A DNA stretch of 64,000 nt from contig JAACJK010000227.1 of the NCBI GenBank assembly GCA_013368325.1, positions 248,001 through 312,000 on the forward strand, in the 5' to 3' direction. Made by a program: the position numbers and the translations under genes. The notes under the pieces were generated by a model. That model was not told the DNA's origin. It searched no databases and worked only from the letters and a program-made list of their open reading frames with translations. The stretch comes from Ephemerocybe angulata (lineage: Eukaryota; Basidiomycota; Agaricomycetes; Agaricales; Psathyrellaceae). Below are positions 1-64,000 of the stretch, piece after piece. Numbering within the stretch: the stretch's first letter is position 1; each line of letters begins with the position of its first letter.

Positions 1-585
1 ACATGGGAGGGAGCGCGACGCTCCATTAATTGATTTTATTGTTATAATAAAACAATGAACTTACAACGCTAAGTAATCTAGTGACGCTTTGGTGCCATTT
101 CTGATTGTGTTCCCACCTCGGCTTTCAACTTTCGGTTGCTCGTACTTACTCCTGGCTTCTTTCTTCCCTCGCTTCTCCAGACTGCCCGTCTTACTCTCAT
201 GTACCCTCTTTTTCTCCATCTTCCGTTCGCCTTTATATCGACCTCTCCCATCTCCAGCGCCCTTCCACCGAACCATGATCCCTCTTCCTCTCTTCCTTCC
301 TTCCTTCCACTATGTATCTTTGACGGACCCTTGCATTCTTATCGTTATTACTTCTCCTCTCATCGTCTTCACATCAATCAATTGGAATGCCGTCTTGGGC
401 GCTTTATTATGGACACATGGGTTATGATAGCAGAGTTGGACAAAAAAATAAGTCCAATGAGTCGAGAGAGACGCCGAGGCATAATGGGGCGTAATAGAAG
501 TCGTGAGTATCGCACCAAAGAAGAAAGGAAGTGTCCTATAGTCTACTAAAAGTCCATATGTAAGAATAGGGAAAGGTCGGAGAAA
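1..585. other. Window edge, no gene recognised
   Basis: Short open frames occur on both strands but none shows a domain, a signal peptide or plausible splice structure. The stretch is pyrimidine-rich on the plus strand between about 120 and 360. It probably holds the 3' flank of the minus-strand membrane protein gene that ends at 586. Confidence 0.4.
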
Positions 586-1773
586 TCAAGCTTTGTACAC
601 GCCCAATTGCCACCACTTCAATTTCTGCGCTTGGCCCAGCAGACGCCTCCTCTCCTTCGTGGAGAGAGTAGCCAATGCGATAACCACACCAATCTCGAAC
701 CCGACAAACCCACACTCGACACCTGCTGCCGCAGTGTTGTCCTGCCCTTCACCGAAATCTGGGTCGGTTGCCCCAAGCACTGTGAAGGAAAGAGCCGTGC
801 CAAGCGTCGCCATCCACAAAACGGCGAGCAGGTATCCAAAAATGATGGCTGGCTTGCGGCTAGTGCAGGGCAGTCCGGTAAAAGGGGTACGATGTTGGGC
901 GGGAGGGTAGGATGCGGCAGGGCCGTCGGTCTGAATCGTTGCTGGGAAAGGGTCGGTTGCTGATCTGGGAGTGCGTTGGCGCTTGCGTTCGACGAACGTC
1001 TTGGCAAGTAATGTGATGGTGTAGATGAAGGTTACCCCTGCTGACGTAGGGGACAGAAATAGGGACGTCTTGCCGAGATTCACCATGGAGACGCCTAGGA
1101 TTGTTGCAGCGAAGAGGAGTGCGAGCCCCACTAGACGCAAGATCCATCTCTGCTGGGGGGTGATGATGGAAGGAATGAAGGTCGGTCCCGGTTTATTCTG
1201 CAGGATGGAAAGGCTCTTGCGCTCCTTCACACAAAGCACAATGAACCATACGAGGATCCCAATCTGGAATGCTATCGATACAATTTCCACGTATGCCACT
1301 GGGAACCTCTTCCGACTATCCGATTCAGAAACGGTCCCCCAGGTGGTCTGATCGTCGCTGACTGCAACTAGACAGATCGACGTGATGAAAGCGGCGAGCC
1401 AGGCAATCGCGACGAATATTGCGGCGGAAATGGTCGCGCTCCGGCATGTGGAGGGAAGGGCGGGGGTAGGTGCTGAGGTCGGTGGCTTTGTATTTGGGCT
1501 GGCCGCCGCCGGGTCCATAGCCGGCTCGAACGCAGCACTCTTCCGCTCTTTCGCGCTCAGAATGAGCAGAGTTATGTCGAAAGTCGCAGAAAACAGGAAA
1601 GCTGCTGGTGAGATGAAGAGTGATATCCACCCTAGAAGCACCAATGAAAGCGCAATGGTGACGCATCCAACTCCTAGAGAGGCCCATAACAGCCTCTGAA
1701 TGAGGAATGGTCGGGGAGGAAGGAGGATGGCGGTCATGGAGGAAGGCGGGAAGCAGGATATCCAAGATGGCAA
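586..1773 (-). CDS. Eight-helix membrane protein with four two-helix repeats
   Basis: A single uninterrupted frame of 395 codons; a second Met at codon 13 (1737) is an equally good start. I do not recognise the family by name. The protein shows eight hydrophobic segments in four pairs, at about residues 28-50/60-75, 113-137/158-180, 210-232/238-260 and 309-332/348-368. Each pair ends in a near-identical basic turn: AKERKS, VKERKS, VERKRQ and TKERRR. This is seen directly and suggests four copies of a two-helix unit with the ERK turn on the same membrane face. Linkers between pairs 1-2 and 3-4 are rich in Pro, Thr and Ala. Such intronless multi-pass proteins of unknown role are common in Agaricomycetes. 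Membrane location is well supported; transport or sensing function is only a guess. Confidence 0.75.
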   Translation of the reverse strand: MPSWISCFPPSSMTAILLPPRPFLIQRLLWASLGVGCVTIALSLVLLGWISLFISPAAFLFSATFDITLLILSAKERKSAAFEPAMDPAAASPNTKPPTSAPTPALPSTCRSATISAAIFVAIAWLAAFITSICLVAVSDDQTTWGTVSESDSRKRFPVAYVEIVSIAFQIGILVWFIVLCVKERKSLSILQNKPGPTFIPSIITPQQRWILRLVGLALLFAATILGVSMVNLGKTSLFLSPTSAGVTFIYTITLLAKTFVERKRQRTPRSATDPFPATIQTDGPAASYPPAQHRTPFTGLPCTSRKPAIIFGYLLAVLWMATLGTALSFTVLGATDPDFGEGQDNTAAAGVECGFVGFEIGVVIALATLSTKERRRLLGQAQKLKWWQLGVYKA

Positions 1774-3256
1774 GAGGCGTTGATGAATGTTCTGAGACTT
1801 TATAGGAACAGCCGGGAGTTATGCATACATGGTGGCTTCGCACTCAAATCAATGCCAAGCACTGTGTCCACCTTGCTTGAGCTTATAGAGTCTGGTCCCA
1901 TGAACGAAAACGCGTGGATTTACCCTTTCAGGTTCGGAGGGCGGTGCAGCTTTGGCAATGACGCGAACATGAAGCGAAGATGCCTGCACGTCCCACTTGG
2001 CGCGGGAGCTAAGTACCGCCGGTGCGCAGCTCTTTACAGCATTTGTCCAGGCCCCAAGAGGTGCTTCTGATTGTCGATCAAGATGAGACATTCGCAACGC
2101 ACAGCGTGCCCAAAGTCGGCTGTGCATATTTATCAAGCCCTTGGCCACCAGGGATAAAGCGAAGTAGATTAGTGACTAGAAGCCCGTTGGATAGCAAACA
2201 TCTTAATTATGCTATCAAATGACCTGGTCTTCGTGACTCGGGATCATCGAATCAGCTCCCATTTTGAATGACCAGCCACAGTTCAAACAAAGTCCTGTGC
2301 GCATTTGGGCACCTCTATTCTAATTTAATAGATCTCAAACCTCGTTCAGCGTCATCTGACCACACCACCAGCTCCGCTCGTTTAACGGCTATACCCCAAT
2401 AGCTACCACCCAGCCGGACTGGAAGATACTAAGGGCCGCCCCTCGACTGCCGACGGATGAATTATGGGCTGCCAATCAGTTGTCTTAGACTCGCCGGCCG
2501 CACCGAATACCGAGCCCACCAGTGCTGCCAGGCAAGATCCTATACCGAGGGAAAATGCGCCGACTAGTGCAGGGGAGAATATCGAAAGGTTTTGATGTAA
2601 GACGGGGGAGTGGGGGTGGTTGTGGTGATGTGATACTCCGTCGCTTGAGCTCCGTCGTCTTGAGGGCGAGCAGGGTAGCACGTACGTTCACCCTGTTCAT
2701 ACCCAGAATCGCACCATCGCTCCATCATCCATCCTTTCCTAACCCGCGCCCCTTGGTCCATCCATCTGCATTGCTTCAGAGGCCTTACTTGCTCACATGT
2801 CATCTCAACACTAGCACGGTGCTCCAACTCGAATTTGGATCACCATACGACCCACGATCGTGTCCTATGACATGTCTTTTCCCAACCTGGGCGCTTGAAG
2901 GCACTCAGTGACTCGGAGTACACTCGTATATAAAGTTCGTATGCTAGGTGAAGAAAGACTGGGGCACTAAGAAACTGAAAGGATATAGAATCACGGGAGA
3001 ACCGCAGAGAACCGCGATACGAGAAGGCGTCGATAGGTATGGACAAGAAAATAATTCACATGGGAAAGGAAAGTAAATGATAAACAGGAAGCTAGATTCA
3101 AAGATACAGCGGGCGGAGCGTGAGCACAGATCCAATGACGAAAGGGAATCATATCGTACTCGTAAAAGAAACTCGCAGACAAGATGAAGAAAGACATACG
3201 GTGGGCATAGATAAGCTGAATCAAAATAAAAACGACATCATGATGGGGACCGTGAA
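1774..3256. other. Intergenic region, possible small unresolved gene
   Basis: No convincing gene. A minus-strand frame at 2403-2681 has a short hydrophobic Ala/Gly/Leu stretch and could be a terminal exon of a small membrane protein, but I could not join it to a start exon with confidence. The rest, including the 3' flank of the CHAT gene at 2.9-3.25 kb, shows nothing I can support. Confidence 0.35.
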
Positions 3257-6200
3257 TCAATAGCCGAAGTGAACATATGGAATCCAAGTGAGTAGGGATT
3301 GGTCTGAATTGTCGTCGAGTCGGAGTCGCAGCTGCTTCATTGCGTGATGAAGGGCGTGAGCAGAGAAGCGACCATCTAGTCCAGCCTCTCTAGTGAGACC
3401 TCGATGGTCTAGCAGATACTGGTAGAAGTCGGTCGCTACAGCTGGTGCGTCTCGATCCCCGATCGACCACATCGTAGCCACGACCCTCTGATATCCGGCA
3501 GCAAGCATCCCAGCAGCGAGATGAACAGCTTCGTCCGGAAGCACGTCTACACCGGTGCTCGTCTGGCAGGCCGAGAGGAATGCGAGGTCGGCATTCTTGA
3601 GACTCCGCTGGACGATGGTACCCAGCTCCAGAGATCCGTCGTGGAAAAGGAAGCGGCTCTTGAGAGGATCCTCCGCACTTTGGTAGCCGTGACACGCAAG
3701 ATGAACGATACTATACTTCTCCATAATGTCGAGACACCCAACAGCTGTAATGGCGCCCCCTTCAAACTTCTCCGCCCTCACTCCAGCCGCAGTGACCACC
3801 TCGTAGATAGACCGAACCTCTTTCGTGGTTCCTGGTATGGAAGCCGCACCATCGACGTTTGGCTGGCTGGTCATGAATAGGCCAGTCATTTCCTTATTAA
3901 TAGACTGCCCTTCCTTGACTCGATCGGCCAGTGCTGCGACGGTTGGAATATAGGACGATATGGCGTAGTCCATAAGCCTCTTGGAACCCGTCTTCCCATA
4001 TATTCCAGCGGCATGGATGGGAAGGAAGGACAATGGCCCGGTAGGGCACCACCAGATGCGCGGCAATGTTGTTTCCGATGATTGGCTGTTGTTCTGAGAC
4101 ATAGAATCAGTAGTCTGTAATATACTTTATGCTTGATGGACTCACCAACAGCCCCAGCCTTTGGAGGATCGGGTGCACTATTTTTTCCCATATGCCACGC
4201 AGAATAGTTCGAATTACAGTCTCACCGTTCTTCGAGGGAACCGGCCTGACGCCTCTCCCAACAGTTACTTCCTCTGGGGCTCCCATAATTAATTCTCCTC
4301 TATATCGGGGATTGACATGTCGCAGTTGGGCGGTTAGGGCTTCCCGGTACTGGGTGCACAATTCAAGGGAAAAGTCGGGAAGGGGGATGTGGAGAGGTTG
4401 ATCCTGTCCAGCCACCAGCGCGATCGCGTCGCACCGACGCGTATCGACATTGATAACGACGACCGGACCTGATTCAGGCAGGTGTTGAGCGAGTGTAGTC
4501 CAGGGGACTGGTTTGAGGAATGACTCGAACCCAGGAATAGCCCGGGCCTCTTCCAGGAGCTTCTCCCACTGCCTGGCAAGGTTCAAGTTATCACGAGCTT
4601 GCTCGGCCAAGGAGGTCTTTTTCGATGGCGACATATCGGTCCCCGAGGGTCTCGTAGAAGAACCAGCCGCTTCGAGTCGCTTCGAAACCTGCATGATACT
4701 GGCGGCAAGGCGATTGTTACAGGACCGTAGATTGTCCAGGGGTGTCCGCAGATTGTTGAGCTGGCCCCATACAAGACAGCGACCTTGTTCAAGCCACTCT
4801 AATGCTTTGTCGACTCGGTCCAGTGCTAATGCGGCAGAAGCCGCTTGAAGCGTTATACCAGAGCTATTCTGAAGCTGGGCGTAACGGTTCTGGAGCGTTT
4901 GCTCGAGGCTTGCAGTCAATGTGATCAAGTAAATGGCTGTATCGAAAGCCGCGAGTATGGTTGGTGACGGGGGATAGGAATGGTTCAGCAATCGAGTCCA
5001 ATCTCTCGCTCCCCTAAGCTTCACATGTGGGGAGCCGGTTGGGTAGAGTGCGGATAACTGGTGGTTGGAAATTGCTTCAGTGAGGTCATTTCGATCTCCA
5101 GTGCGGTGGAAGAGCGACTCGAGGTAAGAACCGAGATTAGTGAGCCGGCTAGGCATACTCGCATCTCCGTCAGGGGTGAGCTCCACTGCTTTCCGTTGTT
5201 TTGAAATGGCCTCAGTGATGTTGCCCAGATCTTCAGTACGCTGGAAAAGCGAGTTTAGGGAAAAGCTGAGGTTGCCGAGCCGGCTCGCCATACTGGCATG
5301 TCCTGGAGCGGTGAGCTCAACGACTTTCCGTTGTATCGAAATAGCTTCAGTGAGATCGTAGAGGTCCCCAGTGCGCTGGGAGAGCGACTCGAGGGAATAG
5401 CCGAGGTTGTTGAGGTAGCGGGGCATATTCGCATGTCCCTCAGGAGTGATTTCCACCGCTTTACGCTGCATGGAAACAGCCTCAGTGAGTGTGGGCAGAT
5501 CTCCGGTGCGATGGAAGAGCAACTCGAGGGAATAACCGAGGTTGGAAAGCCATAGAGGCATACTCGCATGCCCCTCAGGAGTGAGCTCCACTGCTTTCCG
5601 TTTTATCGAGATGGTCTCAATGAGGTCGTTCAGATCTCCAGTGCGTTCGAAGAGCGACTCTAGTGAGGAGCCGAGGCTATTGAGCCGTATAGGCATATTC
5701 TCATGTCCGTCGGGAGTGAGCTCCACTGCTTTCCGTTGTTTCGAAATGGCCTCAGTGAGGTCGTGCAGATCACCAGTGTGCTGGAAGAGCGACTCGAGGG
5801 ACAAGCCGAGGTTGCTCAGATGTCTCGCCATATCTGAATGTCCTTCAGCAGTGAGCTCCACCGCTTTCTGCTTCGTTGAAATGGCTTCATTGAGGTCGCG
5901 CAGATTCCCAGAGCGCTGGAAGAGCGAGTCGAGGGAACATCCGAGGTTATTGAGCCATATGGGCAGATCCCCATGTCCGTCAAAAGTGATCTCCACTGCT
6001 TTTCGTTGTTTCGAAATGGCCTCAGTGAGGTTGTTCAGGTCTCCAGTGCACTGGAAGAGCGACTCAAGGGAGGACCCGAGATTGTTTAGTCGTATTGGCA
6101 TATCGGAATGTCCGTCAGGGGTGAGTTCAACTGCTTTCCGTTGTTTTGAAATGGCCTCGGTGATGTCGTGTAGGTCTCCAGTGCGCCGGAAGAGCGATTC

Positions 6201-7188
6201 GAGGGAAGAGCCGAGGTTGTTGAGCCGGGTCGCCGTATCTGCATGTCCGTCAGGGGTGACCTCCACCGCTTTCCGTAGGGCCGAAATAGCCTCGGAGAGG
6301 TCGTTCAGATCTCCAGTACATTGGGAAAGTAACTGGAGGTAAGATCCGAGGTTGCTGAGCCGGGTCGCCATACTTGTATGTCCTTCAGCAGTGAGCTCCA
6401 CCGCTTTCCGTTGTATCGAAATGGCCTTAGTGATGTCTTGCAGATCCCCAGTGTGCTCGAAGAGCGACACGAGGTAAGATCCGAGGTTGTTTAGCTGGGT
6501 TGCCATACTGGCATGTCCGTCAGGAGTGAGGTCGACGGCTTTCCGTTTTAGTGAAATGGCCTGTGTGAGGTCGTGGAGGTCCCCAGTGGATTGGAAGAGC
6601 AACACGAGGTAAGATACGAGGATGTTGAGCCGGGTCGCCATCCTAGCATGTCCTTCAGGAGTGAGTTCTACTGCTTTCCGTTGTTTCGAAATGGCCTCCG
6701 TGAGGTCGCTCAGATCCCCAGTGCGCTGGAAGAGCGACTTGAGGGAACCGCTGAGGTTATTGAGCAACATAGGCATGTCTTCATCTCCGTCAGAACTGAG
6801 CTCCACTGCCTTATGCTGCACAGAAATGGCCTCGACGAGGTCGCGCAGATCCCCACTGTCATCGAAGCGCGACTCGAGTGAATCTCCGAGGTCTCTGAGC
6901 CGGCTAGCCATACTCTCATGCCCCTCAGGAGTGATTTCTAACGCTTTCCGAAGCCTTGATATCGACTTCGTGATGTCACCGAGGTCGCCTGTTCGTTGGA
7001 ACTTGGCGTACAACGCGGTCCCGTCTTAATTAAATATATTTTAGCTCAGCCATCGCCATCTTTTTATCAGTAGGAACATTCCTTACCCCTGTTTAGCCTT
7101 CTGGCCCTTGTCCTGTGTCACCTCAAGGTTAGTATCAATTTACAAGCAGATCCATCGATCTGACTCGAACGTACTTTCTCTTCGTCAT
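3257..7188 (-). CDS. TPR-repeat CHAT-domain (caspase-like) protein
   Basis: Predicted 1251-residue protein from four exons: 7175-7188, 7087-7112, 4146-7024 and 3257-4093. All phases match, and a perfect TACTAAC branch point precedes the 26-nt second exon. The long exon encodes 15 degenerate repeats of 45 residues with the core RTGDLxDLTEAIS and xxAVELTPDGH, read as TPR-like helical hairpins. A linker and a C-terminal CHAT domain follow. CHAT domains are caspase/separase-like peptidases, and the expected dyad is present: His in HLACHG (about 3690) and Cys in LSACQTSTG (about 3565), then the usual HLAAGML and VVATMWSIGD motifs. Known TPR-CHAT proteins act as proteases, for example in type III CRISPR systems, and the fungal homologues are widely expanded and thought to serve recognition or cell death. 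No signal peptide, so probably cytosolic. The tiny first exon is the least certain part. Confidence 0.85.
5050..7012 (-). repeat. 15 tandem 135-bp coding repeats (TPR units)
   Basis: The CHAT gene contains 15 units of 135 bp (45 codons), visible as recurring ctccagtgcgctggaagagc-like blocks on the plus strand. Units differ by scattered substitutions but keep frame and length. One unit lacks the TGDL core (GNL) and another has EDL. Such an array can gain or lose units by unequal exchange without breaking the frame. Confidence 0.9.
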
Positions 7189-8873
7189 TTCCTAATTGTT
7201 TCAACGCAGTGGGACGTAGGAGATGATTTCGAAGGAGAGAATGGATGCAAAGAGAACTTGGCTGAAGCCTCACCTTATATTGTTGCGCACATCTAAAAGT
7301 CTTTGTCTATGGTCTGCCCGAACACCGCCGCAAAGCAGTGCTGGTGCGATTTCCCATGCACAGCGACATTATGTCAATCCCACCTCTAATACCGGAGGGC
7401 TTCGTACAGCAGTGCATCATGCATGTGCTGTGCATCATCTGCTGAAGAACACAGCGCGAAAATCCCTCAAACGACGGGAGTATGTATCGTTCCAGCACCT
7501 CTTGGGGCTGTCCATATCCGCGATGGATATAGCTGATGCTGTATCGTGTTGAGACTAGGTGAAATGAGACGCCGATGAGCACGTTCCAAGTAAGCGATCA
7601 TTCAACCTGTGCGGCATCGCACATATCAGGATATCCTTAATCGAGTACGACCTGTAACTAGAAAGTCGGTCTACTTAGAAGCCAAACGCATCGTGTTGAC
7701 ATATACGCGCGACTATGTCTCGCTATGCCCATTCAATTCACTGCCGAGCTCCCGACGCTGACCGCCCTCATCGAGGTGCGCGCCTATTTGGACAGTCCGC
7801 GATCATGAAACGGGAATCCGTAGGCGACTACGCACAAGATGAGGACGTGAGGTGATGCCCCGGGCGAGCGATCAACGAACACAAGTCTTGCGTTGAGCGA
7901 GTCTCCATGCTTTGCCAGGTTGTGACGATTCAGAAGTTTTGAGGGATAAAAGTCCACATAGAACGTAATCACGTTCCATCCTAAAGAAAGTACATACATT
8001 GAGGCATACGCGATGCGAACACACGACATCCTCGTAGGTTTGCCGGGGCCCTGCAGAACAAGGCAAGACCATCGTCGAACCGCAAACCACACTCGCCCCA
8101 CGTTCGGCTCAGGCTTCGCGCTCCGCTCGCCATGCGAGTAAAATAGATAGGGCGTACAGGGATCGACGATGGTGGGAGGGGGTCCGAGGTGTATGGACTC
8201 CGGGAAGTATCGGCGAAGAAGAGGGCGAAGGAAATCAGGATAGCTGAATAGAAGAACGACTAGTACTACTCACATTCATTGACGCTACCATTAACGCGAG
8301 CGGTATTTCACGGCGCTCTATTCCGTGCTCCCAGCTGCCCCTGACATACCAGCTATGGGCTCCGAATGCATGGCGTTACCGATCTACATTGGAGATATCG
8401 TCGATAAGCCCCTAGGGATCGGAGGGGATAGCCAAGGTCAGACGATGCACGAGGCGCAGTAAGTCGTATTGGCGATAGAGGCCGGAGAAGACCTAAGAGG
8501 AGAACGAAAGCTGATAAATTGAGCAGGACCACCCAGGCCGCCACCGTGCCGAACGAAGAGGCCGACACAGCTCGAATCGTCGACGTCGCCAGCCATTCGT
8601 AAGACCTAGACCCAAAACACAAGCCACATTCTAGAACGGAACCCAGCCTGGCAGACACCGCATCGACAATTATACATTACCGCAACACTATACACCTCCC
8701 CTCCCAATACCCTCCCTCCTTCCACTTCCTCCCAATAGCCACTTCACCTCCTCCCCTACCTAAGTACACCCACTTCCTCCCGTCTCGCACAAATCTCCCA
8801 TAGATCTCCCGTCTCCCATAATCCCCTCATAGATCTCCCATAATCCCCGGCTCCCTCTCCTCACCCTCTCTAC
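7189..8873. other. Intergenic region, nothing recognised
   Basis: Frames here are short, on both strands, and have no domain resemblance. The segment 8690-8870 is strongly C/T-rich with repeated CTCCCATA and ATCTCCC words, just downstream of the decayed carbonic anhydrase copy. I see no gene. Confidence 0.4.
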
Positions 8874-11241
8874 CTACGCCCCCCGCATAGCAGGAAACCC
8901 CTGCACCGCGCCCGGCGGCGGGACCCACCCAGGCGGCCCCGCGCTCACGCCCAAATCACTCACAACCCCCGTCTCGAGGTCGTACACCCAGCCGTGCACG
9001 TACACGGGGTTCAGAGGCTCGTCGGTGTGGAGGGCTTTGGTGTAGGCTTCGTGGTGCTAGGATAGACAGGAGGAATGAGCATTTCGTTTTGTGGATGCAA
9101 TGTAGAGAGAGTAGGGAGCTAGTGAATGCAGGAAGGAAGAAGGGGAGAGGTGAAGAAAGGATGGTGCGCAGGACAAGCGTGCGCGGACACTTTGGAAAAT
9201 GGGCAAGATACGGGTAACATAGACACCACGCGAGTCCCACACCATCGAACGCATAACCCGATCGCTTTCCAACAAAAAAGTCAAACGCAGGAGTCCTCAT
9301 GCCCGAGACGATATCATCGGCATCCTGGGCATGCAACGCAAAGGCCAGAACGAACGAACACAGAAATAAACGAAAGGGAGAGGAAGAACGAACGAACGGA
9401 TTGACGAAGGAACAGCTTAACTAACGCGCAGGGGAGAAGACGAACGCGACGAAGCCAAAAGCCCCAAATCGAAATCGACACACGAAAGCGCACACGGACA
9501 ACATCGCACAGGCGACGAGATCACCCTAACAAAACGCGAACGGGAGATAGTAGCCGCAGCAGAGGAGGCTCCATATGCAGCATGCCAACCGCAGCACAAA
9601 ACCAAAGAAAATCGGAACGAACGAACGGGACGAACGAACGAACGGATAAAGTAAAGTGTCAAACGCACACTCAAACCACAGAAACTAGAAAGGGACCCAC
9701 CAAACCGCATCCACAGCGGCGGAAACTCCATGGCTGAGCGGAATGGATGAAGTGTTGGGAGCTAGGAAATGAGAGAGAGAAACGTCGCGCAAAAGAAGTT
9801 CCAGAGAAGTGGACTCGCTCGTCTCTGTCGTCGAAGCAGCAGCAGTACTCACTTACTTCCGCTGCGCACGCGAAAACGAATAGATAAAGTAAAGAGCTCG
9901 CCAAACGCAGGCATTGGCTGTGAACCATAGCAGCAACAAGCAAAAATGATGCACGAGAGGAATCCAATAAAACATAACCCTCAACATCCCAAACGATCGC
10001 GCTTGAACCCAAGAATCCGAGGAACGACAACCCAAAATCGCTCCCGCACCCCAACCAAAAACGCGAGAAAAGAATAAACCCCACACCCAAAACGACAAAT
10101 CGACCCAACCAACGACCCACCGAACGAACGGCCCAACCAACGACCCAACCAACAAACGAAGGAACAATGAGAAGAAGAAGAAGAAAGCAACTCACCTCCC
10201 TTATAACCCGACTCCTCCCAAGCCTCCACACATTCGCCTTCACATTCTCCTCCACAAGCGCCCTAAATGCGCGTTCATGCAGTTTTACCTCCCCAACCCT
10301 GCTCTCCCTCTCCACCTCCCGCACACCCGCATCGTCGCCGCCGCCCATCATGATCTGCTCTACGCGCCCCCAAGTCCATTCCGGCGTAAAGGTAGGTGTA
10401 GATGTAGAGGTACCGGTGGAGATACCGGTGGAGGTGGAGGTAGAGGTAGAGGTAGGGACAGAGGAAGAGGGAGAGGGAGAAGAGAGAAGCCGCTGCACAC
10501 GCTCACGGTGCTCGCGGATCTCCGGCCGGCCGCTCGTTTCGTAGATCTTGTGGATGGAGAGGATCCAACGTTGCACTGCGAGGTCCGCGGGGGTCTCTTC
10601 CGGCGCCTCGGGCCTTTCTTCACTTGAGGAAGACGCCGAGGACGAAAGACCGGAGGAGGACGACGTCGAGGAAGATGTCGAAAAAGAGGAAGAGGAAGAG
10701 GAAGAGGGGTGAGGGGAAAAAATGGGGACGAGGGAAGAGAGGGAAGGGTGTTATGCCGAGCCAGTGTTCCGCGTATCCTTCAGGGAGGAGCGCCATGCTC
10801 GCTGCGACGCCGCTGCAGCCGTAGTGGCCCATTATGACGACGTGCTTGAATTTGAGGGTTCCGACTGCGTACGTTAGGACTGTGTTGCTACAAAAGGACA
10901 TCAGTACATCCCACGTCGACCACCAACTACCAAGAAAACGAGCGAATGAATGGTGAGAAGAAGGAAGGACGACGACTTACGAACTAACATCCCCCTCCTC
11001 ATATATATTCGCAATATTCCAGGTACCCTACTATCGCTATAATCGACGATCATGAATGGCGCGTGCTGTCCCCTCAGCGCCATTCCCTCTAGCAAGCCAG
11101 GGCTATCCTGCGGCATGCGCGCGCGGTAGGAGACCTTCTCCAGGTAGACTTGTTCGACTTCTTGGAACTTGCCAAGTAAGGAGATACGCCAGAGATGGTC
11201 GCGCTGTGGAGCAGCGGTTTGAAGCGCGCGCGGAGGACATT
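8874..11241 (-). pseudogene. Decayed beta-carbonic anhydrase, copy A
   Basis: Closest to the intact copy at 19312-21962 and aligned to it exon by exon. Exon 3 (8874-9056) is full length and open. Exon 2 (10196-10887) keeps the HYGC zinc-ligand motif but has lost one G in the GGG after the TGGCTC block, so it shifts into a stop after a Phe/Leu-rich tail. Exon 1 starts near 11241 and lacks most of the N-terminal transit and linker region. Its zinc-ligand Cys is Tyr (VDYSDSR), and about 50 nt that encode the segment after DSRV are missing. Splice sites flanking the exons are still good (GTAAGT, CTATCCTAG). The large second intron (9057-10195) is retained. It is almost certainly inactive as an enzyme; partial transcription is possible. 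Confidence 0.85.
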
Positions 11242-11558
11242 TTGACGTCCTCTCTCTTGCTTGGTACGGTAAAAGTGCAAATACTTCCAGAGATGCCGGA
11301 TTGGATAGGAGTTTGGCGAGGGAGGAGGAGAGGAACGCGACAACGATAGACGGAAGGAAGGAATGTGGAAGGAAGCGACATGGAACGAGCGTGGGTCTTT
11401 CGGGGATCAAAGCGGGGATCAGCCACGCGCTTGTTCCGTCGCCTCCTCCTCCCTCCTCCTTCCTAGTCTCGTACCTCCTTCCCACTCTACCCACCTCGAC
11501 CTCCCCCACACAAAGGACACAGAACTATCTCAGATTCAAATTTGTGACATCACGCCAC

Positions 11559-12569
11559 GATGCCCATCTTCAGCCTGTCGTCCGACAGCGCGCCCATTTC
11601 CATCGCCAGCTCGTCGTCAAAGCGGCGCTCCCACCCTGCACTCAGTAAAGTAGGGAGCACTCTCTCCATCCCTCCCCGCCTCTACGTGCACTATGTATTC
11701 ATCTACATGCCTTCCGAGCGCCCCCAGACGCTCCGTTAACACGGACTCCATCAACTGGGAACATCGACACACGCCCCACCACCGAAGCGCACTGGCTGAC
11801 GAGCTCCAGGGCCATGTACATCCTCCACCGCACATGCATGCAGCAGGAAAGCTCCGGCTTCCATCAATTGCTTCAGGGTTTGGCCTGGCCCGTCTGTGAC
11901 CAGTGCCCCGCCGTTCAGATCGTAGACTGCAGCTAGGGCGTAAGCGACTGGATGATCTTCGACCCGGATCCTGGGACGATGCATCCGGGAGGCATTTCGT
12001 GAATATGTTTGAGGAGGTGAACCTTACTTCGTGAGTCGTCGTTCTTCCTTGCTTCCTCCCCTTCTGACCGATGTGGTGTGCTTAAAGTCAATCTTGTCGT
12101 CGTACCGGGGCACGATAGATACAAACATGTAGTGGAGAGAACGGCGTCTCTGCTCGAGGAGCACTTTGGAGAATAGACCTCTCCCCACGCTGCACGCCTT
12201 CTCCCCACTTCCACCTCCACTTCCACATCCTCACACTCCTCTTCTCCGGAATCTCATTGGCATCTGGCTCAGCGTCGCCATCATCATTGCCGACTTCAGA
12301 CACCCCACGAACCTCGCAGTGCGATGCGGCATCCTCCCTTGGTCCTCCCTATCTACGAACGCTGTGAACATCATGCGCTCCCAGCGCCTCATCTCCTTCC
12401 CTTCGTGGACCCGTGAACGTGTTGTACAAACCTTAAACAGGAAGGGCGAACTTGAGATTGGAGACTCAGAGGGATTGGCGAGGGGGAGGTGTGGGGCACG
12501 ATGCCAGGTTTGGCCGGATGTGAAGGCGAATGTACTGAGGCTTCGGCGAACTCGGGTCATTCGGGAGGT
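11559..12569 (+). pseudogene. Strongly decayed beta-carbonic anhydrase, copy B
   Basis: Nucleotide similarity to the start of the intact CA gene begins at the ATG near 11559 and continues in patches. A VDCS motif followed at once by TAG lies near 11923. The DPDPGTM and NMFEE segments are at about 11960-12020 before a GTGAGTCGTCG donor, and the end of exon 2 (vkanvlrlrrtrvire-like) is at 12520-12569 before GTAAGC. Stops and indels break every frame. Exon 3 was not found. The copy faces away from copy A, and the roughly 320 bp between the two starts (11242-11558) still holds the C/T-rich leader seen before the other copies. It is a relic; no product is expected. Confidence 0.75.
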
Positions 12570-13569
12570 AAGCGTCGGCTCTTATACTTACCTCTCGTTC
12601 TGCTTTTTCTTCCAATCCCCACATTCGATGCTTTACCTTTGCGTCTCTTCGAGCTTCCTTTATTCTTCCTTCGTCGAATTATCCCTTGCTTCAACTTGTT
12701 CATTCGTTCGTTCGTGATGGTCGCTTTTGAGTGCTCGTACGTCCGTACGTCCCGTCGTTTGTTCGCCCCTTCCGCTCGCTTCTCGATGTTCGTCGAGCCC
12801 ACACTTCTTTGATGTCGTTCAGCCGTTTTCTTTCAAACCGTATATGCTCGACCTTCTGTTCTGGATTCAGCGCTTCCTTTCAATTCTACTTATTTCGTGA
12901 CCACTAACCGCTAGTTTATCTACGTACGATTCGCCGTCCGTCCGAGTAATCGCTCGTTCGGCAATTCACGCGTAATATAAGTAGACAGACAGATTCCGTG
13001 TTTAGTGGGTGGTTGAGGTCGCCAACCCGAATATTCCTTGACTCGGGGGTTAGCGCATAGACAGACGGAAAGCCACCATGTTTCGGCGGGTGTCGAGATG
13101 CAAGACGCAACCTCGCGGTCCTTGTGTGACTGGATGGTTGTGCGAACCGTGTGCTTCTTAAGGTCGTACCTTGGCCTTAGCGCTCACGCTCGGCTGGACT
13201 GGCTCCTGTGTGTCCGAGACTTGGTATTCATCGCGAAAGGCTGGCGACGGGCGTACCCGTTTTCGCTCTTGTCTTCCTCGTTCGTCTCATCGGCACATTT
13301 TATCAAACAGAATATAATACATTTCCAGGGTACACAGAACAACACACGAGAGAACACAGAGGAGTGAGGAAGATGGCGTTTGGGGGACATATATAGAAAA
13401 GGAAACCCTGGGTCATATATTAGTAGATCACCTCAGAAGAGGAGGAAATGCGCACATGTCGTGGGGACATGCGAGTCGTATGGCTCAAGGCCGGCGGAAC
13501 TCCTAGTCGGCGAGTTCTTCGACTGTGTGGAAATTCATGAGTTGTGAACGCGGGATACATGTAATGAAC
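12570..13569. other. CA copy B intron remnant and intergenic DNA
   Basis: 12570-12830 resembles the long CA intron, with TTCG/CGTT-rich words such as GTTCGTTCGTTCG. From about 12900 to 13569 I see no coding support on either strand and no sign of the missing CA exon 3. Confidence 0.5.
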
Positions 13570-15320
13570 CTACATCTGGACTCGGATTGGGCTTGTTCCC
13601 GGATCCTTTCCTAGAGTGCAAGGAGAAGACCAGAGTGTGAGTTATCTGGTTTCTGGGTGCTGTGCTGGAGGTATTCGAATCGAAACAGGACCTACCCACT
13701 GTAAATTGAAAGACCCAGCGCCGTGAGCACCGCACGCTTCATATCGGAGGCGAAAAGGACTTACAGCCTGTAAAATGGGAGACCCCGATCCGTAAGCACC
13801 GCACGCTTTGTATTGGGTGAAACGGGACTTACTTCCTGTAAATTGAGTGGCTCCGATCCGTGAGCACCACACGCTTCGTATTCGGGGCGAAACAGGACTT
13901 ACACGCTGTAAAATGAGAGGCCCCAATCCATGAGCACCACACGCTTTGTATCGGGGGAGAAAGAGGACTTACTTCCTGCAAATTGAGAGGCCCCGATCCG
14001 TGAGCACCACACGCCTTGTCTGGGGCGCAATGAGAGACTTACAAGCTGTAAATTGAGAGGCCACGATCCCTGAGCACCGCACTCGTATCAGGGGCGGAAC
14101 GGACTTACGGCCTGTAAATTGAGAGGTCCCGATTCGTGAGCACCGCACGCTTCGTATGAGGGGCGAAACAGGACTTACTTCCTGTTGAGAGGCCCCGATT
14201 TGTGAGCACCACACGCTTTGTATCCAGGGCGAGACGGGACTTACCATCTGTAAATTGAGAGGCCCCGATCTGTGAGCACCACACGCTTTGTATCGGAGGC
14301 GAAATGGGACTTACAAACTATAAATTGAGAGGCCCCGATCTGTGAGCACCACACGCTTCGTATGCAGCCCGAAATGACATATCGAGGTGAGGTGGAGATA
14401 TGTTAACTCACCGTAGTAACGGGCTGCTTTCGCATATGGCGAAATTGCAAAACCTCCTCCGGCTCTTCTACCACGACGGTGCCCCCACGCCTTGCTTTGG
14501 GCTTTTCTGGAAGAATATAACGAGTTGCACACCGCCGGCTGCTTCGACGTCAGGACATTGGAGACTTTCATGTAGCTCCAGGGAGAAAGGACCCACCACA
14601 CATGCCACCCCTGGTCTACATATGTCCCAAGCTTAGTCCTCCCACATTTTGGGCACATTCTATCCAGTTCCTCATCCAATTTTTGTTCGATTAGCATAGT
14701 CATCACCAGCTGCTCACGTTCGTCCCTAATCTTAACCCAATCCTCGGCACTGACCACCAATCCATCGTCTGATCCTTCTGCCCGTCCTATGCAATACCGC
14801 CCCTGCGCGACACTCTCCTCTCCCAATTTTCCCTTGAAATGGTTGACTAACAACCGTTTCAACTGCTGTTTAACCAAATACCATCGATCGATGAGCAAAT
14901 CAGATATGAACGCCATTCCACATTACCTTGTAGGTCGGTACAAAGCTCCATGGGATAGTCAAGGTCTCTCCCAACGCATCGGTGAGGACCAACGCATTCT
15001 CATTGCTGTGACGAACGATCGCTGGAATGCTTCTTCGTATTTCAGCGGCGATAACTCTTCGCACTGGTCCAAATGAGTGAGTTCTTCATGGCAAAAAAGC
15101 ATGGCGGCGTACATTCCTCGTAGTCAATTCCGTGTTTGATCATGTTCCCCTGGACGGTGGTAATCGACAGTGAGCCGAACGAGTTGTTATGGCTATTGCA
15201 GAGGATTTGATGCGCCCGCTGGGTGACGATTCGTGTTGACTCTGGGCGTGGAGATCTCGTGGGAGAAGTGAGAGCGTCGAAACGTCGATTTTTAGGTGCC
15301 TTCCGAAGTGACTTAGGCAC
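13570..15320 (-). CDS. Ubiquitin-like (ULD-type) domain protein with intron array
   Basis: Supported exons: up to 15113 (start upstream not resolved), 14927-15063 and 14412-14865, joined in phase (EE-L-RRV; PTYK-QLKRL). The text NENALVLTDALGETLTIPW, then LKRLLVNHFKGKLGE, then GRYCIGRAEG and EDWVKIRDEREQLVMTM, resembles the ubiquitin-like ULD_2 region found in many Agaricomycete proteins of unknown role. A CPKCG motif follows the domain. The exon ends at a perfect donor (G|GTGAGT, 14411). Downstream lies a tandem array of intron-like units, listed separately, and then an acceptor at 13611 opening a short tail that stops at 13570 if the whole array is removed. Function unknown; the domain suggests protein-protein contact. 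The N-terminus and the splicing of the array are uncertain. Confidence 0.6.
13690..14412 (-). repeat. Tandem intron-like minisatellite with 3-nt micro-exons
   Basis: About ten direct repeats of 66-71 bp. On the minus strand, the strand of the host gene, each unit starts with a consensus donor (GTAAGTCC, once GTAGGTCC) and ends with an acceptor (TTTACAG, TTTGCAG, TTATAG or AACAG). Exactly three bases separate each acceptor from the next donor. Triplets in transcript order: TTT 14315-14317, ATG 14245-14247, GAA 14179-14181, GCC 14109-14111, CTT 14043-14045, GAA 13973-13975, CGT 13903-13905, GAA 13833-13835, GCT 13765-13767, TGG 13696-13698. Unit introns would be 63-67 nt, a normal size for this genome. 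Interiors are alike (GCGTGTGGTGCTCAC, GATCGGGGCCTC). The triplets differ while the splice signals are kept. Confidence 0.9.
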
Positions 15321-17471
15321 TGAAGTGCCGCGTACGCATCAATAGAGGGACCCTAAGATATGCATTCTGTGCACAACACTGACTGGCGAGCCTTCTCGGA
15401 CGAGGTAACTTCACGAGTGCGTTGCAAACGTCGAACTTGGCCGCTAGAGCGAGGATGGAGGAAAGACGAGAGGTGGGCTCAGACGGCCCCAATCACATAT
15501 GTGTGCATGTGTGCACACATGTGTGTACTTGCTGCCGGAGACGAAACGCAGTTCCGTGCGGCCACGATCTTGCGATAACGAAGTTTAATTTTGCCTCGAA
15601 CTCCGACCAATCTGGATCGTCGTATCTACAAGGACAGTGGACCTCAGGGCAAGGGAGACGCGAAAAAAGTGGTGAATAGAGTGCATATGCTGGTGGATAA
15701 GGCACTGCGGCAATCAATGCATCGGCAAGGGCTGTGTTCGGAACGCCCGCATAAAGTCCACGAGGCGATTCTTGTCACATTGCCATTTCATGAATTGAAT
15801 TGGCACGGCCAGCGATCTATACGTTGATGACGATACCCCGCGTCCAACCCAACCTCGATTCAAGGTGGTATCTAGGTCAAAAAGACGTAGAGGATAGCGA
15901 AGGCTGGATCTCGCTCGCCGAAGTTTGCCCATCGCCGGCGCTTATCTCTCTCGAGCGTCCTCCCACAATTCTCTCCACACCTTTCATCGCCGTAATCGCC
16001 TGCGTCCTAGCCTGTAGCTGTACGCAGCTGTATGTATAGACTAGGGATGGGGGTCATGAGAACCCTCAGCTTAAACGCCCTGTCAGGGGGACGCTCGCCG
16101 CCCACCTACCTACCACAACGTTGCTGGACTCAGGCGTCCAATTCGGTTTGCACCAGGAGTTCTGCTGTGAGGGTGGCTGGGTGCATGGACGTGGGGCCGG
16201 GATTGGAAGAATGAGTCGCGTTGCTTGAGGGTGGTACAGGCGCGGAGGGTCTAGGGCTCTAAAGGCTGTGACATTGATCATCTTCCTTACGTGATATGGG
16301 CAAAGTTAACAAGTAAAATTAAGCGCCCATTTCATTCCGAGTTGGTTCCGAGCCTTGCGATTAGATAAGCTCTATCTACGCTCCTAGATATCCCCAGAAA
16401 GACGTATCAGCTTCAACCTCTTTGTGTAGAACACATCTGGCACCGCTCTATTCTGCCTCCCGCAAAATATGAGAAAATATGATAGCAATTGTTATCGTTT
16501 TCCCTATCCTATCTCGACAATGGTAATAGTAAACCTCCTCCTGTGATGTATACCCCGGCAAAGGACGTCATTTAGCCACCCCTTCAGATGGCCCATCCTG
16601 CGACAATGCCACGCCCACACCGTCGCCCCCAGCTGCTATGCAAAAGGTAACATTTTGCTTCAGTGAATGGTCTCCGCAAAAGTTTGCCTTTTGGCATCGT
16701 CGAGATAGGGCCAGCGAAATAGAGATATTTGACAAAACGTTTTGCGAGAGGCAGAATAGAGCGGCGCCAGATGTGGAAGGTACTATTCTGCGTCGTCCGT
16801 ATCGTAGGAAGATCGATCACGTATCGTAGGCTATGGGCGCTTATCAAGCTGGACAGGAGCATGAACATGGAGTGCTTCAATGTTGTTCCTCTTAATGTGA
16901 TCCGGTAAAGAGCGGATAGGTGCATCCCGGGTAACTCAAGTACGAAGAGTGCTAGCACCCTGATAAGCTGCGTATGTTCAACTACGAGCAATCGAAATAA
17001 GCGCCCAGACCGAGTTTGAAGATGGCTTACATTCCCAATCCTAAACTTCCAAAGGCATTGTCTAAGCACTTCCGCAGCGCCAATTTGACTTTACACTTTC
17101 TAACTAGCTGTACGACCAGCAACATGTAAGCCCCCGTTGAACGGAGAGGGGCGTATGAGCCCGAAACGATGTAGTATGCTCAAGTAGCACCCACGTGTAA
17201 GACGCACGTCCTCAATGATCGCCCGACCAATACCATGATGGGTCCGACGAACCCCCACTACGCTATGCCTGGCAGCACTGCACTGTTTGACTGCAGTGTG
17301 GATGGATATTCGATCGGCGCGCAACGAGCGTATCCCTCCGGACCAGCATCTTCACAGAACAGAATGGACTACTGATAGTGCGGTGCTCGCTACACTACGT
17401 ATATTGATAGCGAGTTAGTCCAACCTTGCGTCTAACAATAATAAAGGGGAGTTTATAGCTGGCATTTGACT
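15321..17471. other. Intergenic region, nothing recognised
   Basis: No frame on either strand shows domain resemblance or a linked exon chain. A short self-complementary stretch of alternating TGTG/CACA lies near 15497-15530. The region 16.4-17.1 kb is slightly AT-richer. No RNA gene was identified. Confidence 0.4.
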
Positions 17472-18468
17472 CTATAGATTGGGAGGGTTGATGAACCCCT
17501 TGAAAAAAGCGAAAATCCTAGGGTCGATGCCGGCTGGGCATCCGGTGACGGATAGACCGGCGATGGTCCCGGTTTCGTTCATCGAGGAAGGAGACTAGGT
17601 GCACAACAAACAACCCAGGTCAGCACAGTTAAAAAATACTCGTTGAATGAATGGCCCTCACCTCAAAACTGATATCCGCCAAGCCTTGGTCCTTGACCGC
17701 AATGCTAATCCAGGTAGCGTATCGTGCTTCATCGCCGAGCATCTTCCCAAAAACAGTGGTGTATGTCTAAGCGACTGATAGTCAATTTCGGCACATCGCA
17801 GCCAGAGGTACGAAGAATTAAATGCTCACATCTGACTGGCTATGATCGAGGACTCCGACGTAGGTTGAGACAGCAAGGGCCTGGATCGCCTCACTCATGT
17901 TGATGAAGTCCTCGGTCGTTTTGACCGGGCTAGGAATCAGGATGGAGTGAGTACCCAGATCCCCAGGAGGTCAGGATTCGTTGCCAACGAGAGTCTCTTC
18001 AGACTCTCGTTGGCAACGAATCCTGACATTTTTTCAGAACCGAGTGGACACTCACAAAGCATAGTCGCAACCCACAGTGGAATCAGCTTGGCCGAGTTTG
18101 GTGATCTCTCCAACGAGGTAGTCGGAATGCGCTTTCGCACTCTTAAGGACCTGCTCGTATCCGACGCGCACGCTGTCTGGGTGCCCCGCAGCACGGAAGT
18201 CGTCTGGGGAGAGTAGAGAAAGGGAGGAGTCGTAGAACGACACGGCGAGCTGCTCGAGGAATAAGGCGAAGACGAGGAAGCTGGAGTCTGTCGGGAATGC
18301 CAAAGACGTCAGTATCACTGCGAACTTGGAGCGGGTGGATAATGCGCGTCCGCACGTACTGGAGTCGGTGGTTGCCACGTCCTGGCGCCGAGCACTTGAA
18401 ACTGTGGGAGTGGCGAGGGTAATTGGAAGGAGGGCAGCGAGAAGGGTGAGGCAGCGAGAGAGCTTCAT
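17472..18468 (-). CDS. Secreted ferritin-like domain protein, copy 1 (short)
   Basis: Five exons: 18360-18468, 18056-18287, 17830-17929, 17662-17766 and 17472-17594, giving 222 residues. The first four have exactly the same lengths as in the copy at 58991-60325. A signal peptide is clear (MKLSRCLTLLAALLPITLA). Residues 37-110 resemble the Ferritin_2 family (Rds1 / desiccation-related proteins): FALFLEQLAVSFYD, LSPDDFRAAGHPDS, GYEQVLKSAKAHSDYL. In such domains Glu and His side chains often bind metals; EQ and H are present here. The last exon holds 40 residues plus a stop, against 171 in copy 2. The text diverges after GLSVTGCPAGI, so the C-terminal beta-rich region is lost. A TATA-like TATAAGAAG lies near 18565. 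Intron 2 carries a perfect hairpin. Confidence 0.8.
17970..18027. repeat. Perfect 27-bp hairpin in ferritin-like intron 2
   Basis: Arms 17970-17996 and 18001-18027 are exact reverse complements with a 4-nt loop (CTTC). The hairpin sits inside intron 2 of ferritin-like copy 1 (17930-18055, 126 nt). The same intron in copy 2 (59836-59919, 84 nt) lacks it while the flanks align, so it is a recent addition to one copy. Confidence 0.95.
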
Positions 18469-18990
18469 GATGGCTAATAGAGTGGTGGTGGTGGTGGTAT
18501 ATGTGGCAATGTGCAACAGATGGCAGATAATGCGGTATGAGTTTCTATTCTCTTTCAAGGCGCTCTTCTTATAGCACCCCATCTTGACAGGAGTACCCCT
18601 CTCGCCGTTCATTAATTCTTTAACCACAGCTAGAGGTCGTCGTGTATGCGACAGTACAGCAGACCACTAGACCAGTACCTACTAGAAGACGCTTAGGCGA
18701 CTCACGCTTGATCATCAGGCTGGGTTAAGTTAGCGATCGCGACTGACGGTGGACAAGTGCGGGGCTGGGTCGAAGCTGAACCTAGTAAAGAACCTTCCGT
18801 CAATATCCGCGAATTAGGATTCAGTGTTTAGACCACTGCTTCCGCCAGAACTTGGGATGGGCGGCTATTCTGAGAACGGGGCGCCAGTCTTAGATTGTTC
18901 TACCTATAACTGCTCCCAATGAAAGAATTTGCGCATGTTATTCAGACGCCCGAAAATTCTTCTCAATCTGACGCTTGGAACGGCGACTCG
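18469..18990. promoter_or_regulatory. Ferritin-like copy 1 promoter and inversion breakpoint
   Basis: 18560-18760 aligns with the upstream region of ferritin-like copy 2 (gtcgtcgtgtaygcgacagtac, then gctgggttaa and cgatcgcgactg). Similarity to that promoter stops near 18757. Beyond it, 18765-18890 instead resembles the DNA upstream of the BTB gene at 58492 (ggtcgaag, accttccgtcaa, tattctga). The join is read as one end of an inversion described under findings. Confidence 0.55.
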
Positions 18991-19170
18991 CCTGCGAGGA
19001 CCTGACGGGCGCTTAAACGATCTCTCAGCTGACTTTGACGTCATACACGGAAAACTACATGAGGCGCCCTTAAACCCCGATATATACTGTAAGGAACGTC
19101 CGATAGTGAAACATTTATCGCATGGCTCTAATACTTCCACGACCAAATCACAGCACAGTACATCCCAACC
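18990..19170 (+). promoter_or_regulatory. Orphan BTB-gene promoter and leader
   Basis: Aligns with the reverse complement of 51425-51585, the promoter of the truncated BTB gene. Shared parts are a ctctcagctga block, a TGACGTCA site (19036-19043), a ggcgcc block, CCCCGATATATA (a TATA box, 19075-19086) and the leader ggctctaat-cttccac up to cacagca. The ATG and coding part that should follow are missing, so this is a promoter without its gene. Confidence 0.75.
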
Positions 19171-19311
19171 CCGAACCTCCAAGAATCCCTCAACAACCAA
19201 GCACACATTCATAAACCACACTTACATAGATTTTCTACTTACATCATCCCTTCACCCTTTCTCCCATAAATCTCCGAGCTCGCCCTCATCAACGCCATTC
19301 GCCTCTTCTAC

Positions 19312-21962
19312 CTACGCCCCCCGCATAGCAGGAAACCCCTGCACCCCGCCCGGCGGCGGCACCCATCCCGGCGGCCCCGCACTCACGCCCAAATCACTCA
19401 CAACCCCCGTCTCGAGGTCGTACACCCACCCGTGCACGTACACGGGGTGCAGCGGCTCCGAAGTGGAGAGGGCTTTGGCGTAGGCTTCGTGGTGCTGGAA
19501 TAGAAGAGAAGTGTGAGTTGGGGAGTTCGTGGATGGAAGCGGACGAAGGGAAGAAAGGGAGAAAGGAAGAAAGGAAGGAAGAAAGGAAGAGAAGGTGGGT
19601 TCGCAGACGCCTGGAAGGACGCCACGCAGGGCCGGCAACAACGTCCCCGTTCGACCGTATCCCGTCGAACGCATCCAACCCGAGCACCACGTGTGCCATG
19701 CGCTACGCTTCAAACCCATCGACCCATCACTCGATGCCTTCGCATTCGAAGTTTAAGATCGATCGTCATGCCAGACAGACAGGCACAGACACGACTGTGC
19801 ACGCAACGCGAGAGCCAGAACGAATGAACAAAGAAATGAACGAAAGGACGAATGAACGAACGGCTTGATGAATTAACAGCTAAACGAACGAGCGGTTCAG
19901 AAGACGAACAAGCCGAAACCAAAAAAAAAGCCCAAGACCAAACCCCAGCAGTAAAAGCACGCAGACAATATCGCACAGGCGATAACCACGAAGACAGTAC
20001 GCGAAAGTAAAGCGATAGCGGTAGGAGAGCAAAACGAAGCACACACTCCCCCCCCACGAAGCCAGGAGCAAACAACGAACGAACGAATCACCAAACAGTT
20101 CGCGAAACGCGACCTCAAACCGCACGCCCCAGGAAGGAATCTACCGCACTCCATCCACGGACGGGAGGCGAACGACCTAGAGCAGGGGAGAATGAAGAAA
20201 AGGGTGGGAGAGAGAGGAACGACAAGCACAAGCAGAACCAAAAACGTGAACTCCTTCGATGGCAGATCCAAACGCGAAGAGATGGACACGAATCTGAGCA
20301 CAGAGCGCCAAAAAGCAAAGCCGATCTATGAAGGTCACCCAATAACCTATAGCCGCCGAAACGCAAGAACGATCGCGCGAGGGCGCGACAGCACGAAGAA
20401 GAACGCACAGACGAACCCACACCCCGACCGAAAACTCGGGAAAAGAAGACCCGAGGGAAAGGAAGGAACGAAACCCAACACCCAAAACGACAAACCGACC
20501 GGACCAACCACCCAACCAAAGACCCAACGAACAAACGACCCAACCACCCAACCAACAACCCAACCAACAACCAAACGAATGATCGAAACTAGAACAATAG
20601 AGAACGAGAAAAAAGAAAGCGACTCACCTCCCTTATAACCCGACTCCTCCCAAGCCTCCACACATTCGCCTTCACATTCTCCTCCACAAGCGCCCTAAAC
20701 GCGCCATCATGCAACTTCACCTCTCCAATCTCTCCCTCCCCAGTCGCTGCATCATTCAGCTTCACCTCTCCAATCTCTCCCTCCCCAGTCCCTTCAGTCT
20801 TTTCAGCACCCATAAGAACGCGCGCTACGCGTTCCCTAGTCCATTCCGGAGTACCAGTGGAAGAAGAGGAAGAAGAGATAAGACGCTGCACACGCTCCCG
20901 GTGCTCGCGGATCTCCGGCCGGCCGCTCGTTTCGTAGATCTTGCGGATGGGGAGGATCCAGCGCTGCACTGCGAGGTCCGCGGGGGTCTCTTCCTGCGCC
21001 GAAGGCGTCGATCCTGAGGTCGTCGAAGACGAGCTCGGGGAAGCCGAAGTCGAGGGAGGCGCCGAGGAAGAAGATCCAGAGGAGGAAGGGGAAGACAAGG
21101 TGGAATGGGAAGAAGAGGAAGGATGGGAAGAGAGTGGGGACGAGGGAAGAGAGGGAAGGGTGGTATGCCCGAGCCAGCGCTCGGCGTAGCCTTCAGGGAG
21201 AGGGGCCATGCTCGCTGCGACGCCGCCGCAGCCGTAGTGGCCCATTATAACGACGTGTTTGACGTTGAGGGTTTTGACGGCGTAGGTTAGGACTGCGTTG
21301 CTAGATTAGGTGTTAGTATCATCCTCACACCAACCACACCAAGACCACCCAAGAAAACGAACGAACGAACGAACGAATCAACAAACGAAAGAAGGAAGGA
21401 CGACTCACGAACTAACATCCCCCTCCTCAAACATATTCGCAATATTCCCCGCCGTAAACATCGTCCCGGGATCCGCATCGAATATCGCGCCCTCATTCAC
21501 CCTACTATCGCTACAATCCACAATCATAAACGGCGGTCTCTGCCCCCGCAAGGCCAATCCCTCCAACAAGCCTGGATTGTCCTGCGACATACGCGCGCGG
21601 TACGATACGTTTCCGAGGTAGAGCTGTTCGATTTCGTGGAATTTGTCTGTTAAGGCGCGTTGGAGCTGCGGGCTGCGGCGGAGGTGCCAGTAGTTTGCGT
21701 CGGCGTTGAAGGAGGGCGCGTGGGGGTGGGGGCAGCAGGAAGATGGCACCCTGGGGCTAGCAGTAGAGGTGGGGGAGGGAGAGGGGGAGGGGAAGAGCTC
21801 GGACCATGCCTCGCGCCATGTGAGGGGCAGGGAGGCGCTCGCTGCAGTGCTATGCGCGCGCTTAGTGTAAGCGCGCGGTGCGAGGGGCGCTTTGAAGACG
21901 AGTTTGGCGGTGGAGATGGGCGCGCTGTAGAGCGAGGGGTTGAAGAGGGCGCGGAGGGGCAT
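19312..21962 (-). CDS. Beta-carbonic anhydrase, intact copy C
   Basis: Three exons, 21409-21962, 20628-21300 and 19312-19494, in matching phases, giving 469 residues. Beta-CAs interconvert CO2 and bicarbonate on a zinc bound by Cys, His and Cys. All ligands are visible: the IVDCSDSR motif (Cys, with the Asp-Arg dyad) in exon 1 and GHYGCGGV (His and Cys) in exon 2. The start at 21962 is chosen because copies B and D share it (MPLRxLFNPSLYS). The first about 45 residues are rich in Arg, Ser and Ala with no acids (KRAHSTAA), like a mitochondrial targeting signal. Exon 2 has a long Ser/Pro insert after the zinc site and acidic GEIGEVKL repeats, making the protein about twice the family's usual length. 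Exon 3 supplies the conserved VHGWVYDLETG. It is the only CA here likely to work. Confidence 0.88.
19495..20627 (-). repeat. Very long CA intron rich in CGTT/AACG repeats
   Basis: At 1133 nt this second CA intron is some twenty times the local norm. It is full of 4-bp words (aacg, acga, aacc), for example around 19860-19900 and 20490-20580. The equivalent intron of copy A (9057-10195, 1139 nt) has a similar length and texture; that of copy D (63612-63950) is about 339 nt. Splice sites are normal, so the bulk is internal expansion rather than a mis-called exon. Confidence 0.75.
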
Positions 21963-23229
21963 CGTGCGCTGGTTTCTGCTGTTTTCAGTGCTATGGTTCT
22001 CTTCGTTTCTCTCTTCGAGTTCGGTGTCCTTTGTGAGTGGGTAGAGTTTGGGTTGAAGGAGGGAGGAGGGGAGGAGGAGGAGGAGGGGAAAGGGAAAGGG
22101 ATCGACGATGAACGGACGGACGGAACCTGGAAGGAACTGCAACGGAATAGTGGGCTTCTTTGATGCCGTCGGGGATCAGAGAGAAAAATGATCAGCCAAT
22201 CGCGCGCGTTGGATCAGCGCGTTGGGATGTTGACGTCAGGCAGGCCAATGTGTTGGGCGCCCCCAAGCAAGCCCAAAGGAAGCTTCGTGTCGGAGGGTTG
22301 TGCTTAAACTTCGTAGCGGGGCGTCGGGGATGGGTGGGCGTGAGATGGTATCGTTCATATTTACGCCAAGTACTATTGGAACGAAGGATAAGAACCTGTT
22401 TACCAGCGTATGCACCCTCTCCACCTCTCCTCGCACCCTTCCGCGTCCCCGTCGCCGAGTTCCACTGTAATGGCGATTGAGGGCCATTCCTAACTATTAG
22501 GCCGTGTAGTTCTACTGCGCTTCTTTCTTTACAGTAACATTGGCTTGTGCATGATAACCTGCCAGTAAATGGCTGTGATGTATTTGGTAACCTCCCCCGT
22601 CTGACTGCGCCTGATCCATGGTGTGAAGCAATCCCAGCGCCGTCGGCTGGGAAGGCTGCAGACCGCAGTAGACTACGAGGGCTTCGAATGCCTTCAAGGC
22701 TCGACGTCCGGAGATCCAACACCTCACCTCGCACCTGGCAGACGCTTCGTCGTCGCTTCAAAGGGTAAGCCCTTGGAATCGGCGCTCGGACCTCCGTCCA
22801 CGATCACTCACGTACATAGCTAGACGAGATAGGGGGACGAATAAAATAGAATTGTTGTGCAACAGAGGGGGAATCGGGACGAGGGAGGGTGTGGGGAAGG
22901 TAACTAAGGAATCGCAACAGGAGTCACTATATAGAGCGTCGGCTAAACCCGACGGATACGGATAGGGGCCGCGTAGTGATTCACGCGTAGAGTCCCTTCA
23001 CCTTCCTTCCTTCTTCGAGGTATCCTAGTTTCTGTTCTGGTGTTTGGGGGCCGGGCATTATAGCATTGCGTAAATATAATTCAGACCCGATGTACGGTTG
23101 GCCGGACGGGCAAGGATGGATTTCCCGCGCGCCGTCCACACATGGACAGTTTCGCTACATTCTCCCGTAACAACCAGGGTACATATGGCTCTGAAAAAAA
23201 TGCTACAGACATATAAATATGGCTCATTT
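21963..23229. promoter_or_regulatory. CA promoter with CRE site, then intergenic DNA
   Basis: 21963-22330 matches, in inverse orientation, the region upstream of CA copy D (62000-62393): a C/T-rich leader, ctctctgatccccgacggcatcaaag, an AT-rich tgatcattt block, gatccaacgcgcgcg and a TGACGTCA site (22231-22238). That palindrome is the core recognised by CREB/ATF-type bZIP factors. 22480-23090 has no supported gene. 23087-23150 is a dispersed repeat listed separately. Confidence 0.55.
23087..23150 (+). repeat. Dispersed repeat with GGTTGGCCGGACGGGC core
   Basis: The core (23093-23113) recurs at 27879-27899 and, reversed, at 50988-51008. The 23 kb and 51 kb copies share about 60 bp, including a ggatttcccgcg-cgccgtccacac block. 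The 51 kb copy cuts off a BTB gene. It is probably an end fragment of a mobile element, but I could not identify one. Confidence 0.6.
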
Positions 23230-24309
23230 TTACTTCGTAGTTAGGAAACTACTAAAAGGCGCAGCATTCGACAGCATGTCCTTGCAACCCCACATCCACT
23301 GGTATGCCGCCAAACTGCAGGAGTCCTTGCATGGGCACCCAACGACCGTATTACGATTCTCATCAAATATCTTCTCGAGTGGCTCAAAGTTCGCGCCTCT
23401 CAGCAGCCCGAGGCATGCCCCAACTGTCTGAGGCAATTTTTTTCTGGTCTCATCCGAATAGGCCGCCCATCTCTCACAGGCTGAGACCTTCGCATTGACG
23501 CCCCACTTTTGCCTGAGCGTGTCGGATATGTTCACGAACTGCTCCCTGTATCTCATCTAGATAGGATCTGGCTTGTCAGCCATCTGTGCATGACGCAAAT
23601 CACTGACGGCTACGCACCCATGCCAGGAGTGCCACATCGTAGCCTTTCAAATAGCCGTACATGTTATTAATGTTGAAATGAATCATGAGAGGTGCCACTG
23701 TGTCTGCAACCTCAAGGTACCCAAACTTCACCGCATACGCAAAGTACGTGGTAGCTGTTTCCAAATCGGTGACAACCCGGGCTCTAAACGCAAAGGAAAT
23801 GTCAATAATCATCCCCGCCACGTAATTAGGAACAGCGTACTGCCAGTGCAGTAGCTGCAGGAAGCGACCTCACTCACTCAGCACGAATCCGTTCGGTACA
23901 CGCCGCCATCATCCCATACACAAAGTACTTCTCCCCCGCCTCCGCAAGCGCCACCAGCTCCTCCACCTCAAGATCTATCAATGCGGGAAGTCTTTGCTTA
24001 TGCATCCCGCTGAGCAAGAGCTTCAGAGTCGCGCCGTCCTCGGAGAGATCAACAGGCTCGTCGGAATCGCTGACGCTATCCGCACTGGGGAAACCGTCGC
24101 TGAAGTGCTCGAGATTGGCCTTGTGCGCCCCGATGAGGACTTTATCGCTTGATCGGAGGACCAGATCGACGGGGATGGGGCAGTTCGGGACTGAGGGAGG
24201 TAAGCGCCCAGTCTTATCCGATATGGTATGACGTCTGAAGATCTGAAGGCTCACCTGGACATGCCGCGTCATGCCCGCTAGTAAGTTGTGCTTGAGCCCC
24301 TTCGCTCAT
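23230..24309 (-). CDS. BTB/POZ domain protein, BTB-1
   Basis: Four exons, 24255-24309, 23878-24190, 23618-23783 and 23230-23556, all in phase, giving 286 residues. Exons 2-4 are 313, 166 and 327 nt, exactly as in BTB-3 and BTB-5. The start (24309) is inferred from alignment with those paralogues. Exon 2 encodes a BTB fold: PIPVDLVLRSSDKVLIGAHKANLE, FSDGFPSADS, EPVDLSEDGATLKLLLSGMH, then LAEAGEKYFVYGMMAACTERIRAE. BTB domains mediate dimerisation and often act as Cullin-3 adaptors or transcription co-factors. No second known domain is seen; exons 3-4 form a family-specific helical C-terminus. Its upstream DNA (24541-24603) is a displaced copy of the ferritin/BTB bidirectional promoter. Confidence 0.85.
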
Positions 24310-25307
24310 CTTCGTATTCCGAGAGACACTTGGCAGTATGCTGGAAGAAGGGATCTATCCAAATCCGATCGCCAACCTCCAACTGTGCGCCGCGTGAATG
24401 ATCGATCTCTGGAGTGCATCAGAACGTGTATGCGGGCGCCTATTTCGGTACGTGACCACGATTGACGAAACGTAACGAGATTGTTCACAGCGCGAAAGTT
24501 TCCGGATAACAGATTCACTCTGAACTCGTCCGGATAGGCCCATGATCAGGGACACGTCCGTTTCCACAGTCAGTCGCGATCGTTAACCCAGCTTGGTGAT
24601 CGTGAGGAGTATTGAGAGACGGTTCTTTAAGTTTATTTTCAGCCCCAACCCATCCGGTCCCGCACCTTTAACTAGCCTCTTGATAGTGTATGAGTTCTGA
24701 AACCGACGAACGACACCGAATCGCAATGGGCGCTTAATTCTACCTGTCGACCTTGATCCGAGCATCAGGATAGATCATCACCTCCACAGCCCAGACGGCT
24801 CTAAATAGGCCATTTATATCTGCCATGCTCCAGGGCAATTCCTTGTTGGAAAGAATTATCTGATTATCAACAAGTATTACGGGACTGCAATGAACAGATG
24901 ACACTTGTGCCTTCAGCCTTGTGTACCCCGTATTCCTTCCCATCTCCGCATAGCTGAGTCGTGGCCTGGTCTTGACTTATTGTCTGGGATTCGGGAATAT
25001 GAGTTGGGCATTACTGCGTTCTTGACCCAGCTGTGGGAACCCTGAGATTCCCCGGGGAAGGGGGGTTCAACCCCAGATTGAATTACCCCATACAATGGTT
25101 CAGCATTGTGTGCCTGGAAAACGCCGGGACCCATTGACTCCCATGACCTTGTGACTACCCCCTCGTACCCACAGACGCCCACAGTCTTACTACACAAAGG
25201 GAGTTTCAGGTATACTCTGACCCCGAGGGCATCGGAATTTATAGACCGGCGTTATTCCGACGTATTTAAGCTAAGCGCGGCTGAAGATGCAATCGAAGTT
25301 GTAAGTG
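24310..25307. other. BTB-1 upstream region with inversion breakpoint
   Basis: 24541-24603 read on the minus strand matches 60596-60645 upstream of BTB-5, including gctgggttaacgatcgcgac and gtggaaacggacgt; the match stops at about 24603. The remainder to 25307 shows no gene. A TATTTAAG element near 25263 may serve the GMC gene that starts at 25308. Confidence 0.55.
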
Positions 25308-27679
25308 ATGGTATCCTCCTTACAACTCCCCTTTCTAACCACTAACGCATTTCTCCTCGTAACATGGCACCTCCTCGTTCCTCAGCTTGCGAGATGCGCG
25401 GTCTATCAGAGCCTGGCAGAACTACCGGGCGATCTCAAGCCGTTTGACTTTATTGTCGCTGGGGGTACGTATCTAGTCTCCACTATCCATCCATACTCTT
25501 GCACCTGACATCGCCGGTCATGAAGGCGGCACCGCAGGATCAGTCGTCGCAAACCGCCTTTCGGAGAACAGGAACTTCAACGTCTTGCTGATCGAAGCCG
25601 GACTAGAGTACGCATTACTGGCAGCGCTGCGTCTGATTCTCATCTCGACTTACTTACGATTTTCGTAGCACTGCAGGTGTCCTCGAAATTGAGGTACCCG
25701 GGCTCCTCGACCAGATCAACGCCAGCATATACAACTGGAACTACGTCACCACGCCTCAGCTGGGCCTCAATGGGAGGACGATTGGTGTGCCCAGAGGGCG
25801 TGGCCTTGGCGGAAGCAGTTGCATCAGTAAGTACATAGCCAACTCCTACTACCCCTACCCCTTGCAAAGATGCGACGCGTGTGAGCGTCGAAAACTGACT
25901 ATATACACGTCAAGATGGAATGGCATACAGCAGGGGAGCAAGTGACGACTATGACAATTGGGCCCGATTGACTGGGGACCCTCGATGGCGGTGGAACGCC
26001 CTCTGGCCGTACATTAAACGCGTGCGTCAGAGACTTCGCGAAATGGGATGGATATACGCTGATGTTTGGTCTTGTCATAGCACGAGCATTGGATGGGCGC
26101 AACGGGCGGGCGCAACGCGACAGGAGAATACGATCCGAGCGTACATGGCTACAATGGGAATGTCGGCACAGGCCTGCCATGGGACGCGACGAACGAGCAC
26201 GACATCCGAGCGATCCGGCAAACTGAGATTCAGGGAGACCTTCATCTAGTGTCTGATCATAATGCGGGGAAGCCGATTGGTCTCAGTAAGTCTGTCTCTC
26301 AATACGCGCTGAGAGTCTGCCATGAGTTGTATTAATTAGACATCGTACTAAGCATGGCTCCAGCTGACCACAGGCGGTGGGGAGCGCTGGAGCGCTGCAA
26401 AGTCTTATCTCGGACCACGCGTTCGGGGAAGGCCCAATCTCACGATTCTGCTCAACACCCACGTCACTCGCGTTCTCCCGGTCAAGGCTTCAAAGCCGAG
26501 AATCGATGTGAGAACAGTTGAAGTTGCAGATCGCGCGGCAGGTACGAGCTACCCATCTTTTCGTCCACAGAATCGTAGTATAACTTAGTCACATCTCCTC
26601 ATGCAGGCTCGCGAGTCACATTCACAGCCAAGAAGGAACTTATCCTTTCAGGAGGAACAATCGGAACTCCCCAAATTTTGCTCAACTCCGGTATTGGGAA
26701 CCGGACCGAGCTCGAACGCCTTGGTATACCCGTGGTTCTCGACTCTCCATTCGTCGGGGAAGGTATGATGGAACACGTTACTGTGACCCTCACATGGAAC
26801 ATTGTACCCCAAAATACAACTGTGTGAGCACTTCTTTCACCCTGACAGGCTATCAAATCTTTACTTACGCGGTCGCTCGTACATGCAGAATTGACCCAGA
26901 TGTCGCCTGGGCAATGTGGCAGCAGAACAGAACGGGACCTCTCAGTACACCCGGGCCAGTTCACCAGGTCATGTGGTATCGCCTACCTCAGAAAACCGAC
27001 GTATTGTCGAAGTACAAGGATCCATCATCGGGTCCGGGGTCACCACATTTTCAATTTACCTTTGGAGTGAGTACTTACTTACACATCCAATGTGCCTGCT
27101 GTATTGGATAGCCAGCGGCGCTGACTTGCATCGGACATTGCACAACCCATCTAGGACCAAGGTCGTGTGATACTTTTAACGCCATACTCACGTACGTACC
27201 TTCTTCCTGCATCGTGTGCTTGACATCCTGGAAGTTAGTACCAGAGACAATGATGATTAATAGGAGGATCCGTGAAGCTGAACTCAACGGACCCCTTCGT
27301 GCACCCCATCATCGATCAGGGCCTTCTTACACACCCATTCGACCTCGCTGCTCTCAAAGAGGGAATTCAGACTGCAAAGAAATTCTACACCGGCCCCGCA
27401 TGGGAAGGCTATGTACTTGGGTTCGGCGGTCCAGATCCCGACGTGCTGTCCGTGGAAGAGTTCGAAACACGTGCACGGGAGGTCGCCCGTACCTTCCTTC
27501 ACCCGGTCGGGACAGCCGCGATGTCATCGAAGCGCTCAGACCGGGGTGTTGTAGACTCCGAGTTGAGAGTGAAGGGAGTGACAGGCCTGAGGGTGGTTGA
27601 TGCTTCTGTGTTCGTGCGTGCTTCAAATGTTCACTTGCACCAGGTCATCATGTCTGACCGCCTTTCACCTTCCTTGTAG
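25308..27679 (+). CDS. Secreted GMC oxidoreductase, aryl-alcohol-oxidase-like
   Basis: Ten exons in matching phase: 25308-25464, 25526-25607, 25669-25826, 25915-26021, 26081-26285, 26353-26541, 26607-26823, 26889-27066, 27155-27191 and 27264-27679; about 581 residues. FAD enzymes of this family (CAZy AA3) oxidise alcohols or sugars and pass electrons to O2, giving H2O2. Visible: an N-terminal hydrophobic signal, the FAD-binding VAGGGTAGSVVANRL with LIEAG, the GMC signature PRGRGLGGSSCIN, second-signature GGTIGTPQILLNSGIG, catalytic FLHPVGTAAMS, and the second active-site His in ASNVHLHQ. Compared with aryl-alcohol oxidases, about 20-30 residues are missing before VILLTPYSRGSVKL. The bases at 27113-27160 read as a similar segment in another frame, so an indel there is possible. 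The C-terminus is slightly short. Confidence 0.8.
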
Positions 27680-28500
27680 CCTCTCACCCCAGCCTCTCTG
27701 ACTCAAGGCCCCGTATATATTGTGTCGGAGCGCGCAGTGGACTTTATTCGTCATTCTTGGCTGTAGCACCTTAAGCCCTATTGGAGGGTGAATGTTCCGC
27801 AAAGTTCGTTCTCATCTACCTAATCGACATACCACTAGTATACAGCAACATAGACAGACTCCAACTCACGCCATGTACTACGGTTGGCCGGACGGGCAAC
27901 AATTGGGCAAGTGGGCAGCGCGCGCAGCGCCTCCGGTGTAGGGGTTTGAATCGACATTTCTGGCCATATTTCTTGGATATCAGGGCCCATTGAGCGTCTT
28001 CCAATGGTATATATGTTGTATTTTTGGTTGTTCCCCAGATTTCGACGAGCGCTTGACTTTGAACGGTTCAATATCACCAATAGAGGCTCAGAACAAGCTC
28101 AGAACAGCCTGTCTCGCAGGGAAAGTTGAGGGAAAGAGTCTGAATGCCAGATAAAAAGAAGTTCTTTCAGCAGTTCCTTCATTCCCACAGCTTTATGCTC
28201 AATCCGCGCTACCTCACAGCGATTATACGCCCATAAAACTTGAAATCCGAGCCCGAGGAGTCTCCCTCTTGTCTCCCTCCGGCTTCGACCTTTTTAGCGC
28301 TTTCCCCGTTCAATCCTCTTCGTAGCCACATCAGGAAAATCACCGCCTGCCGATTTGCCGAGGGACTGTTGATCCCATCACATAAGGGTTACGGGGTGTT
28401 ATATAGCATGGCAGTGTGTGATAAGATCTGCTTAATATCTGAAAATATTTTGTCTCTTGACCACGATGCATAAGGTTTGGACGAGTTTACCGCTTGGTGG
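27680..28500. other. Intergenic region downstream of the GMC gene
   Basis: No gene is supported. 27879-27899 is a copy of the dispersed GGTTGGCCGGACGGGC repeat. An ATATATTG word near 27715 may lie in the GMC 3' flank. Confidence 0.4.
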
Positions 28501-29025
28501 TATAACATGAGGTCAAGTTGACACCACGACGTTTATCTCTGATACCCGGTCAAACTCTTGGTGTACCTGATCAACGCGAGTATGGGTGTTGGTTTTTTAT
28601 CAGCCCCTTATCCAGTGTGGCAAGGAAATATAAGTTTTGCTTATATTGTTCAGGACACACAAGTCTCGGAGGATCCTATCAGTATGTGATACAGCATGAA
28701 GTCAACTAGGCATCGCTATTGTGCGCCGTGATAATCCCTCGCCATTCTTGGTGTGCCTGATCAGTGTCAGGATGGATGATGGTTTTCTATCGGCCCCTTA
28801 TCAGCGTAGCAAGGAGATATACATTTTGCTTACATTGTTCAGGATACACAAGTCTCGGAGGATCCTATCAGTATGTGATACAATATGAAGTCGAGTAGGT
28901 ATCACCGTTGGGCGCTGCGCCAATCCCACGTCATTTTGGCGTTTCTGACCAGTGTGAACCTAAATGGTGGTCGCTGTTAGTCTATTACCCAGCGTGGCAT
29001 TGAGATGTAAGCCTTGCAAAAGCCT
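28500..29025 (+). repeat. About 190-bp tandem repeat, two full units and a partial
   Basis: Units start near 28560, 28750 and 28938. Each holds gtgtrcctgatca, a TT-rich block, gccccttatc, gcttayattgttcagga, acacaagtctcggaggatcc and tatcagtatgtgatacarnatgaagtc. The third unit is diverged and cut short near 29020. I see no coding role. Confidence 0.75.
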
Positions 29026-31208
29026 TGCATAGCTGGCTCAAGACTTGTGGGAAGTGGTGGTTTAAAAAAGTATTTACTCGTAGCTACAACAAGATGTAAG
29101 TGTACGATGAGTACTCCCCCTGCATTGTTAGAGGCGAGCAAGAGAGGCAGAGGGCGGTACTCGCTCCCGTTGTTGAACAGGAGAAAGGGGCGTGCGAGAC
29201 GACCACATTCAGCCAACTCGACACCAGACGTCGCCGACCACCCATGAGACAGCCTTGAGGCCTGCTCCAATGACGACGCCGGGCCTGCAAGGACAAAAAA
29301 CCTGTCAGTCACCGTCACGACTCACAGCCCGTATCTGAAAACCGCACTCGCACCTTGCGCTTATCGCGGGCCATACCCCACCCAAACTCGCTCAGCCCGT
29401 CCATCCACGTCCAAATGCACCCCTCGTATCCAACGACCTCACCGACTTCTAGCCCTGCACGCACTGCTCCACGAAACACGGCGAGGACCACAGCATATCG
29501 ACAACCGATTGAACGTGAGCGGCGGTTGGTACGGAGTAACGGAGAGTGAGTCGGGCGGTGGCTTTACTAATGGCGCAGTCCGTGTAGCTGTTCAGGAGCA
29601 GCAAGTACGCCTTGCCCTCCTCCTGCCATGCGGAGGATCGAGGGAGAAGGAACAATGGGAGGGGCGGGGAAGGAGATGGGATGGAGACGCCGTGGTGGTG
29701 CCACAGCGAAGCTCTTGTCGACTCCCTGTAACACATTTCAGATGCTAGATGACAGAATGAACGATATAAAAACGCACCCTCTTACTCTCCTCCGCCCTTG
29801 AGCATCAACACTCTTAAGTCCTCCTCTTCTTCTTTCCCCCTTTCTTTGCTGTGGGCTCTGCCTCGGGGAAGCTGCGCAGCACACGCCGAATGTTGTCCAG
29901 TGTTTCCGGTGATTCGGCTGTGCTGCAGCAGCTTCAGAAGGCGCAAAGCGACCTCGCTGGCTGGAGCATTCATCGTCGGCGTCGTCAAGCCTGGCTTGTG
30001 GGTGAGGCGTCGTCGTTGCCGATTTCGAATGGGCCGCGAGGTGAGTACACGATTGAGTTGTGTCGGACTCGCGCGCTGACGGAGTCCTTTATAGGTCTTG
30101 GTGGTGGCGGGAGCCGTGGCTGAACTCGTTGGCTGGTGGGCAGGCCGTGCTCGACGAACGGGGGCTTGGATATCGTCGGCCGCGCGATAGATGCGTGCGG
30201 TCTGTCAAGAAATGAGTTTTATTACATTCGTGCGACGAGGATGGTACAGCCTTGAGGTCACATTCAACGACGAGGCCGACGACCCTGTATCCAGTCAAAC
30301 CTGTCAGTCACCGTCACAGTCCACGACCGAAAGCCGGACTCACTTTGCGGTCATCGCGCGCCATACCCTCCCAATGTCGCACTACCCATCCCACCATCCT
30401 CCATCGCGCTTCTCCTCGTTGTGTCCAGCAACCTCCATGACTTCAAGCCCACCACAAATGACGTCAAGAACCCTACAACCACCAAACATCCAGTCAGCCG
30501 ACGCCACGCACAACCGCAAAATGAAACCCTCACCAGCTCACCGAATCCTCCCATCTCCAACATCGAGCTCGTCAACAACAACGATGAGCTCGACCAAGCA
30601 CAACAGGGACCACAGCACATCGACGACGATGGTGGAGAAGAGATAGATGGAACCTGGGAAATCAACAGACCGTAAGCGATGTCTAATTTGGGATAGGGGC
30701 TACTAGCACGCGACACACCGAGTGAGCGCCATCCTCGACGATGACGACAACGACGACGGGGCGTGCAAAGGGAGTCGGGATAAGGATATAGTGTGCTGAG
30801 GGGGGAGGGGGAGAGGGTTGGTAGTGAAGCGATAGGATTTGGAAGAAGTGGCGTGGTCGACGTGGTGAATGGGGGCCTTCGGCGGCGGTGCGGGAGGAGG
30901 GGAAGGGGATTGCGATCTCCTCTTCCTTATTGCTAGGATTTGTTGGGGAGGGTAATCTGGGTGCGTGTTGGGTAAGTAAAGGGGTGTGGTCGTAGTATGC
31001 GAAAATATTTGAGCGCGATTGTGCATGCGTCGTCGCACTGGATCTTCTGGCTATCTTGAAACCCATTGCGAGCGCGAAGGCAACTTGAGATCAACATTTT
31101 GAGCTGCAACAAAGTTTCAATTGAATGATTTACTTGATAAAAGAGGTCTGGATTACAACCGCATACACGGCCAGAGATATATCAGCCAAAAAGATCAGTT
31201 CAATATCA
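29025..31208. other. Gene-poor DNA with a dispersed pair of repeats
   Basis: 29299-29400 and 30299-30400 are similar (aacctgtcagtcaccgtcac, then ccgcactc/ccggactc and gccataccc), a direct pair about 1 kb apart. A plus-strand frame at 30421-30675 has an acidic Asp/Glu-rich end but no recognisable domain and no exon partners, so I do not call it a gene. The Plavaka gene's 3' flank begins below 31208. Confidence 0.4.
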
Positions 31209-34200
31209 TTACTCCCCGCCTGAGTCCTCATCATCCTCAGGATCCTGGACAGTATCATCTGTGTCGGCCCCTTCCCTATCTTCAAGCTCATCGTCATCAT
31301 CCGGGCCAGCCGTATCTAACTCCTCCTCCTCCAAGTTGTGCAATGTATGCTCATGAGGATTTGCCCCATCGTCCTCTTCGCCATCGTCCCCTTCCAGCGG
31401 CAGAAGCTCAGGTACGGGTACCCCAGATTCTGGGTCATGCTCGCTGGCTGCCTCAGGTGGAGTGTCCACGTCACCGGTAACTACGAGTGCTGGCCTTTGG
31501 GAGGCTGGCGATGCTTCCGGCGCATCAATGTGGCTATAGCTATGGCCGACTCCGTGGCCCCAGTGGTACCTCATAACCATATCTCTGTCGACAAACCTTG
31601 ATATAAGGTCAGTAAACTGGAGGAGGACTCAGAGGTGCATTAAGAAACTGAACACACCGATTTACATAGTATTCATGCCAGTCATCATTATCCTTCGTGA
31701 TCTTGGAGGCAATGCGCGTGGATTTCTCCGTCTCAGTGTAACGCCTCCCGAGAGTGAATCGTGGAGCGATGTAGGAGGCCCGTAGAACGTCAGCAGGGTC
31801 GAGAAATCCCACTGCAGACTTATGCTTAAGCGGAAGAAGTTGAACGCGGTCGAGTCCTGTAGTTGAGGCGGCGGGGTGTACAAATTCGAACCACCTAACC
31901 CACAGAAAGTCCATGCGACGTTTTCGAAGGTCTGCGGCGCCCGTTCCTCTGTAGATTATATTGGCGTGATAGACTCCCAGCACCTGTGCATGCATGAAGC
32001 GGTGGGGGGAGGCACATGGATCATCTGGGTCTGGCTGGCGTAAACACATGACATATTTCCTAGAAGTCTTTGGATTCAGAATGTCAGTTTCGCGGCGCAC
32101 ATCATAGCTTGTGAAGTTGATGTGTAGAATTTGATGCTCGTAGATTCGATCTGAATGAAAGAAAATGCGGTCGGCGTCCGCCAATCTAGCAGCGGTGCTT
32201 TCCTCGCCCTCGCCCTTCTCACTTGATTCAATCAAGGACTGTATGAGATTGAGCCGTCCATTGCTTCCTCCATCGGAAGACTTGTTTCTGGCATGTTCTT
32301 CTAGAAGCAAGTTCTTGTAGACGCGAGGGAGTAGATGTGCGCGTAACTTCGGCATGAAGTCCTGTGATGATAGTATTAGCTCGCACAGTAACTCGATATG
32401 CTGCCTACACAAACACTCACCTTTACTGCCGCATCATTACTTTTTGATTGGATGAATACTGGAAGGCTGACTGGACTACTCTGGGACTTTCCGATGAAGT
32501 AAGGATTTGTGAAGGTGTCCTCATGAACGAACTTCTCATCGTCCGCCGGCACAATCTGTTTTCGGAGCTTCTTGATGCGAGCCTGGCGTGCCTGGATGCG
32601 AGACAGCTGCCTATTCACCTTCTTCTTGCTTGTACGCTTGTAGTGTATCTTGGGGTATCGATGAAAGCGCTCGGGCTGGTTGAGTGTGGAGGTCAGATAT
32701 GGAAGAAGTATATCAGTAGTTGCTCGGCACTATCGATACAAGGAATGCGTACGATTTGAGTTGAGTAGGAGTCAGTTGTTCCGAATAGGCGTATACAAGG
32801 GGCAACATCACCCAACGCATGGTACTTGTAGGTATTGAGGTTCAAAGTCTTCGCCCGTAGTCCATCCTGGGAACCGACGTCTAGTGTGAGAGGTGAAAAA
32901 GAGTACCAAAGTTCCAAGATCCTTTTGAGACGTACCATCTCCTGCGTTCTCTGGTCCTATCACCTCCGCCTCCCCCGAATTGAGCTTCCGCTTCTTGGTT
33001 CCCTTTGAGGTTGATTCGGCCAATGACCGCTTTTTCTGGGCGGACGCTTCTCGACGCTTCCTGGCTTGGTACTCCCTCTGGAGCTCTGTTGTCACTATCG
33101 CTGAGCATGTCTCTTTTTCAAACCTTCGCATAGCTTCTCCCAGTCTAACTGTTTCTTCTTCGAGCATGGTGAGTGTATGGTCCGTATGTAGTCGAAGCTT
33201 GGCCAGCCCATGCCAGTGTGCAAAGATAAACAAGAGGCGCATGACATGATTATTGTGGGGGGCTGGCAACAAGCCGTCGAAAGCTGGGATTGCGCACTGC
33301 AATCAATCAACGATGAGTACGATTATCATGCTACTTTCTGAGGTAAATATTACCTGCAGTAAGTCTTCAAAGTCCCTGGCTGCAAACTGCTTCATCTCGC
33401 TGACATTGTTGACAAATCTGCGGATTGTGTCCCTCCCAAACGTCGGCAAGTCACGGTACCTGGAGAGAGTTGAATTGGCAGAAGAAAGAACAGAGTAGGC
33501 TCAATAACCCACCTTTTATCCAATGTATTTACCAGCCCTTTCTCTGCCGCCTCTAACAGGCGAAGGAGGTGAAGAAACAGCGCTTTCCACACGCCAATCT
33601 CAACTTCGTGCAGTATGTCTACCACCAGCATTGGGAACAAGTTGAATCCAAAGGCCGAGAGGTGTTTTGAGAACGCGTTCTAAAGCCCTTGTAAGAGAGT
33701 GGATCTAAGTAAGGACAACTCAGACACTCACATCCGTTGCTACTAGCGAACCATGGGCGAGTCGGCCTTCTACGGCTTTCGACAGGATAGAGTACCGGTA
33801 TTTCTTGTCGTAGAGAAATTCGCGTGCTTTCTCTACTCGTTCCCGCCTGATACTGTTGTCGACTCGGGCTAGTCTTACACGTCTGCTGAGGTCCCGTTTC
33901 TGACCCATCGCTGGTACATCTGCTTTTGTTACTTCACAACGGGGGCAGAGATGGGTACCAAGATTCTTAATACTGGCAATGAGTATCCTGTTGGAAATAA
34001 GTTAATAGCATGCACGAGCTGGAATCACCTGGGAGACTCACTTCTCGGGATAGTCAGCAGAGTAGGTGAGTATCCTGGGGTAGAATCGGCGGTCCACGTT
34101 GTCATGGCATTTAACAACAATACCATGGCGGTAAGCATGAACGAAGTCACCATCTAATATGGTACTCCACTGTGCATGGAACATTTCCCTGTGACAATGA

Positions 34201-35882
34201 GTCATAAGGGCTTCGTGGGCTTTGTTCAGATGTGCTTGTCCCGTATGTTTTATGAAGAAGTCCTTGAAATCGTCCGGTAGCTGTGATTAAAATCATTAGG
34301 CCTCCTCTCAACTCAGTTTCTAACTAGAGATCTCACCCTTTCAAAGTATGCGATTGTTTCAAACAGCTTTTCTGATGGCTTTGAGCGCTTATACTTCGAA
34401 TCGTTGGCAAAGAAGAGGTATAACGGCCATACTTTGGCTGAGCCAAAGGCGGCCAATTGTGTTGCATCGGAAGCGAACATAAGACCAATCACAAAGCGTG
34501 GTAGATTACAGCCCTCTTCCCGGGGAGAACGCTAAGGAATATGAGTTGAGTTAGACTTTGATCGGCACAGTCCATTGTTGAGCACTTACCTGAAGTTCCT
34601 CGTATGCATCAATGAATGCTTTAGAGGTGTACATCTCCCCATAGGTCCGTACATCTTCCTTCCCTTCTCCAGGACACCACCGAAGGTCGAAGCCCATTGT
34701 GTGGAAGTTCTCTTGCGCAATTGGGCATTCCAACTTCGCTCGAATGATTTCAGTGAGTGATCGATAGTGGAATGTGGGAAGAGTATAAGAATGAACACCG
34801 GGTATAGCTGAGGTCTTGCTGAAGGGGATAGGGACAGTGATAGACCTGGTTATCCAGGAGATCCCACCATCGTCTTCCCATTCACTAGAAGGGCCCTCCT
34901 CATATTGTGATTGGGCAAGTATATTGTTAACGGTCTTCCAATTCGTACCGCGTACGTCTTCAGGTTTGAAATTATGGTCGCCAACGATAGACACCAGTTT
35001 CTGAAATGATTCCTGGCTTTTTTCTGCATCGTCGGACCAGAACCACTCTCCCAGACGGAACGAACTGAGGTTGGGAAAGGGAAACAAGTTTGGACTTGTT
35101 TCTTTTGGAGCTTGCGGCTCAATGGGAGCCTGCTCCTCCCTGAGATCCTCCGGTGTTACAGTGGCATCTGGGTCGTGGGGGGAATCACCTGTCTGGCACA
35201 TTTCGTAGGCCTTGTAGAGGCCAAATGAATTTGGTAAAGTCTTCGCGGGGTGATGTGTCTGCGACTCTCCAGACATTTCGGGGCTCTTGGGAGTAGGGCC
35301 CGGGGAGGTATCGGGTTCTGCTATTACTGGTGCAGGAGCTGGTGGCCGTTCGAGAATGACTTCTCGGAATAGCGATGGGGGTAGGGCTGATGATGGCTCG
35401 AAGTCGGTCGACTTCCGAACTTTGCACGAGAGGGTCTTCAAACGCCGACCGCGTCCAAGCTCCTCTGATTCATTAGCCACTGATGTTGCTGGAGGAGCTA
35501 TGACAGTCGGCGGAGCTACATTTGGAGGTTCCAGCTCATTCTGTTTCTATTTAACAATTAGCACGCTGTCTATCTTCGAAGAAACGATCGCATGTTCAAG
35601 TACCTTTCCAGGCAGTGGTTGGTCTATCTCAAGATCCTCTTCGTCCAACCAGGTCGGTCGCTTTCGTTTCTTTCTCGTAGAACCGGTAGAGCTGGACTCT
35701 GGAGTATCTTCTGGCTGCCGTTGCCTTTCCCGAGCATTGTTCAACGTCTTCTTGTATTGAGCCCTGAATTTTGCACAAGAGCGGATATGCACAGCATAGC
35801 TATTGGGCTGCATGAATTGCTTCTTGCATACGCATACTTCAACCCATGGTTGATTCGCAAGCTCATCGTTATACTCTTGCAT
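31209..35882 (-). CDS. Plavaka-type transposase, apparently intact
   Basis: Twelve exons in continuous phase give 1344 residues: 35604-35882, 34590-35546, 34337-34531, 34042-34280, 33732-33987, 33513-33679, 33354-33459, 32936-33296, 32753-32880, 32421-32675, 31658-32361 and 31209-31596. Plavaka elements are DNA transposons distantly related to the CACTA group and common in Agaricomycetes. Typical blocks in order: an N-terminal Cys/His zinc-finger-like VCVCKKQF...VHIRSC; FRLGEWFW; GEMYTSKAF; LMFASDATQLAAFG (probable first catalytic Asp); KCHDNVDRRFYPRI; HLCPRC; VVDILHEVEIGVWK (second acidic site); LNLNTYKYHALGD with TTDSYSTQ; HRYPKIHYKRTSKKK; FVDRDMVMRYHWGHGVGH; and an acidic tail. I found no stop or frameshift. 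The start is the first ATG before the zinc finger. Terminal inverted repeats were not located. Confidence 0.85.
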
Positions 35883-36231
35883 TCTCGAAGGGAACTCTTG
35901 AGGGTGCGTCAAGGTTATGGTATATTCCAAGCCTTAACCCGAAAACGGGGGAACTAATCAAGATGACGGTTGATGGGTGCTTACGCACTGGTATGACTAA
36001 CATCAATTAGCGCAGCGATGTGCAGGGCATATGATTAGGGTTAAGAGACATTTAATTGGCAGGATACGTTGTAGATAACTGAGTAGAAGAAGAGAAAACA
36101 GGAGGATAGACTCGGAAGCAGAGAATATGGCATATGTGACTTGTAGAACGCAGGCTAGAAATACAATATAACAGTTGACAAGATACAACATACTAGTAGA
36201 CGATGGGGTAAAACATAGAAATCGGACGCCC
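35883..36231. other. Spacer between transposase and 960-residue gene
   Basis: A short AT-rich spacer that would hold the transposase promoter and the 3' end of the neighbouring gene. I see no clear TATA box or inverted repeat. Confidence 0.35.
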
Positions 36232-39200
36232 TCAGTCGACCTCCACCGTCGACCTCACATCCGCGGAGCTGTTAACAAGAGGGGCCGAATGAGTGCCGGT
36301 CTCCACCGACCTCACATCCGCGGACCTGTTAACAAGAGGGGCCGAATGAGTGCCGGTCTCCACCGACCTCACATCCGCGGACCTGTTAACAAGAGGGGGC
36401 GAATGAGTGCCGGTATGCTTCACAACCTTAAGCCAATGAGATGTGATCATGCCCTCTTCATTTGCGGAAGCCTTTTGAATGGGCTGAGAGTATGAGGGGA
36501 GGAAGGGATGAGACACAGAGAATGTGTAGCCGACAGGGGGAGGAGCAATGAAATTTCCCAAGGAAACTGGGTAAATTGGTCAGAGAATGTACTACGGCAG
36601 GCAAGGATCGAAGTGAATCAAACATACCAGGCGATACCCAAGCCTCCGCGGACCGGACATTCCTCTCCATCACAGCCCTGACGTCGGCAGGAATTTTCTT
36701 ATGGCGCTTCGCGGTTTCGATACCTAAGTGAAGTCAGTAAGAAATTGAGTGATAGTAGAAAGCATTGACGCACGTTTCAGGTGCATAGAACGCCTGTAAT
36801 ACCCCCCAGAATTATTTAAGTTGGAATAGTTCCTGACGATGTGCGAAACAGTATCGCCCCGGAGGGAAGGGGGCATAGTGGAGTCCACGTCCTCTGGGCC
36901 GAACGTCGCAGCAAAGTCGCCGAATGCTTCCACCCATCGCGAGGGGTAAGATGCCTCAGCACCACGGAAGGCGCACAGCCCGTTGAGCCATGCCATGTCG
37001 TCCTTCTCCGATGGCTTGCCATGCAGAATCTTGAATTTGATGAACGAGAGGGTGCATAGGAGCTTGTTCTGGAACAGGTCTTCGATATCGTCGGATTTTA
37101 GAATCGTCAGAGGGTTTAACCTCGAGCCTTTGCGTTCGTATGCAGCGAAGACGGAAGAGACCTTTAAAAGGGTGATTAGTAAGCTTGGCGCTTAACGTTG
37201 TGCTGAAAATCGTACAAAGGCTGAGGAGTAGGCGATCAAGGGGATATAGCGGAAGTCATTCAAGTTCCCTTCGTCGCCCATCTGCTGAACGATGAAGGGG
37301 TTCTCTCGGTTGAGGTAGCGGGTAAGAGCAATCGGCGCGAGGCCAGCAAAGTGGTTGAGAATCATGTTGGTGGTAGACGTGTTGAGAGGGCTTCGCAGAA
37401 GCTGGACGCCAAACCGAGAACGATCACCTTTTTCCTTGATATCAAGGGCCCACCTGAAGCAGTTAAATGCAGGCTCCTAAACAACATATCCCAAATTAGA
37501 GCATATATGAAGAGAAACGACTGAGCAGGACGTACTCCTGGTAGACCCAGCTCCGGCCAAGCCCAATTAAATGGTTGCTCGTAGTTGAGTTTCTCCTTGA
37601 GGTTGTATAGATGAAGATCGCTACCACATCTTCCATGCAAGGTAATGCACACACGGAGCGAACCGTCAGCGTGAATGTAGTTTGCAACGTCTGGGACATT
37701 GTGACGGTCTCTGATGCCGAAATCGGCGATGAAGAGGGTGATACAGGCTCGGAAATGGGTGAAGAAGTTGACAGTCTAAACAAGAAGTTGGGACTATGAG
37801 CACAAGAAGGGCGTATAGGAATTTCATTTCAATGGGAGACTGACATGGTTAACAACGGAAGTCCTGATATCATCGAAGAATATTTCCTGCATGCCCGCCG
37901 ATAGGGCTGAAGATATCCACGTCAGCACGAATGAAAGCTGTCAAAACAATACCGACTCACCTGCAGCGTATCCATACTGGGAAAGAATGTCATACTCTGG
38001 GGAACCCGTCTCGACATAGACGCCGTAGCGAGCCGCAATCATGACTGCAAGCTCCGGGGAAGTGTCAATCAACTCCTCGCAGTACGATCGGACGCTCGAT
38101 TCGTTGAGATAGACGCCGGCGAGGATTTGGCTGGCCACCATGTTGTCAGTGAAGCCCTCCAGCCCCTCTTGGAGACCCTCGTCCAACGTTTGCTCCTTCT
38201 TCCCCACCATGTACATAGACGTGCATGGCACACTATTAACTGCCTTGGTGAAATCTGTAAAGGTACTGTTCAGTCGCCATACCTCAACCTTTCCCAACGC
38301 CTGCGTGACGGAGATTGAAAGATCGGGCCCTTGGTTGATAGGTTCCTCGAGATTAATGTTCTGGGGTTCGTGCGGAAGAGGGATACTCGCTCCCGGAGGC
38401 GGTGGTGGCACTGTGGAAGGCCCCGAAGCATTGGCCGAAGTGGCGTCGAGGTGTTGCAAGTTCGGTAGGCTAATGGTAAACTGGGTAAAACGTTTGACGC
38501 TCCTAAAGGCTTCAACGTATGACTAGATGAGGCATTAATCGAGTTATCCAACAAGATTTGAGAGTTGAGTGACGCACCTTTAGATTCTCGTTGACCTCAG
38601 GGTCGAACCCAGCAACCAAGCACTCTAGATCAGGCGCCGCGGGAGCAGGACGTTGGTACTTGAGTGTGAGATGGTACCCCGTGCGGGGAAGGGAATTTTC
38701 TATGGTAGGTTCAGGCGAAGGTATTCGGGAAGGAGGGCGACGATACGATTGGTATCCTGGTGATAGGAACTCAGGTTCCGTAGCTAGAGCAGGGTTGAGA
38801 TCATGCATTGTTACCGCTTGTCATGATACAATACTCACATGATTCAAAGTAACGCGTCGTCCCCCTTGAGTCAGCGGGAGGACGTAGTGTGTCTCGAAAC
38901 CCTTGTCGTTCGGCTGCCAGTTGAGCTGATAAACCGATTAGGAACTGTTATGCGATTGATTGGAGGTATTTGAAGGCTTACATGAGGAGGGGTCTTGAGC
39001 CATAGGCTCCCCCATAGAGAATGACGAGGAACCTGCATGCATCTGAGACGACGTTCCTCCTGGGGTCGGTGCTTGTTGGGACATGGAAGAGTTGTCGCCA
39101 TAGCCCGTCTGCGTGCCCAACGGCATCCCCAGGTAACCTTGAGAGGGCGTCCTAGTTGCCCCAGATGCGTGCTGCAAGTGGAAGGGGTGCGGATGCTGAA

Positions 39201-39627
39201 TTGGCTGCGGGGCATGGAGCTGCTGAGCTGCTGGAGGGTTGTAGAGAGTCTCGCCTTGCTGCAGCTCCTCGAACGGAGCGGGTTGGTAAGTCTGAGGCGG
39301 CTGAGCCTGGTGCGAGTGGAAGGAATGCAGAAATGGCTGCGGCTGTTCGACATGGAGCTGCTGAGTTGCTGGCGGGTCATAGAGAGGCTCGTCTTGTTGC
39401 TGTTCCTCGAAGGTCGTAGGCTGGTAGGTCCGGGGAGGCTGAGTCAGCACTCCCGGATCTGTCGCCTGAAGATGCGCATCCTGGCCCCCAGGTTGGGGAG
39501 TGGGATGAGGAGCAAAGGGAGATGGAGCAAAGTTGCCGTGTCCATCGACTTGAAGGTAGTTTGCCTCCGGACCTCGGAGAGGCATTGACCGACGGTGGCG
39601 AAGGGTGTTGTGGTCGTTATTGGCCAT
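36232..39627 (-). CDS. Unrecognised 960-residue protein beside the transposase
   Basis: Ten exons in continuous phase: 38982-39627, 38839-38925, 38578-38783, 37961-38522, 37845-37906, 37536-37775, 37216-37476, 36774-37161, 36628-36723 and 36232-36566. I do not recognise the family. The first about 215 residues are low complexity, rich in Gln, Pro and His, with a duplicated PPQTYQPAPFEELQQ-like segment. The middle is ordinary globular text (DIRTSVVNHV, FIADFGIRDRHNVPDVANYI, WAWPELGLPG). The last exon carries three tandem 19-residue repeats (ETGTHSAPLVNRSADVRSV). Exon 2 is also open in a second frame that looks protein-like, so its boundaries are the weakest. It lies on the same strand, 350 bp from the transposase, and may be a partner gene of the same element or an unrelated host gene. 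Confidence 0.6.
36251..36421. repeat. Three tandem 57-bp coding repeats
   Basis: Units begin at 36251, 36308 and 36365 (gacctcacatccgcgga, ctgttaacaagagg, cgaatgagtgccgg). They are almost identical and encode a 19-residue repeat in the final exon of the 960-residue gene. Near-identity suggests recent expansion. Confidence 0.9.
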
Positions 39628-40695
39628 GTTGTGAAAGGGAGAGATTGGAGCTTGAAGGCGAATGTAAGGCACCAACAGACTTTATAGGTTTTGCTACGCT
39701 AAATAATTCTGAATATAAATTAGAGCAACGCGACTATGAAAGGAAGGAGCTCACCTACGATTCCGTATCTGTTGTCGCACCCTAAAAAAGTGTTAGGTTG
39801 AGTACAACATGCACTGCGTCTTATTCTGGTATCCATGGTTCAACCCTTTGGTCAGTCATCACATTAACACCGACTAATTTAATAGGAAAGTCGACGTACC
39901 GGTTATGATTTTCTATATAGGGTCAGATCTGACGAACGTTTGGCCAATTGCGAAGCACAACGATCTTGGTCTACACCCAGCTTCGATTCTGTTGTCTATT
40001 GGCACAATGAATCTTGAAACACGTTGAAACGGGTGGGATGGCATGAGTAGGGCCGACATCGTATTCCCGTCTGCTTCTCCCGGACCCCGCCACCTTTCTG
40101 CCATTCCCCTTCACCCTCCAACCGTCTACTGGATCCTCATTTCCCAATTCACATATGCCAACCTGCTTCTCCTCTGATCCAAAACCATCCCCCTCCCTCC
40201 TACTGACCTGTCCTTCCTCCAGAGAGAATCGTGGGATGAGTGCGTGATAAGAGGTGATAATTGGGTGATAAGTCGTTGAAGCAGCGGTGCAAGGACATTG
40301 GAATTTGGGCTTCTATCTGAGCACCGTAACGAGGTTATCTTTATCCGAATCGGTACGTACCAAGGTTTTGACAGTTTGACGGAACTGATGAACAAACTTC
40401 TTAGAAAATGTACATATCTCCAGCAATGTGCTTGATATCGGCTTGTATGATGCCAGGATAATCACCTGATAGTCTATACCTTTGAATGGGGTAAGAAAGT
40501 TCCTTTTTGGCTGTAGTCATTGTGCTTACCTGCACAAGGGTGCACGCTCGTCTTCTGTCTGAAAGGTACTATATATGGGTTCAGCGGTGGTCGGACTCTG
40601 TCAGTTGGTCAGGTCGGATCGATCTAGAGGTTGCTCCTCCGAGTCGGCCGCTCTCTGAGTCGGCTGTTGCTGATTCTCAAGATAGCGCCCCGTCA
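39628..40695. other. Intergenic region, nothing recognised
   Basis: Upstream of the 960-residue gene. No frame with domain resemblance; several stretches look like degraded intron or exon debris. No RNA gene was seen. Confidence 0.4.
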
Positions 40696-41446
40696 CGGTG
40701 GAGTCCACCCCTGGAACGTTATTCCTCAATCGGTGAGAGGGTTCTGTGATACTGATGAAGTACTTATCTGTTAGGGTGGTAGCCGACCTCGACTTATTAG
40801 GCTCTCAAAGCCCTAATTGTTCCCGGGTCGCGGGTTTTGCTAAAAACAGAATTCCCACGAGTGGTGATTGTGAGCTGGCGCTTAAGGTTTTGAATGGGCG
40901 TCTACTAACTTATTAGAAACCTCGTCGACGTCCTGCGGCGCATTTTCCCCCCACATTGCCGTGACATCATGAGCACGTAGAACGGCTCGTCTGAAGGGCG
41001 GTTTTACAAGTCAATGACATCGCCCGGCACTTCCGAGTCAGAATGGAGGTAGACGTGAGACATCGTTCGCGCGGTGGGGTCCACCCCTGGAACATTATTT
41101 CTCAATCGGTGAGAGGGTTCTGCGATAGCTGATGAAGTACTTATCTGTTAGGGTGGTAGCCAACCTCGACTTATTAGGCTCTCGAAGCCCTAATTGTTCC
41201 CGGGTCGTGGGTTTTGCTAAAACAGAATACCCACGAGTGGCGATTGCGAGCTGGCGCTTAAGGTTTTGACTTGGGCGTCTACTAAATTAGAAATCTCGTC
41301 GACGTCCTGCGGCACATTTCCCCCCCTCATTGCCGTGACTTCATGAGCATGTAAAACGGCTCCTCTGAAGAGCTGTTTTACAAGTCAATGACATCGTCCG
41401 GCACCTCCGAGTCGGAATGGAGGTAGACGTGAGACATCGTTCGCGT
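40696..41446. repeat. Tandem duplication, two units of about 376 bp
   Basis: Unit 1 starts at 40696 and unit 2 at 41072. Shared blocks include ccacccctggaac, tcaatcggtgagagggttct, gatgaagtacttatctgttag, gcccta-attgttcccgggtc, gcgcttaaggttttga, tgccgtgac-tcatgagca and gttttacaagtcaatgacatcg. Each unit holds an imperfect hairpin (acggctc...gagc-gtttta), the same words found in the perfect hairpin at 41478. Confidence 0.85.
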
Positions 41447-41477
41447 CCTTTCAAGTTGGCGCGCGCTCCTCCCCCGG

Positions 41478-41550
41478 GCCGCACAACGTCATCAGCGTGT
41501 AAAACGGCTCTTCAAAAGAGCCGTTTTACACGCTGATGACGTTGTGCGGC
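41478..41550. repeat. Perfect 34-bp hairpin
   Basis: Arms 41478-41511 and 41517-41550 are exact reverse complements around a 5-nt loop (TCAAA). It lies just after the 376-bp tandem duplication and contains the same gtaaaacggctct core that forms weaker hairpins in each unit. Confidence 0.95.
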
Positions 41551-43298
41551 TGACGCACGCGGCAACACCGCCGACGGTCGGGCACCCGTCTCAATTGCTC
41601 GATAAACCTCTCGACTCTGAAAGCATCTGCTGATCAACAGGAAAAGGGAGTGAGACACGTTCGCGTCCTTTGGCGCACCCTCCTCCGGGGTTGGACTGGC
41701 ACGAGGCGCCAATCCCCAGCTTCGGCAACTCTGGCTTAATGATCTTGATGATAGGCGCCGTGGTTTCGCTTAGTAACCGTCGGTGCTGTCGTAGTCCGAG
41801 TCTACGTCACGTCTTGCCTTCTGGATGTGTGCCAGCCATTCTCCCTTGGGGGGTAGTTTCTTTTTGTTCCTACTTTAATCATAACATGCCTAATAGCTAT
41901 CAACGAATCCTTTATTGTCCGAAGCCTACGCACGCACATTCGTCCCCAAAACACGACATCCTTGCCCTCCCAATCCTCAAACCTAAACTCCGCATTCCTG
42001 TCCGACCCACGCTCCAAGCCCCCAAGCTCCCCCATCTTGTCGCTGTTCTCCCCGCCGAGGCCCTCGACGCCAACGCTGGCACTCTGCAGGACGCGGCGCC
42101 CCTCAAGCTTGGTAGGTGCCGAGTATTCACGCATGGGACGTAGTCTGACCTTGCCTGGATGCTGGAGAATCGAATGGCACAGAATTGAGGATGGGAGCAC
42201 GGTTTTCTATGCAGGTTTGAGAGCGTATCTGGGTCACGACGATTACCATGAGTACTCCCCGAGTGTAGACGAATGGTTATACTCACCTTGTCTCCATCCA
42301 GCTAAACCCTTGCAGCTCCCAATCCCACCACTCGCGAACACGCTTTCGGCCCCAAAATGCTCTGCCCCGCATGTGGTGGTGACTGCGAGCGGGGCCCGAC
42401 ACTAGCTCCTCCCGATCCGCCATGGAAGGACAAGAAGACTCACCAAAGTGCACTCCAGCTCACCGCCGTGCGCACAACGAGGACCACCCTGGAAGAAGCG
42501 CCTCAGAGCGATACCTGGTATATAAAGGAAACTCGAACTCACCATGACTGACGCTCCACTCCTCAATGTGAAACCTAGAATGAGGTGTTGATGGATGGAT
42601 GGGTGATCAGGGCAATCGAAGAGGCCGTACTCTTCGATTTAGGATGAGGTGTTGATGGATGCAGTAATAAGGTGTCGTCACATCGAGTCGCCGCTCTTCA
42701 ATGCGATGACGGGCCTCGGGGACGAGGGGATGATGTGGCGACGGTTTGAGGTGGCGAAAGAGGAGTGATGGGCAATGGCCAGGGTGGATTGTGGGCAATG
42801 ACACCCAGCGACGAGGGTCGTCATGTTGTGGGGCCGGGCTTTCAAGCTTCAAGCTAAAGGGTGGGCGGTCAGTTCTGCAGGCAGACTTAGTTCGGGGCCG
42901 AACCGACTCACCTTGGGCCATGGTACAACCGGTTCTGGCCTTGGTAGTCGAACGACGTGGACGTCATCGGACGCAAGCGAAGCCGAGGTAAGGTGATGTT
43001 GGGGGCGGAGGCGATGGGCGCTGGTGGCGAGTAGAACGGGGAAACGTGAACGTTCGTTTCGTTTGCGTAAAACAAACGTTCAGAGGGAAACAGGAGAGGA
43101 GAATCGTCAGTGAAAGGGAATGAAGGAGGGAGGATAGGTGGGCACTCACCATCTCAGATCGCGAGTTCTCCCACTACAGAGGAAACTTGACCCGCCTGCC
43201 GTGTAGTGGCTCTTCACGTCTTGCCGGGTCGAGGCGTTGGAGGCTGGGTGGGGGCTTGAAGGGGATTGGTGGTGGCAAGGGATTCAGGTTGAACGTGT
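41551..43298. other. Gene-poor region
   Basis: Open frames exist on both strands around 41.7-42.4 kb but they overlap, disagree, and show no domain or splice chain. The word gttcgcgtcctt recurs at 41439-41450 and again at about 41660, either side of the hairpin, as if the hairpin block were inserted between copies. Nothing else is supported. Confidence 0.4.
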
Positions 43299-43379
43299 TG
43301 AAGGAAGCAATCGTGGGATTCCTGATCTCCGGAATTCCTGATCTCCGGAATTCCTGATCTCCCACGATTGCTTCCTTCA
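43299..43379. repeat. 20-bp inverted repeat around 16-bp direct repeats
   Basis: Arms 43299-43318 and 43360-43379 are exact reverse complements. The 41-nt spacer is 2.6 copies of the 16-bp unit ttcctgatctccggaa. The structure is compact and undecayed. Confidence 0.95.
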
Positions 43380-44036
43380 CATGGTTACTCCTGGGCCTGC
43401 AGGCGCTCGCCGGTGGCGGACCTGACCCTGGAACCCGTTTACGGTTTTAGGCTGTTTTAGGGCGCTTGGAACTCAAGGTTTTGATAAGAACTCGGAAGGT
43501 TTGGGCCAGCAGTTCGAATCTTCGCATTTTTCTTTCTATAAGCTCTATCTATGCTCGGCATGTGAGATCGCTTTAACTGAAACTTAGTACACCCCAATGA
43601 CGACACTCTTCGACCGTCAGGCCCAGGTTGAAGACGCCCCAGTGGGACTCCCCTCACTTTAACCAGGATTACGTCGGCAAGCGCATCTCAGCGGTATTTC
43701 ACACCGACCGGATCCTTTTGGGCTAAGAACCGGAACGTATGGAAACACCGTCAGGACTCCGAGTCGGATTATGGATATGCGCCGTGGTAGGACCTTCGGG
43801 GGCTTAAAAGAGGACGCAGAGGAGGGTAGAGGCGAGCATTAAGAGGTGGATTCTGGGATGACTCGGACAGATGAGGAGAACGTGTATTCAGTACAGAGTT
43901 GGATATTGACTTGAATCGACGATGATACTAGTATACCCGCAATGACTTGGAACTGAGCTGAGTACTCAGCTCGTTTCTCAGCCGCCGATGTCAGCATGGT
44001 CGACCTGCCGTGCGACTTAGTTTGTAATCATGATTC
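43380..44036. other. Intergenic region, nothing recognised
   Basis: No coding frame with support. It precedes the plus-strand coiled-coil gene. Confidence 0.35.
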
Positions 44037-44921
44037 ATGAATAATCGCGATTCGCCGCCCATTTCCCACCGAGCCCAAAGAGCTTTGTGCTCGAATGCCT
44101 TGAATCACCGGTACTTTCTTCCACTTCCACCACAACCATCAACTCTCAAATCCCGCCCCCGATGTCCTCACCTATCGTTAGTCGCCATTACCTTGCATTT
44201 TCGGCTTTTCAGTGGCTTACTCCCTCCCCAGGCATTCCAGGATTATGGTAGCGACGGCATGGTTCCAGACCACAACCGTGACGCGGCGAACACCCTCTCC
44301 CCGTATCTCTCTAGTGGGCGGTCTTCTCATCCACCGTACCGTTCTGAGGCCCTGACTGGTGCAGCAGGGAACCCCATACCTCACGGGCCATCAGACGGTA
44401 ATAGAGGACCCATCGACAACAACCCCCAGTGGACGGTAGGTCGCCGCTGTTCAACCTCCCTAACGGACCCCGCTCATTGCGTATAGGCTCTAAACACAAT
44501 CACATCCCAAGGTGTATGGGATGATGTGCACCTTGCTGTCGAGCGGCAAGAAGTCCGACTGGCCCGTCAGCGGTTGGAGGTTGAGCTCGGGAGGTTGGTC
44601 GTTGAGTGTACGCGTGTTATCCGATCCCTTTCGCACCTACAAGATGACGAGAGCCGCATCTCTGATGAACAAGCTCAATTTGGGTCGGGCAGCTTTTGCC
44701 GAAATGGAGGAGCAGATCACTTCTACAACCAGCAGCGCCGGTTTGCTGAATTTCTGTGCCATTGCCCGACATTTGACATGTCACGTATTCGTGCCCCGCC
44801 CCTCTCGTCTGAATGTCGAGCATTTCAAAACCTTGGCAGTGTGTATTACGCAGATCCCTCATTATCGTCCCCCCGGTTTAATCGAGTTTGGAACGCCGTC
44901 GCCTCACATGTACCACATTAA
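44037..44921 (+). CDS. Hypothetical coiled-coil protein
   Basis: Two well-supported coding blocks. The first ends in DYGSDGMVPDHNRDA...NNNPQW (about 44230-44435). The second (44512-44921) encodes VWDDVHLAVERQEVRLARQ and LEVELGRLVVECTRV, a heptad-like, charged amphipathic helix, and ends SPRFNRVWNAV. The join uses a donor near 44435-44440 and the acceptor at 44511; the exact donor is unsure. The start is also unsure, because the ATG at 44037 lies in a Pro/Ser-rich leader that may be intronic. No known domain. It is the first of four neighbouring genes (to 49525) that look like one accessory group. Confidence 0.4.
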
Positions 44922-45008
44922 TTAGAAGAGCTTTATTGTTGTAAGATAGGTACCCTATATTATGTCTAAATTATGTTCTGGCGACCACCTGGCGCTGAGT
45001 GATGAGCC

Positions 45009-46475
45009 CTAATCGTCCTCCGGTTGGGGACAGGAATGATATCTCCTGTACCTATGAGAGTAAACATTGCTGCAAGTGTCGCAAACCTCGTAGAATGCTT
45101 GAATATCCTTGGGGGTCAATCCGGGGCAATTCCCCGACATCATCATGTGGGGTAGGTAGAATGACTCCTCGGCGACATTCACAGGCGCAACATCACAATT
45201 GTGGCTGCTGCAGCGATCGACGAATATGTAGCGATTGCACCCGGTGCATGCACGAAGTATCCTCCCGAACTGGCTTATGGTGATACCGTCGGCAAAAGCA
45301 GAGGCACTCGTGTACAAGAGCTTTGTATTTGACATTGGTCTCTGAGCTTTGGGGTTGAACTTCTTGATTGATGCCTGTCGAAGGTATTGCTTATCGAATG
45401 CATGGCCTGTAAAACCGTATCAGCCTACATCCTTCTGAGACGAGAAGATTGAACTAGCCAACTCACCGTGGGGTAATGCCTGCTGCCGAATGAGCTCGTT
45501 CACCGCAGCACGATTGTCGCGCAGCGGCCTCAACATATATGGTGAGCGTGGTAGTATTCTGTCCTTAACCGCTACCTCTTGGCGGGGGTAATCTGGGAAA
45601 TTGATTAGGCATTTACCGCTAACTGACATGGGTGACAGCCCAGCTTACCAGGAGAGCTGCTTTCCGAATCCGCACTGTGAGGTGTTTGGACTTGGAACGG
45701 CGATTGTAATGCCATAATGGCAGCCTGAGGGCGTTGCTGTGGTACGTCACCTGGGATACTCAAAAGGCGAGGGAGAATGATTTGCCCGAGTCCCGGAGTA
45801 GCGGGAGTAATGGTGTCTGCTAGTACCACTTTTCAATTACGAGGATGGCCATCAATACAACAATCGCTGATTTACCTTCTTGGGTAAGAGCTATTTGGGC
45901 GCTAGTTTGGGCGCCAGTCCTTTCAACTTCAAGTTGTGACTTAGTTAGCAGTGTGAAGTGTAGGCTCTGATCAATTACTCTACCTGATTGAGCCCCATCA
46001 CTCTGACTACCGTGACCTTCAGTGAGCTCGCCTATGCTGGGCACAAATGCTGGTGTCGAAGCCCGGGACGCCGGCCTCCGACTTGGTAAGGGAGGCACAG
46101 TACGAAGCAACTCCGCTAGGCCTGGAGGAATAGCTAGTGAATATTGCAGGCTCAAATATTCTCTGATAACGTATATTGACTCTTACGTCTCGCATTAGAA
46201 GCCTCCGCCCAGTTGGTGTGTGATCCAGACTCAGCCGAGGTTGATAGACTCAGACAAGGAGTAGGGGAGCAGGTTCCGTAACCTGTAAGACGGGCATGCT
46301 GTATTGAGTACGGGTGGACCCTAAACCTTGCTCTCCCACGACAGAGAACTATGGCCGTGAGTGGAGGAACATCTGAGTACGACAATGCATCCTCGGTAGT
46401 AGAAGACGAAGAGGTGGGACTGCTTTCAGCGAGCCTAGCAGTAAGGGTGGCTTGGAAGGGAGTTGGGGAAGACAT
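45009..46475 (-). CDS. Hypothetical protein with Cys-rich C-terminus
   Basis: Starts at 46475 (MSSPTPFQ) and runs through at least six exons in phase. The first are 46187-46475 and 45984-46133, then blocks reading VERTGAQTSAQIALTQE, ADTITPATPGLGQIILPRLL, DYPRQEVAVKDRILPRSPY, and a last exon ending at 45009. The first half is Ser/Pro/Thr-rich and likely disordered. The last exon has a Cys/His pattern typical of metal binding: CTGCNRYIF...CSSHNC, then CDTC and HRYRRYHSC. I do not recognise the family. It is divergent from the zinc-knuckle gene at 46771, with about 300 bp between starts, so the two may share a promoter. Confidence 0.6.
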
Positions 46476-46770
46476 TTGAGGCCTGATATTCGATTGTCAA
46501 CTCCCGTCGACCTTATATATAATATATTTGACGCGCCTTACTACCCGAAATTTTGAGTTTTGATCAAACCACCTACCGGACGTAGGGCTTGCGTAGGGCC
46601 ATTTTTCATCATAATTACGTCGGCACCTCCGTTATGCAATGAGGATGACTGTGAATTGATGCTGATGCCTCAACTGTCCAATGGAGATCATCTGTTGGGT
46701 GTCATCGTATTTGTGGTATAATATACGTGAGCGATTGGAAGAACAAGAGAAACATCCCTGGACACTCAGT

Positions 46771-47439
46771 ATGAGTAACCAAGGGCAGGAACTACTGTCC
46801 TCAGCCAGCACTACCAACTCTCCTACCATACGTCGATGCAAAATTTGCCGCGAGCCGAAGAAAGGTCACCCCCGCACTGGATGCCCTTTCACCTCAACAT
46901 CGCCACCCCCTTCAGGTCGAATGCGTAGTCGTTCAAGGAGCGTTGTTTCTCAAATCAAACAAGAGAGATCCTCCGAGTCACCAGATGGGATTTCTGCGAC
47001 TCCCATCCGTTCTCTTTCCACTATCATGGAGAGGCCTGAGTCTGCGTCGACGGTCGATCTCGTCCGCATCATCCCAAACAGCAAGTTCGCAGGCCAATAC
47101 CTGCCTATGGCCGATCTCAGGCTCCTCGTGGGGCTCAAAGGCCTGTCTGTATCAGGATTTCGTGTGTCTGCGGGCGGGTGGGGGTTCTTTATTACGGGTA
47201 CACAACAGGATGTGGAGGCTTGGATTGAAGATCTCAAGGAGAGCGCCGCCACTGAAGGAGATGTACAAGCTGGCGCTGAGACCATAACCCAAGCCCTCGA
47301 GCCTGAGACTGCGACGCAAGGCCCCGAGATCATAACGGTTCACATTCCTTCGAGGCGAACCTCCTGGTGCCATTATATCACACTGTTCATTCTGGGAGTA
47401 GCCGCTGCATATCTCCTTCTGGCTTTCATGGAACTCTGA
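46771..47439 (+). CDS. Small zinc-knuckle protein with C-terminal membrane anchor
   Basis: Intronless, 222 residues from the ATG at 46771; an in-frame upstream ATG at 46681 would add 30 residues, but the one after ACTCAGT fits better. Near the N-terminus CKICREPKKGHPRTGC is a C-x2-C-x6-H-x4-C pattern like a CCHC zinc knuckle. A Ser/Arg-rich linker follows, then a compact block (SKFAGQYLPMADLRLLVGLKG, GGWGFFITGTQQDVEAW). A final hydrophobic helix (HYITLFILGVAAAYLLLAF) ends five residues from the stop, so it is probably tail-anchored. Knuckles of this type bind single-stranded nucleic acid in many proteins; a membrane anchor on one is unusual. Unknown family. Confidence 0.65.
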   Translation: MSNQGQELLSSASTTNSPTIRRCKICREPKKGHPRTGCPFTSTSPPPSGRMRSRSRSVVSQIKQERSSESPDGISATPIRSLSTIMERPESASTVDLVRIIPNSKFAGQYLPMADLRLLVGLKGLSVSGFRVSAGGWGFFITGTQQDVEAWIEDLKESAATEGDVQAGAETITQALEPETATQGPEIITVHIPSRRTSWCHYITLFILGVAAAYLLLAFMEL

Positions 47440-48057
47440 CTGCAACATGGGTACGCCACGTTCCCTCACCCAGTTCTACAAGCCATTCTGAGAACATTTC
47501 ATTCAGATGCATTTCTAGTCGACCCCAATTTCCGTTAACTTGTATATTTCCGTCCACATATATGCTTCTACTATGACTATATCTTGTGAGGCCACGAGCC
47601 CAAAATATGACCTTCCTTTTGAATTAAATGTAATTGGTCTCGATTTTCTCGAGCGTGAGTGGGCTATTACCCTGAGCCTTGCCATGTCGACGTTGCATCT
47701 CCAACTTGAAGCTCGGTCGTTCCGTTGCAATATGAGCGGATCAGGCCCCGGCGTATAAAGGACTAAACCAAGCCAAACCACCGGCATTCCTGGAGAGGCC
47801 ACGATGACACACCAGGAATGACGATCCCGGTGCATCTCGATCTGGGCTCCGGATAGACTCTTTGATGTCGAATTACTCCCCCTCGGTGAGTCATCACCAG
47901 ATTCCATCTAAGCCCGTGCCCTTTGTGTGACCATATAACAGCCGCTCCGAGGCAATGTTTCTCACCGCTTCTATAAACCGGTTGCCGCCTCCTGCCGCCT
48001 CGAAAGCGCTGTCTGCACGCCACCCAATACACTTCATTCAAACTCCATTTGCATAGC
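47440..48057. other. Spacer before the DUF6698 gene
   Basis: No gene supported. It presumably holds the end of the zinc-knuckle transcript and the DUF6698 promoter. Confidence 0.35.
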
Positions 48058-49525
48058 ATGTCCCAACATGACAAAGAGAACCAAGTGCCGCCGCCAGCGA
48101 GCACGAGATTTGGGGTTGTTCCCAGCACGTTTAAGAAGACTTCCCTGAAGCGTCCATTAAACGCTCTTGAGCTTGGACCCAAGAAGCGACCGTGAGTACA
48201 CTTTATTACCGTCGTGTGCACAGTTTTCCTCCCTATCAATACAGCACCCACACCGACCCACTTGTTCACCATGGCCGGCACTTCGGAAGATCAGTATTTG
48301 CCTTTGCAAATATACATGCCCTGATTCTCCTTGGACTGTCAATGGACGAAGATAGTGCTCCTGACACACAGCAGTAAGCTATCGCCCCTTCTGATGGCAC
48401 CACATTGCGATAACACTGGTACAGAGAGCGGCGAGAGTGTCGGGTGTATCGGGCATTGCTTAAGATGGTCCCAGGTCTTGAGGACCGCCTTGTAGTCGAT
48501 GATACAGAAGACGAGGCTGCTATATTTGAAATTGCTAACCTGGTGAGCCCTCTGCTCTTGATTCTCCCAGGGATCTTACCAACTCTCGAGCAGTTACAAA
48601 AAGGTGCTTCGAGTGCGCGGTCGGACGATACAAAGAGTCTGAAGGGTGCTGTACTCGACTGGATTGTGATTGAAGGACAACCACTCTCCCCACCCCTAGC
48701 CAGAAATGTTAAGGTGGATAGAGGGTTCAATCATGAACGTACCGGGCTTCTCTTATGTCCAGCTGAGATGGATTGGTCAGATCCAGAGTGCGTAATAACA
48801 CTCAAAAGCAGTATGCACGGCTAATCCGTGCCTTCACAATAGAATTAAGCGCCAGCTCAAGAACAAGGAAGTATCGATTCCCGGAAACCATTGGCCACTC
48901 TTCGTATATCAGGATGAGAGATACGATCCTGATGAACCTTGGAAGGGTCTCTTCCGAAGCAAGCTACTACTTCGTGTACGTCCAGACTCCAAAATTGTGG
49001 TATCTGTATTCCTTTCTTGACCTCAGTACTCGCTCCTCAGGCATACAAACACGTCTTTACTTCCCCTAGCTCCGTCGATGATGACCCAAAGGCAACACGA
49101 TCTGGGAATGCCAGAATCCATGGAATGACGAGTGCCACACGGGCATCAATTGCTTACATCGCTACACAGGTATGTTCACATTTGACTCACCCAGCTTTCG
49201 ACATCTCCAGTGTCACTCAAACATACTTCTTGAACTTTTCTAGGTACGCTTTGCCCTATCATCGGCGAGTACATTTAGTCGGACGGATAGAGAGACGGAC
49301 TCGGAGACCTTCTACACCTCCGTTCTGGAGCTGTTTGAAGATCCTGAGGAGCAGGCTGAAGTGAAGGAGCTCGTGGCTTGGTGGAATAGGCAAGTATTCC
49401 CGTCGTTCTCAAACACCAAACGTGTCATTCCCACCAATAGTGCCTTGTCAAGAATCAAGGCTCGGAGAGCAGCGATAAAGGCCGCAAGTGCCGCTAGTAA
49501 TCCAGGTCCTAGTGGGAGCAGTTAA
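48058..49525 (+). CDS. DUF6698-type protein
   Basis: Six exons, 48058-48191, 48425-48542, 48591-48787, 48843-48975, 49041-49169 and 49244-49525, in phase, giving 330 residues. Recognised from the conserved order in this basidiomycete family: KGASSARSDDTKSLKGAVLDW, RGFNHERTGLLLCPAEMDW, NHWPLFVYQDERYDPDEPW, KHVFTSPSSVDDDPKATRSG, ARIHGMTSATRASIAYIATQ, then RTDRETDSETFYTSVLELFED and WWNRQVFP. The role of the family is unknown. It is often multi-copy in Agaricomycetes, which suggests mobility or rapid turnover. The N-terminal exon is basic (KRPLNALELGPKKRP) and could carry a nuclear localisation signal. The first intron (233 nt) is long and might hide a small exon. Confidence 0.75.
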
Positions 49526-50091
49526 GAGGATCCGGGGCGTATTATTATACCTGTGTTTAGTACCTTACCCTATTAGCAACAGTAATTCCCAGGCAATAAT
49601 CTAGAAACCCGCCTTAGTGCGGTCATTCCAGCTCGCACTGTTTGACAATACAATGGTTATATATTCGTGCACAAGGGACCACACGGGCACTTGCGATCGG
49701 CACAACCAAGAATGACACCACCCTTCGAACGGTTGTCAAACGTGCTTACGCGACTATATAAGGACACTTATGGCCAGCGAAATCCAGAGAGCTTGTTCTG
49801 ATCGAGGGGGTCTACCTGGTAGGCGGCGACATGCGGTATATGTCTTCTTGAAAATGATTACCACTCACATGAACGATGGATGTTGGTAGGACGGGCACAT
49901 GTGAGCAATCACGTATCTACCTTCTGTCTGCATGGCCAAAAGTGGCCAGCGAGATTGGCTCCTCAAATATAGGAGGAATAGACAAGTCTGACGTTTGGCT
50001 GGAACATACCCAACCATGGTTAACCAGGCAAAACTTCGGTCAGAGTCTCAGCCTCCTCATTCCTTACCAAAGCTAGACAGAATTGATGACG
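49526..50091. other. Intergenic region, nothing recognised
   Basis: No coding support on either strand. Confidence 0.35.
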
Positions 50092-50430
50092 TCGGTCATC
50101 CAGCCTAAGTCTTTTATACGTGGTAAACCAAGCAATTGTTATTGGAATGATAGTATCTAAAATGTGTACCTACCCTTAGATGGCGATCTTGACGTGACAA
50201 TAGGTGGGATCTCTTGCGAACTTGACAAGAGGCTGCAATTCTTGCATCGCAGACAATATGCGGGAACTATTGCAAAGTTGACAGGAGGCCGCTCATCCAG
50301 CCCAAGTCTTCTATACATGGTAAACCAAGTCATTGTTATTGAAATGATAGGTTCTAAAATGTGTACCTACCCTTAGATGGCGATCTTGATGTGACAGTAG
50401 GTGGGAACTCTTGCAAAGTTGACAAGCGGC
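50092..50430. repeat. Tandem duplication of about 197-bp period
   Basis: 50092-50232 and 50289-50430 are similar: catccagcc-aagtctt, taaaccaag-cattgttattg, aaaatgtgtacctaccctta, gatggcgatcttga-gtgaca, ttgacaag. Short copies of cttgcaa-gttgacaag-gg continue to about 50465. Confidence 0.85.
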
Positions 50431-50981
50431 CGCAATTCTTGCAACGATGACAAGAGGTTGCAACTCTTGTACGGCTGGTCTTATCAACAGGGCTGGTGGA
50501 ATGGATAAGGATCAATAATTCTTAAGCCTTTCATCACATTTCTCCGCCTGGTGGACCTGATAGGCGCTCGCAATTTATTTGCCCTTTGATGACATGCGTA
50601 AGAGATGTTGTGTTGGTTAGGTTTCGCAAAGTCCAGCGTCACTTACAATACCTTCTCAGGTGGTCTGCAAGTCTTCTAGAGATTATTGACCTGACAAGGG
50701 CAGGTAACTCAAAGTAAGGAAAGATAAAGGACTGTCACACAACACTCAGGCCCCTGATGCATATATTACCAGTACTACCTGGATTACTTGGGATTACTAC
50801 AACGAAATTCGGTATTCTCTTTTTCCTCAGGCCCAGGAGCAGACTTTGAGGCATGTATGATAGAAAAGGTAATAAAGAACTGTCCGTAGCATTTTATCGA
50901 GTGGTCAAGAAGTGGTACATGGCCTGGATGTACGGGGAGAATATGTCTAGACTACGCCGGTGTGGACGGCACGCGGGAAAT
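50431..50981. other. Intergenic region, nothing recognised
   Basis: No coding support. Its right end runs into the dispersed GGTTGGCCGGACGGGC repeat (50953-51012) that truncates the next gene. Confidence 0.35.
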
Positions 50982-51417
50982 TCATCCTTGCCCGTCCGGC
51001 CAACCGTACATGTACTCCCTGCACCCAGCCATCACTGAATAGACAAAGTACTTCTTAGCCGCTTCTGAAAGTGCGAACACAGTGTCGCACGACAATGTTG
51101 CCCACGGAGTGAATCTGGTCTTGTGCATACCCTGCATGAGGAGCTTCAGGATCTCAGCTGTCTCAGTGAGATCCACTGGCTCGTGCGTGTCATCGACGGA
51201 ATTGGCACTGGGAAATCCATCGCTCCATGCCTCCAGATTGGCCTTGTGTGCCCCGATGAGGACCTTATCGCTCGATTGCAGGACGAGGTCAACGGGAATC
51301 TGACAGCCAGACACTATGGATAACATGGACAACGGGATCAGAGCGCTTATACCACGCTAGAATGGGGTCATGGTGGGACGAACCTGGGCATATCGCGCGA
51401 GCTGGCTGGATCTTCAT
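50982..51417 (-). pseudogene. BTB gene truncated by a dispersed repeat
   Basis: Exon 1 is 51384-51417 and exon 2 starts at 51313, with the family's splice phase. The BTB text is good (QIPVDLVLQSSDKVLIGAHKANLE, WSDGFPSANS, KKYFVYSVMAGCREYM). It then runs straight into the repeat at about 51008, which supplies a short tail (YGWPDGQG) and a stop at 50982. Exons 3 and 4 are absent. The 121-residue product would be an isolated BTB domain; such short forms can act as dominant partners, but decay is more likely. The promoter (51425-51585) is intact, with TATATA near 51492 and TGACGTCA at 51552-51559. Confidence 0.75.
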
Positions 51418-51748
51418 TGCTGTGTGGTGGTGGTACTCGTTGTGGAAGGATTAGAGCCGTGTGATAACCGTTGCACTGTCGGGTGTTCTTTATATATCGG
51501 GGTTTCAGGCTGTTTCGGGGCGCCTCCTGTCTGACGGTAGCTGTCCATGTATGACGTCACAAATCAGCTGAGAGACTGTTTAAGACTTACTCGGGAAGCA
51601 TAAAGCAGTAGAATGGTCTAAAGAAGGGGTGCCGTTGCACAAGTCCAGTCGCACACGGAATGTACACATGCATACACCGATGATAAGTTCATAAGTTTAG
51701 AACTAATAGTCACATAGTATGCAGGATATCCAAACCTCTTCAAAAGTG

Positions 51749-52794
51749 TTACATGTACGTACTAAATTCCCGGATACTCCACAACGCCGTTTCACACCTA
51801 TCTTTCCACGCATCGACTCTCTTGGAACAAGAGCCGTTCGGGCAGTCAGCCAGCAGGTTGGCATTCGCACTGAGGGCCTCCTGGAACCATGTGATATCCT
51901 TGCCTTGTAGACGCCTGAGGCAGTCTGTCGCCCTCCGAGGTAGCTTGCGCTTTACCTCCCGGAAGTAGGGGTCCCATTGCTCGCATTCATGGGGGTGGCG
52001 TTTCTTGCTAAGCCATTCCGGGGGCTCGGAAGTAACGAACTCGGCGACTTCCAGGAAAGCGTTTCTGTACGCTGTCTGATGTGAGCGGGGTACCATCAGC
52101 AATAGATGCGTCGCAGATGAGATGTGGACTGACCCATGCAACAACAATGGCGGGATGATTGCGGAAGCGACTTGCGATCTCGTTTGGGTGAGTGTCGATT
52201 ATGTATGGCGCTGCTTGATCTATTACTTCAGTATAGTCGTACTTCACGCCATGTCGAAACGCCGCCATCGAGTACACTCGCTTAGAGGCAATTCGCCTTC
52301 AATACCACGTCGCAATTTAACAGAATGAACGAAGATGTGCGAAATTAAAGGGAGGCTCACTCGATGTATTCAGCACAGCTCGCCATGACCGAGTATACCA
52401 AGTACTTCTCTGCAGCTTCCGCAAGTTCAAATCCGTCACTAAAAAACGTCTTCGAGAGTCTGGCATGCTTCCTGAGATGCATTCTCTCGAATAAGGATCG
52501 GAGTACGAGACTGCGTTCCGTGAGACAAACTGCCTCATCGGTGGCGAATACGAGGTCTGCACCCGGAAAGCCCTCGCTGAGGTGCTCGAGCATCGTCTTA
52601 TGGGTCCAGATGAGGATGCCATCGCCCGATCGGAACGCTATATCACAGGGAGAAGACAATCTGGCACTGATTATGGCAGGGACGTCAGAGCTGGGTCCCC
52701 ACAGTTGCACCCATATCTGCGAGACTAGAAACGCACCGGTACATTTGACATCTGTGAGCTGGTTAGGGGTCTGAGTCAGAGTTTGGTCCATCAT
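51749..52794 (-). CDS. BTB/POZ domain protein, BTB-2 (divergent)
   Basis: Exons by alignment to the family: 52737-52794, 52361-52666, 52134-52296 and 51749-52075; the last is again 327 nt. The BTB block is diverged but visible (CDIAFRSGDGILIWTHKTMLEHLSEG, then LAEAAEKYLVYSVMASCAEYIE). Relative to paralogues one base is missing near 52646, so splicing the usual first intron gives a stop (ATA TAG) shortly after the join. Reading straight through that intron (52667-52736) stays open and restores the BTB frame, giving a longer N-terminus. The gene is therefore either a pseudogene or one that keeps the former intron as coding sequence. Confidence 0.6.
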
Positions 52795-53132
52795 CGCAGA
52801 GGGGTGTTCGTCGTGGGTGGAACAAACTCGTTTCTAGGATTCGAACATCGCAGGCCCGGTATATGTAGTTCCTGCCTCATGGCTGATGACACCGATGACA
52901 TGAGCACGGATATTTCCGAGGTGCATCGAGCACGGGCGTTTAAAGCCGACAGTGCCTGCTTCTGTGGTGCTTAGTGAGACGCCCTCAGTGACATTTGCCG
53001 TTGGATTGATTTCTAGAAAATTTGTACAAAATGACACTTTCATCTTTATTGATACAGAGTTCCAGCGTAGCGCTGGTGCAGGCTGAGAATCTACTTGACG
53101 GCGTCCGACCGCCGGGCTTCAAGCAAAGCTCT

Positions 53133-53609
53133 TTAAGCGCACGCCAGAATACCGCCACGATTGGCGACGCACTCATCTAAAGTATGGCAATCGTCAGTTA
53201 CACACTGTCAAATGGCAATGGCAATATCCCGTCTTACCCAAGTCAGCAATCTTATTACCCCCAGGGCAGCTGCAAAGCATGAAGGCCCCAGTACGGATCA
53301 AGCACCCAGCACATCCTTGCGCTGCATAGTTACCGCTGAAGGTCCCATTAGTCACTGTTCTGACCTGAATAGGGACGATTCTTACTTGGGTCGGCAAACC
53401 AGATTGTTGGGGTCAATGCCAATGCATGCGTTGAGGTTGAGCGCGGTGTTGACCTGGCCACCCTGGCCGTTGCCGCACGTCGCCCGGAGAAAGTTGTTGT
53501 TCTCAATAAAGTAGTTGGTGCAAGTGCGAGAAAAGTCTCCCCGGGCTTGAGCACCTTGCACTGCGGCGAGTGCTGCAACGGCGAAGTAGGTAAGAGCTGA
53601 GTAGCGCAT
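53133..53609 (-). CDS. Secreted CVNH-type (cyanovirin-N homology) lectin
   Basis: Three exons, 53386-53609, 53238-53335 and 53133-53176, in phase, giving 121 residues. A signal peptide is clear (MRYSALTYFAVAALAAVQGAQA). The mature part has the CVNH pattern: DFSRTCTNYFIENNNFLRATC, ALNLNACIG, NLVC, then NGNYAAQGCAGC, LCSCPGG, and DECVANRGGILAC, two pseudo-repeats with paired cysteines. CVNH proteins are small sugar-binding lectins; in fungi they are thought to act in cell-surface recognition or defence. The last exon is only 44 nt but completes the fold exactly, which supports the model. Extra cysteines (eight or nine in all) suggest more disulfides than usual. Confidence 0.85.
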
Positions 53610-54916
53610 GCTTGAAGAGTCGAGGAGTGGTTAATGGCCTGTCCTTGATGCACAGAGGCTAGCTCCCTTATACCTTATTCAAATTCGGGGTTATTCTGAG
53701 GCAATCCTGAGCTCCGGCCACGATTATGTCAGTATACTTGGTAGAGAAGTGTTCCAGGTTCTTGCCGATATTGATGTTACCTGTGCATCGGCGCGCCGTC
53801 ATCGGAGAGAAGCACAGATCGCAATTTTCTATCTTCCTTCGAGTAATTTTAACTACAGAGCACTGTTCTATAATGTTTCTGAGATGGGTTTCGATGTTAC
53901 TAATGGAGGCTAGAGGCGGCACCAAGTCACTTGGCATTTATTGTTAGATGATCGGCGGCGTGATCTACGGCTGAGTGTAATCCTGTTCTGCTGCTATACT
54001 GCCTTCCGATCAGCTCCAAGAGAGATTGTTTGGCACAGCGGGTCCTTCAAATGTGGAATTAGTACAGTACAAGTGGTCTATCAACACCTTAGTTCTCCTG
54101 TTAGCGGTACGCAGCATATTCATGTGGGTGTTGTCTAACTGACTGTCATTACGACAATCCGGCAATGGTGGAACAGCCTTTGTGATAGAACATTGCAAGC
54201 AAGGACTGCGCTCTGAGGTAAGTTAGCCTAATTATCGGTGATTTATGAGCCCCAGACTCCAGAGTGTGCAAATCAAGAGGGTGATAGATATCTATGCAAA
54301 CCACGGCGCTCTCAAGCGGCGAGGGATGCCGACGGCTATATTGCCGTTGTCACAAGAGCATATGGCCAGATACAAGCATCTCCGATGCCACAGGCTTCAT
54401 TATAAAGGGATAGGTGGTTCTATCCAAATGAACATGTGGATTGCGCTTCTTTAAACGCGCCTGTGGTACGAACTTGGCCGCGTAAGAGCTAACCTTCCTT
54501 CGATGGGGGGTGAGTGGTCAGGAGAAATAAGCGCCCGAAAGACATAAGGTAGACTACATAGTAGCATTGGTGGTTCAGTTGATCTCAGGAAGTATTAAAT
54601 ACCTGTAGGAAGTGGGAGAGTAGGGACGCTTCAGCGGCCCACCTAACGTTCAATTTGCTGTCGCTCGACCATCAAGCACAAGACGTGCAATGACCTTGAG
54701 ACCAGCATATCAGCGAGGCGCTAGTACCAAGCGAGTTTTGCGCACGTCTTCACTTGAACTAATTTTTACACAAAAAAGGGCACACAGGGAATCGCACGTG
54801 ATGTAACACCCGAATGTTGCATTGAAACTGACCCATAGCTGCTTTTGGTAATTCATTCTTCGCCCAAACGATCATTCAGAAAGCACGGTCAAACCCCACC
54901 CTGTACGTCCGTGTAC
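53610..54916. other. Intergenic region, nothing recognised
   Basis: 53640-53690 holds the CVNH promoter (a CTTATACC word near 53668). The rest shows no frame with domain resemblance and no RNA gene that I can identify. Confidence 0.4.
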
Positions 54917-55772
54917 TCACTCCACTAGAGGTTCTGCTATATTCATGGCATCGCAGGCCTTTTTCCCGAGGAGGGCATACCCCATGCACTCTGGGCGGCC
55001 CATCGCCACGATCCGAGTCCCCGATACCGCGTTTCTCAATTCACCGACTTCCTTTCTCAAGGCCTCGAGCTCCTGCTCTCGCCCTCTCCCGCGCTCCACT
55101 TCCCTTGCAAGCGCTTCCTTGAGTTCGTCAATCTCGTCGAGTAAGTGGTCGACGATCGGGGGTATGGGCATAAGATGCGACTGTGAGGCGGTCGGTGGAT
55201 TGTTGCTGGTGGAAGGTACCTAATACGAAGTAAGACTCCGTAATGAATCCATGTGGAGAACATTGATGAGAGGTTGTTGAAGGATACCGTGGGGCATGAG
55301 CGAGAAATGTGGAGTGGCACCGCGGGTGTCCGAGTGGCGACGAGTGGCTCGAACTAATGAGTTGAAGGGACGCACCTGGTCGGTGTTAACCACGGAAGGT
55401 GGTTGGAGAGGTTGAACAAGAAGGATTGGCGGTGGGCCGACCGGATGAGGGACGGGCAGTAGATAGATTGGGGAATCACCCCATGCGACATCCACAGGAT
55501 ATCGGTCATCGTGAACGAGGTCCAACGGCTGTCCGTCATACATCGGGGGGTCGCCTTGGTATACCCGTGCCCAAGCCTCTTTATACAAAGCTATCGTCGT
55601 TTCTCGCGTATTGATCGTCATTTTGCCGAGAAATAGCCTCGCAGCGAACTTCACGAACTCTTTGGGAGTTGTTTGATGGTAAAGCCCTTCGGGGTTGGGG
55701 CACTGGCAAGAGATGTGGTATCTCTTCTGATGGCGCCTCCAGGCATAACACTGGCTGATTCAGGATTAGCAC
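54917..55772 (-). CDS. Hypothetical protein with C-terminal coiled coil
   Basis: The last exon, 54917-55219, joins in phase to an exon ending at 55376. The reading continues upstream through FVKFAARLFLGKMTINTRETT and RYHISCQCPNPEGLYHQ to about 55760; the start exon was not resolved, and 55621 (MTINTRE) is a possible internal start. The N-terminal part has Cys residues (C-x-C) and Trp/Tyr-rich text; the middle is Pro-rich (PVPHPVGPPPILLVQP). The last exon forms a strong amphipathic helix (VDHLLDEIDELKEALAREVE, then LEALRKEVGELRNAV), a probable coiled coil. Unknown family. Confidence 0.5.
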
Positions 55773-56232
55773 GCTTCTTTGGAGAACTGCCTACGCCAGG
55801 GAGTGGGCGACTGACTTTGCGATGATTCCAACGTTCCTCTTCGCCAGCGGCTCTCCTTTGATTTCAATAGGCACACGGTGGCATGTATGGTCGCATGTCC
55901 AATGCTGGCTTCTGAAGTGTGTCTCTTCCATCGTGTTGGGGCGTGCTATGGGCAATGGTCGCGCGTTGCCTTTGCTCGAGATGGTCGTTGGAACAAAGGT
56001 TAATTTGGGCGAATCACGCTAATATCTGGCGGTATGGTCACGTTCCATCAATCGCGGTCACTCTTGCGGAGCCTGACCGGAGATAAGCACTTAAGCGCCC
56101 ACATCCACATCGGGATGCATTGCAGACATCGATCACTCACGCGGGGCAGAGTCGGAGATTACGGTTGGATTGGCATAGGTCCCCTGCTTCCCTTGCTTCC
56201 AGTATACTGCCAAAACCCCTCTGAGTACGACG
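55773..56232. other. Spacer before BTB-3
   Basis: No gene is supported. The part nearest 56233 (for example cccttgcttccag, catactgcc) resembles the DNA upstream of BTB-5. Confidence 0.4.
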
Positions 56233-57281
56233 ATGAGTGAAGGGGCTCATGCACCAGGTAATGGACTCGGACACAACGCGGCATGTCCAGGTGAGCTATT
56301 ACACGTCTTGAAATATCGTATGAAGCTGGGCGCTTACCTCTCCCAGTTCCAAGCTGCTCCATCCCCGTCGATTTGATCCTCCGATCAAGCGATCAAGAAC
56401 TCATCGGAGCCCACAAGGCCAACCTCGAGCACTTCAGCGACGGTTTCCCCAGTGCGGATAGTGTCAGCGATTCAAAGGAGCCCGTTGATCTCTCAGAGAA
56501 CGGGACGACGCTCAAGCTCTTGCTCAGTGGGACGCACAAGCAGAGGCTTCCCATTTTATCGGGACTTGGGAGCGATCAACTTCTCGCACTGGCGGAGGCG
56601 GGAGAGAAGTACTTCGTGTATGGGGTGATGGCGGCGTGCAGTGAGCATATTCGCGCAGAGTGAGTGAGATTTCTCCTATAATACCAATTGTCGTAACAAC
56701 AGGGCTGATGTGCGCTGCAGATCGCGACTTGTAAAGGACGGTCGGACAGCTACTGCGTACTTTGCGTATGCGGCAAAGTTCGGATACGTCGATGTTGCGG
56801 ATGCAGTGGCGCCTTTCATGGTCGATTTGGACACCACTTACATGAAAAGCCGCCTGATTGGGTACGATACAGCCTTCCTGGCATGGGTGAGTACTTCTTG
56901 CTATCAACCTTGGTGCACATACTCTAGCAAATCACTCACGATTTCTGTATACAGATGAGATACAGGGAGCAGTTCGTCGAATTGTCAGACGCTCTGACGT
57001 CCATCCCCGCCAATGTGTATGTTGTAGCCCCCAGGGATGGCTGCACGGCCTGGGCAAATTATGTCGCTGCAATGAGAGTAACACTCCCTATGACTGTAAA
57101 GGGACATCTCAAGCTGCTCAGAGGCGCCAGCTTCGACCGCCTCGAAGGAATCTTCGATGCTCACTACTATGTGCTCAGCCAGACTTGCAGATGCAGGGTG
57201 TGCTGTGCGATGGGAAGCACCTGGAAGGCCGAGCTCAGGAAGGATCTGTTGGCCACCAAACCCTTTAGTAGTTTCCTGTAG
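56233..57281 (+). CDS. BTB/POZ domain protein, BTB-3
   Basis: Four exons, 56233-56290, 56347-56659, 56721-56886 and 56955-57281, in phase, giving 287 residues. The BTB text is close to BTB-1 and BTB-5 (SIPVDLILRSSDQELIGAHK, NLEHFSDGFPSADSVSDSKE, LAEAGEKYFVYGVMAACSEH). Exon 3 keeps TAYFAYAAKFGYVDVADAVAPFM; exon 4 begins MRYREQFVELSDAL and carries a Cys cluster (CRCRVCC) near its end. No frame damage is seen. It converges tail to tail with BTB-4, 145 bp apart. Likely a protein-interaction module; no enzymatic domain. Confidence 0.85.
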
Positions 57282-57425
57282 CATGCCAAATCAGACCCGT
57301 AAAGCATCCTGGGCTGCGGGGGGACATTTGGAGCACGAAGCGTTATGATTGATGTCTTCAAAGCAGTAGACCGTTATGTTCGTATTCAACATTACTCGTT
57401 TAACCCACTATATTGGGGGACTATA

Positions 57426-58492
57426 TCAGCGGCTCGCGTCGCATAGCGATGCGACCGGTATCGCGAACGCCACCCTACGTGACAAGAAAGTAGAGAACTT
57501 CGGGACGCTGAGCAGTCCCTTCGAGATATCACTCTTCCACTCTGGGCACGGATTCAAGATCTCCGCATGCTCAGAATATGCCCGCAGCGAGAAACTTCCA
57601 TCCGCCACACTCTCGATGAGCCCCCGAGCTGTACGGGGCATATCTGCAACAGTCAAATCGAAATACCGACTCCACCGCCCACACTCATGTATATGACCTT
57701 TTGCATTGTAGTAAGGAGCCGGGTTGAGTGCTTTCTCAGATGCGACGAGGTATTTTTCACGATAGCGGAGCTGAGATACGAGTAAGCGTGCTTGTCTATC
57801 TGTGATGGGAAAAGGCTCACCCAAGCATAGAGCAGCGTGTGATTGTTCTTAGAGAGCTCTTCCATATCTTCCAGAGATGTGGAGATTGTGTAGGGTGCAG
57901 CAGAATTTGCGATGCTCGGGTAGTCGAACTTGACCGCGTAGCACAAACTCATCGCTGGGTGAGTCGTAACACTCCTTCTAAACGCCTCATCAGTCTCTTT
58001 GTGTCATTTGGATAGTGAGAGAAAGAGCTCGCACTCAATAAAGTCACGGCACGGAGACATTGCTGAGTACACCATATATTTCTCCGCCGCCTCCCCCAAT
58101 TCAAAAACGGAAGAAGGATCCAAACCGGACATGGGTGGATACCGCTGCTTATGCATGAACTTCATGAGAAGCTTCAGCGTGTCTCCATCCTCCGACAAGG
58201 GCACAGGGTCCAAAGACGGGGTGACTGAGTCCGAGGTGGGAAACCCGTCGCTGAAGTTCTCTAGACACTTTTGGTGCGCGCCGATCAACGATCCATCTAC
58301 GGTGCTTTGCAGAACAATGTCGACTGGGAGGGTGCAATCGGGTTTAACTGCATTCGTGCCACATACTCTAGATTCAGCCCTGATACCACACATAGACATG
58401 TCATTGGACTTACGAGGACAGAATGCTGCTTCAGGTCCGGAAGCCGCGTCTTTAGAGGTGTGCTCTGGCGTGTCGTCGGTCACCGAGCTCAT
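57426..58492 (-). CDS. BTB/POZ domain protein, BTB-4 (divergent)
   Basis: Four exons, 58414-58492, 58035-58347, 57821-57977 and 57426-57770, in phase, giving 297 residues. Exon 2 is again 313 nt and encodes TLPVDIVLQSTVDGSLIGAHQ, ENFSDGFPTSDSV and LGEAAEKYMVYSAMSPCRDFIE. Exon 3 is 9 nt shorter and exon 4 is 18 nt longer than the family norm. The N-terminus differs from BTB-1/3/5 (DDTPEHTSKDAASGPEAAFCP). No damage is seen. Its upstream DNA (58510-58690) resembles 18765-18890. Confidence 0.82.
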
Positions 58493-58990
58493 ATCGAGAA
58501 GATTACAAGTGCAGGGTTAGGTCGAAGGTAAACGTAGGGAGAAACCTTCCGTCAACTGCTAATATCCACGACTTATGAGACCGGTCTCAGGGCTTACAAA
58601 TCGCCTGGTGTTGTGTGTACCGGTCATGTGAGATAACACCGCTTCTGGCCGAATTTGCCACGGGCGTCTATTCTGACTACGGACCGTTGAAGGGCGCCAG
58701 CCGCAGTTCTCCGTCATCCGAATTGTCGTCTACGACTATCAGATCATGCATGGCCGTTGCACCTGATGTTCCTACGATTGTGAAGTGCTCTGGATACGTG
58801 TCCGAGACCTCAGACAGGTTTGTGACTGCCCAGAATACCTTGATCGAATGGGATGCCTGTTTTCTTTTAAATTACGAGCCAGGGTATATATATATAAAGG
58901 CTGATCACGTACATAATATCCAGAAACATATCTACCCAGCTATAACCTATAAAATGGTATCAATCCAAACCGAAAACCCAGCACTTGCAA
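58493..58990. other. BTB-4 promoter side and ferritin-like 3' flank
   Basis: No gene supported. A run of TATATATA at about 58885-58897 is AT-rich and may be part of the ferritin-like transcript end. 59019-59105 within the next gene is a short Arg/Asp/Gly/Ala-coding repeat. Confidence 0.4.
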
Positions 58991-60325
58991 TTACCAGCTC
59001 CACGTGTTCTTTCCCAGAGCACTCTCCGCACCGTCCCTCTCCGCCCCGTCCGCGTCAATCTCCGCACCGTCTCTCTCCGCACCGTCCCTCTCTGCACCAT
59101 CCCTCTCCTGACTCGGCGCCATCATCAACAGAGCCGGTCCCGCAACCATATTATCATCCCTAACCGACGACCCGTCCCCCTTGACGATAGAAAGCCACAC
59201 AGCGCCCTTCCCATCGACGTTCTGGGGCACAGTCACAGAGAAGCTACCATCGGCGTTCCCGACCAGAGGATACATATCCGTGTCCATCCCGGTTCTGAAT
59301 CCAGCGAAAAGGGTATCGTCCGGGGTGTAGAGGGTGTTGGGGAACGAGATGGAGATGCTCTGGCCTGGGTAGACGGTGTCGGGGAGGGTGAGGACGGGCC
59401 AGTCTACCAGGCCGGCGGGGAAGATGTCTTCGGGGGCGATGCCGGGTGGGCAGCCGGTGACGTAGAGACCGGCGATTGTCCAGGTGTCGTTCATAGAGGA
59501 AGGATACTAGGCGCGCAACAGGCACCCCAGGTCAGTACAATTAAAAGTGTGAGGGGATGAATGGACCTCACCTCAAAACTGATATCCGCCAAGTCTTGGT
59601 ACTTGACCGCAGTGCTGATCCAGGAAGCATATCGTGCTTCGACGCCGAGCATCTTGCCAAAAGCAGTCGTATATATCTAAGTGATAGATAGTCACATTTA
59701 GCACATCGCAGCCAGAGGGATAAAGAAATACTCACATTTGACTGGCTACGATCAAGGGCTCCGACGTAGGTTGAGACCGCAAGCGCCTGAATCGCCTCAC
59801 TCATGTTGATGAAATCTTCGGGCGTTTTGACCGGGCTAGGAATGCGCAGGAATCAGGATAGAGATAGAGTGAGCGCCCAGTCCCCAGGAGGTCGAGTCTT
59901 GGAGTGGATAGCTACTCACAAAGCGTAGTCGCAACCCGCAGTGTAATCGGGATGCCCGAGGTTGGTGATCTCTCCGACGAGGTAGTCGCTATGCGCCTTC
60001 GCACTCTTAAGCACCTGCTCGTACCCGCGGCGCACGCTGTCTGGGTGCCCCGCGCTGCGGAAGTCGTCTGCGGAGAGGAGGGACAAGGAGGAGTCGTAGA
60101 ACGACACGGCGAGCTGTTCGAGGGATAAGGCGTAGACGAGGAAGCGGGAGTCTGAGGGGAGTGAATAAGTTGATATCACTGTGGAGTTTTGAGTGGGTGG
60201 ATGTGGACGGACGTACTGTAGTCATTGTCTGCCGCAACCTGACGCCGAGCGCTCGAAGCTGTGGGAGCGGCGAGGGTAATTGGGAGCAGGGCCGCGAGAA
60301 GGGTGAGGCAGCGAGAGAGCTTCAT
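58991..60325 (-). CDS. Secreted ferritin-like domain protein, copy 2 (full)
   Basis: Five exons, 60217-60325, 59920-60151, 59736-59835, 59572-59676 and 58991-59506, in phase, giving 353 residues. A signal peptide (MKLSRCLTLLAALLPITLAA) precedes a Ferritin_2-like helical domain (VYALSLEQLAVSFYDSSLS, ADDFRSAGHPDS, KAHSDYLVGEITNLG, then EDFINMSEAIQALAVSTYVG and YASWISTAVKY). These domains are found in Rds1-type stress proteins of fungi. The last exon adds a beta-rich region (WTIAGLYVTGCPPGIAPED, YPGQSISISFPNTLY, GSFSVTVPQNVDGKGAVW). It ends in a charged ERDGAERDGAE repeat. A TATA-like TATAAGAAG lies near 60433. It is divergent from BTB-5. Confidence 0.85.
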
Positions 60326-60717
60326 GATGGCTAATAGAGTAGTGGTGGTGTTGGTATATGTGGCGATGTGCGACAAATGGCAGATAGTGCGGTATGAGTT
60401 CGTATCCTCATTCGCGACGGTCCTCTTCTTATACCGCCCCATCTTGACAGGAGTACTCCTGTCGCCTTTCATTTATTATTGAACTAATGCTAGGGGCCGT
60501 CGTAAAGCTAGGAGTCGTCGTGTACGCGACAGTACAGCAGACCACTAGCTCAGTACTTACTAGAAGTCGAAACGCTTAGGAGTCCCGCGCTCGATCACTA
60601 AGCTGGGTTAACGATCGCGACTGGGTGTGGAAACGGACGTCAGCCCCGTGGGCGTCCTTGATCATGGGGCTATCCCTTGCTTCCAGCATACTCCCAACTA
60701 TATCCTGGGGCACGTCG
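60326..60717. promoter_or_regulatory. Bidirectional promoter, ferritin-like copy 2 / BTB-5
   Basis: 392 bp between two divergent starts. The ferritin side has TATAAGAAG (about 60433, read on minus). The centre holds gtcgtgtacgcgacagtacagcag and gctgggttaacgatcgcgac. The left half is conserved upstream of ferritin-like copy 1 and the right half upstream of BTB-1, which shows that both halves came from one promoter now split in the left block. Confidence 0.7.
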
Positions 60718-61739
60718 ATGAACGAAGAAGCGCAACTTGGTAGCGGACGTGATGCGGCATGTCCAGGTGAGCCTTCCGCGTGTGTGGAAGACTGGGCGCC
60801 ATAGCTTAGCTTCCTCAGTCCCGAACTGCCCCATCCCCATCGACCTGATCCTCAGATCAAGCGATAAAGTCCTCCTCGGGGCACATAAGGCCAATCTCGA
60901 GCACTTCAGCGACGGGTTTCCCAGTGTCGATAGTGTCAGCGATTCCGAGGAGCCTGTTGATCTCACCGAGGACAGCGCGACGCTCAAGCTCTTGCTCGGT
61001 GGGATGCATAAGCAGAAGCTTCCCACTTTATCGGGGTTGGGGAGTAAGCAACTTCTCGCGCTGGCGGAGGCGGGAGAGAAGTACTTCGTGTATGGGGTGA
61101 TGGCGGTTTGTAGCGAGCGTATCCGCGCTGAGTGAGTGATGACAGTGGAGGGATTGGGACTATTGACGATTGTCTTCTAGGTCACGGATGGTCAAGGATG
61201 AGGCGACAGCTGCTACGTACTTTGCTTATGCGGCAAAGTTTGGGTACCTCGAGGTTGCAGATGCAGTGGCGCCCTTCATGATTCCTTTCGACGTTGATAC
61301 CATGTATGGCCGTTTGAAAGGCTACGATGTAGCATTCCTCGCATGGGTGAGTAACTGTTCGTTCCCTGTCTTCAGCGCGTACTGGAGTATACGACTCATG
61401 ATTCATTTATAGATGAGATACAGGGAACAATATTTTGCGATATCCGACATCCTCACACGCAACTATACTGTTCCGGAGTTGTTCAATGTTCTGGGCTTCG
61501 TACCTTGCAGCTCATGGGCGCTTTATCTGAACGGAATCAGGAAAAAACTGCCTATGTCAGTCAAGGGGTATCTCCAGCTGATTGGCGCAAACTTCGACCG
61601 ACTTGAATGGATATTCGATGATCTTCAGGATCTACTCAAGGAGTGCACATGCGAGCGGTGCTCCAGCGCAGCGTGCCGCTGGAAGGAAAAGTGGAAACAG
61701 GCGTCCTTGAATATCAAGCCCTTCAGTAGTTTCGTGTAG
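60718..61739 (+). CDS. BTB/POZ domain protein, BTB-5
   Basis: Four exons, 60718-60766, 60819-61131, 61181-61346 and 61413-61739, in phase, giving 284 residues. It is the closest relative of BTB-1: exons 2-4 have identical lengths and near-identical text (PIPIDLILRSSDKVLLGAHK, NLEHFSDGFPSVDSVSDSEE, LAEAGEKYFVYGVMAVCSER, KGYDVAFLAW). Exon 4 has paired cysteines (CTCERCSSAAC). The start at 60718 is supported by alignment with BTB-1 and BTB-3, where the first exon also ends AACP-G. It shares its upstream region with ferritin-like copy 2. No damage. Confidence 0.87.
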
Positions 61740-62393
61740 AAAGCGGTATCCCAACGATTAAAGCGAGTTTTACTCGTCTCATTCATCCCATACCACGCCG
61801 AGTCATTCCTCGCTCCGAAGTCCAAGTACTATCCCCCACCTTTCGCCCACTTTGCTATTCCGCCATATTTTACTCAAATCTTCTCGTTCCTTTTTGCGTA
61901 TTCGTATTTCAAAACAGTGTATGAGTATGGGCCTCTTTTCTTCCCGAGGAAAAACATGAAGTGGAAGCCATTGAGAAACGACGCTCTGTCACGACTCACG
62001 CTTCCCCCAGTTCGTAACAGGAGTTGGCGAAACTTGGCTGCGGGAAACGCGTGTGACTGGGCGAAGGGCGGGGGTGGGCGAGTGACCGGTCAGTCATAGT
62101 ACGCCATCCAATTTGAAGCTTTCTTGGGGCAGAACCTGGCAGAACCCAACGAATTCGCCTCACCCCTGACGTCACCCTCCCAAGGCTCTGATCCAACGCG
62201 CGCGATTGGCTGATCATTTTCTCTCTGATCCCCGACGGCATCAAAGAAGATCTCATCCTCTCTCCTCTCTCCTCTCCTCCTCCTCCTCCTCCTCCTCCAA
62301 CTCAACCCACTCTAACCACTCACAAAGCCCACAGAACTAGAGCAGAGAAACCAAGAAAACTATAACAGAGAAAACAGCAGAAAACAGCGCCCG
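61740..62393 (+). promoter_or_regulatory. CA copy D promoter and leader
   Basis: 62000-62393 aligns with the inverse of the copy C promoter: a TGACGTCA site (62167-62174), gatccaacgcgcgcgattgg, tgatcatttt, gatccccgacggcatcaaag, then a C/T-rich leader with a (CTC)n run at 62276-62298. 61740-62000 shows no gene. Confidence 0.65.
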
Positions 62394-64000
62394 ATGCCCC
62401 TCCGCACGCTCTTCAACCCATCGCTCTACAGCGCGCCCATCTCCACCGCCAAACTAGTCTTCAAAGCGCCCCTCGCACCGCGCGCCTACGCCAAGCGCGC
62501 GCATAGCACAGCAGCGGGTGCCTCTCTCCCCCTCACATGGCGCGACGCATGGTCCGAGCTCTTCCCCTCCCCGTCTGCTCCCACCGCCTCTCGCTCTGCG
62601 CCTACCAGCCCATCCGCCTGCTGCCCGCACCCGCACCCCTCCTCCTTTAACGCCGACGCCAACTACTGGCACCTCCGTCGCAGCTCCCAACTCCAAGGCG
62701 CACTAGCAGACAAGTTCCACGAGATCGAACAGCTCTACCTCGGCAACGTATCGTACCGCGCGCATGTCGCAGGATAACCCTGGCCTGCTGGAGGGTCTGG
62801 CGTTACGGGGGCAGCGCCCGCCGATTATGATCGTGGATAGTAGGGTGAGGGGGCGATATTAGATGCGGACCCCGGGACGGCGGGGAATAGTGCGAATGTG
62901 TTTGAAGAGGGAGATGTTAGTTCGTGAGTCGTCGGTCTTGTTTTCTTTCTTTCCTTCCTCCTACCTACCTTTCGTTCGTCCTTCCTTTCGTTGTAACTTC
63001 GTGCTTGGGGGAGAGTTGTGAGCGTGGTACTAACGGCTGGTGTGGCAACGCAGTCCTAACCTACGCCGTCGGAACCCTCAAAGTCAAACACGTCGTCATA
63101 ATGGGCCACTACGGCGGCGGCGGCGTCGCAGCGAGCATGGCGCCCCTCCCCGAAGGATACGCCGAGCGCTGGCTCGGGAATGCGACCCTTCCCCCTCTTC
63201 CATCATCATCGTTCTCCCCTGCCTCGTCCTCTGGCGCTTCGACCTCCATTTCCACTTCGGCTTCCGCGTCGACGTCGGGGTCAGGGGCAGATGAGATCCC
63301 CGCGGACCTCGCAGTGCAGCGCTGGATCCTGCCTATCCGCAAGATCTACGAAACGAGTGGCCTGCCGGAGATCCGCGAGCATCGTGAGCGCGTGCAGCGT
63401 CTTATCTCCTCCACTCCGGAATGGAGTAGGGGGCGTGTTGCGCGCGTGCTCATGGGTGCTGAAAAGGTCGAGAACAGCGGGGAGAATGGGATTGGGGAGA
63501 AGGCAGAGATTGGAGAGGTAAAGCTGCATGATGGGGCGTTTAGGGCGCGTGTGGAGGAGAATGTGAAGGCGAATGTGTGGAGGCTTGGGAGGAGTCGGGT
63601 TATTCGGGAGGTGAGTTGGTGTTTTCTCGTTCTTTTCATTCTCGCTCGTTTCGTTTTCGCTTCGCCGTTCCCTATCGTTCGTTTGTTCCTTCGTGGGCGG
63701 CTGTGTCGCCCAAGGATCGCCGCGTAGAACGCATGGTGTGGCCGGGCTACCCTGTGGAGCAGTGACTGTTTTCGCTTCGCGCCGTCGAAGGCTGGTACCC
63801 CTTCGCGCGGGGCACAACACGCTTTTGCGTTGTGTAGATTCCTGCTTGCTTGCTCGTTCGCCCGTTCTGTGGTTCCGTCTCTCATTCGCTCAATACACTT
63901 TCCCTCTACGAACTCCCCAACTAACACCCCCTCCTCCCCTCCCTCTACAGCACCACGAAACCTACACCAAAGCCCTCCACACTTCGGAGCCGCTGCACCC
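62394..64000 (+). pseudogene. Decayed beta-carbonic anhydrase, copy D (runs off the window)
   Basis: The start (MPLRTLFNPSLYS) and the first 120 codons match copy C. Near 62762 two bases are lost (cgcgcgcatg against cgcgcgcgtatg), which shifts the frame into a TAA. Nine bases that would carry the zinc Cys are missing from the VDCSDSR region (about 62840), and a TAG follows. In exon 2 (63052-63611) the frame is open but the second zinc Cys is Gly (HYGGGGV). Splice sites remain good (GTGAGTCG at exon 1, GTGAGT after exon 2, TCTACAG at 63950). Exon 3 begins at 63951 and continues past the window end. Both cysteine ligands are gone, so catalysis is not possible. Decay looks more recent than in copy B. 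Confidence 0.85.

Follow-up and report, generated by a model that had tools for sequence, protein, structure and literature searches.

A predicted chain of short introns and one-codon exons in the C-terminal coding region of ULD_2 genes of Ephemerocybe angulata

Introduction

Several described gene families and splicing routes resemble, each in one respect, the locus reported here. The exons of schistosome micro-exon genes (MEGs) mostly have lengths that are multiples of 3, and the genes evolve fast. As described for Schistosoma, MEGs consist largely of very short exons of 3–81 bp (PMC10526429). A gene built mostly of very short exons is the feature they share with our locus; they are, however, animal genes for secreted proteins in which varied short exons lie between long introns (up to 5 kbp), whereas the mushroom array, part of a ULD_2 gene of a fungus, consists of tens of exactly one-codon exons with introns of ~66 nt between them. 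The long introns of MEGs have no counterpart in the array, whose introns measure 63–94 nt. Aphid bicycle genes are described as combining many micro-exons in one uniform phase with rapid evolution and a structure that outlasts sequence; they average ~17 exons, the internal ones almost all in phase 2, and megacycle spreads ~2000 amino acids over >100 micro-exons of roughly 20 codons each (PMC9168663). Here the likeness lies in the uniform phase and the fast evolution, but these are animal genes with longer exons in phase 2. Single 3-nt exons exist, e.g., in mouse Ncam (PMC8042270), a 20-nt micro-exon acts as a switch in Xlr2 of Trichoderma virens, and micro-exons have been tested in Schizosaccharomyces pombe (PMC11121469). 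Unlike those of the mushroom gene, these isolated micro-exons of animals, plants and fungi are single exons that form no arrays.

Repeated introns and stepwise intron removal have also been described. Introner elements are repeated, near-identical introns spread over many genes; they share repetition and near-identity with the introns studied here, but the array matches listed by our searches are restricted to a single site in a single gene family. Stwintrons are removed stepwise, and classic recursive splice sites are of zero length or have their exons skipped. In recursive splicing, as described, an intron is taken out in steps, and the junction formed by a step carries a new donor (PMC6224609). 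In the mushroom array, in contrast to recursive splicing and stwintrons, a step would contribute one codon; in the window array, each acceptor AG is separated from the following donor GT by 3 nt, and AG never directly precedes GT. A full-text search of literature covering the minority of subscription papers and preprints retrieved no described gene with an array of one-codon exons among the titles and abstract starts of the matches listed; within this scope it agrees with the preliminary description of the locus, whose author knew of no such gene.

Here, we analyze such an array in a window of 64,000 nt (C13:248001-312000) from the 58.7-Mb, 232-contig genome assembly of E. angulata, together with its paralogues in the same genome. 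Judged from the DNA, the array is very probably a chain of eleven ordinary short spliceosomal introns and ten one-codon exons in the C-terminal coding region of a ULD_2 gene.

Results

Checked letter by letter, the minus strand from 14411 to 13611 alternates eleven introns (63–94 nt) with ten exons of exactly 3 nt (Table 1). The preliminary description had reported a tandem array of intron-like units with 3-nt micro-exons starting at the donor of a real exon at 14411, and all of this, including its list of triplets, holds. A unit of intron plus triplet spans 66–70 nt, with the first (94 nt) and the eleventh (85 nt) introns as exceptions, and Tandem Repeats Finder places the array at 13681-14363 with a period of 70, 9.9 copies and a score of 707. 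The donor octamer GTAAGTCC occurs nine times in the window, eight of them inside the array, against an expectation of 1.48; none of 100 shuffles reached nine. Among the nine of eleven array introns that were scored, a GTRNGT donor, a branch-like CTNAY motif and a CAG end are each present in 9/9, while the remaining two read GTGAGT..TAG and GTAGGT..TAG. By donor, branch-like motif and AG acceptor, the array introns thus fit the sequence criteria of spliceosomal GT-AG introns. Each micro-exon has a length of 3n and leaves the frame intact whether it is present or absent, as expected of coding micro-exons (3–30 nt). The units as read-through coding sequence were rejected, as most unit lengths are not multiples of 3 (70, 70, 70 and so on, beside 66 and 69) and stops are present.

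Table 1. Predicted features of the window gene (positions within the window)
Feature	Position	Strand	Details and basis
Host coding exon upstream of ULD_2 exons (..QILCNSHNNSFGSLSITTVQGNMIKHGIDYEE)	15113..15263	-	tblastn, P0010 to 15263 and P0005 to 15323; L018 DNA homology from 15246
Host exon B, start of ULD_2	14927..15063	-	tblastn, joined gene, Pfam
Host exon C, rest of ULD_2 and CPKC half of zinc-ribbon-like CPKC..CRRC; ends in phase 2	14597..14865	-	Pfam, paralogue search, joined gene, dN/dS
Upstream intron	14539..14596	-	58 nt, GTGGGT...GCAG; relatives' joins; removal puts array in phase 0
Host exon D, last long exon before array (..CRRC..VEEPEEVLQFRHMRKQPVTT); ends in phase 0	14412..14538	-	relatives' joins and joined gene
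Array intron 1	14318..14411	-	94 nt, GTGAGT...TATAG
Micro-exon 1, TTT (Phe)	14315..14317	-	second parse and joined gene; not in flat-prior parse
Micro-exon 2, ATG (Met)	14245..14247	-	flat-prior parse and joined gene
Micro-exon 3, GAA (Glu)	14179..14181	-	flat-prior parse and joined gene
Micro-exon 4, GCC (Ala)	14109..14111	-	flat-prior parse and joined gene
Micro-exon 5, CTT (Leu)	14043..14045	-	flat-prior parse and joined gene
Micro-exon 6, GAA (Glu)	13973..13975	-	flat-prior parse and joined gene
Micro-exon 7, CGT (Arg)	13903..13905	-	flat-prior parse and joined gene
Micro-exon 8, GAA (Glu)	13833..13835	-	flat-prior parse and joined gene
Micro-exon 9, GCT (Ala)	13765..13767	-	flat-prior parse and joined gene
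Micro-exon 10, TGG (Trp)	13696..13698	-	flat-prior parse and joined gene
Array intron 11	13611..13695	-	85 nt, GTAGGT...CTCTAG
Exon after array (ERIREQAQSESR and first base of Phe)	13574..13610	-	37 nt; joined gene; 37-nt exon also in L017, L018, L020
Last intron	13523..13573	-	51 nt, GTAGGT...CACACAG; inferred from P0002
Last coding exon (rest of Phe, EELAD, stop TAG)	13503..13522	-	joined gene; stop 13505-13503

The joined host protein matches Pfam ULD_2 (PF22893) with 49.4 bits against a cut-off of 24.5 (E 5.3e-13). At E up to 0.001 it has 11 homologous proteins; one comes from Coprinellus aureogranulatus and the other ten from E. angulata, of which nine belong to gene set DFP72DRAFT and one to D9611. 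The intron homologous to 14596-14539 is removed, giving GWxVCRRC, in six of these (P0001-P0004, P0007 and the Coprinellus protein P0009); among the other five, P0005 reads on (GWHVWCVFSP, protein end), P0008 has a different join, and P0006, P0010 and P0011 are without the junction. It was because this intron had been read through that the array was earlier assigned to phase 1. Removing the intron brings the end of the exon that precedes the array into phase 0 in all six joined genes (window, L017, L018, L020, L051, L064), and the frame stays open through the array in each; five reach a stop, and the L017 stretch is cut before one. The supposed tail end at 13570 likewise gives way to a further intron at 13573-13523 and a stop at 13505-13503, both inferred from P0002, which ends ..REQARSVSRFEELAD. 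The full tail of the window gene in phase 0 reads ...RKQPVTT-FMEALEREAW-ERIREQAQSESRFEELAD before the stop, and the product that skips all ten triplets is also in frame. Tryptic peptides would tell these products apart, inclusion giving QPVTTFMEALER and EAWER and full skipping QPVTTER.

Upstream, the 269-nt host exon C has a dN/dS of 0.12–0.16 between the window gene and three paralogues, and of 0.11–0.16 in all six pairs of the four close genes (own Nei-Gojobori script); by this measure, it is under purifying selection. On the 5' side, the coding DNA of the paralogues aligns from 15246 on, no protein match extends beyond 15323, and there is no ATG in the frame before the conserved part, for which reasons the window gene may lack its 5' end or start with a different first exon. 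L017 also gives weaker DNA matches upstream of 15246.

Elsewhere in the window, the minus strand carries at 4107-7025 a 972-codon open frame with ~14 repeats of 45 residues (TGDL.DLTEAIS.QRKAVELTPDGH..), presumably akin to fungal TPR proteins. Near-identical short peptides (..PPHSRKPLH.ARRR..) seen by eye at 8833-9065 and 19270-19503, ~10.4 kb apart, point to a duplicated segment, and at 40696-41445 a 374-bp unit is present twice in tandem, the copies matching at 92%.

Exon spacing was assessed with a parser that used a hand-set generic fungal consensus for donor, branch and acceptor and treated all exon lengths up to 150 nt as equally likely (flat prior). Its input comprised 13 array pieces (16,399 bases) picked by eye and homology, and L019 5481-6589, the ~550-nt insertion of L066 and anything beyond the fetched stretches had been left out before counting. 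In the window array it recovered nine of the ten triplets; it missed TTT because, in place of the TATAG acceptor, it chose a CAG that lies 22 nt before it, which gave a 25-nt exon. Over all pieces it called 192 exons <20 nt, namely 181 of 3 nt, four of 6, four of 9 and three others (2, 2 and 4 nt), i.e., 189/192 with a length of 3, 6 or 9 nt. Twenty shuffles gave 1.25–2.6 exons per length with no peak, and the rest of the window (both strands, 117,000 bases) showed a flat short-exon length distribution. A first parser setting with a higher penalty, under which introns were merged, returned only multiples of 3 among its 66 exons <20 nt (62 of 3, two of 6, two of 9). The three exons of other lengths, one of 4 nt in L017 and one of 2 nt each in L051 and L065, seem by eye to be parser errors, with false acceptors ATTAG/ACAT and CCAG/AT or an intron called within a host exon. 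A learned prior makes them disappear, but because it prefers 3 nt, the spacing test is based on the flat-prior parse. The second parse, with the learned prior, also contains exons of 12, 21, 26, 31, 37 and 87 nt, mostly outside the array ends.

Since the pieces were hand-picked and units are copies of one another, independent evidence comes from how many unlike arrays there are. Mean intron-core identity is 0.70–0.78 within the arrays of the window, L017, L018 and L020. Against the window, intron cores of the C139, C150, C208, C52:24204 and C13:241584 genes reach 0.56–0.59 identity, compared with 0.54 after shuffling (C208 contributing three introns only), and the flat-prior parse finds in these genes 12, 14, 4, 17 and 12 exons of 3 nt, respectively. 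By these measures, the distant paralogues have kept the 3-nt spacing and the splice sites with intron sequence nearly at the shuffled level.

The paralogue search with the 90-aa exon yielded at least 15 loci, and the downstream DNA of all 15, mostly ~1.5 kb, was read by eye. A one-codon-exon array stands at the same place in 11 of them. The other four are three C214 loci, in which the exon continues to a stop, and C104, where homology ends early; in 1,500 bases of each (6,000 in total), the flat-prior parser found eight exons <20 nt and none of 3 nt. The C214 loci (L060, L062, L063), with their unlike tails, are useful to judge array gain and loss. In the second parse, the counts of 3-nt exons are 10 in the window gene, 21 in L017, 10 in L018, 42 + 14 in L019, 27 in L020, 17 in L051, 13 in L058, 4 in L061, 12 in L064, 18 in L065 and 3 + 3 in L066, and the longest unbroken run comprises 27 (flat prior) or 29 consecutive one-codon exons. 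In a tree of the 90-aa exon (midpoint root, 2/12 inner branches starred), array genes fall on both sides of the longest inner branch (support 100/100; 3/4 and 8/11 rows), from which the array would be either old or of multiple origin.

Individual paralogues depart from this layout. The 56 one-codon exons of L019 (2180-7690; C13:338580-344090) lie in two stretches ~1.1 kb apart, with a poly-T run in the gap; many of its donors are of GTCAGT type beside GTAAGT, only 24/44 fit GTRNGT in the first stretch (L019a), and one unit recurs three times at 162-nt steps. On the reverse strand of L066 (the C52:16314 gene), at ~2260-2810, the array is interrupted by a ~550-nt insertion flanked, by eye, by a ~150-nt direct repeat; this gene may be decaying. 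At the 3' end of L058, a 26-nt exon is out of frame.

P0011 (D9611_012609), the one annotated protein of this assembly among the homologues, matches the L018 gene on the contig of the window at 86–97% in four of five pieces; it skips the array and ends within array-intron sequence, so that annotation missed this tail. In the second gene set, P0001 and P0003 appear by eye to include the first micro-exon and then run into the intron.

Genome-wide, the DNA matches listed for two array types used as queries all lie in the host family (16/16 and 6/6), as do 61 of the 64 listed matches to the pattern GTAAGTN{42,72}CAGNNNGTAAGT; the dispersal over many unrelated genes that characterizes introners was not seen among them. 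The backwards control of the pattern gave 132 genome matches against 64, so the match count itself is no evidence and only the clustering in one family counts; the backwards matches are perhaps another repeat family. A satellite outside genes, lacking splice-site conservation, had been named as an outcome that would overturn the reading, and it was rejected: the array matches listed cluster in the host family, and splice sites outlast intron sequence.

The triplets carry several signs of coding. No stop occurs among the 181 first-pass triplets, against 4.8 expected from position-specific base frequencies (P 0.0075); as units are duplicates, triplet counts are not independent, and counting only the 129 distinct array-triplet pairs raises the chance of finding none to 0.03. 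The 194 second-pass triplets are also free of stops. When the short exons of the 13 array pieces are joined, phase 0 contains one stop, the phase of the preliminary description 22 and the other shift three. The single phase-0 stop belongs to a 6-nt exon, TGA GAA, at the far end of L019a, where it follows the residue chain SCTDYRFLEEERERLESEHQAMEHRIEELKHQADARRRRRRKIQLTQ. On a helix-propensity scale, the triplet residues, with an average of 0.483, are more prone to helix than random codons of equal composition (0.658, sd 0.051), and 0/2000 draws were as low. This bias is strong in L019a (0/1000 draws as low), L020 (0/1000) and the window (7/1000); taken per array, it is not significant in L064 (879/1000 as low or lower), L018, L051, L058, L065, L019b or L017. 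Amphipathic moments at 100 degrees are mixed (p 0.052 in L019a, 0.017 in the window tail, 0.58 in L020, 0.25 in L051), and the claim is therefore limited to a helix-prone composition; a coiled coil was dropped as a candidate, the moment being not significant in L020 and L051. In the window, C139, C150 and C13:241584 genes, the last micro-exon is TGG (Trp), and in the first three the exon after it encodes ..ESR(F), despite introns that barely match.

Divergence was compared over the 60 units of the four close arrays (window, L017, L018, L020). Triplet columns differ pairwise at 0.65–0.74, intron columns at 0.18 on average and 0.62 at most, and mean triplet entropy is 1.83 bits, against ≤1.12 for any three adjacent intron columns. 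In 19 pairs with a mean intron divergence of 0.04, the next triplet differs in 0.53 of its bases and the previous one in 0.30. Intron divergence is at most 0.08 in 62 pairs, many of them from L020 and not independent; here the next triplet is identical in 18, synonymous in one and different in meaning in 43. Two ordinary host introns of the same four genes diverge by 0.05–0.37, and measured against them the array introns do not evolve unusually slowly. The simplest reading of the codon diversity would be diversifying selection or codon-targeted mutation, and the data fit both.

Discussion

At the sequence level, the array combines exact 3-nt spacing, phase 0 at both ends, freedom from stops, an architecture common to 11/15 paralogues, some of them with nearly unrelated intron sequence, and a much greater variability of the codons than of the introns between them. 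From this combination we infer that the micro-exons are included in the mRNA. The preliminary description had left the choice between mini-introns, stepwise splicing and one intron of ~800 nt; the spacing, the absence of stops and the paralogues put the chain of mini-introns in the lead and the single intron far below.

A chain of this kind could be spliced as follows. The introns are short enough for intron definition, in which each can be recognised without its exons, and from general knowledge of splicing we expect the spliceosome to remove them singly and in succession; as a 3-nt exon is too small for two complexes at once, removal is probably stepwise. Each step would join one codon to the growing exon, beside a fresh donor. 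The included codons would write a variable and, in several paralogues, helix-prone C-terminal segment (FMEALEREAW in the window gene) that connects two conserved parts, CPKC..CRRC and the SRFEEL end. With less certainty, the array may gain and lose whole units by tandem duplication, and its codons may be kept different by diversifying selection, as for a recognition or partner-binding surface. Variable length and codons beside a conserved host domain suggest that the tail is a binding surface under pressure to change.

Variable inclusion is possible, as any skipped micro-exon leaves the frame intact. In a special form of the mini-intron chain, the codons would be real but alternatively included, giving many tails per gene, and such combinatorial use is a tentative idea that we think more likely wrong than right. 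All triplets being in phase 0, each subset keeps the frame; donors are uniform in the window (9/9 GTRNGT) and mixed in L019a, and a repertoire would suit highly variable codons. On the other hand, near-identical introns offer no obvious means of exon choice, and fungal introns are mostly constitutive. Taken furthest, and equally speculative, each codon of a hypervariable recognition segment would be a cassette exon in a single-residue exon system, the tail being changed in length, register and identity.

That the whole 801 nt from 14411 to 13611 are instead one intron, with the units as an internal satellite bearing decoy or relic splice signals, we consider improbable. Two observations fit one long intron: skipping all ten triplets keeps the reading frame, and annotation of the L018 gene passes over the array. 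Such an intron would, however, leave the spacers free in length and codon. Instead, 189/192 are multiples of 3 and 0/194 are stops, composition is helix-prone overall, TGG is terminal in four paralogues, and the splice signals outlast intron cores that have diverged nearly to the shuffled level. Still less probable is a functionless tandem duplication of introns, in which shared splice sites and the 3-nt spacer result merely from copying. The similar introns of the close C13 arrays and the thrice-repeated L019 unit fit copying well; copies should, however, share triplets as they share introns, yet the triplets are the most variable part, and the layout is kept in the C139, C150, C52 and C208 genes despite hardly matching introns. 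Hardly credible at all is the earlier proposal of a phase-1 switch, by which TGA arises when GA follows a triplet with a final T, and triplet choice sets a short or long protein end: with 14596-14539 as coding sequence the exon does end in phase 1 (ORF 14922-14311), but six of 11 annotated relatives remove this intron, the six joined genes are then in phase 0, where none of the triplets is a stop, and the phase it needs holds 22 stops to 1.

If the chain of mini-introns is spliced as read here, these genes would have an extreme exon-intron structure, with up to 27 (flat prior) or 29 consecutive residues encoded by one exon each, and would offer a direct test of whether, and in which order, the spliceosome can deal repeatedly with exons far below its footprint. 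Gene models can miss such tails. The arrays would also be a route to codon-by-codon diversification of a protein in which the conserved repeats lie in the introns only, the reverse of usual repeat proteins. Should the single-residue exon system prove true, the tail could change over generations, by gain and loss of units and codon diversification, and within one cell, by skipping, with up to 2^10 in-frame tails for the window gene and far more for L019, with its 56 one-codon exons.
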